Shown here piece by piece: positions 1 through 64,000 of a stretch of 64,000 bases of DNA. Source of the stretch: Parahaliea mediterranea (lineage in GTDB: Bacteria; Pseudomonadota; Gammaproteobacteria; Pseudomonadales; Halieaceae); NCBI RefSeq assembly GCF_017255185.1, contig NZ_JAFKCZ010000011.1, forward strand, positions 1 through 64,000, given 5' to 3'. Under the pieces are notes generated by a model that was not told the origin of the DNA, ran no database searches, and saw only the letters and a program-made list of their open reading frames with translations. A program made the translations under genes and the position numbers. Within the stretch, counting starts at the first letter, position 1; each line of letters begins with the position of its first letter.

Positions 1-112
1 GGTCAGTTGTGGGCACAACTCAACCTCAAGAGATAGCATGAGCCTTTCTATTCGTAACAGGCAGAGCCTGCCACTCATGACCACGTCCGTAGGACGTGGT
101 TTCCCACGCTTA
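1..112. mobile_element. Possible end of an IS200/IS605-like element (remnant)
   Basis: No gene is visible here. Two hairpins lie close together: GGCAG/CTGCC (60-72) and a perfect 9-bp stem ACCACGTCC/GGACGTGGT (80-100) followed by T residues. Paired imperfect hairpins of this kind are typical of IS200/IS605-family ends, although a plain terminator for a gene to the left would also fit the second one. Immediately after this stretch, the first REP-like copy at 113 lacks its left arm, as if an element had inserted in it. No transposase is visible inside the window, so the identity is a guess. Confidence 0.3.
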
Positions 113-217
113 AATGAATTCGGCCCTACAGGGCGGGCTGGCTTCGGGATTGGCCGAATGAATTCGGCCCTACAGGGGCTTGTGCCGGCCTTCATGTAGG
201 GTCGAATTCATTCGACC
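113..217. repeat. Three copies of a REP-like palindromic repeat
   Basis: The unit reads GGCCGAATGAATTCGGCC followed by CTACAGG. Copy 2 (152-176) is complete, with 8-bp arms GGCCGAAT/ATTCGGCC around a GA loop. Copy 3 (195-217) is in inverted orientation and carries GGTCGAAT/ATTCGACC, so one base pair differs on both sides and the stem is preserved. Copy 1 (113-132) has only the right half. The compensatory change suggests the hairpin itself is maintained. The repeat lies between the DUF819 gene end and the window edge. Confidence 0.7.
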
Positions 218-218
218 A

Positions 219-1496
219 TTACCCCACCGGCGCGGCGAGCTGCATCAGCACCGCGCACAGCCACGCCGCGTAGGTCCCCAGGGCGTAACCCAGCACCGCC
301 AGCAACACCCCCACCGGCGCCAGCGAGGGGTGAAAAGCCGCGGCCACCACCGGCGCGGAGGCCGCCCCACCCACGTTGGCCTGGCTGCCGACCGCGATAA
401 AGAAGGTCGGCGCGCGGATGATGCGCGCCACCACCAGCAGCAGAACCGCGTGAATGCTGATCCAGATCAGCCCCACCACGAAAATCCCCGGGTGATTCAC
501 GATCGCCGTGATATCCATCTTCATACCGATGGACGCCACCAGGAAATAGATGAATATCGAGCCCACCCGCGACGCCCCCGCAGCCTCGAGCCGGCGCACC
601 GGGGTGAATGACAGGGCCAGCCCGGCCGTGGTGGCCAGTACCACCAGCCAGAAGAACTGGCTGCCCAGGCTGAACTTGTTGAGCGCGGGAAAGTTGCCAC
701 CGATCCACGGCGCAATGGCGTCGGCCGCCAGATGCGACAGCCCCATGACCCCCAGGCCTACCGCCAGCATGGCCATGAAGTCCGGCAGCAGCGGCATGCG
801 CGCGTGGTGCCGGTGGAAGTGCTCCACCGCATCGCGCACCTCGTAGATAGCCGAGGCGTCGGCGCCGCGCTTCTCGTCCAGCTCCTCGGCGCGACCGGCC
901 ATCACCAGCAACACCGCCAGCCAAATATTGGCCATGATGATATCCACCGCGATCATCGCCGGGAAAATCTCGTCCGACACCTGCCACATCTCGTACATGG
1001 CGGTCTGGTTGGCGCCGCCGCCAATCCAGCTGCCGGCAATGGTGGACAAACCGCGCCAGATTTCGTCGGGCGCGGCCCCGCCCACGGTTTCCGGGCTCAC
1101 CAGCCCCACCAGCATGACCGCGATGGGCCCGCCGACAACGATGCCCACCGTGCCGGTGAGGAACATGATGATGGCCTTGGGCCCCAGGGCGATGATGCGG
1201 TTGAGGTCGATGGACAGGGTCAGTAGCACCAGGGCCGCCGGCAACAGGAAGCGCGAGGTCACATAGTAGATATTGGAGTGCTCGCCGCTGATGATGCCGG
1301 CGCTGTTGAGCAGCGATGGCAGCAAGTAGCACAACAGCAGCGAGGGCACATAGCGATAGAAGCGCTGGCAGGCCGGGTGCTTGCTGTTCTCGGTGTAGAA
1401 CACCAGGCCCAGGCACAGGGCCAGCAGCCCCAGTACCGCGGCGTCGCCCTGAATCAGCGGCATTTGCGCGGCGGCGTCGGATAGCGGGTCGGCCAT
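219..1496 (-). CDS. DUF819 family membrane protein
   Basis: A 425-residue protein with many hydrophobic segments along its length (about ten predicted membrane spans), resembling the DUF819/YjcL family of inner-membrane proteins. The function of the family is unknown; a transport role is often suggested from the fold. I chose the ATG at 1496 (MADPLSDAAAQ) because the reading frame upstream is low-complexity and arginine-rich and the family starts near this point. Glycine-rich patches such as GSWIGGGANQTA and GSQANVGGAAS, characteristic of the family, are present. It lies downstream of the Lrp regulator on the same strand, 106 bp away, and could be co-regulated with it. Confidence 0.75.
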   Translation of the reverse strand: MADPLSDAAAQMPLIQGDAAVLGLLALCLGLVFYTENSKHPACQRFYRYVPSLLLCYLLPSLLNSAGIISGEHSNIYYVTSRFLLPAALVLLTLSIDLNRIIALGPKAIIMFLTGTVGIVVGGPIAVMLVGLVSPETVGGAAPDEIWRGLSTIAGSWIGGGANQTAMYEMWQVSDEIFPAMIAVDIIMANIWLAVLLVMAGRAEELDEKRGADASAIYEVRDAVEHFHRHHARMPLLPDFMAMLAVGLGVMGLSHLAADAIAPWIGGNFPALNKFSLGSQFFWLVVLATTAGLALSFTPVRRLEAAGASRVGSIFIYFLVASIGMKMDITAIVNHPGIFVVGLIWISIHAVLLLVVARIIRAPTFFIAVGSQANVGGAASAPVVAAAFHPSLAPVGVLLAVLGYALGTYAAWLCAVLMQLAAPVG

Positions 1497-1554
1497 GGTA
1501 TCCCCTGTCGAGCAAATCCGCGCAGAATAGCGTCCGCCCCGGGGGATTGCCAGT

Positions 1555-1596
1555 GGGCGCCGTGCAACGGGCGCCGTGCAACGGGCGTCGTGCAAC
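1555..1596. repeat. Short tandem repeat, 14 bp x 3
   Basis: Three consecutive 14-bp units (GGGCGCCGTGCAAC, the third with one change) lie between the Lrp regulator and the DUF819 gene. They are upstream of the DUF819 start codon at 1496 and just beyond the regulator stop. No function is evident; copy number could vary by slippage. Confidence 0.7.
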
Positions 1597-1602
1597 GGCG
1601 GC

Positions 1603-2091
1603 TCAGGGCGCCAGCGGCAGCCCCGCGTCCTGCTTGATCGCCTCGATCACCACGTAGGTGTGGGTCTGGGCCACCCCCGGCAGGTCGACGATGGTGGCCA
1701 GCACGTCGCGGTAGGCCTCCATGTCCGCCAGCCGCAGCTTGATCAGGTAGTCGAAGCCCCCCGCCACCATGTGGCACTCGGCCACCGCGTCGATCAGCAC
1801 CACCGCGTCGCGGAAGCGGTCAAAGACGTCCGCGGTGGTGCGGTCCAGCGTCACCTGGATAAAGGCCGTGGTGCCATAGCCCAGGGCCGCGGCATCGAGT
1901 TTTGCGCCGTAGCTGCGGATCAGGCCGGCCGCCTCCAGGCGGCGCACCCGCTCCAGGCAGGGGCTGGGGGACAGATTCACCTGCCGCGCCAATTCGACGT
2001 TGGAAATACGCCCCCGGGACTGCAGGATCGCCAGGATTCGCGTGTCTGTGCGGTCGATCGGGGACCTGACGGTTGCTTTGCTGGCAGTCAT
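1603..2091 (-). CDS. Lrp/AsnC family regulator next to putA
   Basis: A 162-residue protein with an N-terminal winged helix-turn-helix (residues about 13-60, including NVELARQVNLSPSPCLERV) and a C-terminal RAM/AsnC effector domain (about 75-155). It is transcribed divergently from putA across a 155-bp AT-richer gap. In alphaproteobacteria and other groups, an Lrp-type PutR beside putA activates it in response to proline. The PutA here has no ribbon-helix-helix domain for self-repression, so a separate regulator makes sense. The PutR role is an inference from position; the family assignment is secure. Confidence 0.85.
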   Translation of the reverse strand: MTASKATVRSPIDRTDTRILAILQSRGRISNVELARQVNLSPSPCLERVRRLEAAGLIRSYGAKLDAAALGYGTTAFIQVTLDRTTADVFDRFRDAVVLIDAVAECHMVAGGFDYLIKLRLADMEAYRDVLATIVDLPGVAQTHTYVVIEAIKQDAGLPLAP

Positions 2092-2246
2092 ACAATAACG
2101 CCAAATGATTCACTGTAAACTCGCATATTCGCCAAATATTATTCCCCCAAAAGCCGAAAAAAACCAGCTCATTCTGCGGTCGACTGACTACACTTTCGTC
2201 TGACCAAACCCTGCCCAATCCCACAGACAATATCGAGGCACCCATC
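2092..2246. promoter_or_regulatory. Divergent control region between the Lrp regulator and putA
   Basis: A 155-bp region much richer in A and T than its flanks, with an ATTC.../CGCATATTCGCCAAATATTATT stretch near 2105-2145 suited to binding by an Lrp-type protein. It must hold promoters for both divergent genes. No exact operator can be assigned by eye. Confidence 0.4.
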
Positions 2247-5200
2247 ATGCTGTACCAAGGCTCCCTGGCGGCGACCGACGACATCCGCGCCGAAATGCGC
2301 CAGTTCCTGCGCAAGGACGAAAACCAGGTGCTGGACCACCTGCTGCCACTGGCCGACATCAGCAACGCCGCCCGCAGCCGCGCCTGGGAGCGGGCGCGCA
2401 AGCTGGTGCTGCGAATCCGCGCCGAGCAGAGCGGCAAGGGCGGCGTGGACGCCCTGCTGCAGGAATACGCCCTGTCCACCGAGGAGGGCGTGGTGCTGAT
2501 GTGCCTGGCGGAGGCCCTGCTGCGGGTGCCGGACCGGCACACCATCGACCGCCTGATCCGCGACAAGCTGGCGGACGGCAACTGGAGCTCGCACCTGGGC
2601 AACTCCGAGTCCATATTTGTCAACGCCTCCGCCTGGGGTCTGCTGCTCACCGGCAAGATGGTCAACTACAACGACGAGGACAAGAGCGAGCAGTTCGGCC
2701 TGCTGCGCAAGACCATGGGCCGCCTCGGCGAGCCGGTGATCCGCGCCTCGGTGCGCTACGCCATGCAGGTGATGGGCACCCAGTTCGTCATGGGCACCAC
2801 CATCGACAGCGCCGTGGAGCGCGCGCGGGAAGTGGAGGCCAAGGGCTACCGCTACTCCTACGACATGCTCGGCGAAGGCGCGCGCACCCTGCGCGATGCG
2901 GAGCGCTACTACACCAGCTACGTGAACGCGATCGAGGTAATCGGCCGCGCGGCCGCCGGCCGCGGCCCGGTGAACAGCCCCGGCATCTCGGTGAAGCTGT
3001 CGGCCATTCACCCGCGCTACGAGTTCGCCCAGCGCGAGCGGGTCATGTCGGAGCTGGTGCCGAAACTGAAGGCGCTGGCGCTGGCGGCCAAGGCCAAGGA
3101 CATCGGCTTTACCGTGGACGCCGAGGAAGCCGACCGCCTCGACATTTCCCTGGACGTCATCGAGGCGGTGTTCAGCGACCCCGACCTGGGCGACTGGGCC
3201 GGCTTCGGCATCGCGGTGCAGGCCTACCAGAAGCGCGGCATCTTTGTCATCGAATGGCTGCGGGCGCTGACCCAGCGCACCGGGCGCAAGATGATGGTGC
3301 GCCTGGTGAAGGGCGCCTACTGGGACACCGAGATCAAGCTGGCCCAGGTCGAGGGTGAACACGACTTCCCGGTGTTCTCCCGCAAGCCTTCCACCGACGT
3401 TTCCTACCAGGCCTGCGCCGCCAAACTGCTGGCTTACCGCGATACCCTCTATCCCCAGTTCGCCACCCATAACGCCTACACCGTGGCCACCATCCTGGAG
3501 ATGAGCCAGGACCGCACCGGCTACGAATTCCAGCGCCTGCACGGCATGGGCGACGCCCTCTACGACCAGGTGGTGGGCGACGACAAGGTCCCCTGCCGGG
3601 TCTACGCCCCGGTGGGCGTGCACGCCGACCTGCTGGCCTACCTGGTGCGCCGGCTGCTGGAGAACGGCGCCAACAGCTCCTTCGTCAACAACATCGTGGA
3701 CGAGGACATTCCGGTGGAATCGCTGTTGGAGGACCCGGTGGAGCAGGTGCGCCACTGGCAGGACAAGCGCAACCCCCACATCCCCCTGCCCGCCGACCTC
3801 TACGGCGCCGAGCGGCGCAACTCCGAGGGCATGGACCTTACCGACCCACTGGTACTGGAACCGGCCCGGGAGGCCATGGATCGCTGGCTCGAACAGCTGC
3901 CCCTGGACTACAGCAACGGCGGCGAAGTGGTGGAGGTGCGCAACCCCGCCGACCACAATGAGTTGGTGGGCCGGGTCAGCTTCGCCGACGACGCCGCCAT
4001 CGCGGGGGCCCTGGATCGCGCCCACACGGCCTTCCCGGCGTGGGCCGGCAGGCCGGTGAGTGAGCGCGCCGATATCCTGCGCCGCATCGCCGACGCCCTG
4101 GAAGCACACCGCGACGAGCTGATCGCCCTGTGCGCCAAGGAGGCCGGCAAGTCGATCCCCGATGGCGTCGCCGAGGTGCGCGAGGCGGTGGATTTCTGCC
4201 GCTACTACGCCGCCCGCGCCGAGAGCGCGGACTTCGCCGCCGAGGGCCTCAAGCCCCGCGGCGTGGTGCTGTGCATCAGCCCCTGGAACTTCCCCCTGGC
4301 CATCTTCCTGGGCCAGGTCAGCGCCGCGCTGGTCACCGGCAACACGGTGATCGCCAAGCCCGCCGAGCAGACCAGCCTGATCGCCAGCCGCACCATCGAA
4401 CTGGCCCGGCAGTGCGGACTGCCCGAGCACGTCCTGGAGCTGCTGATCGCACCGGGGCCGCCGGTGGGCGAAAAACTGGTTCCCGACACCCGCATCAAGG
4501 CGGTGATGTTCACCGGCTCCACCGAAACCGGCGCCTGGCTGTACCGCACCCTGGCCGCCCGGGAGGACGCCCCGGTGCCCCTGGTCTGCGAAACCGGCGG
4601 CCAGAACTGCATGATCGTCGACTCCACCGCGCTGCCCGAACAGGTGGTGGACGACGTCATTGCCTCCGGCTTCCAAAGCGCGGGCCAGCGCTGTTCGGCG
4701 CTGCGGGTCCTGTTTTTACAGGACGAAATCGCCGACAAGGTGATTGATATGATCGGCGGCGCCATGCGCGAGCTGCGCCTGGGCGACCCGACCCAACTGC
4801 ACACCGACATCGGCCCGGTAATCGACGCAAAAGCGCGGGCCCGACTGGAGGAGCACGTGCAGTACCTGGAAGGCGCCGGGCGCCTGCTGCACGCCTGCGA
4901 GACTCCCGGGGGCGACAACCACACCTTCTTCGCGCCCCGCCTGTACGAAATCAGCAACCTGTCGCTGCTACCGCGGGAAGTGTTCGGCCCCGTGGTGCAC
5001 GTCGTCCGCTACCGCGCCGAGGATTTCCGCGCGGTCATGGAGCAGATCAACCAGACCGGCTACGGCCTCACCTTCGGCATCCACAGCCGCATCGAGGACG
5101 CCTGCGAGGACGCCGCCCGCCGGGTCAGCGCCGGCAATATCTACGTCAACCGCAATATGATCGGCGCCATCGTCGGCGTACAGCCCTTCGGCGGCCGCGG

Positions 5201-6002
5201 CCTGTCCGGCACCGGCCCGAAGGCCGGCGGCCCACAGTACCTGACGCGCCTGGTCACCACCGGCGAGGAGGCGGAAAACGCCGCCGACCAATGCCCACTG
5301 CCATCCGGCGGCCGCAATGTCGACGCCCCGCTGCGCTCGGCAAAGGCCACGCAGGCCAGCTGGTCCGGCAAGTCGCTGAACGATCGCACCTCGGTACTGC
5401 GCCAGTTCATCGCCAGCTACACCGAGCGTCCCGCGGCGGACGACCCGCTGATGCTGGAAAACACCCTGGGCGCGGCCCGCGACCAGCTGCGCTTCGCCAG
5501 CGAGTGCCTGGGCCAGCCGGTGGAGCTGCCCGGCCCCACCGGCGAGTCCAACAGCCTGATTCTGGAGCCCCGGGGCAGCCTGGCCATTGTGCTGGACAAT
5601 CCCGGGCACAATAGCGAATACCTGATGGCCATCCTTTCGGTGCTGGTGGGCGGCAACGCCCTCACCGCCTTCGCCAGTGACGACCTGCTGGGCGAATGGC
5701 GAGAGCTGGGGCTGGCGCTGGAAGCCGCGGGACTGCCGCGGGAGGTGTTCCAGGTGGTCCCGCTGGCCAGCGCCGCCGACGGCCTGGTGTCGCCGTCCGT
5801 CGACGGCGTACTGGTACACGCCCGCAGCGTTCACCTGCACGCGGTGGCGCAGAAGTTGGCGGAACGCGACGGCGCCATCATCCCGCTGATCAGCTGTGTC
5901 TCCCCGCGCACCCTGCTGCGCCAGACGCAACTGGAAAAAGCGGTGAGTATCGACACCACGGCCTCGGGGGGCAACGCCTCGCTGATGACAATGCCGGCCT
6001 GA
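2247..6002 (+). CDS. putA: Bifunctional proline dehydrogenase / P5C dehydrogenase PutA
   Basis: A 1251-residue enzyme that oxidises proline to glutamate in two steps at the inner membrane, passing electrons to quinone and NAD. The proline dehydrogenase barrel occupies roughly residues 80-480 and carries the signature RLVKGAYWDTEIK and FATHNAY. The aldehyde dehydrogenase half (about 550-1010) carries FTGSTETG, CETGGQNC and the catalytic cysteine at about residue 816 (GQRCSAL). A C-terminal domain of about 200 residues follows, as in long PutAs. The N-terminal ribbon-helix-helix domain of E. coli PutA is missing, so this is a non-DNA-binding form. It is divergent from an Lrp regulator and ends facing the oxygenase gene. 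Confidence 0.97.
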   Translation: MLYQGSLAATDDIRAEMRQFLRKDENQVLDHLLPLADISNAARSRAWERARKLVLRIRAEQSGKGGVDALLQEYALSTEEGVVLMCLAEALLRVPDRHTIDRLIRDKLADGNWSSHLGNSESIFVNASAWGLLLTGKMVNYNDEDKSEQFGLLRKTMGRLGEPVIRASVRYAMQVMGTQFVMGTTIDSAVERAREVEAKGYRYSYDMLGEGARTLRDAERYYTSYVNAIEVIGRAAAGRGPVNSPGISVKLSAIHPRYEFAQRERVMSELVPKLKALALAAKAKDIGFTVDAEEADRLDISLDVIEAVFSDPDLGDWAGFGIAVQAYQKRGIFVIEWLRALTQRTGRKMMVRLVKGAYWDTEIKLAQVEGEHDFPVFSRKPSTDVSYQACAAKLLAYRDTLYPQFATHNAYTVATILEMSQDRTGYEFQRLHGMGDALYDQVVGDDKVPCRVYAPVGVHADLLAYLVRRLLENGANSSFVNNIVDEDIPVESLLEDPVEQVRHWQDKRNPHIPLPADLYGAERRNSEGMDLTDPLVLEPAREAMDRWLEQLPLDYSNGGEVVEVRNPADHNELVGRVSFADDAAIAGALDRAHTAFPAWAGRPVSERADILRRIADALEAHRDELIALCAKEAGKSIPDGVAEVREAVDFCRYYAARAESADFAAEGLKPRGVVLCISPWNFPLAIFLGQVSAALVTGNTVIAKPAEQTSLIASRTIELARQCGLPEHVLELLIAPGPPVGEKLVPDTRIKAVMFTGSTETGAWLYRTLAAREDAPVPLVCETGGQNCMIVDSTALPEQVVDDVIASGFQSAGQRCSALRVLFLQDEIADKVIDMIGGAMRELRLGDPTQLHTDIGPVIDAKARARLEEHVQYLEGAGRLLHACETPGGDNHTFFAPRLYEISNLSLLPREVFGPVVHVVRYRAEDFRAVMEQINQTGYGLTFGIHSRIEDACEDAARRVSAGNIYVNRNMIGAIVGVQPFGGRGLSGTGPKAGGPQYLTRLVTTGEEAENAADQCPLPSGGRNVDAPLRSAKATQASWSGKSLNDRTSVLRQFIASYTERPAADDPLMLENTLGAARDQLRFASECLGQPVELPGPTGESNSLILEPRGSLAIVLDNPGHNSEYLMAILSVLVGGNALTAFASDDLLGEWRELGLALEAAGLPREVFQVVPLASAADGLVSPSVDGVLVHARSVHLHAVAQKLAERDGAIIPLISCVSPRTLLRQTQLEKAVSIDTTASGGNASLMTMPA

Positions 6003-6012
6003 GGTCGCGCGC

Positions 6013-6726
6013 TCAACTCGCCGCGTCGTGGAAGATCACCCCCATGGCGTGGCGACGGCCGCCGCGCACCTCGGCCACTCCGTGCTTCATCGCCACCCGG
6101 TGAAAACCCCTCCGGCCCCGAACGGGCCGGTAACGGGTGCTGAAGACCAGCAGGTCACCGCGCCCCGGTGACAATACGGTAACCCGCGCCTGGGCGCGCG
6201 CCGCCTGCTCGGTGATCACGAACTCGCCGCCGCTATAGTCCCTGCCCGGCTCGCCGAGGAACACCACCGCCTGCAACGGGAAGTAGATCTCACCGTAGAT
6301 ATCCTGGTGCAGGCAGTTGTAATCCCCGGTCCCGTACCTCAGCAGCAAGGGGGTCGGCTTGCACTGGCCGCTGTCGCGGCAGGCCCGGGACAGGGCCGCC
6401 AGCGAATCCGGGAAACGCGGCTCCAGCCCCAGTTGCGCCATCCACAGGTTGGCCACCGGCACCAGCGGCGGGTAGAGCCCCTGCCGCAGCTGTTGAACCA
6501 GCGGCGGCAGCGGGTAGTCCCAGTACTTGTACAGCCCGCGCCCGTAGCGGTGGCGCTCCATCACCACCTGCTTGCGAAAACCCCGCTCGCTGTCGAAACC
6601 GCCCGCCAGGGCCGCGCACTCCCGCGCCGTCAGCAGGCCCTCGACCACGGCATGGCCGCGCTCGTGCAGCTGAGCGGCCACCGTCGAATAGTCTATTGCC
6701 TCGATTCGCCGGCCCAGGTCCATCAT
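6013..6726 (-). CDS. 2OG-Fe(II) oxygenase of the PF09859 type
   Basis: A 237-residue protein with a double-stranded beta-helix Fe(II)/2-oxoglutarate site: the HxD pair is H140/D142 (CLHQDIYGE) and the distal histidine is H209 or H215 (FHRVAMKHGV). It resembles the family known as Oxygenase-NA (PF09859, COG3826), thought to act on damaged DNA. Its start codon overlaps the stop of the upstream Ada-like gene in an ATGA, so the two are translationally coupled. That supports a shared role in alkylation damage repair. The exact substrate is unknown. Confidence 0.8.
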   Translation of the reverse strand: MMDLGRRIEAIDYSTVAAQLHERGHAVVEGLLTARECAALAGGFDSERGFRKQVVMERHRYGRGLYKYWDYPLPPLVQQLRQGLYPPLVPVANLWMAQLGLEPRFPDSLAALSRACRDSGQCKPTPLLLRYGTGDYNCLHQDIYGEIYFPLQAVVFLGEPGRDYSGGEFVITEQAARAQARVTVLSPGRGDLLVFSTRYRPVRGRRGFHRVAMKHGVAEVRGGRRHAMGVIFHDAAS

Positions 6727-7586
6727 TGCACTCCCTCCGCCCGGGCGGATTCCCAGCCGATCATCGCCGATTTGCGCGCGCCGCCCCAGCGGTAACCGCC
6801 GAATTGCCCACTACTCCGGATCACCCGGTGACAGGGAATCAGGAAGGCCACCGGGTTGCCGCCGATCGCGCGGCCCACGGCGCGGGAACTGCCCGGCGCG
6901 CCAATCCGCGCCGCCACCTGCCCGTAGGTGGCGAGACCGCCGGCGGGAATGCGCAACAGGCTCTCCCACACCTTCAACTGGAAGGCGGTGCCCGCCAGGT
7001 GCAGCTTGATCCGGTCCAGTTCCCGCCAGTCGTCCTGGAAGATGAACAGCGCATCCTGCTGGTGGCGGTCGGTCATCTGCCGCAGGCTGGCCCGGGGAAA
7101 CTGCCGCTGCAGCCCCTCCAGCGCATCCTGCTCCGCCGCCTCGAAGGCAAGGTGGCACACCCCCTTGGCCGTCGACGCCACAATCACATTGCCAAACGGG
7201 CTCTCGGCCATACTGTAGTTGATATTCAGGCGGGCGCCGCCGCTTTTGTATTCTCCCGGTGTCATCGCCTCGATACGCACGAACAGGTCGTGCAGGCGGC
7301 CAGTGCCCGACAGCCCCGTCTCCGCCGAGGCCTCGAACACGGTGGACGGCCGCCGCAACAGGTCCTTGGCGTGCTGCAGGCTGAGGTACTGGATGAACTT
7401 CTTGGGGCTGACCCCGGCCCACTGCGTGAACAGGCGCTGGAAGTGGTAGGGGCTCAGGTGCACCACCGCCGCCACCTCCTCCAGGGACGACTGATTGCGA
7501 AAGTTCTCTCGCAGATAAGCAATTGCGCGCTCGATACGCAGGTAGTTGGCCTGCCCGGTGCTGGATGCCTTGGTCGTTACCGCCAT
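6723..7586 (-). CDS. AraC-type / methylated-DNA-cysteine methyltransferase fusion (Ada-like)
   Basis: A 287-residue protein with an AraC-type helix-turn-helix region (about residues 15-115) and a C-terminal O6-alkylguanine-DNA methyltransferase domain (about 120-280) with the acceptor cysteine C252 in IPCHRV. Compared with E. coli Ada it lacks the N-terminal zinc domain whose cysteine senses methyl phosphotriesters. It therefore should repair O6-alkylguanine directly, but how it is activated as a regulator is unclear. It is the first gene of a two-gene operon with the 2OG oxygenase (4-bp ATGA overlap) and is divergent from a secreted hydrolase. Confidence 0.9.
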   Translation of the reverse strand: MAVTTKASSTGQANYLRIERAIAYLRENFRNQSSLEEVAAVVHLSPYHFQRLFTQWAGVSPKKFIQYLSLQHAKDLLRRPSTVFEASAETGLSGTGRLHDLFVRIEAMTPGEYKSGGARLNINYSMAESPFGNVIVASTAKGVCHLAFEAAEQDALEGLQRQFPRASLRQMTDRHQQDALFIFQDDWRELDRIKLHLAGTAFQLKVWESLLRIPAGGLATYGQVAARIGAPGSSRAVGRAIGGNPVAFLIPCHRVIRSSGQFGGYRWGGARKSAMIGWESARAEGVQ

Positions 7587-7753
7587 GGTACTTCTCCCGC
7601 GATTGCGTGATCCGACACTGGCAACGGTACAACGGCGCCCGCGACGACACGACCCGATTCTTGCTGACTTGCCTGGCGGGTTTGTCCGTCCCGCCCGCCA
7701 ACAGTACTATGTGTGCACGACAAACCGGGATAACAAGCCAACGGAATTCAAAT
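7587..7753. promoter_or_regulatory. Divergent control region, Ada-like gene and serine hydrolase
   Basis: A 167-bp gap between two divergent start codons that must carry both promoters. No convincing -35/-10 pair or Ada box stands out by eye. Confidence 0.3.
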
Positions 7754-8977
7754 ATGAACAAGCCTTCGCGACAACTCTCCTCCCTGATACTGGCCACCGC
7801 CCTCGGCGCTAGCGCCGCGACCACGCAGGCCGCTGGCGTGACGATTGGAGGCACCGAATCGGACGAACAAGGCTCGGGCTTTACCGCCCTGTTCTCGGGG
7901 GATCGCTTCGAGAACTTCCGCCACATGAAGCGCTTCGTGCCCACCTCGGTGATGTCGCCCTCCCCCAAGCCCTGGCAGCTCGGGGACAGCAGCGACACCC
8001 TCAGCTACAGCGGCGACTTCCTGGGCGAGGAAACCAGCCTGGAGGACTTCATCGCCCTGTCGGACACTTCCGCGCTGCTGGTGATCAAGGACGGCCAGAT
8101 TATCTACGAGCAGTACCGCCACGGCGACAGCCGCGACAGCCTGCACACCTCCTTCTCGGTGGCCAAGTCCTTTACCTCCGCCCTGCTGGGCATCGCCCTT
8201 GCCGAGGGTCATATCGACAGCCTGGACGACCCCCTGCGCAAATACCTGCCCGAGCTGGACAGCCCAACCTTCGACGGCGTGACCGTGGAGCACGTGCTGC
8301 AAATGTCCTCCGGCGTGCGCTTCGATGAAACCTACACCGACCCGGAGTCGGACATCAACCGCATGACCGCCCAGGTGCCGCCGATGACCTACCTGGAGTA
8401 CATCAACCAGCTGGAGCGGGAACACGCCCCCGGCACCTACAATCACTACGCCAGCGTCAACACCCAGCTACTGGGCATACTGCTGGTGCGGGTCACCGGC
8501 GAGAGCCTGACCGACTACATGACCAGCCGCCTGTGGCACCCCCTCGGCATGGAACACAAGGGCCTGTGGACCCTGGACGAACAGGGCATTGAACTGGCCA
8601 TGGGCGGCCTGGCCGCCAGCGCCCGGGACTACGCCAAGCTCGGCCTGCTCTACCTGAACGACGGCCTGCGCGGCGACCAGCGCATCCTGCCGGAGGGTTG
8701 GGTGAAAGCCTCCGTCACCCCGGACGAACCGCACCTGATGCCCGGTGAAAACCCCAACTCCTCCAGCGTCTCCGGCTACCAGTACCAGTGGTGGACGCCC
8801 CGCAACTGGGACGGCGACTACCTGGCGCGCGGCATCTGGGGCCAGAACATCTACGTCCACCCGGAAAACCGCGTGGTCATCGTCAAACTCGCCGCCGACC
8901 AGAAAAACTTCGACCCCGCCTACAAGCTGGCCTATATCGACTACCTGCAGGACATCGCGCAGTCACTGGGTGAATGA
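7754..8977 (+). CDS. Secreted serine hydrolase, beta-lactamase (class C) family
   Basis: A 407-residue protein with a cleavable signal peptide (MNKPSRQLSS... TTQAAG), so it is exported. The body matches the beta-lactamase-related penicillin-recognising family: the SxxK nucleophile motif is SVAK in HTSFSVAKSFTSALLG, and the second motif region is YNHYAS. Members include esterases, 6-aminohexanoate-dimer hydrolases and peptidases, so the substrate cannot be named. The ATG at 7754 was chosen because it starts a clear signal peptide; the upstream extension is arginine-rich and unlike any secretion signal. It overlaps the next gene by ATGA. Confidence 0.88.
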   Translation: MNKPSRQLSSLILATALGASAATTQAAGVTIGGTESDEQGSGFTALFSGDRFENFRHMKRFVPTSVMSPSPKPWQLGDSSDTLSYSGDFLGEETSLEDFIALSDTSALLVIKDGQIIYEQYRHGDSRDSLHTSFSVAKSFTSALLGIALAEGHIDSLDDPLRKYLPELDSPTFDGVTVEHVLQMSSGVRFDETYTDPESDINRMTAQVPPMTYLEYINQLEREHAPGTYNHYASVNTQLLGILLVRVTGESLTDYMTSRLWHPLGMEHKGLWTLDEQGIELAMGGLAASARDYAKLGLLYLNDGLRGDQRILPEGWVKASVTPDEPHLMPGENPNSSSVSGYQYQWWTPRNWDGDYLARGIWGQNIYVHPENRVVIVKLAADQKNFDPAYKLAYIDYLQDIAQSLGE

Positions 8978-9273
8978 AACAACACCGGCGCCTCATCCGC
9001 GGCATCACCGCCTTCGTCACCACGGCCTATATCCTGATCGTCTCCGGCATTGCCGGGGGCGGTCACTCCGGCTCGCCCGGCTTTATCAGTGATATCGCGC
9101 GGGCATTGCCAACGGGCTCCGGAAGTATTGAATACGCGATTTATGTAGCGGTGTTGCCGGCGGTGGTGTTGTGGGTGGTGGTGTTGCGGGTGACGCGGTT
9201 GAGTCAGGAGGAGAAGGACATTGAAGACTTTAAACGTCGCTATGAGCGTGATGACCGAAATACAGGTCCCTGA
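8974..9273 (+). CDS. Small two-span membrane protein
   Basis: A 99-residue protein of unknown function. A hydrophobic stretch near the N terminus (about residues 8-28) and a second one (about 52-72) suggest two membrane spans, followed by a charged tail (RLSQEEKDIEDFKRRYERDD) likely in the cytoplasm. Its ATG overlaps the stop of the serine hydrolase in ATGA, so the two genes are translationally coupled. The function may be linked to the hydrolase, but nothing in the sequence says how. Confidence 0.65.
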   Translation: MKQHRRLIRGITAFVTTAYILIVSGIAGGGHSGSPGFISDIARALPTGSGSIEYAIYVAVLPAVVLWVVVLRVTRLSQEEKDIEDFKRRYERDDRNTGP

Positions 9274-9405
9274 CTGCCAAGGGCTTTATACTAAGGATCA
9301 TCTGATTAATTGCCGATGAACAGCGGACCGATCCAGTATCTTCCACTTCCCATCATTTCTGGGGCGGTCGGGTAGCCCCGGGGATTGCTCCACCGGGGCT
9401 CCCAC

Positions 9406-9439
9406 AGATCCGGACGTGCGGAACTCCCGCATCCGGCTC
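9406..9439 (-). ncRNA. Group II intron domain V
   Basis: A 34-nt hairpin with arms GAGCCGGATGCGG and CCGCACGTCCGGATCT that matches the conserved catalytic domain V of bacterial group II introns. It sits directly downstream of the maturase stop codon and upstream of domain VI. Confidence 0.92.
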
Positions 9440-9445
9440 CTCGAG

Positions 9446-10789
9446 TTAAGATGATGACTGGGATGGGTACGCACTGTGTATTACCCTCGCTGGTGGTAGT
9501 GGATACCGTTTGAGGAAAGTCTTAAAACGACTCCAGAGCAGCTTTGCGCGAGCACTACGCCGTGCAAGCCAGTTGCGCCAGATACGTTCCACCGCGTGCC
9601 GGAAGCGAACGAGAGTCCGCCCGTTTCCCGTGATGCCATAGTAGGCATAATGCCCGCGGAGCTTTCGACTCAGTTGAGTATGCTGCCATAGCACAGGTTC
9701 GTGCCGATAGCGACGACACCACTGTTTGATCGTCACCAGTGCGCGGCTCAACCGGTTCTTCGCCGTTTTGCGTTTCACCGCCCATCCACCCTTGCGGGTA
9801 CGCGCCCAGAAGTGGGTAAAGCCCAAGAAGTCGAACGACCGTGAGTTGCCCGGTCCACCACGAGGGTGATCCGGCCCCCCGGGCCGCTTGAACTTGATCA
9901 GCCGCGTCTTTTCAGGATGTAATTTGAGGCCGAACTTCGCAAAGCGCTTCTCCAGCACCGCGTATACGCGCCGGGCATCGTCCTCCCGGGCAAATCCCAA
10001 CACCGCGTCATCCGCAAAGCGGACAACGAACCCGTGGCTCTTCAGACGCGGTAGAACGTCTTCTTCAAACCACTGATCGAGCACCTCGTGCAGGTAGATA
10101 TTCGCCAGTAATGGCGATATCACCCCGCCCTGAGGTGTCCCCCGTGCCGGGCGGCTCAACCGGCCATCTTCCATGACACCCGCGTTGAGCCATTTGCCGA
10201 TAATGCGACGGACGACACCGTCTCCCACCCGACGAGCCACCAGGGTTTGCAGAGTCTTATGGTCCACATGATCGAAGAAGCTTTCGATATCCAACTCAAT
10301 CAGCCAGCCGTTGGGGTGCCCCATTGTTCCCCGCCACACCGCCTCCAGCGCTTGGTGCGCCGAGCGTCCGGGGCGGAAACCGTAGGATGCGTCCGAGAAC
10401 TGGACTTCGTAGATTGGCTCCAGCAGCATGACCACTGCCCGCTGGAGGATCTTGTCTTCCAACGTGGGAATGCCGATGGGGCGACGGCGCTTGCCGTCAG
10501 CTTTGGGGATGTAGACCCGCTTGACCGGCGGCGCTCGATAGCGACCCGATTTGAACCGCTCCAGCAGGGCTGACAGGTTCTCCTCCAGACGTTGCTCGTA
10601 GTCGCTCGCCGTTTGGCCGTCGACGCCGCTGGCCCCATCTTTTCGCGTCCGCCGGTACGCTTCGCGTAGCCAGGCAAGATCGATGAAGTGCGCCAGTGTC
10701 GTCAGCGTGCCCTCTGCTCGCTCTGTTGCTCGCTGTGTCAGCTCAAGTTGTTTCGTTGAGATGGTCATTGGACCCGGTGTTCCAGCCAT
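9446..10789 (-). CDS. ltrA: Group II intron reverse transcriptase/maturase
   Basis: A 447-residue RT/maturase. RT motifs are clear: the finger block RRPIGIPTLEDKILQRAV, SYGFRPGRSAHQAL, GTPQGGVISPLLANIYLHEVLD, and the catalytic site as FADD (RFADDAVLGF) in place of YADD. The maturase (X) domain occupies about the last 130 residues and ends in a basic RFKTFLKRYPLPPAR. No HNH endonuclease domain follows. I chose the ATG at 10789 because AAGGAGG lies 5 nt upstream; the frame is open further to a GTG at 10807. It promotes splicing and retrohoming of the intron that carries it. Confidence 0.95.
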   Translation of the reverse strand: MAGTPGPMTISTKQLELTQRATERAEGTLTTLAHFIDLAWLREAYRRTRKDGASGVDGQTASDYEQRLEENLSALLERFKSGRYRAPPVKRVYIPKADGKRRRPIGIPTLEDKILQRAVVMLLEPIYEVQFSDASYGFRPGRSAHQALEAVWRGTMGHPNGWLIELDIESFFDHVDHKTLQTLVARRVGDGVVRRIIGKWLNAGVMEDGRLSRPARGTPQGGVISPLLANIYLHEVLDQWFEEDVLPRLKSHGFVVRFADDAVLGFAREDDARRVYAVLEKRFAKFGLKLHPEKTRLIKFKRPGGPDHPRGGPGNSRSFDFLGFTHFWARTRKGGWAVKRKTAKNRLSRALVTIKQWCRRYRHEPVLWQHTQLSRKLRGHYAYYGITGNGRTLVRFRHAVERIWRNWLARRSARAKLLWSRFKTFLKRYPLPPARVIHSAYPSQSSS

Positions 10790-11379
10790 CTTTCCCTCCT
10801 TAAGCACCTTAACCCGATCTTCCCCTTCCCTCCGTAGGCTCCGCTCGGGGTGCGTTCGCCTACTTCCTCGGTACTATGAGAAGACTCCGATTTCTCCTGT
10901 CCCATCCATTCCCTTTGCAGGCAATGTACCCTCGCGTTCGTGTGGTTTGGGATCGAGGCAGCGCCGCACCCGGCACCGCTCGCCTGGACCTTTTACTTAA
11001 GCGGCGCCCGCGCCGCTGTCTTCACGAAGGAGGACGGGAGACCTCCCAGGTTCCTGGGGGACCTCAGTATCACCATGCCCTGCTCTACGACCCCGCCGAG
11101 TGGTCCGTGCCAGGCTGTTGCGGCACCGACCATGCTGCCTTCCGCTCAGAAAACCACGTCGGCCTCGGGATATATCTCCTTTCGGGGCTCAATCACACGG
11201 CCTGGGGACTCCCTGTGTACGCTTCGCAGCCAGGGTCACCCCTGTACCACGCAACACTCGGTTCCGGCTGGTTGCCAACCTTTGCCGGGCAGGTTACCAG
11301 CCTGCCAGGTCCCTCTAAGAGATTTCCGTCATATTGTCCGTTACATAACTTTCCTCTCTTCCAGGCTTTGCCTGGCGCA

Positions 11380-11529
11380 CTTTCCGCGGAGACGTGGGAA
11401 GACGCGCTCGGTGATATCGCGCCGGAGGTGGACGCCGATACCTGCAAGCCCTACTGGACCGGCGAGCATCCGGACTACGGCATGGCGGTGGACGGCCTGC
11501 TAAAACGACGCCAGCCACCACTTTCCTAG
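11380..11529 (+). pseudogene. 3' part of a small reading frame split by the intron
   Basis: Removing the intron joins 9366 to 11381 and gives one open frame of about 70 codons on the plus strand, ending ...HFWGV/SAETWEDALGDI and then through PYWTGEHPDY to the TAG at 11527. The right-hand part has codon use like genuine genes. The frame has an in-frame TGA at 9303 and no ATG or GTG near it, so either the start is an unusual codon or the 5' part was lost earlier. No family is recognised. The intron lies on the opposite strand, so splicing would not repair this gene's own transcript. Confidence 0.4.
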
Positions 11530-11530
11530 T

Positions 11531-11556
11531 ACTCAACAAAAGTGGCAAAGTTGAGT
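11531..11556. promoter_or_regulatory. Inverted repeat upstream of the reductase gene
   Basis: ACTCAAC (11531-11537) and GTTGAGT (11550-11556) form a perfect 7-bp inverted repeat with a 12-bp spacer, in an AT-richer stretch about 40 bp before the start codon of the next gene. It could be an operator or a weak stem-loop. Confidence 0.4.
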
Positions 11557-11594
11557 TTAAGCAAGAAAAGGCAGTAATGGCCAGGAGCGCCATG

Positions 11595-12674
11595 ATGAGT
11601 GAGAAGAATGAGCCGTCCGATCAAACTCCTTGGATGATCTACGGTGCCTACGGCTACACCGGGGAACTCATTGCCCGGGAGGCGGTGCGCCGCGGGCTCA
11701 ATCCCGTTCTCGCGGGGCGCAACCTTGTAAAGACACAGGCATTGGCGGGCGAACTCGGCCTCGAAGCCGTGGGGTTTAGCCTGGACAACGTGGAACAGGC
11801 CGCCCGGCACCTCCAGGGCGTTTCCCTGGTGTTGAACTGCGCGGGCCCCTTTTCCGCCACCGCCGAGCCCATGATGACAGCCTGTATCGCGGCACGGGCG
11901 CACTATCTGGATATCACCGGGGAAATCGCCGTTTTTGAACTGGCCCAATCATTGAACGGCGAGGCCAGTGCAGCCGGCGTCGTGCTCTGCCCGGGCGTGG
12001 GTTTCGACGTGATTCCCACCGACTGCGTGGCGGCCGCACTGAAAGCCGCCCTCCCCGATGCCACTCACCTGGCACTGGGCTTTGACTCGCGCTCCGGATT
12101 TTCTCCCGGCACCGCAAAAACCTCTGTGGAAGGGCTGGCGCAGGGTGGCAAGGTGCGCCGCGATGGCAAGCTCGAAACAGTGCCACTGGCCTACCGGGTT
12201 CGCCGCATCGACTTCGGCGACGGGGAAAAGGATGCCATGACCATTCCCTGGGGAGACGTATCCACCGCCTACCACAGCACCGGCATACCCAATATCGAAG
12301 TGTTTATTCCCGGTACTCCGCGCTTGATCACCAGTGCCAGGCGCGCCAACTACATCCGTCCACTACTGGGTATCCAACCGGTGCAAAAGCTGATCAAGGC
12401 GCATATCGCCAGGACCGTTAATGGGCCCGACAGGGAACAGCGCGAGAAAATGCCGAGCTTTGTCTGGGGTGAAGCCACCAATGCGCGGGGCGAAAAGAAA
12501 ACCGCCCGCATCCGAACCGCGAACGGCTATAGCCTGACCGTCACCGGTTCGCTGTACATTGTCGAGCATTTGATAAGAAACCGGCCAGCGGGTGGCGCGT
12601 ACACGCCATCGACGCTGGTTGGCCCCGACTTGGTGAGCCAGCTCCCCGATTCTGGAAACCTCGAGATTACTTAG
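11595..12674 (+). CDS. Saccharopine dehydrogenase-like NAD(P)-binding oxidoreductase (trans-acting enoyl reductase type)
   Basis: A 359-residue protein with an N-terminal Rossmann motif (YGAYGYTGELIAREA, about residues 15-30) and a second domain typical of the saccharopine-dehydrogenase NADP-binding family, including CAGPFS and CPGVGFDVIPTDC. Relatives include the trans-acting enoyl reductase of mycobacterial phthiocerol lipids and many uncharacterised oxidoreductases, so the substrate is unknown. AGGAG at 11583-11587 is 7 nt before the ATG at 11595; an ATG one codon upstream is equally possible. It stands alone between the intron and the PLP decarboxylase gene. Confidence 0.8.
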   Translation: MSEKNEPSDQTPWMIYGAYGYTGELIAREAVRRGLNPVLAGRNLVKTQALAGELGLEAVGFSLDNVEQAARHLQGVSLVLNCAGPFSATAEPMMTACIAARAHYLDITGEIAVFELAQSLNGEASAAGVVLCPGVGFDVIPTDCVAAALKAALPDATHLALGFDSRSGFSPGTAKTSVEGLAQGGKVRRDGKLETVPLAYRVRRIDFGDGEKDAMTIPWGDVSTAYHSTGIPNIEVFIPGTPRLITSARRANYIRPLLGIQPVQKLIKAHIARTVNGPDREQREKMPSFVWGEATNARGEKKTARIRTANGYSLTVTGSLYIVEHLIRNRPAGGAYTPSTLVGPDLVSQLPDSGNLEIT

Positions 12675-12844
12675 AATCCGCAAATCCATGCACTAAGACC
12701 TGTCCATCTCCCAGTACCGAAGACGAACGTCAGTCACCCCGAAAATCTCGACGCCCCCCTATCGCTGAGCCGGTTCGGTTGGCTTTGACGTTGCTCCCGG
12801 CGGCTCCTATGCTCAAAGCTCAGGCACTGTCGGGAGGCCGCACG

Positions 12845-14200
12845 ATGCTGGACCGCCGTAGCTTTCTCCGCTCCACCACCTTGCTCGCGACAAGCTCGGC
12901 GGCGGCACTCTGCCGCCCGGTACTGGCCCGGGCGGAAAGCTCCGCCCCGCCGCCTGTCACCGGCTCGCCGGACGCGGTCCAGGCGCGCTACCTCGACACG
13001 CGCCGCGCCTTCTACCGCGAACACGACCCAAACATCTTCCTGGGCTACCCCGCCAATATGAATACCGTGCCGCCGGGCTTCCTCCAGTGGCGGGAGGAGT
13101 TGCGCAAGGTCGACCTCGGCGTGCGCAACACCAACAATGTCGGCGATCCTTTTCGCGACAACGCCCCGTACACGACTCACCCCCTGGAAGCCGACCTGGT
13201 GCGGCGCTTTGGCGGCCGTTTTGGCTTTCCCGCCGGCGACACCTGGGGCTTTGTTTCCCACAGCGGGACCGACAGCAACATGCACGGCGTCTATATCGGG
13301 CGTACCCTGCTGCACCAGCGCACCGGGGTGGCGCCCAGGATCTACTACACCCCCGAGGCCCACTACTCGATCCAGATCATCCGCGACCTGCTGGGACTGG
13401 AGGAGGTGCTGGTGGCCGCCGGCCCCGACGCCGGCATGGACCTGGCGGACCTGGAGCAAAAGCTGGCCGCGCACGACGACGCCCCGGTGTTGCTGGTGGC
13501 GACGATTGGCACCACGTTCAAGGGCGGCATCGACGACATTGACGGCATCCGCGCGCGCCTGAAAAACCGGCCCGCCTACATCCACCTGGACGCCGCACTG
13601 TTCGGCGGCTACCTGCACGCCACGCCCCATGCCGCCGAATTGCACCAGTACCACACGCAAAACGGCAAACCGGTCAAACGCTACGACTCCATCGCCGTAT
13701 CCTGCCACAAGTTTTTCGGCTTCCCGGCCTGCGCCGGGCTGTTTATCTGCGGCCGCGGGGATTTCGAGGAGTACCGGGGCTACTTCGAGCAGGTACACGA
13801 TCCCGCCTACATCTCCCACGTGCCGGGCACCATCACCTGCTCGCGGGATGCGGTGAAGCCGGCGGAGTTCCACTACTACTGCACCGACGAGGCGCTGGCA
13901 AGGCAGGCCGCCGATGCCGCGCAGGTGCTGGCGGACGCCCGCTACCTGCAGGCGCAAATGCAGAGGCACTTCCCGGACTTGCAACCGCGGATCGCCAATG
14001 CCCGCTCGAACACCGTCTATTTCAACAACACCGTGTCCGAGCCTCTCCGGAAAAAGTGGGTGCTGGCCACCATACCCGGCTCCACCGACAAGGGGCCGTC
14101 CCTCGCCCACGCCGTGGTGATGCCCCACGCCACCCGGAACATCCTCGACCAGTTCCTGGAAGACCTGGAGCGGGACCACAGGAAAACCGCCTCCATTTAG
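12845..14200 (+). CDS. PLP-dependent group II decarboxylase, Tat-exported (histidine decarboxylase-like)
   Basis: A 451-residue protein of the PLP-dependent amino-acid decarboxylase group II family. The Schiff-base lysine is K289 in SCHKFFGFP, the cofactor aspartate lies in IHLDAALFGGYL, and SHSGTDSNMHG matches the phosphate-binding region of histidine decarboxylases. The N terminus MLDRRSFLRSTTLL... ALCRPVLARA is a twin-arginine signal with a hydrophobic core, so the folded, cofactor-loaded enzyme should go to the periplasm. That is unusual for this family. The ATG at 12845 follows a GGGAGG and begins the Tat signal. Substrate unknown; histidine or another amino acid is likely. Confidence 0.82.
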   Translation: MLDRRSFLRSTTLLATSSAAALCRPVLARAESSAPPPVTGSPDAVQARYLDTRRAFYREHDPNIFLGYPANMNTVPPGFLQWREELRKVDLGVRNTNNVGDPFRDNAPYTTHPLEADLVRRFGGRFGFPAGDTWGFVSHSGTDSNMHGVYIGRTLLHQRTGVAPRIYYTPEAHYSIQIIRDLLGLEEVLVAAGPDAGMDLADLEQKLAAHDDAPVLLVATIGTTFKGGIDDIDGIRARLKNRPAYIHLDAALFGGYLHATPHAAELHQYHTQNGKPVKRYDSIAVSCHKFFGFPACAGLFICGRGDFEEYRGYFEQVHDPAYISHVPGTITCSRDAVKPAEFHYYCTDEALARQAADAAQVLADARYLQAQMQRHFPDLQPRIANARSNTVYFNNTVSEPLRKKWVLATIPGSTDKGPSLAHAVVMPHATRNILDQFLEDLERDHRKTASI

Positions 14201-14305
14201 CATCCCGGTTGCATCTGGCGCGCCAGCGGTATAGCTTACGCGCCGGGCACCATACCCCTGTGGTCCCGGGACTGCAGGGGTATGTTGCTTACTAGGGCTG
14301 TACCC

Positions 14306-15616
14306 ATGCAGATTGTGATCGTAGGCGGAGGCGCCGGTGGACTGGAACTCGCGACCAAACTAGGTAAAAAACTGGGCCGCAAGGGCAAGGCGGAGGTGGT
14401 ACTGATCGACCGCAACCACACCCATGTGTGGAAGCCCTTGCTGCACGAGGTGGCCTCTGGCTCCCTCGACGCCGACCTCGACGCGGTGACCTACCGGGCC
14501 CACGGGCACAAACACGGTTTCGAATTCGAGCTGGGCACGCTCAACGGCATTGATCGCGAACGCAAGGTGGTGCAGCTATCCGCCCTGCTGGACGAGGACG
14601 GCCGGGAGGTCCTGCCGGCACGGGAACGGCCCTACGACACGCTGGTGCTGGCCATCGGCTCGGTGTCCAACGACTTCAATGTCTCCGGCGTCGGCGAGCA
14701 CTGTATTTTCCTCGATTCCCCCGTACAGGCGCACCGCTTTCACCGGCGGCTGGTGGACGGCTTTATCCGCCTGAACCAGGCGCTGAAGAGCGGCGACAGC
14801 GTGCACAAACTGCGGGTCGCCATCATCGGCGGCGGCGCCACCGGGGTCGAACTGTCCGCGGAGCTGTACAAGGCGCGGGAGTGGTTCTCCACCTACGGCC
14901 TCACCGCCATCACCCCCCAGCATCTCGACGTGACCCTGGTCGAGGCCGGGCCGCGCCTGTTGCCGGCCTTGAGCGAGCGTATTTCCAGCGGCGCCCGGGA
15001 AGAACTGGAGAAGCTGGGCGTGCGGGTAATGGTGAACACCGCCGTGGTCTCGGCCGGCCCGGAGGGCCTGCAAACCAAGGGCGGGGAAGCCATTGCCGCG
15101 GACCTGATGGTCTGGGCCGCCGGGGTCAAGGCCCCCGACTTCCTGCGGGACATCGAGGGCCTGGAAACCAACCGCGCCAACCAGCTGGTGGTGGAACCCA
15201 CCTTGCAGGTCAAGGGCGACGGCGCGATCTACGCCCTCGGCGACTGCGCCGGCTGTCCGATGACACGCCCGGACGGCAGCGAGGGCTGGGTGCCGCCCCG
15301 GGCCCAGTCCGCCCACCAGATGGCCAGCGCCGTGGCGCACAATATCCTCGCCAGCGCCCGCGGCAAGCCCCTGCAACCCTTCCGCTACAAGGACCTGGGC
15401 TCGCTGGTGTCCCTGAGCGAGTACACCGCCTTCGGCCGCCTGATGGGCGGCCTCGCGCGGGGCGGCATCAACCTGGAGGGCAAGATCGCGCGCCTGGCCT
15501 ACGTGTCCCTGTACCGCATGCACCTGGCGGCGATTCACGGCTGGCCGCGGGCGCTATTGCTTGCGTTGACCGAGAAGATCAATCACTTCGTGCGCCCGCG
15601 GTTCAAGTTGCACTGA
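14306..15616 (+). CDS. ndh: Type II NADH:quinone oxidoreductase (NDH-2)
   Basis: A 436-residue flavoprotein. FAD binding is shown by [16 protein letters not shown] at the N terminus and ALGDCAG near residue 310; NADH binding by [17 protein letters not shown] at about 175-190. The C-terminal 60 residues are amphipathic and basic, as in NDH-2 proteins that sit on the cytoplasmic face of the inner membrane. It transfers electrons from NADH to quinone without proton pumping. The ATG at 14306 was preferred because it is 2 codons before the first beta strand; an ATG at 14282 is possible. Length is very close to E. coli Ndh (434). Confidence 0.88.
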
Positions 15617-15618
15617 GC

Positions 15619-17766
15619 TCAGCTGAACAGCTCGCCGGCGGCGGCCTTCTCCACCGCGATCGCCGGCGGCTCGAAGCGCTCGCCGTAGGTAGCGGCCAGT
15701 TCGCGACAACGATCGACGAAGCGCTGCGCGCCGTAGGTGTTGACGAACTGGATGAAGCCGCCGGTCCAGGCCGGCGCGCCGATGCCCATGATGGAGCCGA
15801 TGTTGCCATCGTCCACCGTGCGCAATACCCCCTCCTGCAGGCATTTCAGTGACTCGATCACCTGGCGGAACAGCATGCGGTCCTTCATGTCCGACTCCGG
15901 CAGGCTGGCATCGGCCCGGTAGTAGAGATCGAACAGGCCCGGCCAGATGGTCTTGCCGCCATCCGCGGCGTACTCGTAGAAACCGCCGCCGTGGTGGCGA
16001 CCGCCGCGGCCGTGCTCCGCGACCATGGTGTCGACCACCTCGCGGGTCACGCTGGAGTCGCTGTGCGCATCCAGTACGCCCATGGCCTTCCAGGTCTCCT
16101 GGGCCTTGCGGGTCAGTTCCAGGCTCACTTCGTCGTACACCGCCAGCGGCCCCACGGGCATGCCCACGGCCTTGCCCAGGGCGTCGATTTGCGCCGGGTG
16201 GACACCCTCCTTCAGCAGGCGCACGCCTTCGTCCAGATAGGTGCCAAAGGTGCGCGAGGTGAAGAAGCCCAGGGAATCGTTGACCACAATCGGCGTCTTG
16301 CGGATCTGCCGGGCGTAGTCAAAGGCGCGGGCCAGGGTCTCGTCCGAGGTCTTGTCGCCGCAGATGATTTCCACCAGGGGCATCTTGTCCACGGGGGAGA
16401 AGAAGTGGATGCCGATAAAGTTTTCCGGCTTCTTGCTGGCCTCGGCCAGCTGGGTGATCGGCAGGGAGGAGGTATTGGAGCCCCACACGCCGTTCTCCGC
16501 CAGGTAGCCCTCGGTATCCAGGGTGATCTGGTGCTTGAGCTCGATGTTCTCGAACACCGCCTCGACGATCAGGTCGCAGCCTTCAAGGTCGGCGTTGTCG
16601 GCGGTGGGCTTGATCAGCCCCAGCACGCCGGCTTTTTTGTCCTCGCTCATCCGGCCCTTGGCGACGCGCTTGGCCAGCAGGCTTTCGGAGTAGGCCTTGC
16701 CCTTCTGTGCCGCCTCGAGGGAGATATCCTTGAGCACCACCTCAATACCGGCCATGGCCGAAACGTAGGCAATGCCCTGCCCCATCATGCCCGCGCCCAG
16801 CACGCCGACCTTCTTCACCGCTGTGGGCTCGACTGCCCCGGGCCGGCTCGCGCCGCCGTTCAGGCGGTTCATGCCAAAGAAGAACGTGGAGATCATGTTC
16901 TTGGCCACCGGCGTGGTCACCAGGTATGTGAGGCCTCGGGACTCGATGCGCAGGGCGGTGTCGAAGTCTAGCCGCGCGGCCTCCACCGCGCAATCCAGTA
17001 TCTGCTCCGGCGCCGGCAGCAGGCCCCGGGTTTTCTTGCGCAGCATCGCCGGGGCAATGGTGATAAGTTGCGCGACCGCCGGGTGGCTAGCGTTGCCGCC
17101 GGGAATTTTGTGACCCTTGCGGTCCCAGGGCTGAACCGCGGCCTCGGGATTATCCTTCTGCGCCAGAATCCAGGCCTTGGCCGCCGGCACCAGTTCCTCG
17201 CGGGTGGCCACCAACTCGTGCACCAGGCCCTGCTCCCTCGCCGCCGCCGCGGACACCCGGGTGCCCTCCAGCAGGTAGGGCATGGCTTTTTCCAGGCCCA
17301 GCAGGTTGACCATGCGCACCACGCCGCCACCGCCGGGCAGCAGGCCCAGGGTCACCTCGGGCAGGCCCACCTGGACCGACTTGTCGTCCCAGGCCACGCG
17401 GTGGTTACAGGCCAGGCAAATTTCGAAACCGCCGCCCATGGCCGGGCCGTTGATCGCCGCGGCCACCGGCACCGGCAGTTTTTCCAAACGCCGCAACTGT
17501 TCCTTGGTGTCCTCCAGCAAGGCCATGAAGCGATCCTCGTCGCCCTTCTGCACCGACAGCAGGTCGTTGAGGTCGCCACCGGCGAAAAACACCTTCTTGG
17601 CGGAGGCAAAGACCACCCCGGCCAGGCCGGCTTCCTGCTCCAGGCGCTCGACCGTCTCGCCCATCGCGTCGCGGTACTCCTGGTTCATGGCGTTGACCGG
17701 GCCGGTCATGTCCATGGTGATGGTGACGATGCCGTCGGCGTCTTTGTCGTACTTGAATACACTCAT
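15619..17766 (-). CDS. fadJ: Bifunctional enoyl-CoA hydratase / 3-hydroxyacyl-CoA dehydrogenase (FadB/FadJ type)
   Basis: A 715-residue alpha subunit of the fatty-acid oxidation complex. The N-terminal crotonase domain (about 1-190) has both catalytic glutamates, in GGGFEICLA and GLPEVTLG. The dehydrogenase half starts with the NAD motif GVLGAGMMGQGIAYV (about 320-335) and carries HFFSPVDKMPLVEII with the catalytic histidine and NDSLGFFTSR. It performs the hydration and NAD-dependent oxidation steps of beta-oxidation in the cytoplasm. It is 27 bp downstream of the thiolase gene on the same strand and should form the alpha/beta pair with it. The FadJ name is by length (E. coli FadJ 714) and not certain against FadB. 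Confidence 0.92.
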   Translation of the reverse strand: MSVFKYDKDADGIVTITMDMTGPVNAMNQEYRDAMGETVERLEQEAGLAGVVFASAKKVFFAGGDLNDLLSVQKGDEDRFMALLEDTKEQLRRLEKLPVPVAAAINGPAMGGGFEICLACNHRVAWDDKSVQVGLPEVTLGLLPGGGGVVRMVNLLGLEKAMPYLLEGTRVSAAAAREQGLVHELVATREELVPAAKAWILAQKDNPEAAVQPWDRKGHKIPGGNASHPAVAQLITIAPAMLRKKTRGLLPAPEQILDCAVEAARLDFDTALRIESRGLTYLVTTPVAKNMISTFFFGMNRLNGGASRPGAVEPTAVKKVGVLGAGMMGQGIAYVSAMAGIEVVLKDISLEAAQKGKAYSESLLAKRVAKGRMSEDKKAGVLGLIKPTADNADLEGCDLIVEAVFENIELKHQITLDTEGYLAENGVWGSNTSSLPITQLAEASKKPENFIGIHFFSPVDKMPLVEIICGDKTSDETLARAFDYARQIRKTPIVVNDSLGFFTSRTFGTYLDEGVRLLKEGVHPAQIDALGKAVGMPVGPLAVYDEVSLELTRKAQETWKAMGVLDAHSDSSVTREVVDTMVAEHGRGGRHHGGGFYEYAADGGKTIWPGLFDLYYRADASLPESDMKDRMLFRQVIESLKCLQEGVLRTVDDGNIGSIMGIGAPAWTGGFIQFVNTYGAQRFVDRCRELAATYGERFEPPAIAVEKAAAGELFS

Positions 17767-17793
17767 TGTCTGTTCCCTCTGTCTGCCGGCGGG

Positions 17794-19008
17794 TTAAACG
17801 CGCTCGATAATGGTGGAAATGCCCATACCGCCGCCCACGCACAGGGACAGCATGGCGCGCTTGAGACCGCGCCGCTCCAGCTCGTCCAGCATGGTGCTGA
17901 CCAGCATCGCGCCGGTGGCGCCGAGCGGATGACCCATGGCAATGGCGCCGCCGTTGACGTTGGTCACCTCGTGATCGATGCCCAGGTCCTTCATATAGCG
18001 CATGGCCACCGAGGCGAAGGCCTCGTTGATTTCCCACAGGTCGATGTCGGACTTGGACAGCCCGGCCTTGCGCAGGCATTTTTCCGCCGCCGGCCCGGGG
18101 CCGGTGAGCATGATGATCGGGTCGGTGGACAGCACCGCCGTGGCCACGATGCGGCCGCGGGGCGTCAGGCCCAGGTCCTTGCCGGCCTGTTCGCTGCCGA
18201 TCAGCACCGCGCTGGAGCCGTCCACGATGCCCGAGGAATTGCCCGGGGTATGCACGTGGTTGATGCGCTCGAGGGTGGTGTACTTGGCCAGGATCACGTC
18301 ATCGAAACCCATCTGGCCGGGGATTTCGAAGGAAGCCCTCAGGCCCGCCAGTGCTTCCAGGGTGGTGTCGGGCTTGATGAAATCATCTTTTTCCAGAATG
18401 GTCAGGCCGTTCTTGTCTTTGACCGGAACCACCGAACGGTCGAAGTAGCCGCTGTCCCGGGCGTGGGCGGCGCGCTGCTGGGAAGCCAGGGCGTAGGCGT
18501 CCACGTCCTCGCGGGACCAGCCCTCCAGGGTGGCGATGGTGTCGGCGCCAATGCCCTGGGGTACAAAGCCAGTCTTCATGCTAAAGGCCGGGTCGCCGCC
18601 CATGGCGCCGCCGTTGGACCCCATGGGTACCCGCGACATGCACTCCACGCCACCCGCGACCACCAGGTCCTCCCAGCCGGAGGCCACCTTTTGCGCGGCG
18701 ATGTTCACCGCCTCAAGGCCCGAGGCGCAGAAGCGGTCGAGCTGCACGCCGGCCACCGACTCATCCCAGTCGGCGTTTTGCACGATCATTTTGGCGACGT
18801 CGGAGCCCTGTTCCCCCACCGGGGTCACGCAACCCATGACCACATCGTCCACATAGGCGGTGTCCAGGTCGTGGCGCGCCTGCAGGGCGCGCAGCAGCCC
18901 GGCGCCGAGATCCACCGGCTTGACTTCGTGCAGGGTGCCATCGCGCTTGCCCTTGCTGCGGGGCGTGCGCACGGCATCGTAGATATACGCTGTGTTGGAC
19001 ATGGTCAT
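17794..19008 (-). CDS. Acetyl-CoA C-acyltransferase (thiolase)
   Basis: A 404-residue thiolase that cleaves 3-ketoacyl-CoA. The nucleophilic cysteine lies in [16 protein letters not shown] (about residue 95), the histidine in [17 protein letters not shown], and the second cysteine in LCVGGGMG close to the C terminus. It precedes the FadJ-type gene by 27 bp and is the expected beta subunit of the same complex. The start may be 19008 or the in-frame ATG two codons later. A perfect 20-bp palindrome lies 35 bp upstream of the start. Confidence 0.93.
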
Positions 19009-19043
19009 TCAACCTTCTGGCTTGGTCGGGAGGGACATGTTGC

Positions 19044-19063
19044 GAGTCCGGCGCGCCGGACTC
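19044..19063. promoter_or_regulatory. Perfect 20-bp palindrome upstream of the thiolase gene
   Basis: GAGTCCGGCG and CGCCGGACTC form an uninterrupted palindrome in the 122-bp gap between the thiolase-like gene and the thiolase gene. No T-run follows on either strand, so it is not an intrinsic terminator. It could be an operator for the fadIJ-type pair or a stem-loop in the operon transcript. Confidence 0.5.
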
Positions 19064-19130
19064 AATGATGCCAAGGGTTAAAAAAATTGACCGGAGGTGA
19101 CAGCCCGGCGCCCGGGCTCAAAGAAGTCGG

Positions 19131-20642
19131 TCAGAAGGCGATGTGGTTGACTGGCTCGCCCGGGGTCACCCGGCCGGTGACGCCCACCATATCCTCTCCC
19201 TCCAGGCCGCTCAGCATCGCCGGGTCGGCCTCGGTGTTGGCCAGGAAGCGGCGGCCATCGGGCATGCGCCCCAGTGCGATACCGCGCACCGGCTCCTCGC
19301 CCTGGTAACTAACGGTGAAAGCCTCAACGGTGCCCGTGCCGCGGGGCGCCGGGTCCACCGCCAGCGGTGTCGGGGAGTCCAGTCGCGCCCGCGGGTTCCC
19401 GCGACCGGGCGCCGGCCAGGGCTCCGCCCCCGGCTCGGTGGAATACAGGCCCAGGGCGTGCTTGGTGAGGTAATTGCCATTGGCGGTCACCAGGCCATGG
19501 CGTCCGGTGCCGGCGCGCAACCTCGCCGCCATTTCGGCGATACCGTGCATCGAGTAATTATTGCCGGGCCCGCCGAACAGCATCATGCCGCCGGTCACGC
19601 TGACGCCCCGGGGGTCGTCGACGGCGATACCCAGGGCCTCGCAGGCCACCTGCACCGCGGACGGAAAGCAGCTGTAGATATCGAACAGGTCCACCGCATT
19701 GATCTCCAGGCCGGCCTGGGCGAGCACTTCGGTGGCGGCGGCGCGAATGCCGGGAGAGCGATGCAGCAGCGGCCGCTCGCTGACGTTCCAGATGTCCACG
19801 GCGTCGGCGCCGCCGCGCAGGTACACCAGCCGCGACGGATCGATGCCGAGCGCCCGGGCATGGCCGGCGGTGGTCATCACCACCGCCGCGGCCATGTCCA
19901 CCGCGAGGACGGAATTCATCACCCGGGTATAGGGGTAGCTGATCATGCGGTTGCCGTCGGCGGTGTCCAGCGCCGCCTCCGCGCTCCAGCGCTGGCGACG
20001 CCAGGCATGTGGGTTGCCCTCGGCCACTTCGCTCAGGCGCGCGATCATGCCCCCCAGGCGCCGCCGGTGTTCACTGTCGGACCAGCCGTTGGCGTGGCGC
20101 AGGGCGCTCTCGAACAGGGGGTAGGTATTGACCGGTTCGAACAGGCCGTGGGCTCTTTCGGCCTCGCTACAGGGCGGGCGGTCATCCCCGAGCAGCACCG
20201 CCGGCGTGTCGCCGCCGTCCGGCCAGGCGGACAGATCCTCACCATTTTTCAGCGCACCCGAGAGTGTGGCGAAAACCTCGCCGCCGCACAGCAGCACCGC
20301 GCGATGCTCGCCCCGGGCCAAGGTGTCGGCAAAGTGGTTGACCAGCAACTGGGGCGTGTTGCCGCCCACTTCCGTGGAGTAGGTCCGCGCCTTCAGGCCC
20401 AGGCGCCGGCACAGCGCGGCGCCCGGATTGGCTGGCATCAGCTCCGCCAGGCCCGGCACCTGGTTGGCCAGGAAGGGGACCGAAGCCAGGGCGTCGATGT
20501 CGCGCAGCAGGTTCGCACAACCGGCATCGTCGAGGGCCGCAGTGGCCACCTCGGCCAGGGCGTCCAGGGGGGTGCGCTGCACGTCGCGCTCGCGCCAGGT
20601 CTGCTGCGCGATACCGATCAGCACGGGCCGGTTGTCCGCCAT
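19131..20642 (-). CDS. Thiolase-like protein type 1 (TLP1), no active-site cysteine
   Basis: A 503-residue protein of the thiolase superfamily with an extra C-terminal domain of about 90 residues (from VDPAPRGTGTVEAFTV) typical of thiolase-like protein type 1. At the position where thiolases carry the nucleophilic cysteine, the sequence reads TEVGGNTPQ, without a cysteine. It is therefore unlikely to catalyse ordinary thiolysis and may bind acyl-CoA or serve as a non-canonical enzyme. It sits between the GST and thiolase genes in the catabolic run, all on the minus strand. Its start is preceded by an AAGGA. Confidence 0.8.
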   Translation of the reverse strand: MADNRPVLIGIAQQTWRERDVQRTPLDALAEVATAALDDAGCANLLRDIDALASVPFLANQVPGLAELMPANPGAALCRRLGLKARTYSTEVGGNTPQLLVNHFADTLARGEHRAVLLCGGEVFATLSGALKNGEDLSAWPDGGDTPAVLLGDDRPPCSEAERAHGLFEPVNTYPLFESALRHANGWSDSEHRRRLGGMIARLSEVAEGNPHAWRRQRWSAEAALDTADGNRMISYPYTRVMNSVLAVDMAAAVVMTTAGHARALGIDPSRLVYLRGGADAVDIWNVSERPLLHRSPGIRAAATEVLAQAGLEINAVDLFDIYSCFPSAVQVACEALGIAVDDPRGVSVTGGMMLFGGPGNNYSMHGIAEMAARLRAGTGRHGLVTANGNYLTKHALGLYSTEPGAEPWPAPGRGNPRARLDSPTPLAVDPAPRGTGTVEAFTVSYQGEEPVRGIALGRMPDGRRFLANTEADPAMLSGLEGEDMVGVTGRVTPGEPVNHIAF

Positions 20643-20668
20643 GTGGTTTTCCTTGTCTGCTATGGGAG

Positions 20669-21283
20669 TTAAAGGTCGGGCGCGGCCGCGGCGAAGGCGG
20701 GCAACTGTTCCAGGTGAGCGCTGATGGCCACCAGCCGCGGATAGGGCGCCAGGTCCAGCTCGAAGCGGCGGGCGTTGTACATCTGCGGCACCAGGCAGGC
20801 ATCGGCCAGGGTGACGCGGTCACCGAAACAGTAGCGCTCCCCCGCCACCTGCTGTTCCAGGGCGGCGAAGCCCAGGGCCAGCCAGTGGTGGTACCAGGCC
20901 AGCTTGGCGTCCTCATCGACCCCCAGGTCCCCGGTCAGGTGCTTGAGCACGCGCAAGTTGTTCAGCGGGTGGATGTCGCAGCCGATGAGGTACATCATCC
21001 CGCGCACCCGGGCCCGGTCGCCCGGCGCCACCGGCAGCAGCGCCGGCTCGGGGCGGCACTCCTCCAGCCACTCCAGGATCGCCAGGGACTGGGTGAGCAC
21101 CTGTCCGTCGTCCGCCACCAGCGCCGGCACCAGGCCCTGGGGGTTGAGGGCGGTGTAGTCCCCGGAGCGCTGTTCCCCCGCGACCAGATTGACCGGAAGG
21201 CGCTCGTAATCGAGCCCCTTGAGGTTCAGCGCAATACGCACCCGGTAAGCGGCGGAGGATCGATGGTAGTCGTAAAGCTGCAT
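20669..21283 (-). CDS. maiA: Zeta-class glutathione transferase, maleylacetoacetate isomerase-like
   Basis: A 204-residue two-domain GST. The N-terminal motif YDYHRSSAAYRVRIALNLKG carries the SSxxYRVRIAL signature of zeta-class enzymes (maleylacetoacetate isomerase), and the C-terminal domain has CDIHPLNNLRVLKHL. In tyrosine catabolism the enzyme isomerises maleylacetoacetate using glutathione. Fumarylacetoacetase and homogentisate dioxygenase are absent here, so in this context it may handle another cis-enoyl or epoxide intermediate. It lies between the dienelactone-type hydrolase and the thiolase-like gene. Confidence 0.8.
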   Translation of the reverse strand: MQLYDYHRSSAAYRVRIALNLKGLDYERLPVNLVAGEQRSGDYTALNPQGLVPALVADDGQVLTQSLAILEWLEECRPEPALLPVAPGDRARVRGMMYLIGCDIHPLNNLRVLKHLTGDLGVDEDAKLAWYHHWLALGFAALEQQVAGERYCFGDRVTLADACLVPQMYNARRFELDLAPYPRLVAISAHLEQLPAFAAAAPDL

Positions 21284-21295
21284 CGCCCTTCCCCC

Positions 21296-22015
21296 CTAGG
21301 CCAGTGTTTCTTCCAGGAAATTCCGCATGGCCTGCCACGAGCGGCGATCGGCCACCTCACTGTAGAGCACGCCGCTTTCGGGATCGTCGGCGGCGGGGTT
21401 GCTGAAGGCGTGCACGGTGTTGCCGTAGGCGTGTACCTGCCAATCGGCGCCGGCGGCGGTCATTTCGCTGGCCAGCGCCAATACACTGTCGGGCTGGGCC
21501 ATCGGGTCGTCGTAGCCGTGCAGGCACAGCACGCTGGCGTCGATGCGCCGGCCGGCGGTGTTGTCCGGCGGCATGAACAGGCCGTGGAAGCTGCACACTG
21601 ATCGCACCGGGGCGCCGCAGCGGGCGAGATCGAGCACGCACAGCCCGCCGAAGCAATAGCCGATGGCGGCCAGGCGCCCGGCGTCAACCCGATCCTGTCC
21701 GGCGAGGCAATCCACGCCCGCTCGCAACCGCGCCTGCAGCAGCGCACGGTCCTCGATCAGGGGCGCCATCAACGCCTGGTTTTCCTCCACGCTGCTCCCC
21801 CGCACACCCTTGCCGTAAACGTCCAGGGCCACGGCCACATAGCCCAGCGCCGCCAGCTCGCGGGCCTTGTCCTCCTCGAAGGCGCTGCGCCCCCCCCAGG
21901 CGTGGGCGATGGCGACCCCCGGCCGGGGGCCCGGCGCGCTGTCATCCCAGGCGAGATAGGCTTCAAAGGTGGCGTCTTCGTGGTGGTACTCCACCAGGCG
22001 TGTCTGAATGGCCAT
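21296..22015 (-). CDS. Dienelactone hydrolase family protein
   Basis: A 239-residue alpha/beta hydrolase of the dienelactone hydrolase family. The nucleophile is C121 in GYCFGG, with an aspartate in HGYDDPMAQ and a histidine in NTVHAFSNP completing the triad. The cytoplasmic enzyme would cleave a lactone or thioester. GGAG lies 6 nt before the ATG at 22015. It follows the carboxylase alpha gene by 45 bp on the same strand, so it is probably part of the operon. The substrate is unknown. Confidence 0.85.
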   Translation of the reverse strand: MAIQTRLVEYHHEDATFEAYLAWDDSAPGPRPGVAIAHAWGGRSAFEEDKARELAALGYVAVALDVYGKGVRGSSVEENQALMAPLIEDRALLQARLRAGVDCLAGQDRVDAGRLAAIGYCFGGLCVLDLARCGAPVRSVCSFHGLFMPPDNTAGRRIDASVLCLHGYDDPMAQPDSVLALASEMTAAGADWQVHAYGNTVHAFSNPAADDPESGVLYSEVADRRSWQAMRNFLEETLA

Positions 22016-22060
22016 GCAATTCTCCGGTCTGTGAATACAACCTGCCGATTATACGCAGCG

Positions 22061-24064
22061 CTAGCTGCTGATTTCGAGCAACAGGTCTCCCGCGGCCACC
22101 TGATCGCCCTCGCTGACCATGACCGCACTGACCTCCCCCGCGACTTCCGCGCACAGGCGGTGCTCCATCTTCATCGCCTCCATCACCAGCAACTCGGTTC
22201 CAGCCTCCACCGTGTCACCCACCGCGATCCGCAACGCCAGCACCGAGCCGTGCATCGGCGCGGTCACTGTGCCGCTGCCCTCGCCCTCCCCCTGCGCCAG
22301 GGCGGAGGACAGCACATTGCACAGCTGTACAGAGCGGCCGCGCCACTGCAGGGCAATTTCACCGGGGCCGGGATAGGCGTAGGCGACATCGAATTGGTGA
22401 CCGTCCACTGCCAGGCGCGCGCTTCGCCGCGCGCTGCCGCCGAGCCACTCCAGGACGTGTTCTTGCGCTTCCAGTTGCACGAGATAATAACCAGGCCGGG
22501 TTTCCCTGACACGGATATCGGTGAGCCCCTCGCCCTCGCCGCCCGCGTCGGTGGCATAGCGAAAGTGCGCGGCCACTTCCCGTGTGCCGCTCCAACCGGC
22601 GAAGCGGGCGCTGTCGCGCCCCGGCCCCGCCTCCCGCGCCGCCTGCCGGTACTGCAGGCAGGCCGCCAACAGCAGGTGCTCGCGCTCCGGCGACGGCGGT
22701 CGGTAGCCTCCTGGAAACTGCTCGGTAATAAAGTCCGTGGTGGCCGCCCCGGCGACGAAATCACCGCGCTCCAGCACGTCCAACAGAAACGCCCGGTTGT
22801 TGGCCACGCCGAACAACACGGTCTGCTCCAGCGCACGCACCAGGCGCCGCCGGGCGCTTTCCCGGTCCGGACCGCAGGCGATGATCTTGGCGATCATCGG
22901 GTCGTAGTACGGCGGCACCGCCTGTCCCTCGCGCAAGCCGTGATCCACGCGAATGCCCGCACCTTCCGGGGGCTGCCAGCGCAGCGCGGTACCCGCCGCC
23001 GGCAGGAAATCGTTCTCGCAGTCCTCGGCATAGAGGCGCACCTCGATAGCGTGCCCCGCCAGCGCCACCTCTTCCTGGGACAACGGCAGTGGCGCGCCGC
23101 TGGCGATGTGCAGCTGCAAGGCCACCAGGTCCAGGCCGGTGACCGCCTCGGTCACCGGGTGCTCCACCTGCAGACGGGTGTTCATTTCCAGGAAATAGAA
23201 CTCGCCGCCAGTATCGAGCAGGAATTCCACGGTACCCGCGCCGACATAGTTGATGGCGCGGGCCGCATCCACCGCGGCGCGGCCCATGGCCTCGCGCTGG
23301 GCCGGCGTCAGCACCGGGCAGGGCGCCTCCTCCACCACTTTCTGGTGGCGCCGCTGCACCGAGCAGTCGCGCTCGCCGAGGTGGATCACATTGCCGTGGC
23401 TGTCACCGAACACCTGGATCTCCACATGGCGCGGCTTCAACACCGCCTTTTCCAGGATCAACTCACCGGAACCGAAGGCATTCTCCGCCTCCGAGCGGGC
23501 CGCGGCCAGGGCCCCCGGCAGTGCGTCCAGGTGCTCCACCAGGCGCATGCCGCGCCCGCCGCCGCCGGCGGCGGCCTTGACCATCAAGGGCGCGCCAATT
23601 TCCACCGCCGCCGCCAGCAGGGCCTCGTCGTCCTGCCGCGGGGACTGGTAGCCGGGAATACAGGGCACGCCGGCCTCCAGCATCAGGCGCTTGGCCGCCG
23701 CCTTGTTGCCCATGGCGTCGATGGCCGCCGCCGAGGGGCCGATAAACACCAGGCCGGCCCCGGTACAGGCGCGGGCGAAATCCGCATTCTCGGACAGGAA
23801 ACCGTAGCCGGGGTGGATCGCGCCGGCGCCGCCGCGACGGGCGGCCTCGAGGATGCGCGCGGGATCGAGATAGGAATCCTTCACCGCCGGCGGGCCGATC
23901 AGTATCGCCTCGTCCGCCAGGGCCACGTGGGGCGCGCCGGCATCCGCCTCGGAGTACACCGCCACGGTGCGGTAGCCCAGCTCGCGCGCGGTGCGAATCA
24001 CCCGCACCGCGATTTCGCCGCGGTTGGCAACCAGAATGCTGTCGAAAGAAGTGGTGCTTTGCAT
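22061..24064 (-). CDS. Acyl-CoA carboxylase alpha subunit (biotin carboxylase + BCCP), methylcrotonyl/geranyl-CoA type
   Basis: A 667-residue biotin-dependent subunit. The biotin carboxylase core (about 1-450) has the ATP-grasp glycine loop KAAAGGGGRGM and EMNTRLQVEHPVTE; a linker domain follows, and the C terminus is a biotinyl domain with the biotin attachment lysine K632 in EAMKMEH. Together with the neighbouring carboxyltransferase it carboxylates an unsaturated acyl-CoA, in the manner of MccA/LiuD or AtuF. The true start is ATG 24064; the upstream frame continues only as a shadow in the beta-subunit gene. The gap to the beta subunit is 14 bp. Confidence 0.92.
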   Translation of the reverse strand: MQSTTSFDSILVANRGEIAVRVIRTARELGYRTVAVYSEADAGAPHVALADEAILIGPPAVKDSYLDPARILEAARRGGAGAIHPGYGFLSENADFARACTGAGLVFIGPSAAAIDAMGNKAAAKRLMLEAGVPCIPGYQSPRQDDEALLAAAVEIGAPLMVKAAAGGGGRGMRLVEHLDALPGALAAARSEAENAFGSGELILEKAVLKPRHVEIQVFGDSHGNVIHLGERDCSVQRRHQKVVEEAPCPVLTPAQREAMGRAAVDAARAINYVGAGTVEFLLDTGGEFYFLEMNTRLQVEHPVTEAVTGLDLVALQLHIASGAPLPLSQEEVALAGHAIEVRLYAEDCENDFLPAAGTALRWQPPEGAGIRVDHGLREGQAVPPYYDPMIAKIIACGPDRESARRRLVRALEQTVLFGVANNRAFLLDVLERGDFVAGAATTDFITEQFPGGYRPPSPEREHLLLAACLQYRQAAREAGPGRDSARFAGWSGTREVAAHFRYATDAGGEGEGLTDIRVRETRPGYYLVQLEAQEHVLEWLGGSARRSARLAVDGHQFDVAYAYPGPGEIALQWRGRSVQLCNVLSSALAQGEGEGSGTVTAPMHGSVLALRIAVGDTVEAGTELLVMEAMKMEHRLCAEVAGEVSAVMVSEGDQVAAGDLLLEISS

Positions 24065-24078
24065 CGAGATGCCTCCAG

Positions 24079-25713
24079 TTACATGCGGCCGACGCCGAAG
24101 GTGTTGGGGTGGGTGCCGCGGTCGCGCGCCTCCCGGCAGATTTGCAGCAGAATGCCGAGCACGGTGCGCGAATCCCGTGGGTCGATCAGGCCATCGTCCA
24201 GCATGCGGCCCGAGGTGTAAAAGGCGTCCGACTGCCGGTCGTAGTGGCCGATGACCGCCTGCTCCCGGGCTTTCAGTTCCGCTTCGTCGACCTCGACACC
24301 CTTGCGCGCCGCGCCCGCGCGCAGCACCTCCGACATGGTGTTCGCGGCCTGCTCGCCGCCCATCACGCCAATCTGGGTATTGGGCCAGCTGAACACGAAA
24401 TCCGGGTCGTAACCCTGGCCGCACATACCGTAGTTGCCGGCGCCGAAACTGGCGCCGATCATCAGGGTGAGGCGCGGCACGCGGGCGTTGGTCACCGCCT
24501 GGATCATTTTCGATCCGTGCTTGATCATGCCCGCCTGCTCGTAGGCGGTGCCGACCATGTAACCGGTGATGTTCTGCAAAAACAGCAGCGGCGTGCCCGC
24601 CTGGTCGCAGAGCTGGATAAACTGCGCCGCCTTGGTGGCGCCATCGGGGTCAATGGGGCCGTTGTTGCACAGGATGCCAACCGGCATGCCGTAAATCGAC
24701 GCCTGCAGGCAAACCATGGACACGCCATAGGCCGGCTTGAAATCCAGGAACCGCGAACCGTCGACCAGCCGGGCCACCACCTCGCGCGCGTCGTAGGGCT
24801 GCCGGTAGTCCGCGGGCACCACGCCCAATAACTCATCGGGGCTGTAGCGCGGTTCCTCGAAATCACCGTCCGGGGCCTGCGGGCAGTGCCGGTTCCAGCC
24901 CAGGCTCGCCACCACGTCGCGGCAGATCGCCAGCGCGTGCCCGTCGTCCTCGGCGAGGTACTCCACCAGCCCGGAGGTCGCGGCGTGCATCGCGGCGCCG
25001 CCGAGGGGACCGTTTTCGGCCACTTCCCCGGTGGCGGCCTTGAGCAGGGCCGGGCCCGCCAGGGCAGCCATGCCGTTGTCCCGGACGCCGATGACGTAGT
25101 CGCTCAGCCCGGGCATGTAAGCCCCCCCGGCCACCGACAGGCCGTGGAGCACGGTCACCGTGGGAATACCCGCGGCGCTGAGGCGTGCCAGGCGGGCGAA
25201 AACCCCGCCGCCATCCATCCACATCTCCACCTGGTACTTGAACAGGTCGGCGCCGGCGCTCTCCACCAGGTGCACGAAGGGCAGCTTCTTGTCGAGGGCG
25301 ATATCCATGCAGCGCATGACTTTCCTGCTGGAGAAGGCGGTCATGGCGCCGGCGTTGATACCGGAGTCATCCACCACCACCATGCAGCGCACGCCGCTGA
25401 CGTAGCCGATACCGCAGATCGCGTTGCTGCCGGGCACGGAGGATTCGGGATCGTCGGTATCCACCAGGTAGCCGGTGAGGTTGCACAGCTCCAGGAAGGG
25501 CGCGCCCGGATCCAGCAGGCGCCCCAGGCGCTCCCGGGGCAGCAGTTGCCCGCGCTTGTCGAAGCGCGGGCGCGCCCGGTCGGACAGCGCCGCGGCACGG
25601 GCGCAGAGGCCGTTGAGTTTGTCGACCAGCGCCTGCATGTCGGCGCGGTTGCCGTCAAAGGCCTCGGAGCCGGTATTGACCCGGCTATGGAAGACGGGGG
25701 CGGATTGGGTCAT
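24079..25713 (-). CDS. Acyl-CoA carboxylase beta subunit (carboxyltransferase), methylcrotonyl/geranyl-CoA type
   Basis: A 544-residue carboxyltransferase. The N-terminal half contains FDKRGQLLPRERLGRLLDPG and the oxyanion-bearing GLSVAGGAYMPGLSDYVIGV; the C-terminal half carries TGYMVGTAYEQAGMIKHGSKM and GASFGAGNYGMCGQGYDPDF. This arrangement is seen in methylcrotonyl-CoA and geranyl-CoA carboxylase beta subunits. AtuA, found only in terpenoid gene sets, is the next gene upstream and favours the geranyl-like reading. Neither hydratase (LiuC) nor HMG-CoA lyase (LiuE) is in the window, so leucine breakdown is less likely. Confidence 0.9.
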   Translation of the reverse strand: MTQSAPVFHSRVNTGSEAFDGNRADMQALVDKLNGLCARAAALSDRARPRFDKRGQLLPRERLGRLLDPGAPFLELCNLTGYLVDTDDPESSVPGSNAICGIGYVSGVRCMVVVDDSGINAGAMTAFSSRKVMRCMDIALDKKLPFVHLVESAGADLFKYQVEMWMDGGGVFARLARLSAAGIPTVTVLHGLSVAGGAYMPGLSDYVIGVRDNGMAALAGPALLKAATGEVAENGPLGGAAMHAATSGLVEYLAEDDGHALAICRDVVASLGWNRHCPQAPDGDFEEPRYSPDELLGVVPADYRQPYDAREVVARLVDGSRFLDFKPAYGVSMVCLQASIYGMPVGILCNNGPIDPDGATKAAQFIQLCDQAGTPLLFLQNITGYMVGTAYEQAGMIKHGSKMIQAVTNARVPRLTLMIGASFGAGNYGMCGQGYDPDFVFSWPNTQIGVMGGEQAANTMSEVLRAGAARKGVEVDEAELKAREQAVIGHYDRQSDAFYTSGRMLDDGLIDPRDSRTVLGILLQICREARDRGTHPNTFGVGRM

Positions 25714-25740
25714 GGCGATATTACCTGTTCGGCTTCGGTA

Positions 25741-27546
25741 TCAGATCAGTTGGTGGCGCTCGGCGAGACTCGCCGGCACGGCGACGGGCTGCGCCAGCAG
25801 AATTTGGGAGTAACCCTTGCCCTGGGGGTCTGAGCGCAGGCTCGCCACCCCGCCGCCACCGAGCACCTCGTGCAGCAGATAGTTGAAGGCGCGGCTACCC
25901 GGCAGATAAAAGCGCTCTACCGGCCGCGCCTGCCCCGGGGCGAGGAAATGGGCGAAACAGTCCGCCACCCGCGCCTCGTCCAGGGCGCTGGCGATGTAGG
26001 GTACGAAGTCCGCATGGCGCGCAATCACGCCCACGTTGGCCTTGTTGCCCTTGTCGCCGCTGCGCGCCCAGGCCAGGGTTTCCAGCGGCACCTCCACTCC
26101 GGTGTCCCCCGGCCCGGCCTCGGGCGGCTCGTGGACAGGGGGCGGCGCCGCGGCCTCCGTGGGCAAGGGGTCGTCGCAGCGCGCGACCTCCCCCTCCACG
26201 TCGACACTGATCGCCACCTCCGTTTTCGGTACGCGCAGCGAGAACAGGCGCACCACCGGCGAGGGCTTGGCCCGCGCGCCGGCGAAGCCGGTCAGGCCGG
26301 GGGGCGCGGTCAGCGCCAGTCCGGTCATCTCCTTGAGGAAGATGCCGATGCCCTTCGGGCTGGCATGGCGCACCGCCAATTTCATATCCACCTCGCGCAC
26401 CGCGCCCACGGCGCGCGCGCCGCCAAAGTGCGACTCCTCGCCGATCACCTCGCAGCAGGTCTCGGTAAACGGGGGCAGCCCCGCCTTTTCCAGGGCCGCG
26501 GCGGCGCGCCGGAACACACCCCCGGCAAAGTGCCGCGCCCGGGCGCCGGCGTCTCGTCCGTACACGGTCCAGATATGCCCGGCGCGGAAACCGTCCGCCC
26601 AGGTCGCGCTGGCCTTGTAACTGTCGGGGGCCCCGCGGCCAGCGGCGCCGCTGACGCGCACCCGGTGCTCCGCCACCTGTTCCAGTTGCACTGAGGTAAA
26701 GTCGCAGGCCACATCGGGCAGGAGGTAGGCCCCCGGGTCACCAATCTCGTACAGCATCTGCTCGGCGACCGTACCCACGCTGACCAGGCCGCCGGTCCCC
26801 GCGCCCTTGTGCACCTCGAAGCTGCCATCCCCGGCAATGGTGGCCAGGGGGTAGCCCGCCTCGTCCAGGCGCTCAACCCCTTCCCAGTCGGTGAAATTAC
26901 CGCCGCTGGCCTGGGTGCCGCACTCGAGGATATGCCCCGCCAGGCTGCCGCCAGCCAGGCGGTCGTAGTCCTCCCGGGACCAGCCGAAGGCGTGGATGCA
27001 GGCCCCCAGGGTGACCGCGCTGTCAACGCAGCGCCCGGTAATCACGATGTCGGCCCCTTTGTCGAGGGCGGCGGCGATGGGAAAAGCGCCGAGATAGGCG
27101 TTGATGCTGGCCACCTTCTCCAGGGGCGGAAAGGCTTCGCCGCTGAACATTTCACGGGCCCCGGCGAAGTCGCTGGCCCGGGCGCCGAGGTCATCCCCCG
27201 CCACCACGGCCACCTTGAGGGACAGGCCCGCCTCGCGGATCAGGCCGCGCAGCGCGGCGGCGCAGGCCCCGGGATTCACCCCGCCGGCATTGGCGATCAC
27301 CCTGACCCCTTGCGCCGCGATGCGCGCCAGGTTCGGCGCCATGGCCGCGCTCACGAAATCCGTGGCGTAGCCCTTGCTGTCGTCCGCGGCCCGGGCCCGG
27401 GCCAGGATGGACATGGTGATTTCCGCCAGGTAGTCGTAGACCAGGAAGTCGAGCTTGCCGTTGTCGCCGCTGTCCAGCAGTTGCGGGGTCGCGAGGGCGG
27501 CGTCGCCCCAGAAACCCGAGGCCCCGCCGATGGTGATTTCACGCAT
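25741..27546 (-). CDS. AtuA-like protein (DUF1446, acyclic terpene utilisation)
   Basis: A 601-residue protein of the AtuA family (PF07287), first described in the acyclic terpene utilisation gene cluster of Pseudomonas. The conserved N-terminal part is present (GGASGFWGDA, GGVNPGACAAAL, ITGRCVDSAVTLG, ECGTQASGGNFTDW), with a C-terminal AtuA domain from about 490 (ETLAWARSGDKGNKANVGV). The biochemical role is unknown, but it normally sits with a geranyl-CoA or related carboxylase. The ATG at 27546 lies 9 nt after GGAGGA; the in-frame ATG at 27555 overlaps the Shine-Dalgarno. It is the first gene of the operon, divergent from a TetR gene. Confidence 0.85.
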   Translation of the reverse strand: MREITIGGASGFWGDAALATPQLLDSGDNGKLDFLVYDYLAEITMSILARARAADDSKGYATDFVSAAMAPNLARIAAQGVRVIANAGGVNPGACAAALRGLIREAGLSLKVAVVAGDDLGARASDFAGAREMFSGEAFPPLEKVASINAYLGAFPIAAALDKGADIVITGRCVDSAVTLGACIHAFGWSREDYDRLAGGSLAGHILECGTQASGGNFTDWEGVERLDEAGYPLATIAGDGSFEVHKGAGTGGLVSVGTVAEQMLYEIGDPGAYLLPDVACDFTSVQLEQVAEHRVRVSGAAGRGAPDSYKASATWADGFRAGHIWTVYGRDAGARARHFAGGVFRRAAAALEKAGLPPFTETCCEVIGEESHFGGARAVGAVREVDMKLAVRHASPKGIGIFLKEMTGLALTAPPGLTGFAGARAKPSPVVRLFSLRVPKTEVAISVDVEGEVARCDDPLPTEAAAPPPVHEPPEAGPGDTGVEVPLETLAWARSGDKGNKANVGVIARHADFVPYIASALDEARVADCFAHFLAPGQARPVERFYLPGSRAFNYLLHEVLGGGGVASLRSDPQGKGYSQILLAQPVAVPASLAERHQLI

Positions 27547-27583
27547 GCGCCGCATTCCTCCGATGGGTGATGTCTTTCACAAT

Positions 27584-27621
27584 ATTGAGTGATGCTATAT
27601 TATTTAAAGGTATCGCTCAAT
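27584..27621. promoter_or_regulatory. Operator-like inverted repeat in the divergent AtuA/TetR promoter
   Basis: ATTGAGTGAT (27584-27593) and ATCGCTCAAT (27612-27621) are inverted with 9 of 10 matching positions and an 18-bp AT-rich spacer that can hold a -10. The region lies between the AtuA operon and the TetR gene. It is a good candidate for the TetR binding site that represses both directions; the pairing of repeat and regulator is an inference. Confidence 0.6.
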
Positions 27622-27640
27622 TCAATTGTCGAGGATGGTG

Positions 27641-28357
27641 ATGACCGAGACAACGACAGCCAGATTCCGCGGGCGCAGCGAGGAGCGCGCCGACAACATC
27701 CTCGAGGCCGCCACGCGCCTGTTCGGCGAGGAGGGTTTCCACGCGGTCTCCACCCGCAAGATCGCCGCCGCCGCGGGTGTCTCCGAGGGCACGCTCTTTA
27801 ACTACTTCAGCTCCAAGAACGAGCTCATCAGCGGCATCCTCGCGCGCATCTATGAGGAGCTCACCGAGCGGGCCGTCGACGGACTGCGGCGCCGGGTCGA
27901 TACCCGCGAGCGCCTGCAGTTCCTGGCCGAGAACCACATCCAGGTGATGTCCCGGGACAACGCCCTGTTCATGCGCCTGATTCAGTCCTACATGAACGTG
28001 GACATCCGGGGCTATACCGAGATCGCCGGCTCGGTGCTGCACCAACTCAACCTGAGCTACGCCTGGGTGTTCGACTTCAGCGTGCGCGAGGGCATCGAGC
28101 GGGGCGAGGTGCGCGCCGACATCAACCTGTCGGCCCTGCGCGACTTGTTCTTCGGCGGGCTGGAGTACTGCAATCGCAGCCTCTTCCTGCACGACAGTTT
28201 CGACCAGTTGCCGGCGCGCGCCGGCAGCATCGTGGAGCCCCTGTGGCAGAGCATGCGCGCGGGGCAAACCGCGAGCACAGAGCCGGCGGAACTGGCACAC
28301 ACCTGCCGGCGCCTGGAAGCCGTCGCCGCACGCCTGGAACAGCTGGCCACGGACTGA
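27641..28357 (+). CDS. TetR family regulator of the acyl-CoA catabolic island
   Basis: A 238-residue TetR-type repressor. The helix-turn-helix spans about residues 15-60 (ILEAATRLFGEEGFHAVSTRKIAAAAGVSEGTLFNYFSSKNEL) with the usual TLFNYFSSK recognition region, and the C-terminal ligand domain is alpha-helical. The ATG at 27641 is 6 nt after GAGG; the frame extends to a TTG at 27626. It is divergent from the AtuA operon and 38 bp upstream of the acyl-CoA dehydrogenase gene, so its likely role is sensing an acyl-CoA and controlling both. Confidence 0.88.
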   Translation: MTETTTARFRGRSEERADNILEAATRLFGEEGFHAVSTRKIAAAAGVSEGTLFNYFSSKNELISGILARIYEELTERAVDGLRRRVDTRERLQFLAENHIQVMSRDNALFMRLIQSYMNVDIRGYTEIAGSVLHQLNLSYAWVFDFSVREGIERGEVRADINLSALRDLFFGGLEYCNRSLFLHDSFDQLPARAGSIVEPLWQSMRAGQTASTEPAELAHTCRRLEAVAARLEQLATD

Positions 28358-28395
28358 CTCGACCCCGGATTCGAATAAACCGCAAGGAGATACCC

Positions 28396-29568
<1,173 letters not shown>

Positions 29569-29575
29569 CCAAAAG

Positions 29576-31480
29576 CTAGGGCTCCACCACCCGCAGCCAG
29601 GGCCGCTCGCGCCGCTCCAGCAGGCCGTGGAGCTCGATGCCATTGCTACTGCGGTACTGCGCCAGCAGGTAGGCGGCGATCTCCCGGGTAATCACCTGTC
29701 CCGGATTCAGCACCGGGATGCCCGGCGGATAGGGCACCACCTGGTCGGCGCTAAGCTGGCCGACAATCGCGGCGTTGAGCCCGCCGTCCTCGTCGGTCAG
29801 CCCGACCAGCCGCGACGCGCCGAAATAGGCCTGCCGCGGCAGGCGCTGGAAATCCGACAGCGGCGGCAACGGCGCCGCCACCTCCCCCTCCCCCGCCGCC
29901 TGCTCCCGATCGGCGGGAGTCGCCCGCGCGGCCATCTTGCGCAGCGCCTTCAGCAGGCGCAGCACCTTGCCCTGGGTGGCGCCCACGGTCACCAGCACGG
30001 TGAGGGTGTTGTGGGTGACTTTCTCCACCTGGATGCCGAACTCCTCGAACAACTGCAGCTGCACCTGCCGGGCGCTGAGCCCGGAGGCGCTGGTATCGAC
30101 ACTGAGTTTCAGCGGGTCCAGGCGGATGCCGTCTTCCGCCAGTTCCACCGGCAGCATCTCCTCCAGGCCCAGCACCCGGAACACGCCGGTGTCGTCGATG
30201 CCCTCGCGCAGGCGGCGGGCGATATCCAGGCAGCGGGTGAGCAGGCTGAAGCCCTCCAGGCTGGCCTGTTTGCGGGCCACGTCCAGGCTGGCGATCATCG
30301 CGTACTGGGGGCTGGTGGAGGTGTGCATGTTGAGGTTTTCGCGGAAACGGTGCTCGTCGAAATCCGGGTCGGCGACGTGAATCATGCTGGCCTGGGAGAA
30401 CGCCGACAGCATCTTGTGGGTACTCTGGGTCACGTAGTCGGCGCCGCAGTCGAGGGCGTTGGGGCGCAGCTCGGGGTGACAGCGGCCGTGGGCGTACCAG
30501 GCCTCGTCGATCAGCACCTTGATGCCGCGCTCGTGGGCGCGCTCGATGATCGGCGCCAGGTCGTAGCGTAAACCGTCGTAGGTGCAGGAGGTCAGCACCA
30601 GCAGCCTGGCCTCCGGGTGGGCGTCGATGGCCGCGAACACCCGCTCCCGGGGCACCGGGCCATAGAAGCCGTAGCGGGTCTTGACCGAGGCCGGCAGGTA
30701 GACCGGCTCGGCGCCGAACAGGATCACCGCGTGGTGGACCGACTTGTGGCAAGCCTGGTCGAGGATCACCTTGCCGCCGGCACCGAGCAGGTGCTGCACG
30801 ATCACCTTGTTGGCGGTGGAAGTGCCGTTGGTGACAAAGAAGGTGCGGCGCGCACCGAAAGCTTCAGCCGCCAGGTCCTGGGCTTCCTGGATCACGCTGT
30901 GGGGCTCCAGCAGCGAGTCCAGGGACTGCACCGACACCGACAGGTCGGTATTGAAGATGTGCTCGCCCATCATGCGGTAGAAATCCGCCACCCAGGGGCT
31001 CTCCCGCAGGCTGTCGCCGCCGGAGTGACCCGGGGTGTGCCAGGCGTCCTTGGCGCTGTACACATAGTCGCGCAAGGTGTCGGCAAAGGGCGTGCGCGCA
31101 CGGCGGCCAATGGCGTTGCGCACCTGGCGGAACAACTGGTTCGGCTTGGCGTCGCGGCGGTCCACCAGTTCCGCCGCGGCATCGGGGAAATCCGCCTCGT
31201 CGTTCACCAGCAGGAACAGGTCGAGCTCCGGGCGCAGGACCTGCAGGCGCGCCAGCAGGTCGCGCCCGGCTCCGGCCCCCGCCCCGGCGAGGTCGATCAC
31301 CACCGCCTGCAATTCGCCGTCCTCCGCCGCCCGGGCAAGCAGCGGCGCCTCTCCGGCCAGGGGCAGAAAACGCAATTCGCAGGCGCCCGAACGACCGGCA
31401 TCCGCCGCCGCGCACTGCGCCAGGGCTCCCAGCAGGGAGGTACGGTAGTCGGCATCGGCGCTCATCAGGGCGACATTCAC
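29576..31480 (-). CDS. Orn/Lys/Arg decarboxylase (PLP class-I)
   Basis: A PLP-dependent decarboxylase of about 634 residues, with an N-terminal wing domain (about 1-130), the major domain containing the Schiff-base lysine K356 in QSTHKMLSAFSQASM, and a C-terminal domain. The distinguishing amino acid (ornithine, lysine or arginine) cannot be read off. The start is uncertain: the GTG at 31480 (reading MNVALMSADADYR) fits the family, but the frame is open through a 15-bp tandem repeat to a TTG at 31651. The Lrp gene at 31705 is divergent and probably regulates it. It ends 7 bp from the acyl-CoA dehydrogenase. Confidence 0.85.
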   Translation of the reverse strand: MNVALMSADADYRTSLLGALAQCAAADAGRSGACELRFLPLAGEAPLLARAAEDGELQAVVIDLAGAGAGAGRDLLARLQVLRPELDLFLLVNDEADFPDAAAELVDRRDAKPNQLFRQVRNAIGRRARTPFADTLRDYVYSAKDAWHTPGHSGGDSLRESPWVADFYRMMGEHIFNTDLSVSVQSLDSLLEPHSVIQEAQDLAAEAFGARRTFFVTNGTSTANKVIVQHLLGAGGKVILDQACHKSVHHAVILFGAEPVYLPASVKTRYGFYGPVPRERVFAAIDAHPEARLLVLTSCTYDGLRYDLAPIIERAHERGIKVLIDEAWYAHGRCHPELRPNALDCGADYVTQSTHKMLSAFSQASMIHVADPDFDEHRFRENLNMHTSTSPQYAMIASLDVARKQASLEGFSLLTRCLDIARRLREGIDDTGVFRVLGLEEMLPVELAEDGIRLDPLKLSVDTSASGLSARQVQLQLFEEFGIQVEKVTHNTLTVLVTVGATQGKVLRLLKALRKMAARATPADREQAAGEGEVAAPLPPLSDFQRLPRQAYFGASRLVGLTDEDGGLNAAIVGQLSADQVVPYPPGIPVLNPGQVITREIAAYLLAQYRSSNGIELHGLLERRERPWLRVVEP

Positions 31481-31490
31481 GGTCTGTGCG

Positions 31491-31587
31491 GACACGGTCG
31501 GTCCAGACACGGTCGGTTCAGACACGGTCGGTTCAGACACGGTCGGTCCAGACACGGTCGGTTCAGACACGGTCGGTTCAGACACGG
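31491..31587. repeat. 15-bp tandem repeat in two identical 45-bp higher-order units
   Basis: Six full 15-bp units plus a partial one. On the plus strand each unit is GACACGGTCGGTTCA or, with one base changed, GACACGGTCGGTCCA. The order of types repeats as variant-major-major, so 31491-31535 and 31536-31580 are identical 45-bp units. The repeat sits just before the probable GTG start of the decarboxylase. Translated on the minus strand it reads (VSEPT) and (VSGPT), with no stop. Confidence 0.9.
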
Positions 31588-31704
31588 CGGGGCTCCCGGC
31601 AATCAGTCGAGATCCCAGTGTAGTGGCGGCAACCACCAGATTGAATAGCAATTCTGACGGATTAACGTATAGTTTCCGGCAATATAACGGGACAATACAT
31701 CAAT

Positions 31705-32139
31705 ATGAAGGCACTCGATCACACCGACCGCCAACTGATCAACCTGCTGACACGCAACGCCCGGGCCAGTACCAGCGCCCTCGCGCGGGCCTTGGGGGTC
31801 TCGCGCTCCACCGTGCAGGACCGCATCGCGCGCCTCGAGCAGCGCCAGATCATCGAGGGCTACACCCTGCGCTTTAACGACGGCTTCGACCAGCGCCAGT
31901 TGCGCGCCCACGTGATGATCCAGGTGAACCCGAAACAGGGTCAGCGGGTGGAGGCGGCCCTGCAGGACATGGAGGCGGTGAAGACCCTGCAAACGGTGAG
32001 CGGGGTCTTCGACCTGGTGACCTCGGTGCAGACCGCCACCACCGAGGAAATGGACATCGTGCTGGATGGCATCCGCGCCCTGCCCGGAGTGGAGAAGACC
32101 ACCACCTCCATCGTCCTCACCACCAAGTTCCGGCGCTAG
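31705..32139 (+). CDS. Lrp/AsnC family regulator, divergent from the decarboxylase
   Basis: A 144-residue protein with a winged helix-turn-helix (residues about 5-55; ALARALGVSRSTVQDRIARLEQR) and a RAM effector domain. In many bacteria such regulators respond to amino acids and control adjacent amino-acid genes. Here the partner is the Orn/Lys/Arg decarboxylase, transcribed from the same intergenic region. The ribosome binding site is weak. It differs clearly from the Lrp protein next to putA and should have a different ligand. Confidence 0.85.
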   Translation: MKALDHTDRQLINLLTRNARASTSALARALGVSRSTVQDRIARLEQRQIIEGYTLRFNDGFDQRQLRAHVMIQVNPKQGQRVEAALQDMEAVKTLQTVSGVFDLVTSVQTATTEEMDIVLDGIRALPGVEKTTTSIVLTTKFRR

Positions 32140-32152
32140 AAAAAGCCTCTCC

Positions 32153-32905
32153 CTAGGCCGCCTTGCGCGCGTAGGCCTCCGGGTCCAACCGGCGCATCTC
32201 GGCCTCGATCCAGCGCTCGATCTCGTCCATGAGTTCACCCGGCTTGCGCCCGCTGGCCGGCACCGGCGTGCCGATGGAGACATCGATCACCCCGGGAATG
32301 AAGGAAAAGGAACGCCGCGGCCAGCAGCGCCCGGAGGTGACCGCCACCGGGATGACGCTGGCGTCGGCGGCGATAGCCAGGCGAGTGGCGCCGGTCTTGT
32401 AATTGCCGTGCTTGCCCCGTTCGGTGCGGGTCCCCTCGGGGAACATAATCACCCACTTGCCGCGGTCCATCAGTTCACGGCCCTGTTCCGCCACCTTGCT
32501 CCAGGCCTCGTTGCGCTTGCTGCGGTCAATGTGAATCATCTTCAGCCGGGCCATGCACCAGCCGAACACGGGAATCGCCAGTAACTCCTGCTTGAACACA
32601 TAGGCCAGCGGATGCGGGGTCATGCTGGGGAAGAAAAAGGTTTCCCAGGTGGACTGGTGCTTGGGGCACAGCACGATGCGACGCATGTCGTCCGGCGCCG
32701 GGAGGTTCTCGGCGCCGTGCACCCGGTAGCGCACCCCGCCCACCAGTCGGGCCACGCCGATCACGCCCTTGAGCCAGGGCACCGCGAACCACCACCACAG
32801 CTTGTCGTCGCGCACGAACAGCGAAAACGTCAACAGGCCCACACCGATGGGGATCACCGATACCACCATCCACAAAAACACAATCAGCGAGCGCAGGGCA
32901 TTCAT
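32153..32905 (-). CDS. plsC: 1-acyl-sn-glycerol-3-phosphate acyltransferase (PlsC)
   Basis: A 250-residue membrane-associated acyltransferase that makes phosphatidic acid from lysophosphatidic acid. An N-terminal hydrophobic segment (NALRSLIVFLWMVVSVIPIGVGLLTF) precedes the catalytic motif CPKHQSTWE, an HxxxxE variant of HxxxxD common in this subgroup, and FPEGTRTERGKHGNYKTGATRLA carries the substrate-binding part. The ATG at 32905 overlaps the stop of the upstream esterase gene in ATGA, so the two are translationally coupled. It may channel or remodel lipid fatty acids with that esterase. Confidence 0.9.
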   Translation of the reverse strand: MNALRSLIVFLWMVVSVIPIGVGLLTFSLFVRDDKLWWWFAVPWLKGVIGVARLVGGVRYRVHGAENLPAPDDMRRIVLCPKHQSTWETFFFPSMTPHPLAYVFKQELLAIPVFGWCMARLKMIHIDRSKRNEAWSKVAEQGRELMDRGKWVIMFPEGTRTERGKHGNYKTGATRLAIAADASVIPVAVTSGRCWPRRSFSFIPGVIDVSIGTPVPASGRKPGELMDEIERWIEAEMRRLDPEAYARKAA

Positions 32906-33984
32906 GCGGGGCTGGCCTCGCTGGCGGCGCCGGCACGCTGGAGAAAAGCCGCGACCTCCCGATAGGCCTCCTCCGCCTCGGGCAGTTCCGGGGTGAATAT
33001 CTGCCACACGTGCACCATGTGGGGCCAGGTCTGCAGCTCCACCGGCGAGCCGGCGAGCTGCGCCTTGCGCGCGTAACGGCGGGCGTCGTCCAGCAGCATT
33101 TCCGCCTCGCTCGCCTGGATCAGCAGCGGCGGCAGGCCACGAAGGTCACCGCGCAGGGGCGAGACCACCGGGTCGGAGGGCATGAAACGGGTTCCCAGCC
33201 AGGTGGCCCACCACAGCAGGGGCCCCGGTATGCGGGTCAGCTTGCCAAAGGCCGGACCGAGCATCGGGTCGGTACCGAGATTGCCGCGCAGGCTGGGCGA
33301 GGTCATTGCGCCATCGGTGGCCGGGGAAAACGCCACCGCGGCATCCGGGGTGCGCAGGCCCACGTCACGCACCCAGGCGATGAGCGACAGGGTCAGGTTG
33401 CCACCGGCGGAATCGCCCGCGATGGCGATGAATTCCGCCGGCGCCGTGTCATCGGGGCCGTTCTCCAGCAGCCAGCGGTAGGCGTCGCGGCAATCCTCGA
33501 TGCCGTCGCGCCGGCGGTGTTCGGGCATCAGGCGATAGTCGAGGGAAAACACCGCGCAGCCGTTGTCCAGCGACAGGCGGTTGGTGATCGAGCGGTGGCT
33601 GCGCGGACTCCCCGCCATCCAGGCGCCACCGTGGATGTACAGCAGCCGCCGGCGCGGGTTCGCGCCGGGTGCCAGCACCCATTCGCCGCGCGGCCCGCCC
33701 GCCGGTACCGTGCGCAACTCGCTGGCCAGGTCGCGACCGTCGCTGAGCGAGTCCATAAAGTCGCGTATGGCGGCCAGGCGGGCACTCCCCTTCAGCCCGC
33801 GCCCGGCGCGACTGAAAGCCTGTAGCGACTCCACCACCTGATGGTGTGCCGGCGACGGCGCCGCGGCGGGCGCCGCCAGCCGGGGCTGGTCAGTTGGCTG
33901 GTCTAGAAAGACCAGGTTTTCGCCGCGCAGCTTGTACAGGGTAAAAGCACACAGCGCGAGCACAGCAATGACAAACCAGAGCAT
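32902..33984 (-). CDS. Alpha/beta hydrolase, hormone-sensitive-lipase type esterase
   Basis: A 360-residue esterase. A short N-terminal hydrophobic anchor (MLWFVIAVLALCAFTLY) is followed by the oxyanion motif IHGGAW and the nucleophile motif GDSAGG, both typical of the hormone-sensitive lipase family, and a C-terminal histidine (HMVHVWQ). It is likely tethered to the membrane. The start at 33984 has GGAG 6 nt upstream; ATGs further upstream are less well supported. It is the first gene of the pair with plsC (4-bp overlap). Confidence 0.88.
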   Translation of the reverse strand: MLWFVIAVLALCAFTLYKLRGENLVFLDQPTDQPRLAAPAAAPSPAHHQVVESLQAFSRAGRGLKGSARLAAIRDFMDSLSDGRDLASELRTVPAGGPRGEWVLAPGANPRRRLLYIHGGAWMAGSPRSHRSITNRLSLDNGCAVFSLDYRLMPEHRRRDGIEDCRDAYRWLLENGPDDTAPAEFIAIAGDSAGGNLTLSLIAWVRDVGLRTPDAAVAFSPATDGAMTSPSLRGNLGTDPMLGPAFGKLTRIPGPLLWWATWLGTRFMPSDPVVSPLRGDLRGLPPLLIQASEAEMLLDDARRYARKAQLAGSPVELQTWPHMVHVWQIFTPELPEAEEAYREVAAFLQRAGAASEASPA

Positions 33985-34118
33985 GGGCGTCTCCAGGAGA
34001 TGGACGGGGCGTACCAAACGGTGCATTAAACCAGAATGCACGGGCGACATAAAACGGCGGTGAGACTATACTAGGCGGTTTGAGGTCTGGGAACGCCCCG
34101 CCACCGGGGTCCACTGAC

Positions 34119-34454
34119 ATGAAAAAACCCGTGTCAAAAGCCGATTTGCGCGCCGACCTGGAACGGGCCACCGAAGCCTTTCTGCAGGAGGGCGGCCAGG
34201 TCGAGGCGATTCCCCGCGGCACCAGTGGCACCGACCCGCAATCCCCCCCCGACTACCTCACCCGCCGCCTGTTCGTCGAGCCCCGGACCACGCGCACCCT
34301 GGTGCCCGAGGTCGTGGCCACGATAGAGGAACGGCGCAAGGCCCTGTCAAAACGCAATACCAAGCCACGGCGCGGCCCCCTGTCCCGGCCCCGGCGCAAA
34401 ACCATCTACGACGATTTCGGCGAACCGCTGCGGCGGGTGTGGATAGAGGACTGA
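34119..34454 (+). CDS. Small FLxxGG-motif protein (SutA-like core)
   Basis: A 111-residue, strongly charged protein. The core ADLERATEAFLQEGGQVEAIPRG contains the E-x-FL-x-x-GG pattern also seen in SutA, a small RNA-polymerase-binding regulator of Pseudomonas (EEFLAKGGKV), and in the protein at 62198. The rest is basic and proline-rich (PRRGPLSRPRRKTIYDD) and may be disordered. The function is unknown; a link to RNA polymerase is only suggested by the shared motif. It stands alone, transcribed towards the terminator of the sortase pair. Confidence 0.6.
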   Translation: MKKPVSKADLRADLERATEAFLQEGGQVEAIPRGTSGTDPQSPPDYLTRRLFVEPRTTRTLVPEVVATIEERRKALSKRNTKPRRGPLSRPRRKTIYDDFGEPLRRVWIED

Positions 34455-34479
34455 ATTCGCCCGGGTGAGCCGGGGGGAG

Positions 34480-34501
34480 AAAAAAGGGGCCCGCGGGCCC
34501 C
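34480..34501 (-). terminator. Rho-independent terminator of the sortase/substrate operon
   Basis: On the minus strand, a perfect GGGGCCCGCGGGCCCC stem-loop is followed by TTTTTT. It lies 28 bp after the stop of the sortase substrate gene. Confidence 0.85.
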
Positions 34502-34528
34502 TCGATCACTTGCCTTGAACTGCGGCGA

Positions 34529-35089
34529 TCAGTGCCGGCGCCGGCGCAAGGCGGTCAACAGGCCACCGAGGGACAGCAGCGCGCCACCACCCAGGCCGAA
34601 CAGGAACAGCGGGCTGGCGGTGGTGGGCATCGCCACCTCCTCCACTGCCACGATCTCGATGACCTCGATTTCCTCGGCCATCGACGGCTCTTCGTCGTAC
34701 ACCGCCAGGGCCCAGCGGTCGTTGGGCACGTAGACGTTCAACTCCTGGCCGCGCACCAGTTCGCTGGCCCGGTAGTTGCGCCCGGCGATCTTGGCCCGCC
34801 AGGTGCTGGGCACGTTGATGCTGTGCGAATCGCCCTTGGTACCGTCGGTGTGCAGGGGCCGGAAGGTGATCCGGTTGCCGCGCACGCGCTGCACTTCCAC
34901 CCTGGCCTGGGCGTACAGCTTGCCGTCCCGCTCGTACACGCCGGAACAGGTCTCCTCGATGTCCGGGTAATCCGCCTTGACGCTGGCGGACCACTCGATA
35001 TCGGCACAGGTGGGCGCCTGGGCGGCCGCCTGGCCACTCATACCGAGCGCCACAATCACTCCGGTTGCTATGGTCAACTGCTTGAGCAT
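34529..35089 (-). CDS. Predicted sortase substrate with MPTTAS-type C-terminal sorting signal
   Basis: A 186-residue exported protein. It has an N-terminal signal peptide (MLKQLTIATGVIVALGMSGQAAAQA) and a C-terminal tripartite signal: MPTTAS (154-159), a hydrophobic segment (161-181) and a terminal RRRRH. This organisation matches Gram-negative LPxTx-like sorting signals used by dedicated sortases. The gene lies 12 bp downstream of a sortase gene on the same strand, with a perfect AAGGAGG before its ATG. The mature part has no recognised domain but includes an acidic region before the signal. It is probably anchored to the envelope by the adjacent sortase. Confidence 0.72.
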   Translation of the reverse strand: MLKQLTIATGVIVALGMSGQAAAQAPTCADIEWSASVKADYPDIEETCSGVYERDGKLYAQARVEVQRVRGNRITFRPLHTDGTKGDSHSINVPSTWRAKIAGRNYRASELVRGQELNVYVPNDRWALAVYDEEPSMAEEIEVIEIVAVEEVAMPTTASPLFLFGLGGGALLSLGGLLTALRRRRH

Positions 35090-35101
35090 GTCAAATCCTC
35101 C

Positions 35102-35776
35102 TTAATTTCGATTGACATAGTTTTTGTCCAGCGTCGCGGTCACAACAAAACGCTGTGGCGCGTGCCCGACAAAGTAGAAGGGGTAACAGGTGACCAGCGT
35201 CAACGACTGGTGATCAGTGTCCGCCAGCACATGGGTGTCCTCGATCTCCACCACGCGGGCCCGCTCGACGGTAAAACGCTTGCGGCCGGCGAGGGTCTGC
35301 AGCTCCAGGCTGTCGCCCACGCTGATGTCCTTGAGCACCCGGAAGTAACCGTCGCGGTGGCCGGCAATGCCGATATTGCCGCCCTCGTGGGGATAGGCCA
35401 TGCCGTCGATAATGCCGGCGCCGCGGTCCATGGTCAGTTCGCTGTCGGTGGCGTAAACCGGCACCTCCAGGCCGAGGGCGGGAGCGCTGAGCACGCCCAG
35501 CACGGGGGGCAGCTCGGCCCGCAGGCTGGCCTGGTAGTCGGCGACGCGCCCCGGCGACCACAGGGTCATGTCCGGCGGCGGCAGGTGGTCGACGGCAATG
35601 GCGGACGGCGCTTCCGCCGCGCCGCCGCGCATCGATTCGAAAGTGGCGATGTCGCCGAGGCGCTGCACCTCGCCGAGAGCCAGCTGACTGAGAAAAAAGC
35701 CGGTCAGGACAACGCCCCCGGCGTAACTGAGGCACTCTCCTCCCCGCAGGAAGATGTCTCGCAGCGATCCCCTCAT
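35102..35776 (-). CDS. Gram-negative sortase (class GN/D-like transpeptidase)
   Basis: A 224-residue sortase with one N-terminal membrane span (about 15-35). The catalytic residues are visible: H140 in GIAGHRDGYF, C197 in TLVTCYPF and R209 in APQRFVV, the TLVTC signature. It would cleave a C-terminal sorting signal between T and the following residue and join the protein to an envelope acceptor. The next gene downstream, on the same strand and 12 bp away, is the apparent substrate. Marine gammaproteobacteria are known to have sortases with one or few dedicated targets. Confidence 0.85.
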   Translation of the reverse strand: MRGSLRDIFLRGGECLSYAGGVVLTGFFLSQLALGEVQRLGDIATFESMRGGAAEAPSAIAVDHLPPPDMTLWSPGRVADYQASLRAELPPVLGVLSAPALGLEVPVYATDSELTMDRGAGIIDGMAYPHEGGNIGIAGHRDGYFRVLKDISVGDSLELQTLAGRKRFTVERARVVEIEDTHVLADTDHQSLTLVTCYPFYFVGHAPQRFVVTATLDKNYVNRN

Positions 35777-36002
35777 CTCGGAAGCACAACCCCTTCTTAT
35801 GGCAGGCCAGTCCGGATCACATGTCCGGTTTCCTACACAGTCTAGACCCGATGGACAAAAATGCTAGCGGATGCCAGCCAGGTGACCCACAACCGGCGGC
35901 GCCCCCCCGGTGCCCTATACTGACAAGCGAGTTCCCGGAGCGAATCCCGGGGCCGCTGTGAACCGCTCCCCGGGTCCCGTCCGTACCATGCAGGGTGCGT
36001 GA

Positions 36003-37406
36003 ATGAGTAGCTCAATGATCGAACTGCATGAAAAATTCGAAGTGGACAGGCCCAGGGCCGAGGTCTTCGCCTACCTGCGGGACTTTCGTTCCGCCGCCGA
36101 GTGGGATCACACCACGCGCTCGGCGCGCAAGGCGACCCCGGGGCCGGTCGACGTCGGCAGCCGCTTCGACCTGGTGTGCAAGCTGCCGCTGGGCACGATC
36201 GATATCGAATACACTGTGACCCACCTGGAACCCGGCCGGGCGCTGACCCTGCAAGGGCAAAGCCGCCTGTTCGCGGTAACCGATGTCATCCACTTCAGCG
36301 ACACCGCCACCGGCTGTCACATCGACTACCGCGCCCACTTCGCGTTTCACGGCCCCCTGGCGGCCCTGGAACCCGCCATGCGAAACGGCATGGCGCGCAT
36401 GGGGCGCAAGGCGGTGGCGGGCATGCGGCGGGCACTGCAAGACGATTTTCCACCACCGGCCGCGGCGTCGGACACGCGCCGGGCGGACGCCTGGCTGGTG
36501 CCCGGCGTGGCCCTGTTCTCCAGCGCCGGGTACCGTCGCGGCCGCAAACGCTGGAATCCCGTGTCGGCCTGGATGGGCGACAAGCACGCGCTGATCACCG
36601 GCGCCAGCTCGGGACTCGGTTACGCCACCGCCCTGGAACTGGCGCGGACCGGGGCCGCCCTGACCCTGGTAATTCGCGACGAGGCCAAGGCCCAGCCACT
36701 GGTCGCGGCGCTGCGCCGCGAAACCGGCAATGAACACATTTATGTAGAACTGGCCGACCTGCGCCTGATGCGGGAGGTGGACGCCCTGGTACAGCGCTTG
36801 ACCCTCCGCGACAGGCCAATCGACATCCTGGTCAACAACGCGGGCGCGCTGTTCACGCAATGGGGCCAGACCGACGAGGGCCTGGAACAGAGCTTTGCCC
36901 TGCTGCTCCTGGCGCCCTACCGCCTGACCCGGGGACTCAAACCGCTGCTGCGGCAGGCCCCCGCTCCACGGGTGATCAACGTGGTGTCCGGGGGCATGTA
37001 CAGCCAGCGCCTGGAAGTCGGGCGACTGCAGGCGGGCTCCGACGGCTACAGCGGCGCCGAGACCTATGCCCGGGCCAAGCGCGCGCTGATGGTACTGACC
37101 GAACAGTGGGCCGCCGACTGGGCGCGAGAGGGTATCGTGGTCAACGCCATGCACCCCGGCTGGGCCGACACGCCCGGTGTCGCGAAGTCGCTACCGGGCT
37201 TTCGCAAACTCACCCGGCGCATCCTGCGCAGCCCCGACCAGGGCGCCGACACCATCGTGTGGCTGGCCCGCGCCACCGAGGCCGGCAAGGTCAGCGGGCA
37301 GCTGTTCCTCGACCGGGAACCGCGCCCCACCCACCTGCTCGCGCGCACCCAGGAGAGCCCCGGCGAGCGCGCGGCGCTGCGCGAATACATGGAGGCGGTA
37401 TTTTAA
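36003..37406 (+). CDS. SRPBCC - short-chain dehydrogenase fusion protein
   Basis: A 467-residue fusion. Residues about 1-150 form an SRPBCC (polyketide cyclase/dehydrase-like) ligand-binding domain. Residues about 190-460 form a short-chain dehydrogenase with the NAD(P) motif TGASSGLGYA, the NNAG motif, a catalytic serine in NVVSGGMY and YARAK as the YxxxK. The combination suggests the lipophilic substrate is held by the first domain and reduced or oxidised by the second, and the SDR is most like the DHRS12 type. Upstream ATG codons are close together; I kept 36003. Confidence 0.87.
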   Translation: MSSSMIELHEKFEVDRPRAEVFAYLRDFRSAAEWDHTTRSARKATPGPVDVGSRFDLVCKLPLGTIDIEYTVTHLEPGRALTLQGQSRLFAVTDVIHFSDTATGCHIDYRAHFAFHGPLAALEPAMRNGMARMGRKAVAGMRRALQDDFPPPAAASDTRRADAWLVPGVALFSSAGYRRGRKRWNPVSAWMGDKHALITGASSGLGYATALELARTGAALTLVIRDEAKAQPLVAALRRETGNEHIYVELADLRLMREVDALVQRLTLRDRPIDILVNNAGALFTQWGQTDEGLEQSFALLLLAPYRLTRGLKPLLRQAPAPRVINVVSGGMYSQRLEVGRLQAGSDGYSGAETYARAKRALMVLTEQWAADWAREGIVVNAMHPGWADTPGVAKSLPGFRKLTRRILRSPDQGADTIVWLARATEAGKVSGQLFLDREPRPTHLLARTQESPGERAALREYMEAVF

Positions 37407-37493
37407 CAGCCTGTTAAACCGCGCGTATTGCATTGGTCGGTAGCGCTGGCTACGGTGTGTCGACGCGCCCGCCCGGGCCCCAGGAGAGACGCC

Positions 37494-38651
37494 GTGACCG
37501 AATCCATCCGCCCCTTTACTATCGACGTACCGGAGTCGACGCTGCGGGACCTGCACGCCCGCCTCGCCAACACCCGCTGGCCCGACCGCGAAACCGTGGA
37601 CGACTGGAGCCAGGGCATCCCCCTGAACTATGTCCGCGACGTCGCCGACTATTGGGCGAAGGACTACGACTGGCGGGCCCGGGAGCGGCACCTCAATCGC
37701 TGGCCGCAATTCGTCACCGACATCGCCGGCACCGGGATTCACTTCATCCACGCGCGCAGCCCCCACGCGGATGCCCTGCCCCTGATCCTGAGTCACGGCT
37801 GGCCGGGCTCGGTGGTGGAATTCCACAAGGTGATCGCCCCCCTGGTGGACCCGACAGCCCACGGTGGCGACGCCAGCGAGGCCTTTCACGTGGTCGCGCC
37901 GTCGCTGCCCGGCTACGGCTTTAGCGGCAAGCCCGCCACCAGCGGTACCGGGGTGGAGCGTATCGGCCGCCTGTGGGGCGAGCTCATGGCGCGCCTGGGC
38001 TACGAACGCTATGTCGCCCAGGGCGGCGACTGGGGCAGCATGGTGACCCAGAGCATGGGCCAGACCGAGACCGGGCACTGCGCCGGCATCCACATCAACA
38101 TGCCCATCGTATTGCCCGACCCCGACACCATGGCCGAGCTCACGCCGACCGAGCAGGCCGCGCTGGAGGCGATGGACGACTACCAGCGCTGGGGTTCGGG
38201 CTACTCCAAGCAGCAATCCACCCGCCCCCAAACCCTCGGCTACGCCCTCGCGGACTCCCCCGTGGGCCAGCTCGCCTGGGTATTGGAAAAGTTCCAGGCC
38301 TGGACCGATTGCGAACGCGACGGCAAGAAGCACCCCGAGCATGTGCTGACGCGCGACGAGTTACTGGACAACGTGATGTTCTACTGGCTCAATAACGCCG
38401 CCGCCAGTTCCGCCCGCCTGTACTGGGAAAGCTTCAACACACCCAATCTCGACCCGATCGCGATGCCGGTCGGCTGCTCGATCTTCCCCCGGGAAATCTT
38501 CCGCAGCAGTCGCCGCTGGGCCGAAAAGCGCTTCCACAACCTCATTTACTGGAACGAGCTGGACCGGGGCGGCCACTTTGCCGCCTTCGAACAGCCGGAG
38601 TTGTTCGTCGGCGAGTTGCGCGCGGCCTTTCGGTCACTGCGCCAATACTGA
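37494..38651 (+). CDS. Epoxide hydrolase (EHN family, alpha/beta hydrolase)
   Basis: A 385-residue epoxide hydrolase. The N-terminal EHN domain (about 1-110) is followed by HGWPGS, the nucleophile D179 in GGDWGSMV, and a C-terminal GGHFAAFEQP with the general-base histidine. It opens epoxides with water and belongs with the juvenile-hormone/microsomal-type enzymes. The start is a GTG at 37494, 7 nt after AGGAG; the longer frame begins at a less likely codon. It precedes a thioesterase and follows the SDR fusion, so it may belong to a terpenoid or hydrophobic acyl pathway. Confidence 0.9.
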   Translation: MTESIRPFTIDVPESTLRDLHARLANTRWPDRETVDDWSQGIPLNYVRDVADYWAKDYDWRARERHLNRWPQFVTDIAGTGIHFIHARSPHADALPLILSHGWPGSVVEFHKVIAPLVDPTAHGGDASEAFHVVAPSLPGYGFSGKPATSGTGVERIGRLWGELMARLGYERYVAQGGDWGSMVTQSMGQTETGHCAGIHINMPIVLPDPDTMAELTPTEQAALEAMDDYQRWGSGYSKQQSTRPQTLGYALADSPVGQLAWVLEKFQAWTDCERDGKKHPEHVLTRDELLDNVMFYWLNNAAASSARLYWESFNTPNLDPIAMPVGCSIFPREIFRSSRRWAEKRFHNLIYWNELDRGGHFAAFEQPELFVGELRAAFRSLRQY

Positions 38652-38670
38652 AGACACAGGACACACGCCC

Positions 38671-39366
38671 ATGGACGAATTGACCGCCGGGTTGTTCAAC
38701 CCTTTTGCCTCCGAGGAGGTCGCGCCGCCCAACTCCAGTCACTGGGAGGCCAAGCGCCGCCTGGCGGAAGCGGTGCGCCAACTCAACGACTTACTGGTGA
38801 GTACCGTCGCCAGCGATGCCGAGCTGGCCCAGGCCAGTGCACAGGTCGAGGCCCTAAACCGGACCCTGGCCGACACACCCCGCCTGCACGGCACCCTGGC
38901 CTACCTGAAGAGCGGCGAGCACGGCCACTACGGGGAAATCAACCACGAGCTGAATGCGGTGGGGGGGCAAAGCAACCCGCTGGCGCCGGGCCTGAACATG
39001 TGGCTGGACGGGAACCGGGCCTACGGCACCGTGCGCTGCGGCCTCGCCTACGAGGGCCCGCCGGGCTTCGTGCACGGCGGGTTTGTCGCCGCCATCTTTG
39101 ACCAGTTCCTGGGCATGGCCCAGGTGGCGGGCGGCCAACCCGGCATGACCGGCACCCTAACCGTGCGCTACCTCCGCCCCACCCCCCTGAACACCGAGCT
39201 CAAGTTGAGCGCGCAACTGTCGCGGGCAGAGGACCGCAAAACCCTGGTCAGCGGCGAATTGCGCGCCGGGGGCGAGATCACCGCCACCGCCGAGGGGCTG
39301 TTTGTCCGCCCCTCCCGCGGCATGGCCGCCATGGCGGAGATGGCCGTGGGCAACAGCGGGCAATAA
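38671..39366 (+). CDS. PaaI-type hotdog thioesterase
   Basis: A 231-residue protein with an N-terminal helical extension (about 1-85) and a hotdog thioesterase domain, including FVHGGFVAAIFDQFLGMA and TLTVRYLRPTPLNTEL, typical of the PaaI/4HBT family. It hydrolyses acyl-CoA esters. The long extension is unusual for PaaI itself and common in fatty acyl-CoA thioesterases of marine bacteria. The start at 38671 lies 19 bp after the epoxide hydrolase stop. Confidence 0.85.
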   Translation: MDELTAGLFNPFASEEVAPPNSSHWEAKRRLAEAVRQLNDLLVSTVASDAELAQASAQVEALNRTLADTPRLHGTLAYLKSGEHGHYGEINHELNAVGGQSNPLAPGLNMWLDGNRAYGTVRCGLAYEGPPGFVHGGFVAAIFDQFLGMAQVAGGQPGMTGTLTVRYLRPTPLNTELKLSAQLSRAEDRKTLVSGELRAGGEITATAEGLFVRPSRGMAAMAEMAVGNSGQ

Positions 39367-39386
39367 TCCGCTGTCGGCGGCCATCG

Positions 39387-40739
39387 TCAGCTGTCGAAGG
39401 CGTCGCTGGTATTGAGCCGGTCGCCAAAGGGCGGCGGCGTCTGCCGGGGCGGCTCCCGTTCGACTGCCGCGCTCTCCACTTCGTAGGACGGGGTATCCAG
39501 TGTCACCCCCGCCGGCGACGTCCTGCCGGCGACACGAATATGGGCGCTGATATTGAAGCCCGGACTGTCCAGCGGGTGCGGTGCCGGACCGCTGCTCGCC
39601 GGCCGCGGCGGCGGCGCCACCACCCAGCCCTGGTCGGCATCGCGGCGGGCTGGCGACGCGGCGCCGGAAATCGACGACAGGGTAGCGGCGGAGTCTTCCG
39701 GGGCCTTCCTCGCCGGGGCCGGGTTGAAACCCGCCAGCATTTCCGGAGGCGCGCTGCTCTCGCCGATGTAGCGCAGCGGTTGCAGGCCCGGACCGGTATG
39801 TTCCGCAGCGGCGGGTATCGCGCCCTCCCCCAGGCGCCGGGCCTGTTCGGCCAGGGTGCCGACGACCTGCAGCCCGGGGCTTGCGGCGGCGGGCTTGCGC
39901 GGCGTCACCGAATCGAGGTCGTACAATTCCGCTCCGCGGTGTCCCGCCACGACCCGCCGCGGGGCGCTGGCGAGCACCTCCCCGCGCCCGGGGTCCGCGC
40001 GGTGCGGCGCCGGTTCGGCCTCGGGCTCCCGCCCGGGTTGCTGGCGCTGCACCATGCGCTGGCGCAACACCTCGTTGGCGCAATCGTACCAGCGGCCGCA
40101 GTGCGAGGACTCCGCGGGGTCTGGCATGCGGTGCTTGCGAAACTCCTTTTGAGCCAGCATGAAGCGCCGCTTCACCGCGCGGTAATAGTGGATATGATCG
40201 TCGGTATCGAGGGCGCTGAGCTCGTCCGCGCCCTGGCGGATCATCAACATGCGCGACGGCAGCTGCCCCTGGATCGAGTGCAACAGATCCGCCAGGAAAC
40301 ACAGGCGGAATATGTCGTGCCCGCCGGTGTCGCCCTGGGTATCACAGGGCAGGTAGAGGTAATCGCCCAACTCGGAAAAGCCGCTGGTGCGCATCAGCAG
40401 GTTGGCGGGGCCGGCGAGCGGCCCCACCGCCAGCTGGCCGTCGACGATAAAGTCGATACCGGTACGCATGGCCTCCAGCGTGGCCGCACGGCGCTTGCGC
40501 TCGTCCATGTCCCAGTCGATTTGCACAAACTGCCGACCGTTGGCGCGCAGGGTCGCGGCGAAGGCGACCTGGGGACGAAATGGCGAGCGCGGTGGCCTGG
40601 CGCCGCGGTCGGGGGGGATGCCGTGATCGGGATTTTCCAGCGTCAGGCGTTCCATCCAGCAGGCGAAGGGGGATTCACGAAACAGCACCAGGTCATCGGA
40701 ACTGTAGGTCACGACGTGATCGACGCTGTAGCGATACAT
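39387..40739 (-). CDS. RecB-nuclease-like protein (TM0106/Cas4-related) with long disordered tail
   Basis: A protein of about 450 residues. The first 240 residues show the layout of TM0106-type RecB-like nucleases: FRESPFACWMERLTLENPDHG near the N terminus, an IDFIVDGQLAVG strand, an aspartate-containing YLYLPCDTQGDT segment, and AESSHCGRWYDC as a cysteine-containing stretch. The usual four cysteines of the iron-sulfur cluster are not all there. The C-terminal 200 residues are proline- and alanine-rich and probably disordered. The start may be 40739 or the in-frame ATG at 40772. Nuclease activity is a guess. Confidence 0.55.
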   Translation of the reverse strand: MYRYSVDHVVTYSSDDLVLFRESPFACWMERLTLENPDHGIPPDRGARPPRSPFRPQVAFAATLRANGRQFVQIDWDMDERKRRAATLEAMRTGIDFIVDGQLAVGPLAGPANLLMRTSGFSELGDYLYLPCDTQGDTGGHDIFRLCFLADLLHSIQGQLPSRMLMIRQGADELSALDTDDHIHYYRAVKRRFMLAQKEFRKHRMPDPAESSHCGRWYDCANEVLRQRMVQRQQPGREPEAEPAPHRADPGRGEVLASAPRRVVAGHRGAELYDLDSVTPRKPAAASPGLQVVGTLAEQARRLGEGAIPAAAEHTGPGLQPLRYIGESSAPPEMLAGFNPAPARKAPEDSAATLSSISGAASPARRDADQGWVVAPPPRPASSGPAPHPLDSPGFNISAHIRVAGRTSPAGVTLDTPSYEVESAAVEREPPRQTPPPFGDRLNTSDAFDS

Positions 40740-40853
40740 AGGCCCCTGCTGTTTTTCGTTTTCATTGCGCAAACAGCTCGGGCGCGCAAATCACACCGGC
40801 CGTTTGCGCATTTATATCGAAGAAGCGCGGCGCTGTCCACGCCGCGATGATAC

Positions 40854-41981
40854 TCAGGCGGCGGTGTCCAGCAGGATTTCCGCCAGTCGCGCCCGGTGCC
40901 AGGCCCCATCGCCCCACAGGGCCTGGCTGTGTTTCTGGCGCTTGAAGTACAGGTGCACGAAGCATTCCCAGGTAAAGCCGATACCGCCGTGGTACTGCAC
41001 CGACCGGCTGGAGGCAAAGCCCGCCAGGTCGCTGGCCGCGGCCAGCGCCATGTGCGCGTACTGGCCCGCCTTCTCCGGCTCGGTGTCACAGGCACAGGCG
41101 GCGTTGTAGAGCAGCGAGCGCACCTCGTCGATACCGATCATCACATCCACCAGCGGGTGTTTTACCGCCTGGAAAAAACCCAGCGGCCGATCGAACTGCT
41201 TGCGGGTGTTGGCGTATTCCACCGTGGTCTGCAGCTGCCATTCGGCGGCGCCGGCAATATCCGCCGCCAACAGGGTCCAGATGGCCGGAAAAGCCGTGTT
41301 GAGCGCGGCCAGGGCGTTAGCGCTCACCTCGACCGCCTCGACATTGTCGAAGCTGACATGCGCCTGGTCGCGGGTCAGGTCGACAATGGCGTCGCCGTGC
41401 ACGCGCACCCCGGCGGCGCCGGCGTCCACCCAGAACAGCCCCAGGCCGCCCTCGGTATGGGCCGCCGCCAGCAGGCGGTCGACCTTGCCCGCGTCCTGTA
41501 CGAACCAGGCCGTTCCCGACAGCGTGCCGCCACTGGCGCGCAGCTCGGTCGCGGCGGGATTCCAGTCGCCATCGCGGTTGGTCAGCGCCAGGGTCGCGGC
41601 CCTGCCGGCGCCGATGTCGTCCAGGGCCGCGGCCGCCCGGTCGCCGCAGGCCGCCAGCACAAACGTGGCGTTGAGGGTGCCCAGCAGGGGACAGGGAAAG
41701 GCCGCGCGGCCGAGTTCCTCCACCAGGCCGGCCACCGCCACCAGGGGCATGCCCAGGCCGCCGGCGGCCTCCGGTATCGCCAGGGCGGTCCAGCCCAGCT
41801 CCACCATCTGCCGCCACAGGTCCTCGCGCCAGGCCACCGCGGGGCCGCGATCGGGGTCGTGGTTATCCGCCACCAGCTGGTGCAGGGCCGCCACCGGCAG
41901 GTTGTCGGCAAAAAACTTCCGCGCCGCGTCCTTGAGCATCGCCGCTTCCTCGCCGAAGCCGAAATCATTGGGTTGTGCCAT
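40854..41981 (-). CDS. Acyl-CoA dehydrogenase, small subunit type
   Basis: A 375-residue acyl-CoA dehydrogenase fold with GFGEEAAMLKDAARKFFADNLP and a C-terminal QYHGGIGFTWECFVHLYFKR, as in the shorter partners of paired acyl-CoA dehydrogenases of steroid and sterol-type catabolism. It lies 27 bp downstream of a longer homologue on the same strand. In such pairs the two proteins form an alpha2beta2 enzyme. The substrate is unknown. Confidence 0.88.
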   Translation of the reverse strand: MAQPNDFGFGEEAAMLKDAARKFFADNLPVAALHQLVADNHDPDRGPAVAWREDLWRQMVELGWTALAIPEAAGGLGMPLVAVAGLVEELGRAAFPCPLLGTLNATFVLAACGDRAAAALDDIGAGRAATLALTNRDGDWNPAATELRASGGTLSGTAWFVQDAGKVDRLLAAAHTEGGLGLFWVDAGAAGVRVHGDAIVDLTRDQAHVSFDNVEAVEVSANALAALNTAFPAIWTLLAADIAGAAEWQLQTTVEYANTRKQFDRPLGFFQAVKHPLVDVMIGIDEVRSLLYNAACACDTEPEKAGQYAHMALAAASDLAGFASSRSVQYHGGIGFTWECFVHLYFKRQKHSQALWGDGAWHRARLAEILLDTAA

Positions 41982-42008
41982 GGTATTCTCCTTGTCTGCG
42001 GCCGGCGG

Positions 42009-43244
42009 CTACTTGGATTTGGACATGCCCAGCACGCGCTCGCCGAGGATGTTGCGTTGCACCTCGCTGGTGCCGGCGGCGATGGTCATGCCGAAGGAAT
42101 TCATATAGGCCATGGGCCACTGGCCGCCCGCGGGGGCGTTATCGTCCGCGAGGTAGAGCGAACCGGCGGCGCCCGCCACCGCCAGCGCGGTGTCGGCGAC
42201 CTCCTGTGCGAGCTCGCTCGCCAGCAGCTTGTTCTGCAGCGGCAGGCGCATGGGGTGGTCCAGCAACGCCTGGTTGCGGCTGCGCCTCAGGGTCTGCTCA
42301 AAGGCCTTTTCGCGAATCACCGCGCGCATGATGCGATCGCGCAACACCGGGTCGTCCGCCGCCCTGCCCTCGCCGCGCCGGGTGGTGCGCGCCAGCTCGA
42401 TCAGGGAGCGGCTGTTGGTGTCGTGGGTGGCGCCGCTTTTCATACCCCCGGCCCGGGGCGTTTGCAGCTCGCCGGCACTGCGCTCGTGCAGCAGGGTGGT
42501 CATCGCCACCTGCCAGCCCTTGCCCAACTCGTCCAGGCGGTAGCTGTCGTCGACTTCCAGGTCCTCGAAGATCACCTCGTTGAAACCGGTCTCGCCGGTG
42601 ATCTTGATCAGCGGTCGCACCGTGACCCCCTTGCCCAGGGCGGCGCGGATCGGCACCACGAAATAGGACAGGCCGTCGTACTTGTGGGACCGGTCGGTGC
42701 GCAACAGGAGGATCATCCACTCGGCGAAATGCGCCAGCGAGGTCCACACCTTGTGGCCGTTGATCACCCACTTGTCGCCCCGCCGCTCGGCGAAGGTTTG
42801 CACGCTGGCCAGGTCCGAGCCCGCGCCCGGCTCGCTGAAGCCCTGGCACCAGATATCCTCGCCGGAAAACAACCGCGGCAGCAGGCGGCGCTTCAGTTCC
42901 TCCTGGCCGTGATAGAACACCGTGGGGGCGGCCATGCCCAGGCCGATCACGTTGGGCAGGAAAGGCGTGCGCGCGGCGATCATCTCCTGGTTGGCGATGC
43001 GCTGGCAATCGCCGCGCCCGCCGCCGCCCACCTCTTGCGGGTAATCACAGCCGATCAATCCCGCCTCGTAGGCGGACTTCTGCCAGGCCTGGAGGTAGTG
43101 AAGCTGGGGCTCGGTCATGATCTCCAGCGGTGACTGCGGCAACCGCACCGGGGGCTCGCCCGGCTTGTGCTGCGCCAGCCACTGGCGGCAGTACTGGCGG
43201 AATTCCGCCTGCTCCGGGGTATCTTTACGCGCACTTGCGGACAT
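42009..43244 (-). CDS. Acyl-CoA dehydrogenase, large subunit type
   Basis: A 411-residue acyl-CoA dehydrogenase with the FAD-binding GFSEPGAGSDLASVQT and the C-terminal AAGTSEVQRNILGERVLG. At the place of the glutamate in the YEGT motif the sequence reads AAGT, so the catalytic base must lie elsewhere, as in several family members. It is the upstream gene of a two-gene operon with the smaller dehydrogenase and probably forms a heteromeric enzyme with it. The likely substrate is a bulky or cyclic acyl-CoA, from the pairing. Confidence 0.9.
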   Translation of the reverse strand: MSASARKDTPEQAEFRQYCRQWLAQHKPGEPPVRLPQSPLEIMTEPQLHYLQAWQKSAYEAGLIGCDYPQEVGGGGRGDCQRIANQEMIAARTPFLPNVIGLGMAAPTVFYHGQEELKRRLLPRLFSGEDIWCQGFSEPGAGSDLASVQTFAERRGDKWVINGHKVWTSLAHFAEWMILLLRTDRSHKYDGLSYFVVPIRAALGKGVTVRPLIKITGETGFNEVIFEDLEVDDSYRLDELGKGWQVAMTTLLHERSAGELQTPRAGGMKSGATHDTNSRSLIELARTTRRGEGRAADDPVLRDRIMRAVIREKAFEQTLRRSRNQALLDHPMRLPLQNKLLASELAQEVADTALAVAGAAGSLYLADDNAPAGGQWPMAYMNSFGMTIAAGTSEVQRNILGERVLGMSKSK

Positions 43245-43333
43245 GCTGTCTCCCTGTATGAAGGATTGGAGTTATCGCGCCAGTGTGCTGCATGGCCCGG
43301 CGCGCGGCAACTGGCACAAGCGATAGTTACCGA

Positions 43334-43576
43334 TTAGTAATGCGGGGGGCGCTCCGCCGGCGCGGCGCCGCCGGGCAGCTCGGAGAGGGCGGCGGTGTGC
43401 TCGTCCTGTTGTTGCTTGAGCAGTTCCACCTGGCGGCGCAGCACCAGCAGCTCTCGCTGCTGCGCCGCCAGCGCGTCGTTCAGGGATGCGATGGTGTCCT
43501 CCTGGAAGGTGAGCTGGCTCTGCAATTCCTGCAGCAGGGCCACGGTTTCGGGGGAGAGGATATCAGGGTCTCGCAT
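43334..43576 (-). CDS. slyX: SlyX family protein
   Basis: An 80-residue coiled-coil protein: LQELQSQLTFQEDTIASLND... then ELLVLRRQVELLKQQQ, ending in PPHY, the conserved C terminus of SlyX. It is found next to slyD or similar genes in many gammaproteobacteria, and its role is unknown. The ATG at 43576 is preferred; the longer open frame is a shadow of the YciH gene on the other strand. It shares a 64-bp divergent gap with yciH. Confidence 0.85.
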   Translation of the reverse strand: MRDPDILSPETVALLQELQSQLTFQEDTIASLNDALAAQQRELLVLRRQVELLKQQQDEHTAALSELPGGAAPAERPPHY

Positions 43577-43640
43577 GGTGCTGCTCCATTGGTCGATGCC
43601 CCTATATACTACCGCGTCCACAACAGTAGCCGGAGGCAAC

Positions 43641-44006
43641 ATGGGACAAAAACGCAAGGGCAACAGCGCGCTGGTGTACTCCACCGACGCGGGCAGGCGC
43701 TGCCCCCAGTGCGCGCGGCCGGTGGCCGACTGCGTCTGCGGCAAGGACCGTCCGGCCAGCGTCGGCGACGGCATCGTGCGCATCCAGCGGGAGACCAAGG
43801 GCCGCGGCGGCAAGGCGGTGACCGTGGTGCGCGGCCTGCCCCTGGCGGGGCCCGCGCTGAAGGCCCTGGCCAAGCAGCTGAAGCAAAAATGCGGGGTGGG
43901 CGGCGCGATAAAAGACGAGGTGATCGAGATCCAGGGCGACCAGCGCCAGCTGATCAAGGCGGAGCTGGAAAAGCAGGGTTACACCGTAAAACTCGCCGGC
44001 GGCTAG
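43641..44006 (+). CDS. yciH: Sui1/YciH translation factor family
   Basis: A 121-residue eIF1/Sui1-family protein. A CPQCARPVADCVC zinc-like knuckle at the N terminus is followed by the Sui1 domain: RGGKAVTVVRGLPL and the C-terminal CGVGGAIKDEVIEIQGDQ. In E. coli YciH can act in start-codon selection like eIF1. The GGAGG before the ATG at 43641 fixes the start. It is divergent from slyX. Confidence 0.93.
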   Translation: MGQKRKGNSALVYSTDAGRRCPQCARPVADCVCGKDRPASVGDGIVRIQRETKGRGGKAVTVVRGLPLAGPALKALAKQLKQKCGVGGAIKDEVIEIQGDQRQLIKAELEKQGYTVKLAGG

Positions 44007-44356
44007 TATCGTGCGAATTTGCCGATTTTCGCCTTAAATACGGGACATTTATTTGGGTTTTTGGCGAAGATTTCTTCCCCGGCAGAAGGTTTCAAACCCC
44101 CGGATATATCAAGTTACACTGCATTCCCAAAAATCTTCTAAAAAAAATGCTCCAAGCTGTTATTTTTATTGGATTTATTAATTCCGTGTGCTAAAAATAC
44201 ATTCGTGGGGGCGTAAATTCCGCGAATCCGGGCGCAACACCGGAGGCAGTCTGGACGAAAAAACGACACAGAACGACCCGCCCACACCCTATAACAGTGA
44301 CAACGAGTGAAACGGCAGTACCCAACGGAATTGATATCCCTGCGAGGAAGTGGGTT
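44007..44356. promoter_or_regulatory. AT-rich gap of 350 bp with a candidate promoter
   Basis: This stretch is richer in A and T than its surroundings, notably 44020-44220. A candidate sigma-70 promoter is TTGGAT (44169-44174), a 17-bp spacer and TAAAAA (44192-44197). No gene is seen. It ends at the GAGGAAG ribosome site of the next gene. Confidence 0.4.
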
Positions 44357-44749
44357 ATGTACGTTACCGCAGAACACCTGAGGGAACAGGTCATCCGGCC
44401 GACCCTCAAATACCTGGGCGCCTGGAACCCGGGCATCGAGTCTTTCCTGCTCAACGCCGCCGTCGAGGCGCCCGAGCTGGGCCTGTTCTCGGCGCGCAAC
44501 GACGGCCTGGGCCTGTTCCATATCACCGCGGCGCAGCACCGCGACCTCTGGGACCGCTACCTGGCGTTCAAGCCGGAGATCGCCAGCCGGGTGCGCGGAC
44601 TGGCCAGCCAGCGCGCTTTCCTGAGCGACCCCGACAGCGAACTGACCACCAACCTGAGCTATTGCACCGCCATCGCCTGGCTGCTGTACCAGCGCGCCGG
44701 GGGCGAACAGCGCTCACGGGTGTCCGACCCGGCCCGGGTCAGCGCCTGA
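44357..44749 (+). CDS. Lysozyme-fold-like small protein, function unknown
   Basis: A 130-residue protein whose layout recalls phage and bacterial lysozyme-like proteins: VIRPTLKYLGAWNPGIESFLLNAAVEAPELGLF has a helix with one acidic residue where the catalytic glutamate of related proteins lies (TAVQES-type), and LTTNLSYCTAIAWLLYQRAGG ends it. The match is remote and no catalytic claim can be made. GAGGAAG is 7 nt before the ATG at 44357; the longer frame from a GTG at 44297 has a weaker site. The gene end overlaps the end of the GT gene on the other strand by 11 bp. The long AT-rich leader sets it apart from its neighbours. Confidence 0.5.
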   Translation: MYVTAEHLREQVIRPTLKYLGAWNPGIESFLLNAAVEAPELGLFSARNDGLGLFHITAAQHRDLWDRYLAFKPEIASRVRGLASQRAFLSDPDSELTTNLSYCTAIAWLLYQRAGGEQRSRVSDPARVSA

Positions 44750-45386
44750 GGTCGCCGGTCGCCGCCTCGCGCCGGCAGGCCTCCCAGTAGGGCAGGTCCC
44801 GCGGCCGGTCGACATCCCGGCGCGGCGCCAGCGCCCGCCAAGTCAAACCCTCGCGATCAAGGCGCGCGACGCTCTGCGCGTACACCGCTTCCGTGCCCCA
44901 GGCCACGCCCTGGAAACAGGCCGGCGTCACCCGGCGCGCCCCGATCAGCACATAGCCGCCGTCTTCCGCCGGGCCCAGGACCACATCGCAATGCTCCAGT
45001 GCCTCCCGCGCCTGCTCCAGATAGGCCGCGTCCAGACCCGGGCAATCGGACCCCACCAACAGCACCCGCCGGTAACGCGCCAGGCCGTCGACCAATGCCT
45101 GGTACATACGCTCGCCGAGATCCCCGCCGCGCTGGCGCCTGGGGCCCAGCGCACCCGTGGCCAGGCAGTGCGCCAGGGCCGGGTGATTCCCGTCCCCGGC
45201 GACCCACAGCTCCACCGGCCCCAGGCGGGCGGCGAGCAGCTGGCGGCAGGTCCAGCGCAGCAGCTCCTCATGCAGGGCGCAAGCTTGATCGGCGCTGAGA
45301 TAGGGCTGCATGCGGGTCTTTACCGCCCCGGCCCTCGGCGCCCGGGCGAATTGCAGCAACAGGGTGTCGCCCGCCTCAACCGGCAT
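44739..45386 (-). CDS. DUF2064 (TIGR04282) glycosyltransferase, arsenosugar-associated
   Basis: A 215-residue protein of the TIGR04282 family with LLLQFARAPRAGAVKTRMQP at its N terminus, VLLVGSDCPGLDAAYLEQA and GPAEDGGYVLIGAR, the conserved GT-A-like motifs. It is placed next to a TIGR04283 glycosyltransferase and a radical-SAM ArsS, the usual arsenosugar gene set. The start at 45386 is the first ATG in a family-like position; upstream frame overlaps the preceding gene. The transfer reaction is not known from sequence. Confidence 0.85.
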   Translation of the reverse strand: MPVEAGDTLLLQFARAPRAGAVKTRMQPYLSADQACALHEELLRWTCRQLLAARLGPVELWVAGDGNHPALAHCLATGALGPRRQRGGDLGERMYQALVDGLARYRRVLLVGSDCPGLDAAYLEQAREALEHCDVVLGPAEDGGYVLIGARRVTPACFQGVAWGTEAVYAQSVARLDREGLTWRALAPRRDVDRPRDLPYWEACRREAATGDLRR

Positions 45387-45391
45387 ACCGG

Positions 45392-46072
45392 TCAACCGCC
45401 ATAGTAGTAGCGCCACAGGCGTTGGGGCGACACGCCGCAAACATAGGCCAGGCGCAGCCCCCACATGCGCAGCACGGTCGACACGACGCCGCCCTCCTCC
45501 CAGCGCCGGGAGGACGTGAGCACCGTGCCGGCAAAGGGTCGAGGCGCGCTGTCGACGCGCAGGCGCTTGCAGACTTCCACATCCTCCATCAGCGGAATTT
45601 CGGCGAAGGCGCCGCGGGCCAGGAAGGCATCCCGCCGCACCATCAACAGCTGGTCGCCAGTGGCCACCCGGGTGAGGCGCGAGCGCAGGTTCATGGCGCC
45701 TTCGATCAGGCGCAGCGCCGGCGCCCGCCCGCTCAGCCGGACCCGGCAGAAGCCCCATTGCGGGCGCGCCGCGAGCCAGGTCGCCAACAGCGCCTCGTCA
45801 AATAGCGGCACGGTATCGGCGTGCAGGAACAGAAGGTAATCGCCCCGCGCCGCGCGCGCGCCGAGGTTCATCTGCTTGGCGCGCCCGGGGGGAGACAGCA
45901 GCAGCCGATCGCAGCGGGGCATGGCCACCGCGACCGAGCCATCGTCGCTGCCGCCGTCCACCAGCAACAGCTCCGCCGCCGGGAATTGCGCGCGCAATCG
46001 GGGCAATAGCGCTCGCAGCCCCCGGGCTTCATTGAGTACCGGGATGACAAAACTGTAGCTGGGCGAACTCAC
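45392..46072 (-). CDS. TIGR04283 family glycosyltransferase, arsenosugar-associated
   Basis: A 226-residue GT-2 family glycosyltransferase: SYSFVIPVLNEARGL, LLVDGGSDDGS with the sugar-nucleotide binding DGGSxD, and LHADTVPLFDEALL carrying the DxD-like motif. The start is a GTG at 46072 that overlaps the stop of arsS as GTGA, so translation is coupled. It lies directly upstream of the DUF2064 gene. It is expected to add a sugar-like group in arsenosugar formation, by gene association. Confidence 0.85.
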   Translation of the reverse strand: MSSPSYSFVIPVLNEARGLRALLPRLRAQFPAAELLLVDGGSDDGSVAVAMPRCDRLLLSPPGRAKQMNLGARAARGDYLLFLHADTVPLFDEALLATWLAARPQWGFCRVRLSGRAPALRLIEGAMNLRSRLTRVATGDQLLMVRRDAFLARGAFAEIPLMEDVEVCKRLRVDSAPRPFAGTVLTSSRRWEEGGVVSTVLRMWGLRLAYVCGVSPQRLWRYYYGG

Positions 46073-47031
46073 CCTTCCAGCGCGCCGCCGCAGCTGCTGC
46101 CCTGCCCCGCGGTGCAGCCGTAGCAGTGCTCGCCGGTGGCGATGGCGCGACCCGGCAACTGCTCCGGAGCGCGGATATCGCGCAGGTGCAGGGGCCTGCC
46201 CGCCGCGGCCATGGGCAATTCGAGCATCTGGTTGAAATCGCAATCGTAGACGTGGCCGCGCCAGTCGACACTGAGCAGGCCGCGGCACATGACGGTCTCG
46301 AGGTTGGCCGCGCTGTAGCGGTCCCGCAGCAAGTCCATGTAGTCGCGGTACTGCCCCTGGGCCAGCAATACCGCGCCGAAGCGGCTGATCGGCATGTTGG
46401 TGATGGTGTACAGGTGGTTGAAGCGAATGCCGAAGCGCGCGTCAAGTTCGCGCTTGTAGTCCGCTTCCAGCGCCTCCTGGGGCGGGGGCAACACCGGCCC
46501 CACCGGGTTGTACACCAGGTTGAGCCGCAGCGCCGGGTCGGCGCCGTAGCCGAGTTCGTTGAGGCGCCGCAGGGCCCTGACACTGTCGCCGTAGGCGCCC
46601 CTGCCGCGCTGTTGCTCGACGTTGTCCTGCAGGTAACAGGGCAGCGAGGCGGTCACCTCCACCTGGCTGGAGGCGAGAAATTCCGCCAGCGATTCCTGGC
46701 CCGGCTCCAGCAACACCGTGAGATTGCAGCGGTCGATCACCCGCAGGCCGCGCTCGCGGGCACCGCTCACCAGGCGACGAAAATGCGGATTGAGTTCCGG
46801 CGCGCCACCGGTCAGATCGAGGGCGCCCGGGCGCAATCGCGCGATCGCGTCGAGCACCTCGTCGACGGTGGCGGCGTCCATCTGCTCGCTGCGCTGGGGC
46901 CCCGCGTTCACATGGCAGTGCGCGCAACTCATATTGCAGCGGTAGCCCAGATTGACCTGGAGCGTGTCGAGGCGCCCCCGATAAAGCGCGGGAAAATCGC
47001 TGGCGAGCAGCAGTGGGCGGGTGTCGCGCAT
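46069..47031 (-). CDS. arsS: ArsS-like radical SAM arsenosugar biosynthesis protein
   Basis: A 320-residue radical-SAM protein. The cluster-binding cysteines are C32, C36 and C39 (CNMSCAHC), followed by HVNAGPQRSEQMD, LDLTGGAPELNP and a cysteine-rich C terminus (HCYGCTAGQGSSCGG), as in the radical SAM/Cys-rich family that includes ArsS. ArsS joins a dimethylarsenic compound to an adenosyl-derived radical to form an arsenosugar precursor. The methyltransferase ArsM is not in the window. The gene overlaps its upstream neighbour by one base (TGATG). Confidence 0.9.
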   Translation of the reverse strand: MRDTRPLLLASDFPALYRGRLDTLQVNLGYRCNMSCAHCHVNAGPQRSEQMDAATVDEVLDAIARLRPGALDLTGGAPELNPHFRRLVSGARERGLRVIDRCNLTVLLEPGQESLAEFLASSQVEVTASLPCYLQDNVEQQRGRGAYGDSVRALRRLNELGYGADPALRLNLVYNPVGPVLPPPQEALEADYKRELDARFGIRFNHLYTITNMPISRFGAVLLAQGQYRDYMDLLRDRYSAANLETVMCRGLLSVDWRGHVYDCDFNQMLELPMAAAGRPLHLRDIRAPEQLPGRAIATGEHCYGCTAGQGSSCGGALEG

Positions 47032-48959
47032 CAGTAACTCGCCGCCCGCTCGACCGGGTTGAGCACGCTGCCGTGGGGCTCGCCGCGAAGGTGGCGGAAG
47101 ACCACGTTGTAGGCCAGCACCGCCTGAACGTAGTTGCGGGTCTCGCGGTAGGGGATGGTCTCGATCCACACCTCCGCGGGTACGGTCTCGCCCGGTTTGT
47201 GCCGCCAGCGGTCGACGCGGTGGGGGCCGGCGTTATAGGCGGTAAGGGCGAAGACGCGGTTGCCGTCGAAGCGGTCCAGTAGCTGGCGATAATACGCGCT
47301 GCCGAGCAACACGTTGTGCTCCACATCGTACAGCGCGCCGGTATCGTGCGGCTCGCCCAGGGCCGACGCCACCTGGCGCCCGGTGGCGGGCATGATTTGC
47401 ATCAGGCCGCGGGCGCCCACCGGCGAGCGGGCCCGGGGATAGAATGCGCTCTCGCGCCTGGCGATCGCCATCAGCTCGGTGCTGGGCACCTGGTGCAGGG
47501 AGGCATAACGGGTAAACGTATCCTGGTAGGGCAAGGGAAAGCGCAGGTCCAGCGCGTCCCAGGCGCGGGCGCGGTTGGCGGCGTCGATGGCCATGCGGTA
47601 CCAGCCCTGGCTGGCGGCGAGCGAGGCCAGCGCCTCCTGCTGGCCATTTTCCGAACGCTTGAGCAGCTGGTACCACTCGGAATGGGCGTTGTTCGTCTCG
47701 CGATGGAAGTTCAATTCGCCGACCCGGCGCACCGGCGGCAGCTGCAATAGCGCGTCCCGCCGGTCGTTGGCGAGCACGATGGGTTTGGCGTTAAAGGCGT
47801 AGGGCCGGCCCAGGCGATCCGCCGCCAGGAAGCCGTAGTAGTCCCGCTCGGTGGCCAGCTCCGCCAACGCGGCGCGCGCCGCCTCCACCTCGCCGTGCAC
47901 CTCTTGCACATGGGCCTGCCAATAGCGCCACACATTGGCTTCCCGGGCTCCGGGCGACAGTACCGGCAGCAGGGCCGCCATGCTCTGCCAGTCGCGCTCC
48001 GCGAGCGCCCAGCGCAGGCGAATCTCCACCAGGCGGTCCTGCTTCAACCGCGGCAGCGCCGTGTCCACCCAGGCCCGGTTGGCTGCCGACTCGGCGAACA
48101 GGCTGTGCAGCACAATGGCCGCCTCCACCTGCTCCCGCTGCTCCGGGCTGAACGCCATGTCATTCTGGTACTGCCGCCAGTGGTGCAGGGCCCGTTCGGG
48201 TTTGTAGCGCGCCAGGTAAGCCAGGCCGTGGCTGACGATATCCCGGGAGCGGGGCTGGTCCGGGGGCAGCGTCAGTCGCGGCAGGACAGCCGGACTGGCG
48301 TAGACGCGCTGCAGCTTGTCGGCCCAGGGTGCGAGCCGGTCGCTGCCCTTGCTGCCGACATAGCGCAGCAGGGAGCGCTGGCGCGCGTCGAAAGCCTTCA
48401 GCATCCGCGCCCAGACGATGTCGTCGTCCAGCTCTCCGGCCTTTATCCAGGCACTGAACAGGGGGTCGCAGGCCTTGGGCCGCGATTCGCCGTGTACCCA
48501 GAGGCGCTCGGCCCCCTCCCAGGCGGCCAGCGGATCGCCGTCGGCCAGCCGGGCGCGAAAGTAGTAACACTTGAGCTCGACGCTGTTGGGCTCTTGCGGC
48601 ATCAGCGCGAGAAAATCCCGCCAGCGTCGCTCGCGCCCGGCGCGCTCGAGGTAGGCCGCGAGCAGGCGGTTGCCCAGTGGCGAACCCTCGCTGTCACGGA
48701 CGAACTGCCTCGCCTCTACCGGGCGAATCGCGGAGGGCTGGCGTGACAGGTTGAAATAATCCAGGTAGATGGAGAGGGGGTACTGATCGAGCTGGTCCCG
48801 CAGTTGCTGGAACTCCCGGTTGCGGCCGCCGCGCAGGGCGCTCACCGCGTCCTCGTAGTCGTCCCGGGCGCGATCCAGATCGTAGTTGGCTGCCGCCGCG
48901 GGCCCCGCGGCCCATCCCGCGAGCGCAACCAGGAAAGTCAGACAGAGCCGATACCGCAA
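47031..48959 (-). CDS. slt: Soluble lytic murein transglycosylase (Slt70 type)
   Basis: A 642-residue periplasmic enzyme with a cleavable signal (MRYRLCLTFLVALAGWAAGPAAAA), a long alpha-superhelical part and a C-terminal lysozyme-like domain. The catalytic glutamate is E503 in ARRESAFYP, followed by PVGARGLMQIMPAT and YNAGPHRV. It cleaves peptidoglycan with 1,6-anhydro product formation. Its stop shares a base with the start of arsS (TGATG), so the arsenosugar genes are co-transcribed behind it. That pairing has no known functional reason. Confidence 0.93.
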   Translation of the reverse strand: MRYRLCLTFLVALAGWAAGPAAAANYDLDRARDDYEDAVSALRGGRNREFQQLRDQLDQYPLSIYLDYFNLSRQPSAIRPVEARQFVRDSEGSPLGNRLLAAYLERAGRERRWRDFLALMPQEPNSVELKCYYFRARLADGDPLAAWEGAERLWVHGESRPKACDPLFSAWIKAGELDDDIVWARMLKAFDARQRSLLRYVGSKGSDRLAPWADKLQRVYASPAVLPRLTLPPDQPRSRDIVSHGLAYLARYKPERALHHWRQYQNDMAFSPEQREQVEAAIVLHSLFAESAANRAWVDTALPRLKQDRLVEIRLRWALAERDWQSMAALLPVLSPGAREANVWRYWQAHVQEVHGEVEAARAALAELATERDYYGFLAADRLGRPYAFNAKPIVLANDRRDALLQLPPVRRVGELNFHRETNNAHSEWYQLLKRSENGQQEALASLAASQGWYRMAIDAANRARAWDALDLRFPLPYQDTFTRYASLHQVPSTELMAIARRESAFYPRARSPVGARGLMQIMPATGRQVASALGEPHDTGALYDVEHNVLLGSAYYRQLLDRFDGNRVFALTAYNAGPHRVDRWRHKPGETVPAEVWIETIPYRETRNYVQAVLAYNVVFRHLRGEPHGSVLNPVERAASY

Positions 48960-49163
48960 CTGGTGTCCACCTCAAACTCGACAAACACAACCGGGCGGCA
49001 CCCGCCAACCGGTTGTGCCTAGGTTGATACGCCTCCCGGTCGAATGCAAGGAAAAGCTGGAAATATCCCGCGGTTATTAGCGGTGCATCTGAACGCCCTT
49101 AGCTAATTATCGTTCGTTAACCAAATGGCCGCCCGCCCGCGGAACTTCAGGCGATTCAAGCCA

Positions 49164-49191
49164 TTGACAGCCCGATTTTGACTAATATTTA
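49164..49191 (+). promoter_or_regulatory. Candidate sigma-70 promoter for the TetR gene
   Basis: TTGACA (49164-49169), a 16-bp spacer and TATTTA (49186-49191), about 28 bp before the GTG start. It lies in the AT-richer part of the 260-bp gap after the transglycosylase start. The rest of that gap shows no gene. Confidence 0.55.
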
Positions 49192-49219
49192 ACAATCAAG
49201 CGATAACCGGAGGGGCAGC

Positions 49220-49834
49220 GTGAAGGATTTTCGACGCAGGGGCCCGCGCACCGCCAGTGTCATCCTCGACACCGCCGAAGCGCAGTTCGCCCGCCACGGC
49301 TACACGGGCACCTCCCTGCGCCTCATCGCCGCGGCGGCCGGGCTGCGGGAGCCGGGGATCTACAACCACTTCGACAGCAAGGAGGCGCTCTACACCGCCG
49401 TCCTGCAGCGGGCCCTGGACCCGATCGGCAAGATGCTCGCCGAACACCTGGCCCGGGCCAGCACGCTGCCGGATTTCATCGAGCTGCCGGCGCAACTGGC
49501 GGACCACCTGGCGCGACACCCCCAGGTAGCCGCCCTGCTCCAGCGCGCCCTGCTCGAGGAAGCGGGACAGCCGGGCAACGCCCTGCTGCATCGCTGGCTG
49601 GCGGCGCTGTTCGACACCGGCCTGGAGCGGCTGGCGACTTTTTCCGACGATATGGAGGTCCGCCGCGAAACCCTGGCGATCAATCTGATCGCCCTGTTCA
49701 ATATCATTACCGGCTATTTCACCGCCCGCCAGGCCTTCCTCACCCTGGGGGCCGGCGACCCTCAGGGCGAGGCCAATCTACAGCGCCAGAAACAGCTACT
49801 GCACAGGGTCATCCGCGCGATGATGGTGAACTGA
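49220..49834 (+). CDS. TetR family regulator
   Basis: A 204-residue TetR-type protein with the helix-turn-helix at about 12-58 (AEAQFARHGYTGTSLRLIAAAAGLREPGIYNHFDSKEALY) and an all-helical ligand domain. The start is a GTG at 49220 after AGGGG. It is divergent from the slt-arsS operon across 260 bp, so it could control that operon, but no operator repeat was found. The ligand is unknown. Confidence 0.87.
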   Translation: MKDFRRRGPRTASVILDTAEAQFARHGYTGTSLRLIAAAAGLREPGIYNHFDSKEALYTAVLQRALDPIGKMLAEHLARASTLPDFIELPAQLADHLARHPQVAALLQRALLEEAGQPGNALLHRWLAALFDTGLERLATFSDDMEVRRETLAINLIALFNIITGYFTARQAFLTLGAGDPQGEANLQRQKQLLHRVIRAMMVN

Positions 49835-49873
49835 GGTATGTCGGGAGGGCCAGGCGGACCCGCGATGTGAAAA

Positions 49874-49950
49874 TGGTGCCCCGGGCAGGATTCGAACCTG
49901 CGACCTGCCGCTTAGGAGGCGGCTGCGCTATCCAGCTGTGCCACCGGGGC
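49874..49950 (-). tRNA. tRNA-Arg(CCT)
   Basis: The reverse complement folds as a standard tRNA: acceptor GCCCCGG pairs with CCGGGGC, the anticodon loop is CTCCTAA with anticodon CCT, the T-loop is TTCGAAT, and a CCA end is encoded (49874-49876). It is 77 nt long with the CCA. Confidence 0.97.
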
Positions 49951-50193
49951 TGCGGAGGCGGCAGTATATACGTTCAGCCAGGCCCCTGCACGCCCCTCAC
50001 CGCGTCCCTTGCACACCGCGCCGCGGACGCCTATACCTGTAAATAACAGTGAAACTTTACCGACACCACGGTGCCAAAACCCTATATCCGTGGGAGACCA
50101 GGCGCGGGGCCCTCGCCCCGCCGGCTTTGCCAGGGACTGCGCGGCCCCGTCTGCCACCGCAATCGCGGACCCGCTCCGCGGGGAGAGACTGCC

Positions 50194-50958
50194 ATGGCCA
50201 GCTCCAATCCTGCCCACCTCACCCAGTTGTACCCGATTTCACGCATCCCCATGTCCCGCCCCCTGGTGTGGTTGAGCATGGGCTGGGACGACATGATGCA
50301 TCACCGCGGCGCCAGCCTGGCCTGGGGCGCGCTGGTCTCCGGTCTCGGCGCGCTGATGCTGGCCTACGAGCGCCACCCCTACTTCGTGGCGGCGATGACC
50401 TCCGGCTTCCTGCTGCTCGGGCCGATCATCACCGCGGGGCTGTGCGAGCTTTCCCGCTGTCGCGATGAGGGCGAGGCGGCGAATTTCGAAGCCTCCCTGG
50501 GGCCGCTGCGCCGCAACAGGCACAGCCTGGTGGAATTTGCCCAGGTGCTGTTGCTGATCTCCCTGCTGTGGTTTGCCCTCTCCGCCAGCATCCTCTACTG
50601 GGCGGCGGGCGAGATCGCGCCGACCGTAACCGCCACCGTGTGGGGCGATGTGATGCGCCACCTCAGCCCCTACCAGATCCTGCTCTACATCGGTTCCGGC
50701 GGCGTGCTGGCGACCATCGTGTTCGTCCTGTCGGTGGTGACGGTACCGATGATCATCGACCGCCATGTGGACGCGGGCACGGCCATGCGCACCAGCGCCC
50801 GGGTCACGGCGCGCGACCTGCCCGCGATGCTGGTGTGGTCGGCCCTGGTGGTGCTGCTGGTGGCCGCCGGATTCGCCACCTGGCTGGTGGGCATGGTGGT
50901 GGTGTTCCCGCTGCTGGGTCACGCCACCTGGCACGCCTACCGCGACCTGGTGCACTAG
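50194..50958 (+). CDS. DUF2189 family membrane protein
   Basis: A 254-residue inner-membrane protein with about six hydrophobic spans, matching the DUF2189 family: RPLVWLSMGWDDMMHHRGASLAWGALVSGLG, FLLLGPIITAGLCELSR and DRHVDAGTAMRTSARVTARDLPAMLVW are the recognisable segments. The function of the family is unknown. The ATG at 50194 follows GGGGAG. It ends 4 bp before the convergent DUF3833 gene. Confidence 0.82.
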   Translation: MASSNPAHLTQLYPISRIPMSRPLVWLSMGWDDMMHHRGASLAWGALVSGLGALMLAYERHPYFVAAMTSGFLLLGPIITAGLCELSRCRDEGEAANFEASLGPLRRNRHSLVEFAQVLLLISLLWFALSASILYWAAGEIAPTVTATVWGDVMRHLSPYQILLYIGSGGVLATIVFVLSVVTVPMIIDRHVDAGTAMRTSARVTARDLPAMLVWSALVVLLVAAGFATWLVGMVVVFPLLGHATWHAYRDLVH

Positions 50959-50961
50959 CGC

Positions 50962-51498
50962 TCAGGTGTCACCGAGGCGGCGAATGGTGAGCAGGATTTC
51001 CCCGACCCTGAAGCCAAACTTGCTCAGGGTCGACTCATTGATCAGGACGTCCTCGCTTACCAGGTACATGCGGTCGTCCACCCCTACATCAATAGTGCCG
51101 TCACGCCACGGCAGACGCAGCACATAGTCGAGGAACATGGCGTTGCCAGCCACGCTGGCGCGCCCCTCCCCGACCACGTCACCCGCGGTGCCAATGAAGC
51201 CTCCATCGGGGTGTGGCCGCAAAGTCCAGACCCGGCGATCCCGCTCGCCATTGTCGAACACAAAGTCCTCTTCCAGCGTGCCCACCCCATCTCGCCAGCG
51301 GGCGTCGATATCCGCGGTAAACCGGCGAATCACCCGCCCACCGCGGTTCTTTACCACGCCTTCGGCTACCAGGGTGCCACTGAAGAACTCCTGGGGCACC
51401 ATGGCCGGCGCGTTGCCGGCATAATCGCCTACCTCAACAGAAGAGCACGCCGCCAGCGCCAGGCAGGCAGGTACCAGGGGAAGGAAAAACCAGCGCAT
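50962..51498 (-). CDS. DUF3833 family lipoprotein
   Basis: A 178-residue lipoprotein with the lipobox LAAC (MRWFFLPLVPACLALAAC), so its cysteine would be lipidated. The body matches the DUF3833 family: FFSGTLVAEGVVKNRGGRVIRRF, ARWRDGVGTLEEDFVFDNG and FLDYVLRLPWRDGTIDV. The role is unknown. The ATG at 51498 has GGGAG 6 nt upstream. It ends near the DUF2189 gene, convergently. Confidence 0.85.
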   Translation of the reverse strand: MRWFFLPLVPACLALAACSSVEVGDYAGNAPAMVPQEFFSGTLVAEGVVKNRGGRVIRRFTADIDARWRDGVGTLEEDFVFDNGERDRRVWTLRPHPDGGFIGTAGDVVGEGRASVAGNAMFLDYVLRLPWRDGTIDVGVDDRMYLVSEDVLINESTLSKFGFRVGEILLTIRRLGDT

Positions 51499-51591
51499 CA
51501 TTCGCTCCCACGTCGCAATAGTGGTACTTGCTACGTGTAAAGCGACTCGGGAGATCAGCGGCGCGCCCACGGGGCGAACCGCGGGGGAGAA

Positions 51592-51948
51592 TCAGAGGGT
51601 GTAGCTGACGCCGACCACCCGGGTGCAGGCCTGGCTTTCCAGGAAGCTGCGCAGGCGAGCCTGAATCTGGGAGCTGTCGCTCTCGGGCAGGCCGAACATC
51701 AGGCCGTCGAAATAGCCCAGGGCCTTGGCGTAAATCACGTCGCCGTCGGCCTGCTCGTAGTCGGCGAGCACCTCCTCGGTCAGGTCGGAGAAATCGTCTG
51801 CGCTGAGGTAGCCCAGGGAGTCCTGGGCCAGCACGCAGGTCAACTGGCGGGCGGCCACAAACTCGTCGGGGCCCAGGGCCAGGGCGCTGGCCTGGAGGCT
51901 AGCCGCTGCCAGCAGGAAGGCCACAATTACTTTCGCGATGGACTGCAT
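51592..51948 (-). CDS. Secreted hypothetical protein
   Basis: A 118-residue protein with an N-terminal signal peptide (MQSIAKVIVAFLLAAASLQASALA) and a mature part with two cysteines that could form a disulfide. No family is recognised. It follows upstream genes by about 93 bp and lies alone. The start at 51948 was preferred over the ATG at 51963 because it begins the signal peptide. Confidence 0.55.
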   Translation of the reverse strand: MQSIAKVIVAFLLAAASLQASALALGPDEFVAARQLTCVLAQDSLGYLSADDFSDLTEEVLADYEQADGDVIYAKALGYFDGLMFGLPESDSSQIQARLRSFLESQACTRVVGVSYTL

Positions 51949-52103
51949 ATCTCGCTCTATCACAACTCAGACTATGTCGATGGAGCGGCAGGATACGAAA
52001 GTATGATGACAGAACTATGACAGTTGCATGAAAAATCCCTCCCCGGCGCGGAACGCGCCCCCGCCGGGGCCGGGGCGCCATGGGTGGGGCGCCAGCTGGC
52101 GGG

Positions 52104-52766
52104 CTAGCCGGCCCGCTTCTGCAGGTAGGCCATGAACTCCGCGGTGTTGGCCTGCTGGTCGGCATCGATCTTGCGGCTGATTTCCGACTCCGCCATCATC
52201 GCATCCCACTCGCCAAGGCCGGGGACCGCGGCCACCACGTCCCAATCCAGCTTGGAGGGGCCGATGATCTTGGGAATGGCCAGGGCGTAACGCAGGTAGA
52301 GGTCGGCCATGGTCAGTTCATCGCCGGCCACGTAGGGATCGAAACGGGCCAGGGCGGTCAATCCCGCCACTCCGCGCTCCAGGCCCTCGCGCACTTCCGC
52401 CAGGGTGGCCTCGGGTATTTCCGCGTTGCCGAACACCGCCGGCAGCAGACGGCGGGCGGGCAGGTCAAAGTAAAGCTCGGCCAGTTTGGTCAGGCGACGC
52501 ACCCCAGCGCGCTGCTCCGGATCCGCCGGGTACAGGGGCGACTCCGGGTAGGCGTCCTCGAGGTACTCCAGCAGCACCGAGCTCTCCGACAGGGTGGCGC
52601 CCTTCTCGGTGGTCATCGCCGGCACCTTGCCCAGCGGATTGACCGCCATCAGCTCGGGCGAGCCGGGGTAGGTAATGTGTTCCTCGAAGTCCAGGCCCTT
52701 GGCCATGAGCGCGTGTTTAACGATGTTGTGGTAGTTGCTGAAGGGGAATCCGTGCAGTGTGATCAT
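52104..52766 (-). CDS. Glutathione S-transferase family protein
   Basis: A 220-residue GST-fold protein: the N-terminal thioredoxin-like domain contains ITLHGFPFSNYHNIVKHALMAKG and NPLGKVPAM, with the ESSVLLEYLED glutathione-binding region, and a C-terminal helical domain. It resembles GSTs that act on reactive or xenobiotic compounds; the substrate is unknown. It follows the neighbouring HAD gene by about 133 bp on the same strand. Confidence 0.85.
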   Translation of the reverse strand: MITLHGFPFSNYHNIVKHALMAKGLDFEEHITYPGSPELMAVNPLGKVPAMTTEKGATLSESSVLLEYLEDAYPESPLYPADPEQRAGVRRLTKLAELYFDLPARRLLPAVFGNAEIPEATLAEVREGLERGVAGLTALARFDPYVAGDELTMADLYLRYALAIPKIIGPSKLDWDVVAAVPGLGEWDAMMAESEISRKIDADQQANTAEFMAYLQKRAG

Positions 52767-52899
52767 GGCTTGTCTCCTGGTGATGGGCTGAAGCGGCCCA
52801 GTATAGCGCCGTCGTCGCGGTTGCGGACTACCCGTTTTTGCAGCGCGCGCCCGCAGGGATGCGACGCCAACGGACGCCGCGCGAGCTATTTCCGCAGGC

Positions 52900-53925
<1,026 letters not shown>

Positions 53926-53992
53926 AGCCGTATCACCTTTGCGTCATCGGCTGCCACGAAGCGGGATTGCCCCGACTCCGGGTTGCGGCCTG

Positions 53993-54787
53993 TCAATTCA
54001 TGAACTGCATGTTGAAGCCGAGGAAAATTTGCCATTCCGGCTGGCCTGGCCCGTCGTCGGCGATGGAAACCTGCGGTTCGACAAAGACGTTGAAAACGGT
54101 CTTGTCGCGCTTGAACACCTGCCCTACCCCCAGCCCCAGGGGCACGCCGTAGCTATCGTTCTCGAAGTTGTAGACCCAAACGGGGGTCGAGCGCAGGTAG
54201 GTGCCCCCGCCCAGCTGAACGAAGGCGAAGGGCTGGAAGGCGCCGACATTCACGTCCGCGCGATCGTCCTCGCCGGCAAAGCTCTCCTGCCATGTCAACA
54301 GGTAGCCGTACTGGAACTTCGGCGAACTGGCGTTGAACATCACATTGGCGAAACCCGCCGACCACTTTTCGCTGCCCACCGCGTCCTCGCTGGCGGTGGG
54401 CGCGGTCAGCTGGGGGCCGATGCCGAAGCTGATCGCCGGATCACCGGTATCGATCAGGTAGGCGGCGAAGACATTGAGGTCGCCGATGCCGGTCTCGCGA
54501 TCGCCGCCGGGCCCCGTGGGGTAGGTGTTGAGCGGCAGGGAAGCCCGCATCACCCAGTTGGCCCCGGCGACCGAAAAGGGCTTGGCGAAACGCGCCACGG
54601 CCTGGTTGGCCCACTCATCGCTGGCGGTGACGTCGCCAATGTAGTAATCGTGGATGTTAAAGGCCGTCATATTGGCCAGTGGGTTGTTGGCCTGGGCCGC
54701 GCCGCCCTCCTCCTGGGCCCCCGCCCCACTGGTCCACAGCCAGGCCAACACGGCCGCCGCTACTGATTTCCCGATGGTGCCAGGCAT
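53993..54787 (-). CDS. Outer-membrane beta-barrel protein, function unknown
   Basis: A 264-residue exported protein with a signal peptide ([24 protein letters not shown]) and alternating hydrophobic/polar strands throughout, such as [14 protein letters not shown] and [14 protein letters not shown], typical of a small outer-membrane barrel. The final segment [12 protein letters not shown] is the kind of aromatic strand that ends barrels. No transporter family can be named. It precedes the HAD gene on the minus strand. Confidence 0.65.
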
Positions 54788-54865
54788 GCCTCTCTCCCAA
54801 GCGGCATTCCTTGCCGCGACATTTTGTCGAACCGGGGACGCGGCCGGGGCCCGCCCCGTTTCCCT

Positions 54866-55552
54866 TTATGATCCAGCGCGGACCTTGTCCAAGCCCTCGC
54901 GCAACTCCTTCGACCAGCGGCTCAGGATGCGGTCGGCCTCGGCCTTGTTGGTAACACTGCTGCTCCAGGTGAGATAGCCGTCGTCAAAGTCCCGCTGGCG
55001 GTCGACGATACGGCCGATCACCGCGTCCGTGGTGGCGTCCACCAGCTCGAGGTAGAGGGTCATCTCTCCGGACGAGGTGGTATAAGAGCGGCTCATGCCG
55101 GCGGAGCGCACGTCCGGCGCGTTGACGTCCAGGTTGATTATGGCCGGGCGCAGTACCAGCACTTCCTCGCCCTGGCTGAACTCTTCCACCACGTCGTAGG
55201 CCGGATCCCTGGCCAGGGCCTCGCGGAAATACTTGTCGCATTCAGCTCCCAGCTGGGACTTGATACGTTCGACGTCCTTCTGGGTCACCCGGTTGTTCAG
55301 GTCGATACGGTCCGTGTTCTGGTCCCGCATCCAGTTCTTGCGAAAGGCCACCTGGCATTGCGTGACACCGAACTTGTTGTACACCGTCAAATCCGTCCCG
55401 GGTTTCAGGTACACCGTGGCAAACTGGGTATCCGGCACCAGGTGCAGGCCGTCGAACGACACTTCCGGCGCGGATTGTTGCACCCCGGCGCAGGCGGACA
55501 GCAGCAGGCCGGCCCCCAGGGCGGCGAGTATCGAGAGTGCGGTTTTTTTCAT
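54866..55552 (-). CDS. DUF3313 family lipoprotein
   Basis: A 228-residue lipoprotein. The signal ends in the lipobox LSAC (MKKTALSILAALGAGLLLSAC). The mature part fits DUF3313: DGLHLVPDTQFATVYLKPGTDLTVY, CDKYFREALARDPAYDVV and VLRPAIINLDVNAPDV. The role is unknown; related proteins occur in outer-membrane contexts. The start is the ATG at 55552. The gap of about 334 bp to the next gene holds a terminator (55825-55850) and the promoter of this gene. Confidence 0.82.
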   Translation of the reverse strand: MKKTALSILAALGAGLLLSACAGVQQSAPEVSFDGLHLVPDTQFATVYLKPGTDLTVYNKFGVTQCQVAFRKNWMRDQNTDRIDLNNRVTQKDVERIKSQLGAECDKYFREALARDPAYDVVEEFSQGEEVLVLRPAIINLDVNAPDVRSAGMSRSYTTSSGEMTLYLELVDATTDAVIGRIVDRQRDFDDGYLTWSSSVTNKAEADRILSRWSKELREGLDKVRAGS

Positions 55553-55824
55553 TGTTTGTTCTCCTGGTCTCAAGGTACTTGTTTCCCTACTGGAGCGGTC
55601 CCTCCGGAAAGAAAGCAATGGCTACCGACGCAATTGAGTGTAGTCCATCGCACCGCTTGTGCCCACGGGCCATGCCATTCCACGGCGATTTGCGAACAGC
55701 GATCCGGTATTTCTACCAATCGGAACGCGACACTGGAAATAGCCAAATAGAATAACCGGGGTGGTTTTTATAACCACAGAATGATCGGCCGGCCATGTTT
55801 CACTCGGAATACTTTTCGCGGACC
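55553..55824. promoter_or_regulatory. Intergenic stretch upstream of the DUF3313 gene
   Basis: About 270 bp between the DUF3313 start and the terminator of the lipoprotein operon. No gene or clear repeat is seen. It must hold the DUF3313 promoter. Confidence 0.3.
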
Positions 55825-55850
55825 AAAAAAAACCCGCGCTTGCGCGCGGG
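55825..55850 (-). terminator. Rho-independent terminator of the receptor/lipoprotein operon
   Basis: On the minus strand, CCCGCGC GCAA GCGCGGG forms a strong hairpin followed by eight T. It lies 36 bp after the stop of the lipoprotein gene at 55887. Confidence 0.93.
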
Positions 55851-55886
55851 TCAAAAATTGGAACGGTTGAGTTCCTGTTCCGGGGA

Positions 55887-58715
55887 TCAGTCCAGGGAAC
55901 CCTCGATGATCCAGCCGCTCCACCAGGCGTCGGCGGGGGCGGTACCCGGCTCAACGGCGCCCACGTAAGTGGTGTCGTCGAATTCAAAGCCGGAACCGTT
56001 GTCGGTGGCCACGATACCCGGCGCCGCCACGTTGGCCGCAGCCTCGGTGATAGCATAGGCGCCATCGATGGTCACGGTGCTATTGGTCGCTTCGCCGGCA
56101 TTGTCTTCCACGTCGGCCGCGCGCTTGTTGTAGAAGCCGTCGGCGCACTCGCCCAGCACATTCACCAGGGTGACATCGGAAGGCACGATGTTGGAACCGT
56201 CGCCATTGACGTCGGCGTCATCGATGCGGACACAGCCCACATCGAAATCGCGCACCGCGGTGTTGTAGATCGCGGTAGTCAAGGCGCCGCGCAGGCGCAT
56301 GCCCGGCTGGGCTCCGGCATCGGACCCATCGTTGTTGTTGACGTCGCTGCCCAGGATCAGGATGTTGGCCAGGGTGGCCTCGGTTTCCGGAGCGTAGTCA
56401 TCATCGCTGGAGTTGGCCTCGATCGCACGCGGGTCGTTGGAACCGGTGGGCGCGGCCTTGTTGGGGTTCTTGCGGATGATGGCGTACTGGACGTTGCCCT
56501 TGTAACCCTCGTCATAGTCGATGTCGTCATCGTCGTTGTTGGTCAACACCACGTAACGGGCGTTGGCGGTGCCGCCAAACCACTCGATGCCATCGTCGAG
56601 GTTGCCGTGAACCTGCACGTACTCGATCAGGGTGTTGTAGCCCACGCCCTGGAGGGTCAGGCCGTTGATCTCGTTGTTCGGACCGGCCACCAGGCCACCC
56701 TCGGCAATACGCACGTAGCGCAGGGAGCCGGAGTCGTCCGCGGGATCGTTGCCGCCGTAGTTGCCGACCACGGTACCGCCCTCGCCGACCACGTTACACA
56801 CCGTGCCGCTGCCGAAGCAGGCGCCAGTGCCGCCCTGGCCGTACTGGGGCGCGAAGCCCTGCATGATGATACCGCCCCACTCGCCTTCGCCGTCGAAATT
56901 GTCATCGAGGCTGGAGAAGGTAATCGGGCTCGCGGCGGAGCCGTTGGCGATCAGCTTGGAACCGCGGGTCACGAGCAGGGAGCCGTCGTCAAAGGCCTTG
57001 ACGCTAACACCCGGACGCACGGTCAAGGTCACGCCGGCATCGCGCACGGCCTGGACATCGGCATCGTTGCTGACGCTCCGGTTGCCACTGCCGACCAGTA
57101 CCTCGCCGGACAGGCGCCACTCGACGCCGGCCACCAGGGTGTAGTCCTCATCGATAGTGCCGGAGATGGTGCACACGCTGCTGTCGCCATTACAGCTCAC
57201 GAAGTCCGCGGGAGCGACCACTTCACCGTCGACCTGGAGGCTGCCGGGGATGGTCCAACCTTCCCACCAGCCGGTAGCGGCGGATGGATCGACAGCGCCG
57301 ACATAGTTGGTCTGGTCGAAGGTGAAGCCAGAACCGTTATTGACCGCGTTGATCACCGGCGCCGAGGACAGCTGGGCCGCCGCCTCGTTGATCGCGAAGG
57401 TCGCGCTGTAGGTCAGCGTCTGGTTCACCACGTTGTTGACGGCGTCCGCCGTCTCGTGGGTGTAGATGCCGCCGGCACAATCGTTGAGGATATTGGTCAG
57501 GCTGACGTTTGACATCTCGATGATCGAACCGTCGCCATTGACGTCGGCATCGTCGATACGGATGCAGCCTTTGTTGAAGCCCTGCACCGAGGTGTTGAAG
57601 ATGCTGGTGGTCAAGGCCCCGCGCAGGCGCATGCCAGGCTGGGCACCGGCCTCGGAGGCGTCATCATTGTTGACCGGGCCACCGACGATAGTGACGTTGG
57701 CGATCACTGCCTCGGTTTCCGGCACGTACTCGTCGTCGGAGGAGTTGGCCTCGATGGCGCGTGGGTCGTTGGAGCCGGTGGGCGACTCTTTCTCCTGGTC
57801 CTTCTGGATAATGGCGTACTGGATGTTGCCCATGTAGCCTTCATCGTAGTCGATGTCGTCATCGTCGTTGCCGGTCAGTACCAGGTACTTCGCGTCCACG
57901 GTGCCGCCAAACCACTCGACACCGTCATCCAGGTTGTTGTGCACCTGCACGTACTCGACGATAGTGCCGTGGCCCACGCCCTGCAGGGTCAGGCCGTTCA
58001 CCTCGTTATTGGGGCCGGCCACCAGGCCGCCCTCGGCGATACGCACATAGCGGATGATGCCGCTGTCATCGGCCGGATCGTTGCCGCCGTAGACCGCGAC
58101 CTCGGTGCCGCCCTCGCCCTCTACGTTGCAGACTTCACCACTGCCGAAGCAGGCGCCGGTGCCGCCCTGGCCGTACTGGGGTGCGAAGCCCTGGACGACC
58201 ACGCCGCCCCACTCGCCCAGGCCGTCGTAGTTGTTGTCGAGGCTGGAGAAGGTGATGGGCATGGCCGCGGTGCCGTCGGCGATCAGGCGCGAGCCGCGGG
58301 TCACCAGCAGGGTGCCGTCGTCGAAGGCGCGGATATCGGTGCCGGCCTCGATTTCCAGGTCGACACCGGCGTCGCGAATCGCTTGCACATCGGCGGTGTC
58401 GGCGACTGTCTCGTTGCCCTCGCCCACGCGCACGGTGCCGGACAGGCGCCACTGGATGTCGCTGGTCAGTACATAGTCACTGTCGACCAGGCCACTCAGG
58501 GTGCCCACGCTGCAGTCGTCGTTGAAGCTGACGAAAGAGGCTTCGACCACATTGTCGCAGCTGCCGGTACCGGGATCGGGATCGGGGTCCGGATCGGGAG
58601 TGGGGGTACCGCCACCATCGACATTGATGGTGACATCATCGCCCTCATCGCCACTACAACCGGCCAGCGCGGTCAGCGCGACCAGGGTCGCTACAACAAG
58701 CCCTTTACGTTTCAT
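55887..58715 (-). CDS. Lipoprotein made of two copies of one ~430-residue domain, partner of a TonB receptor
   Basis: A 942-residue lipoprotein (lipobox LAGC, cysteine 20) with an aspartate/proline linker (PDPDPDPDPGTG). Two repeats follow, about 55-490 and 495-940, with matching landmarks: QWRLSGTVRVGEGNE/EWRLSGEVLVGSGNR, APQYGQGGTGACFGSG, YVRIAEGGLVAGPNNE, NDDDDIDYDEGY and TGSNDPRAIEANSSDD. The repeats are also alike at the DNA level, so duplication is fairly recent or strongly conserved. The DDDDIDYDE runs may bind calcium. It lies 88 bp downstream of a TonB-dependent receptor on the same strand and is likely the surface-exposed partner. Confidence 0.85.
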   Translation of the reverse strand: MKRKGLVVATLVALTALAGCSGDEGDDVTINVDGGGTPTPDPDPDPDPGTGSCDNVVEASFVSFNDDCSVGTLSGLVDSDYVLTSDIQWRLSGTVRVGEGNETVADTADVQAIRDAGVDLEIEAGTDIRAFDDGTLLVTRGSRLIADGTAAMPITFSSLDNNYDGLGEWGGVVVQGFAPQYGQGGTGACFGSGEVCNVEGEGGTEVAVYGGNDPADDSGIIRYVRIAEGGLVAGPNNEVNGLTLQGVGHGTIVEYVQVHNNLDDGVEWFGGTVDAKYLVLTGNDDDDIDYDEGYMGNIQYAIIQKDQEKESPTGSNDPRAIEANSSDDEYVPETEAVIANVTIVGGPVNNDDASEAGAQPGMRLRGALTTSIFNTSVQGFNKGCIRIDDADVNGDGSIIEMSNVSLTNILNDCAGGIYTHETADAVNNVVNQTLTYSATFAINEAAAQLSSAPVINAVNNGSGFTFDQTNYVGAVDPSAATGWWEGWTIPGSLQVDGEVVAPADFVSCNGDSSVCTISGTIDEDYTLVAGVEWRLSGEVLVGSGNRSVSNDADVQAVRDAGVTLTVRPGVSVKAFDDGSLLVTRGSKLIANGSAASPITFSSLDDNFDGEGEWGGIIMQGFAPQYGQGGTGACFGSGTVCNVVGEGGTVVGNYGGNDPADDSGSLRYVRIAEGGLVAGPNNEINGLTLQGVGYNTLIEYVQVHGNLDDGIEWFGGTANARYVVLTNNDDDDIDYDEGYKGNVQYAIIRKNPNKAAPTGSNDPRAIEANSSDDDYAPETEATLANILILGSDVNNNDGSDAGAQPGMRLRGALTTAIYNTAVRDFDVGCVRIDDADVNGDGSNIVPSDVTLVNVLGECADGFYNKRAADVEDNAGEATNSTVTIDGAYAITEAAANVAAPGIVATDNGSGFEFDDTTYVGAVEPGTAPADAWWSGWIIEGSLD

Positions 58716-58773
58716 GATTCAGTCCTTTTGCGTTAATGGTATCGCTGGTTGTTGCTGAATTTATGCAATCGAC

Positions 58774-58789
58774 GGCCCCGCAAGGGGCC
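58774..58789. promoter_or_regulatory. GC-rich hairpin between the receptor and lipoprotein genes
   Basis: GGCCCC GCAA GGGGCC, a perfect 6-bp stem with a GNRA-type loop, in the 88-bp gap between the receptor and the lipoprotein. No T-run follows, so it is probably not a terminator; it may slow or protect the transcript between the two genes. Confidence 0.5.
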
Positions 58790-58803
58790 GCCAACTGCGG
58801 TCA

Positions 58804-61800
58804 TCAAAAGTCGTAGGTGACCGAGGCGCCGAACACGGTGCCGGTCTGGTAGCTCTCGATCACGCGGTTGTTCTGCGAGTACTCGACATCCTCGTTCAGC
58901 AGGTTCTTCACCTGCAGCTCCAGGGTCAGGTTTTCGCCGAACAGCTTTTCGTAGGCGAAGTCGACCAGGATGCGGCCGTCCTCGAATTCCGGTCCGGTGT
59001 TCTCGCCGCGGCTGATGCGGAAAATCCGGTCGTCGAAGTAGTTCACCAGCAGGGTGAACTTCTGCTCGGTCGGGTAGTGATCAAAGCCCAGCTGGATATT
59101 GCCCAGCCACTCGGACTGGCCCTGCAGCTGGCGGCCGTTGGCGCTGGCGCCCTCCAGGCGAATGGAGTCCTCGGACAGCTCCACCTCCGAGTCGATGTAG
59201 GACACGTTGCCCTGCACGAACAGCAGGTAGTCCGCGGCGTCGATCAGGTTCATGTTGGCGTCCACCTCGATGCCCTTGAGCTTGGCGGAGTCCTGGTTGC
59301 GGAAGGTGATGCCCGAGGCCGCGGAGCCCGAGGCGTCCGGCAGCGCGCGCTCCACCGGCTGGTCGATATCCTTCTGGAAGAAGGCCACGGAGACACTCTC
59401 GTCCTCGGAGAAGTAGTACTCCATGCGCAGGTCGTAGTTCTCGATGGTGGACACCCGCAGGTCCGGGTTGCCGAAAATCGGGTCGTCGGTGTCCGGGTCG
59501 TAGGACAGGGACTCCGAACGCTCGATCAGGCCCGGGTAGGACACGGTCTCGCTGTAACCGGCCCGCAGCTGGATATCCTCGATGGGGCGGTAGGTCAGGT
59601 TGAGGGCCGGATAGACGTCGTCGTACTCCAGGTCGTTGTCGGTGCCGCCCTCTTCATTCGGGTACTCGAGGCTCTGGGTGAAGTCCTCGAAGCGGGCGCC
59701 GATGAGCATGCTCCAGGCGTCGCCGAAGTCGGTGTTGGCGCTCAGGTAGTAGGCCTGGATTTCTTCCTGGGAATTGTAGGAATCGGTGGCGGCGGTGTTG
59801 GCCGCCAGGCGAATCTTGTCCAGCACGTAGTTGTAGTACGGCAGCACCTCGGTTTCCAGGTTCTGGTCGATGCCCAGGTCGAGGTCGGCGTTGTCGCCGC
59901 GGCGAATACCGAAGCGGTACTGGGCCACCTCGCGGTCCTTGTCGGACCACAGGATGCCCGCCTTGAACTCCGTGGTATTGGCGCTGCCCCAGTCCAGCGG
60001 CACGGTGTAGTCCACGGTGACATCGTTGCTGTCCTCGGTCAGCTCCGACCAGCGGCGCTCGAAGGCCGAGGTGGACAGGTTGCCGTTGAAGTAGGTGTAC
60101 TGGCGGCGGTCCGGCTCGTCGCGATCGGTGCGCGAGTAGGCCAGGCGCCAGTCCAGCCGGTGCGTGCCGTGATCGAAGTCAAACTCGTTGTGGCCGGTAA
60201 ACTCCTGCGAGAAGAACTGGCGCTCGACCCATTGCAGGATGGCCTTGTCGACATCGCTGTCCTCGCGATCAACGCCGCTCTCCCAGCGGGTGGTGTCCTC
60301 GCTGTTGCGCAGCAGGATGGTCTTGCTGAGAATCTCGTCCGCGGCGCCGTACTCGTAACCGGCCACCACGTAGCCGTTGAGGGTCACCGTCTGCTGCGAG
60401 CGCATATAGCTGCCGGTGGTTTCCAGCGGGTTGGTCAGCGCGGCGCTACCGCGGTCGGAGGTGCTGTAGCCGTAGTCACCGGCGGCGTAGAAGCCGAACT
60501 CGCCACTGTCGGTGGGGAAGCGATCACCGTAGGAAACGGACAGCCCGCCCTCTGGCAGCGCGGTCTTTTCCGTGACGTTGTAGTCGTCCTGGAACGACAC
60601 GCCGTACTGGGCGGCCTCCAACGGCGAGGTGCAGCGATCGGGATCGATGGCCGGGTCGCAAACCGTCAGCGAGGTGCCGCCATTGGTGCCGTTGACCACA
60701 TTGCGCGGCAGGTCGCGCAGGCCGCTGTCGAAGCCGAGCCAGTCGCTGTTGGAGCCGCGGTAGCTGAGGATGTCGTCGCCGGTGAAGTCGAAGTTGTAGG
60801 CGGTGGAAGCCCCCACTTTGAACACCCGCTCGTCCGGTAGGCCCTTGGTATTGATCTTGATCGAACCGCCAGTGGTGGTGGCCAGCTGGTCGGGCGTGTA
60901 GGACTTCTGGATCTCGATACCGCCGAGGATATTGGTCGGGAACAGATCCAGCTGCACGTCGCGACGCTGGGGGTCGGTACTGGGCATCAGCAGGCCATTG
61001 AGCGTGCTGGAAATGTAGCGCCCGTCGAGGCCGCGCACGGTGGCGTACTTGGAGTCGGTCACCGCCACGCCGACGACCCGGTTCAGGGCCGCGGCGACAT
61101 CGGAGTCGCCGAAACGCTCCAGCATGGCCACGTCGATGGCGTTGGTGATGGAGGTCGCGTAGCGCTCCAGGGTGCCGGCGTCCTCGGTGGGATTGAACAC
61201 GCCCAGCACCACCACTTCTTCCAATGCGGTGGAGGGAAGCTGCAGCGTTTCCGCCGTGGATTCGGCGTAGAGTTTGACCTGGGCGGTGACACCCAGGTCG
61301 GCCAGCACGCGGATACCGGGTACGGTGGTATCGCGGTATTCGGGATGGGAGATTTTCAACTCGTACTCGCCACGTGGCACGTCGATCACGTAGACCCCGT
61401 TGGCATCGGTGGTGGCGGCCACGCCGGCCCCGCCGACCACCACGCTGGCGCCGGCGATCGGGCTGTTGGCGGTATTGGTCACGGTACCCGTCACGTAGCC
61501 CTCGGCACCGGCCTCGCCCGCCGTGAACTTGCGCACCGACACCTCGGGCTCGTCGCCCTTGGCGGACGTGAAGATCACGCTGACCTCCACATCCTCGTTC
61601 TGCGCCGACCGGAACTCGATGGGAAAATCGAGGTCATCATCTGACAGGATCAGCACGTGCTGCCCCGCCTGCAACTCGGCGCTCACCGTGCCGCGGCGGT
61701 CGGAAGCACCCGCCGGCGCGTCGTCCAGGGTGGCGACAACACCCTGCAGGGGCGCGTCGTCGAGGAATAGCTGCACATAGAGGCCGGCCGCCATCACCTG

Positions 61801-61851
61801 GTGCGACACCAGGGACAACAGCAGGCCAATGCAAAAATACGTTCTCTTCAT
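58804..61851 (-). CDS. TonB-dependent outer-membrane receptor with N-terminal extra domains
   Basis: A 1015-residue TonB-dependent receptor. After a signal peptide (MKRTYFCIGLLLSLVSHQVMA) comes a beta-sandwich domain and a carboxypeptidase-regulatory-like domain (about 115-200; GASVVVGGAGVAATTDANGVYVID). A TonB-box-like EEVVVLG is at about 210, followed by the plug (VTDSKYATVRGLDGRYISSTLNGLL) and a 22-strand barrel ending in SVTYDF with the terminal phenylalanine. It imports a large substrate, unknown here. The ATG at 61851 begins a clean signal peptide; upstream sequence is a shadow. It starts the operon with the duplicated lipoprotein. Confidence 0.93.
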   Translation of the reverse strand: MKRTYFCIGLLLSLVSHQVMAAGLYVQLFLDDAPLQGVVATLDDAPAGASDRRGTVSAELQAGQHVLILSDDDLDFPIEFRSAQNEDVEVSVIFTSAKGDEPEVSVRKFTAGEAGAEGYVTGTVTNTANSPIAGASVVVGGAGVAATTDANGVYVIDVPRGEYELKISHPEYRDTTVPGIRVLADLGVTAQVKLYAESTAETLQLPSTALEEVVVLGVFNPTEDAGTLERYATSITNAIDVAMLERFGDSDVAAALNRVVGVAVTDSKYATVRGLDGRYISSTLNGLLMPSTDPQRRDVQLDLFPTNILGGIEIQKSYTPDQLATTTGGSIKINTKGLPDERVFKVGASTAYNFDFTGDDILSYRGSNSDWLGFDSGLRDLPRNVVNGTNGGTSLTVCDPAIDPDRCTSPLEAAQYGVSFQDDYNVTEKTALPEGGLSVSYGDRFPTDSGEFGFYAAGDYGYSTSDRGSAALTNPLETTGSYMRSQQTVTLNGYVVAGYEYGAADEILSKTILLRNSEDTTRWESGVDREDSDVDKAILQWVERQFFSQEFTGHNEFDFDHGTHRLDWRLAYSRTDRDEPDRRQYTYFNGNLSTSAFERRWSELTEDSNDVTVDYTVPLDWGSANTTEFKAGILWSDKDREVAQYRFGIRRGDNADLDLGIDQNLETEVLPYYNYVLDKIRLAANTAATDSYNSQEEIQAYYLSANTDFGDAWSMLIGARFEDFTQSLEYPNEEGGTDNDLEYDDVYPALNLTYRPIEDIQLRAGYSETVSYPGLIERSESLSYDPDTDDPIFGNPDLRVSTIENYDLRMEYYFSEDESVSVAFFQKDIDQPVERALPDASGSAASGITFRNQDSAKLKGIEVDANMNLIDAADYLLFVQGNVSYIDSEVELSEDSIRLEGASANGRQLQGQSEWLGNIQLGFDHYPTEQKFTLLVNYFDDRIFRISRGENTGPEFEDGRILVDFAYEKLFGENLTLELQVKNLLNEDVEYSQNNRVIESYQTGTVFGASVTYDF

Positions 61852-62197
61852 AGGAAAGTGCCTTAACCCTGAACTGTGAACATGCTGGTTTAATCGCCCC
61901 CAAAACCCACCAACAAGCAGTGGCAAGGGGCGCACGGATCGCAATGACCCCCTAACGTTGGGTGCATACTAGGCCCGCAAGATGACAATTTTGTTAAAGA
62001 TTTGAGATTGCGCCGGTAAAAGTTAGCGCTTGCCTTGCAATCCCCTTCCCCGGCGCGGCTGCCGAAAGAACCACCCCCGGGGCGCGCGCCAAGGACGGCG
62101 GGCGACCCTGTCACAAATTGTTCAATTCCCTGACTTTTTCCTGCAACAGGCGGGCGCCATCCTGCGCCCAACGTGTTCTTTCAGGGAGAATTTCGCC
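61852..62197. promoter_or_regulatory. Divergent control region of receptor and small protein
   Basis: A 346-bp gap between two divergent genes. It contains an AT-rich stretch near 61980-62010 (on the minus strand TTAACAAAATTGTCATC) that may include the receptor promoter. No operator can be assigned. Confidence 0.35.
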
Positions 62198-62389
62198 ATG
62201 GCGAGCAATGCGGGATCCGTGAACAGGTACGAGAAACAGCAAATGCGCGACCAGATCCAGTGTCAGGTCGAGGAATTCCTCAAGCGCGGCGGCGAGATTC
62301 ACGTCATGGACGACGCCGGCAAGAGGAACAACAGCAAACGGGCCAGCGTCTGGCACGGACAGGAAGATATCCACCAGCTGATTGATTGA
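62198..62389 (+). CDS. Small FLxxGG-motif protein (SutA-like core)
   Basis: A 63-residue protein with core QCQVEEFLKRGGEIHVMDDAG. The EEFLxRGGxI pattern matches the protein at 34119 and the core of SutA. The rest is charged. AGGGAG is 9 nt before the ATG at 62198. It is followed 12 bp later by the acyltransferase gene, so the two are probably one transcript. Function unknown; a role with RNA polymerase is only suggested by the motif. Confidence 0.65.
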   Translation: MASNAGSVNRYEKQQMRDQIQCQVEEFLKRGGEIHVMDDAGKRNNSKRASVWHGQEDIHQLID

Positions 62390-62401
62390 CGAGGACAGCC
62401 A

Positions 62402-64000
62402 ATGCTGAACATCCAGCACGTTCTGGAAACGCGCTACCCCCGGTTCTTTGACCAACACGCCACCACCGCGAGAACCCTCTCGCGCTTTCTCAGCTTTCTC
62501 TTCTACGAATCACGCTTTCAGCAATTCGGTCGCGACTACCCCCATCTACAGGGTTTTGACTTCGTCGACGCGACCCTGCGCTACTTCGATTTCACCCTGA
62601 AGTTGCGAGACAGCGAGCGCGCGCGTATTCCCACCAGTGGCCGGGTGGTGATCGCCGCCAACCACCCCATCGGCTCCCTCGACGGCCTGGCCCTGCTGAA
62701 CCTGGTGCGCCAGGTGCGCCCCGATGTAAAAGTGGTGGCCAACGACCTGCTCACCGCCATCGACCCGCTGCACCCGGTACTGCTGCCGGTCAACAATATG
62801 AGCGGCAATACCGCGCGGCAAAACCTGCGCAATATCCGCGCCCACCTCGAGGACGACGGCGCGCTGATCATTTTCCCGGCGGGCGAGGTCTCGCGCTTCG
62901 GCGCCAAGGGCGTCAAGGACGGCGAGTGGCAGAGCGGCTTCGTCAAGATCGCCCGCGCCACCCGCTCGCCGGTGCTGCCGATCTTCGTCGCCGGACGCAA
63001 CTCGCTGTTTTTCTACAGCCTGTCCTTCCTGGCGCGCCCCCTGTCCACCCTGTGGCTGGTGCGCGAGATGTTCAAGCAGAGCCACAACGCGGTGGACGCC
63101 CGGGTCGGCAACCCGATCCCCTACGACAACTACAGCTCGCTGGATGTTTCCGCCAAGAAACTGGCGCAGATGTTCCGCAAGCATGTATACCGCATCGCCC
63201 GCAACCGGCGGCCGGTGTTCCGCTCTATCGAGACCGTGGCGGCGCCGGAGAACCGCGGCCTGCTCAGGCGCGAGCTGGCCCAGAGCGAGCGCCTGGGTGA
63301 CACCGTGGACGGCAAGCAGATCTACCTCGCGCGGATGGAGCAATCGCCCTGCGTGATGCGCGAAATCGGCCGCCTGCGGGAGCTGACCTTCCGCGCGGTG
63401 GGCGAAGGCACCGGCCTGCCCCGGGACATCGACCGCTACGACCGCGACTACCACCACCTGGTGCTGTGGGACGCGGAAGACATGGAGATCGCCGGCGCCT
63501 ACCGGCTCGGGGATGCGGCCGCCCTGATGGCCAGGGGCGGCGTGGACGCCCTCTATACCCACAGCCTGTTCGACTTCGGCCCCAACATGCGGCCCTACCT
63601 TGAACAGGGTCTGGAACTCGGGCGCAGCTTCGTGCAGCCGCGATACCAGACCCGGCACAGCCTGGATTACCTGTGGTATGGCATCGGCGCCTTTGTTCGC
63701 CGGCACCCGCGTTTTCGCTACCTGTTCGGCCCGGCCTCCATCAGCCGGCTCTACGGGGTCGACGCCATCGCGCGCATCGCCTGGTATTACGGCACCCACT
63801 ACAACCACACGGCGCTGGACATTGCCCCGCGCACGCCCTTCCAGATACCGGAGGAACTGAAGGCCCAGTTCGCCGCCGAGTTCTCCGGCATCGATCGCGA
63901 CGAGGATTTCCGCGCCCTGCGCGACGCGCTGGCGGAAAAAGGCCTGCCGGTGCCGGTGCTGTACAAACACTACTCACAGGCCACCGAACCGGAGGGCGTG
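62402..64000 (+). CDS. Bifunctional PlsC-type / GNAT-type acyltransferase (OlsF-like), cut by the window edge
   Basis: At least 533 residues and open at the right edge. The first half is a PlsC-type acyltransferase: ANHPIGSLDGLALLN contains the HxxxxD motif, IIFPAGEVSRFG the conserved glycine region. The second half (from about 315) looks like the GNAT-type N-acyltransferase fold of ornithine-lipid OlsB proteins: REIGRLRELTFRAVGEGTG, IAGAYRLG, and ELGRSFVQPRYQ. OlsF proteins carry both activities and make ornithine lipids in one chain. The order fits, but the substrate is inferred. It follows the small FLxxGG gene by 12 bp. Confidence 0.7.
   Translation, partial: MLNIQHVLETRYPRFFDQHATTARTLSRFLSFLFYESRFQQFGRDYPHLQGFDFVDATLRYFDFTLKLRDSERARIPTSGRVVIAANHPIGSLDGLALLNLVRQVRPDVKVVANDLLTAIDPLHPVLLPVNNMSGNTARQNLRNIRAHLEDDGALIIFPAGEVSRFGAKGVKDGEWQSGFVKIARATRSPVLPIFVAGRNSLFFYSLSFLARPLSTLWLVREMFKQSHNAVDARVGNPIPYDNYSSLDVSAKKLAQMFRKHVYRIARNRRPVFRSIETVAAPENRGLLRRELAQSERLGDTVDGKQIYLARMEQSPCVMREIGRLRELTFRAVGEGTGLPRDIDRYDRDYHHLVLWDAEDMEIAGAYRLGDAAALMARGGVDALYTHSLFDFGPNMRPYLEQGLELGRSFVQPRYQTRHSLDYLWYGIGAFVRRHPRFRYLFGPASISRLYGVDAIARIAWYYGTHYNHTALDIAPRTPFQIPEELKAQFAAEFSGIDRDEDFRALRDALAEKGLPVPVLYKHYSQATEPEGV

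Follow-up and report, generated by a model that had tools for sequence, protein, structure and literature searches.

What a sortase does in a Gram-negative cell, and for which protein, is the question raised by two adjacent genes on the minus strand of the 64,000-nucleotide stretch of Parahaliea mediterranea DNA analysed here (the window). The initial annotation had recognised a sortase with His140, Cys197 (in TLVTC) and Arg209, a secreted protein 12 bp behind it that ends in MPTTAS, a membrane segment and RRRRH, and a strong terminator, and had proposed a two-gene system with one dedicated substrate. The features on which the present analysis builds are as follows.

35102..35776, minus strand: sortase gene (open reading frame), 224 residues, with an N-terminal membrane helix and a catalytic domain at about residues 92-216
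35357..35359, minus strand: codon of the catalytic His140, invariant in 22/22 aligned rows
35186..35188, minus strand: codon of the catalytic Cys197 (TLVTC), invariant in 22/22 aligned rows
35150..35152, minus strand: codon of the catalytic Arg209, invariant in 22/22 aligned rows
35097..35102, minus strand: AGGAGG ribosome-binding site of the substrate gene, seen in the sequence and overlapping the sortase stop codon
34529..35089, minus strand: substrate gene (open reading frame), 186 residues
35018..35089, minus strand: predicted signal peptide, residues 1-24, recognised by eye, without a lipobox and with a putative cleavage site after ...AAAQ and before A
34700..35008, minus strand: substrate core, residues 28-130, an OB-like beta barrel with Cys28 and Cys48 (structure model and alignment)
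34532..34630, minus strand: sorting signal, residues 154-186, made of MPTTAS, a membrane helix and RRRRH (sequence and tail profiles)
34484..34503, minus strand: intrinsic terminator hairpin (8 pairs, 6 of them G-C), followed by a T run

All the elements that had been described at this site were found, namely the sortase with its three catalytic residues, the 12 bp spacing between two genes on the same strand, the C-terminal tail of the second product, the signal peptide (by eye), and the hairpin with its T run at 34503-34484. As four terminator-like hairpins were counted in the 1.7 kb scanned, against 0.9 expected in shuffles, the position directly behind the operon weighs more than the hairpin match. 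The operon comprises the sortase and substrate genes only: the gene beyond the terminator (34080-34454) is convergent and the open reading frame before the sortase (36003-37406) is divergent. The convergent gene, on the plus strand, encodes a SutA-type RNA-polymerase-binding protein (Pfam PF20661, 46.4 bits, cut-off 29.3). A gene of this type adjoins the locus in relatives whether or not the substrate has a tail.

The first step is to establish which kind of sortase is encoded. The protein scores 83.4 bits with PF04203 (cut-off 26.6) and 68.1 bits with the general NCBIfam sortase model TIGR01076 (cut-off 39.35), and its structure model (mean pLDDT 87) has the sortase fold, with a best Foldseek E value of 4e-12 and matches at E<=0.001 to 138 PDB chains; the best 50 of them are all sortases. 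Among the curated classes, class D is the nearest, with 111.7 of the 140 bits required by the LPxTATN-specific SrtD model (NF058671) and 109 of the 165 bits required by the class D model NF033746, and the best sequence match in the PDB is 2ln7, titled B. anthracis SrtD. Lower values were obtained with the class GN model TIGR03784 (83.6 of 158.25 bits) and the class C model (57.8 of 160 bits), and the cut-offs of the class E and class F models were likewise missed. Membership in class GN is ruled out by the TIGR03784 cut-off and by the substrate, in which no match to the VIT/VWA target model TIGR03788 was detected at E<=1. From these sequence comparisons, the best reading is that of a dedicated, class-D-like sortase lineage that lies below all the class-specific NCBIfam cut-offs compared. 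Since both the class D and the LPxTATN-specific cut-offs are missed, the acceptor preference of the Bacillus class D enzymes is not simply transferable.

The substrate has no Pfam family at E<=1 and is, to our knowledge, unrelated to any known named sortase substrate. By eye, it is laid out as signal peptide, core, variable acidic linker and MPTTAS-helix-RRRRH tail. AlphaFold models the core with high confidence (block-mean pLDDT 93-98 over residues 31-120, and 87 over residues 121-130) as a strand barrel with short helices at its N-terminus, and Cys28 and Cys48, invariant in 35/35 alignment rows, form a pair that would suit a periplasmic disulfide. Fold comparison yielded no Foldseek match at E<=0.001; among the matches listed, the likenesses are weak (best Z 4.4, IF5A, MOP and MalK-TOBE-like entries ranking near the top), are to OB/TOBE/S1-like barrels among others, and carry no functional hint. 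Spread of the substrate via plasmids was rejected, as a plasmid search at the default limit returned no match. The tail does not reach the cut-off of the LPXTG anchor model TIGR01167 (13.6 of 15.9 bits), nor that of the LPxTATN signal model NF058670 (15 of 32 bits), which at E<=0.1 is matched by 21 of the 35 members of the substrate alignment. All 36 distinct tails collected in and outside the family by the pattern P.TA read [ML]PxTA[ST], and in the window tail and in 26 of these 36, pooled over both sources, the first residue is Met rather than Leu. This tail is probably what the adjoining sortase recognises.

The presence of class C (pilin) sortases among the top Foldseek rows brings up the notion that the enzyme polymerises its substrate in a pilin-like manner, with a lysine of each following subunit as the acceptor. 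The 35-row substrate alignment has no invariant or nearly invariant lysine, the class C score falls far short of its cut-off, and the single small substrate has no companion pilin alongside, so that polymerisation is hardly to be expected.

Whether the two genes belong together was addressed by comparing genomes. In all 21 named loci, which were fetched with the substrate profile, a sortase open reading frame lies directly upstream of the substrate; 20 are from Halieaceae or from gammaproteobacteria whose titles name no family, and one is from a Lysobacterales metagenome-assembled genome. The named host strains include Parahaliea, Halioglobus, Pseudohalioglobus and Seongchinamella, and three Parahaliea species provide the named sequences most similar to the substrate (71-73% identity). 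A sample of 140 family genomes was then searched with both profiles. The sortase scores fall into two groups, 30 matches of at least 258 bits in 29 genomes and a remainder not exceeding 86 bits, and each of the 30 lineage sortases is followed downstream by a substrate match, with 16-147 bases between the end of the first match and the start of the second. Chance linkage is ruled out by the 21/21 named loci and the 30/30 family sortases. The substrate profile matches 43 of the 140 genomes, 29 with the lineage sortase and 14 without (Fisher p for co-occurrence 9e-20, not corrected for descent). The C-terminus of substrates that directly adjoin a lineage sortase consists of [ML]PxTA[ST], then a helix, then basic residues. 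Among the 47 substrate matches that entered the comparison, there are 17 that do not lie nearest to a sortase: one is in genome G051, one in G005, and 15 are tail-less, none of these 15 having a lineage sortase alongside. Judged from the sequences, the pairing of this sortase with the tailed substrate is almost certainly real.

The claim of one sortase for one substrate holds, with corrections. It is supported by the constant linkage, by the lack of a third tail in the window's own genome and by the joint change of enzyme and tail, both taken up below, but three genomes depart from a strict one-to-one ratio. In G051 (contig 121, L016), two tandem substrate genes, both with MPTTAS tails, lie behind one sortase. 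G005 (contig 1, about 961900-963070, L179/L072) has a second substrate copy, unlinked to a sortase, with LPKTAS, a helix and RRQR in mid-protein. G012 contains two complete sortase-substrate pairs (contig 4, L182, and contig 5), of which the contig 4 pair is located away from the conserved locus. Locus L091 likewise has a tandem of two substrate genes following a single sortase. In the unlinked copy of G005, the tail is followed in frame by an apparent second signal peptide and more OB-like repeats; this copy is possibly a gene fusion.

The P. mediterranea genome (5.03 Mb, 45 contigs) contains a second sortase (contig 4, L002, 15862-19233), so that the description of a two-gene sortase system holds for the pair but has to be complemented by a class GN enzyme with its own target. 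The second enzyme scores 189.7 bits with TIGR03784 (cut-off 158.25) and follows a VWA target that ends in YPNTATTG, a helix and MRR; this target, read from a partial frame, scores 479.7 bits with TIGR03788, the cut-off being 551.65. The similarity of the YPNTAT tail to that of the window substrate, together with the unlinked LPKTAS copy of G005, could mean that the pair is not closed, the window sortase also serving unlinked proteins or sharing the class GN target. The own genome was therefore searched with three tail profiles (narrow, NF058670 and broad). With the narrow profile, which does not pick up even the class GN target, and with NF058670, the window tail is the best match and no tail of the same kind follows it. 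The broad profile gave two strong matches, the window tail and the class GN target, both of which were among its members. The genome search for further C-terminal signals that the initial annotation had proposed thus comes to these two tails, each adjoining its own sortase; no third [LM]PxTA-type tail was found by the three profiles, which a very different tail could escape. Given this result, and since the class GN target lies beside its own class GN enzyme, an open pair is very improbable, and the presence of several substrates in this genome was rejected. No PxTA tail was seen in the frames read for the weaker matches L084, L085 and L214-L218, and for L221-L225, judged by profile positions, four of the five match the helix part only, L224 matching positions 3-12. 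One of these weaker matches (L216, contig 4, about 117607) is a 294-residue frame with a PEP-CTERM-like tail, PLPSSLLLLMAGGLMLVMRRR, hinting at an additional C-terminal sorting system in the same genome.

Beyond the family the system thins out. In scans of the class and of the order, in which the best 7-9 candidates per genome were scored and weak relatives may have been missed, the substrate was matched in a single genome (G524) among the 369 of the class beyond the own genome, and the same genome is the only further one with a strong sortase (231 bits, the next being 100 bits). In the order scan, 17 of 390 genomes have a strong sortase (at least 226 bits), 12 of them belonging to the family. 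The statement that sortases are rare in Gram-negatives needs qualifying, as a sortase match of some kind, at E<=1e-12, turns up among the scored candidates of 53 of the 369 class genomes. For five of the six strong out-of-family sortases seen (G091, G524, G571, G743 and G560), the adjoining protein has a signal peptide, by eye, and an [LM]PxTA[ST] motif, while for the sixth (G063) no recognisable tailed substrate is present in the 14 kb around it. The G063 sortase gene (L176, contig 6, 23601-24362) is followed by a gene that is MgtC-like by reading. The Lysobacterales locus (L106) has an adjoining protein with a signal peptide, again by eye, and LPTTAT. In G524, the substrate lies upstream of its sortase and contains, by eye, two OB-like repeats; hhalign aligns it with the family profile at 93% probability, a value that may be lifted by the tail included in the aligned part.

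The tail-less copies offer a natural comparison. They amount to 15 loci in 14 family genomes, all 14 without the lineage sortase. At 13 of the 14 loci examined (the fifteenth, in G036, lies outside this comparison), the flanking genes of the window are shared, in varying subsets: a SutA-like gene, an alpha/beta hydrolase, an acyltransferase and a decarboxylase on one side, and a dehydrogenase, an epoxide-hydrolase-like gene, a thioesterase and a conserved unknown on the other, where SutA-like and alpha/beta hydrolase are Pfam assignments and the rest were assigned by reading. The copy in G013 has none of the shared neighbours. The idea that the tail-less copies are unrelated paralogs is unsupported for 13 of the 14 loci, given the common neighbours. 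One tail-less copy (G032, contig 1, about 4365819-4366342, L172) is split over two frames, by gene breakage or sequencing error.

On a neighbour-gene tree (IQ-TREE, 31 rows, among them 12 of the 15 tail-less loci), sortase and tail change state jointly at least three times; three changes are forced by starred branches, and three lie in the 5-95% range of the bootstrap trees. A single clade of tail-less loci is rejected (p-AU 1e-5) on this tree, which includes long branches (L171, L088) and poorly filled rows (L105, L172). Together with the common locus, these joint changes indicate that enzyme and tail come and go together while the domain stays. A lower-scoring sortase match, placed in the class GN range by its score with the sortase profile, is kept in 12 of the 14 tail-less genomes, so that the tail tracks the lineage sortase rather than sortases in general. 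As the out-of-family relatives found through the substrate (G091, G524 and L106) all have both tail and sortase, the sequences favour joint loss over joint gain.

The persistence of the tail-less orthologs indicates that the domain can presumably function unanchored. The sortase might act mainly as a release protease, which cuts the tail and lets water resolve the acyl-enzyme so that the domain becomes soluble in the periplasm, and the retention of a soluble form at the same locus in some genomes is in keeping with it. Loss of the tail alone would suffice for that outcome, but 29 of the 43 substrate-bearing family genomes have retained the pair; furthermore, sortases normally transpeptidate. 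Release as the main function is thus improbable.

The mechanism that we favour, with moderate confidence and by comparison of sequences, is one in which a dedicated class-D-like sortase cleaves MPTT/AS and joins the OB-like periplasmic domain to an amine of the envelope, most likely that of peptidoglycan meso-diaminopimelic acid (m-DAP). The substrate would be exported by Sec and take up an OB-like fold in the periplasm, with a disulfide between Cys28 and Cys48, and its C-terminal helix and RRRRH would keep it attached to the inner membrane. On the pattern of the homologous class D enzymes, Cys197, with His140 and Arg209, would attack the Thr157-Ala158 bond, and the acyl group would then be passed to an amine, resolving the acyl-enzyme. 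If this amine is, as seems likeliest, the m-DAP side chain in lipid II or peptidoglycan, the domain would end up covalently bound to the cell wall on its periplasmic side. Gram-negative peptidoglycan contains the same m-DAP as that of Bacillus, which makes it the leading acceptor candidate. In Bacillus, class D SrtC cuts LPNTA between T and A with m-Dpm as the nucleophile (PMC3297441), and YhcS of B. subtilis anchors LPDTS/LPDTA proteins (PMC3222306); according to the former review, sortase C and its homologues are confined to spore formers. By this analogy, cleavage of MPTTAS between T and A is highly probable, and for m-DAP as the acceptor we regard the case as evenly balanced.

An acceptor of another kind has to be weighed at this point, namely an amine of a lipid or of LPS (e.g. 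phosphoethanolamine), which would make the product a lipid-anchored or surface protein. Rhombosortase, an analogous C-terminal sorting enzyme of Gram-negatives, leaves a glycerophosphoethanolamine-containing group on VesB (PMC6219818), and this product keeps a lipid acceptor in play for the window sortase. Rhombosortase is, however, a rhomboid-type protease and no sortase, the sortases of LPxTA signals use cell-wall amines (PMC3297441), and no export machinery is found among the nameable neighbours, although linkage would be unnecessary. A lipid or LPS acceptor is therefore rather unlikely, and attachment to m-DAP is retained as the working proposal. The reading in full, in which a class-D-like lineage distinct from class GN, present in Halieaceae and some other gammaproteobacteria, covalently attaches one small OB-like protein to m-DAP, with enzyme and tail lost or acquired together on several occasions and the domain persisting at its locus, is put forward tentatively, as somewhat more apt to need revision than to stand in all its parts.

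L,D-transpeptidases are an enzymatic route of protein attachment to murein. If the proposal is true, attachment to m-DAP by a sortase would be a second such route, and anchored and free forms of one protein would exist as natural alternatives. With two genes, a small substrate, named hosts and tail-less orthologs as controls, the system makes the acceptor question directly testable, and it offers a compact case for learning what sortases, best known from Gram-positive walls, do in Gram-negatives, where the role of dedicated sortases is called unknown in a 2023 paper (PMC10581121).

The comparison with known systems shows which part of the arrangement is new. Class GN sortases (TIGR03784) with a single adjacent target have been described as dedicated (PMC3237569), and their pairs with VIT/VWA targets (TIGR03788) resemble the window pair in being Gram-negative and in having the sortase gene beside a single target; they differ from it in that the window substrate is small, of another kind and without a TIGR03788 match, and in that the window sortase is distributed independently in the family. 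Class D (the Bacillus SrtC/SrtD, whose names vary by paper, and YhcS; NF033746, NF058671) provides the nearest models and the 2ln7 match, and the TA[ST] end of the motif resembles LPNTA among the LPNTA/LPDTS-type signals; unlike these, the window sortase lies below both cut-offs, its host is Gram-negative, Met takes the place of Leu and the substrate belongs to another family. The rhombosortase/GlyGly-CTERM and exosortase/PEP-CTERM systems share with the window a C-terminal motif, helix and basic tail in Gram-negatives, but the enzymes are unrelated and the window tail reads [ML]PxTAS. Close linkage is also known there, in that enzyme and target are at most one gene apart in 16 of the 21 genomes with a single GlyGly-CTERM target (PMC3237569). 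We found no paper on the window sortase-substrate system in the open-licence PMC literature. Thus, dedicated Gram-negative sortases beside one target were already known, and what is new is the sortase lineage and its substrate family.
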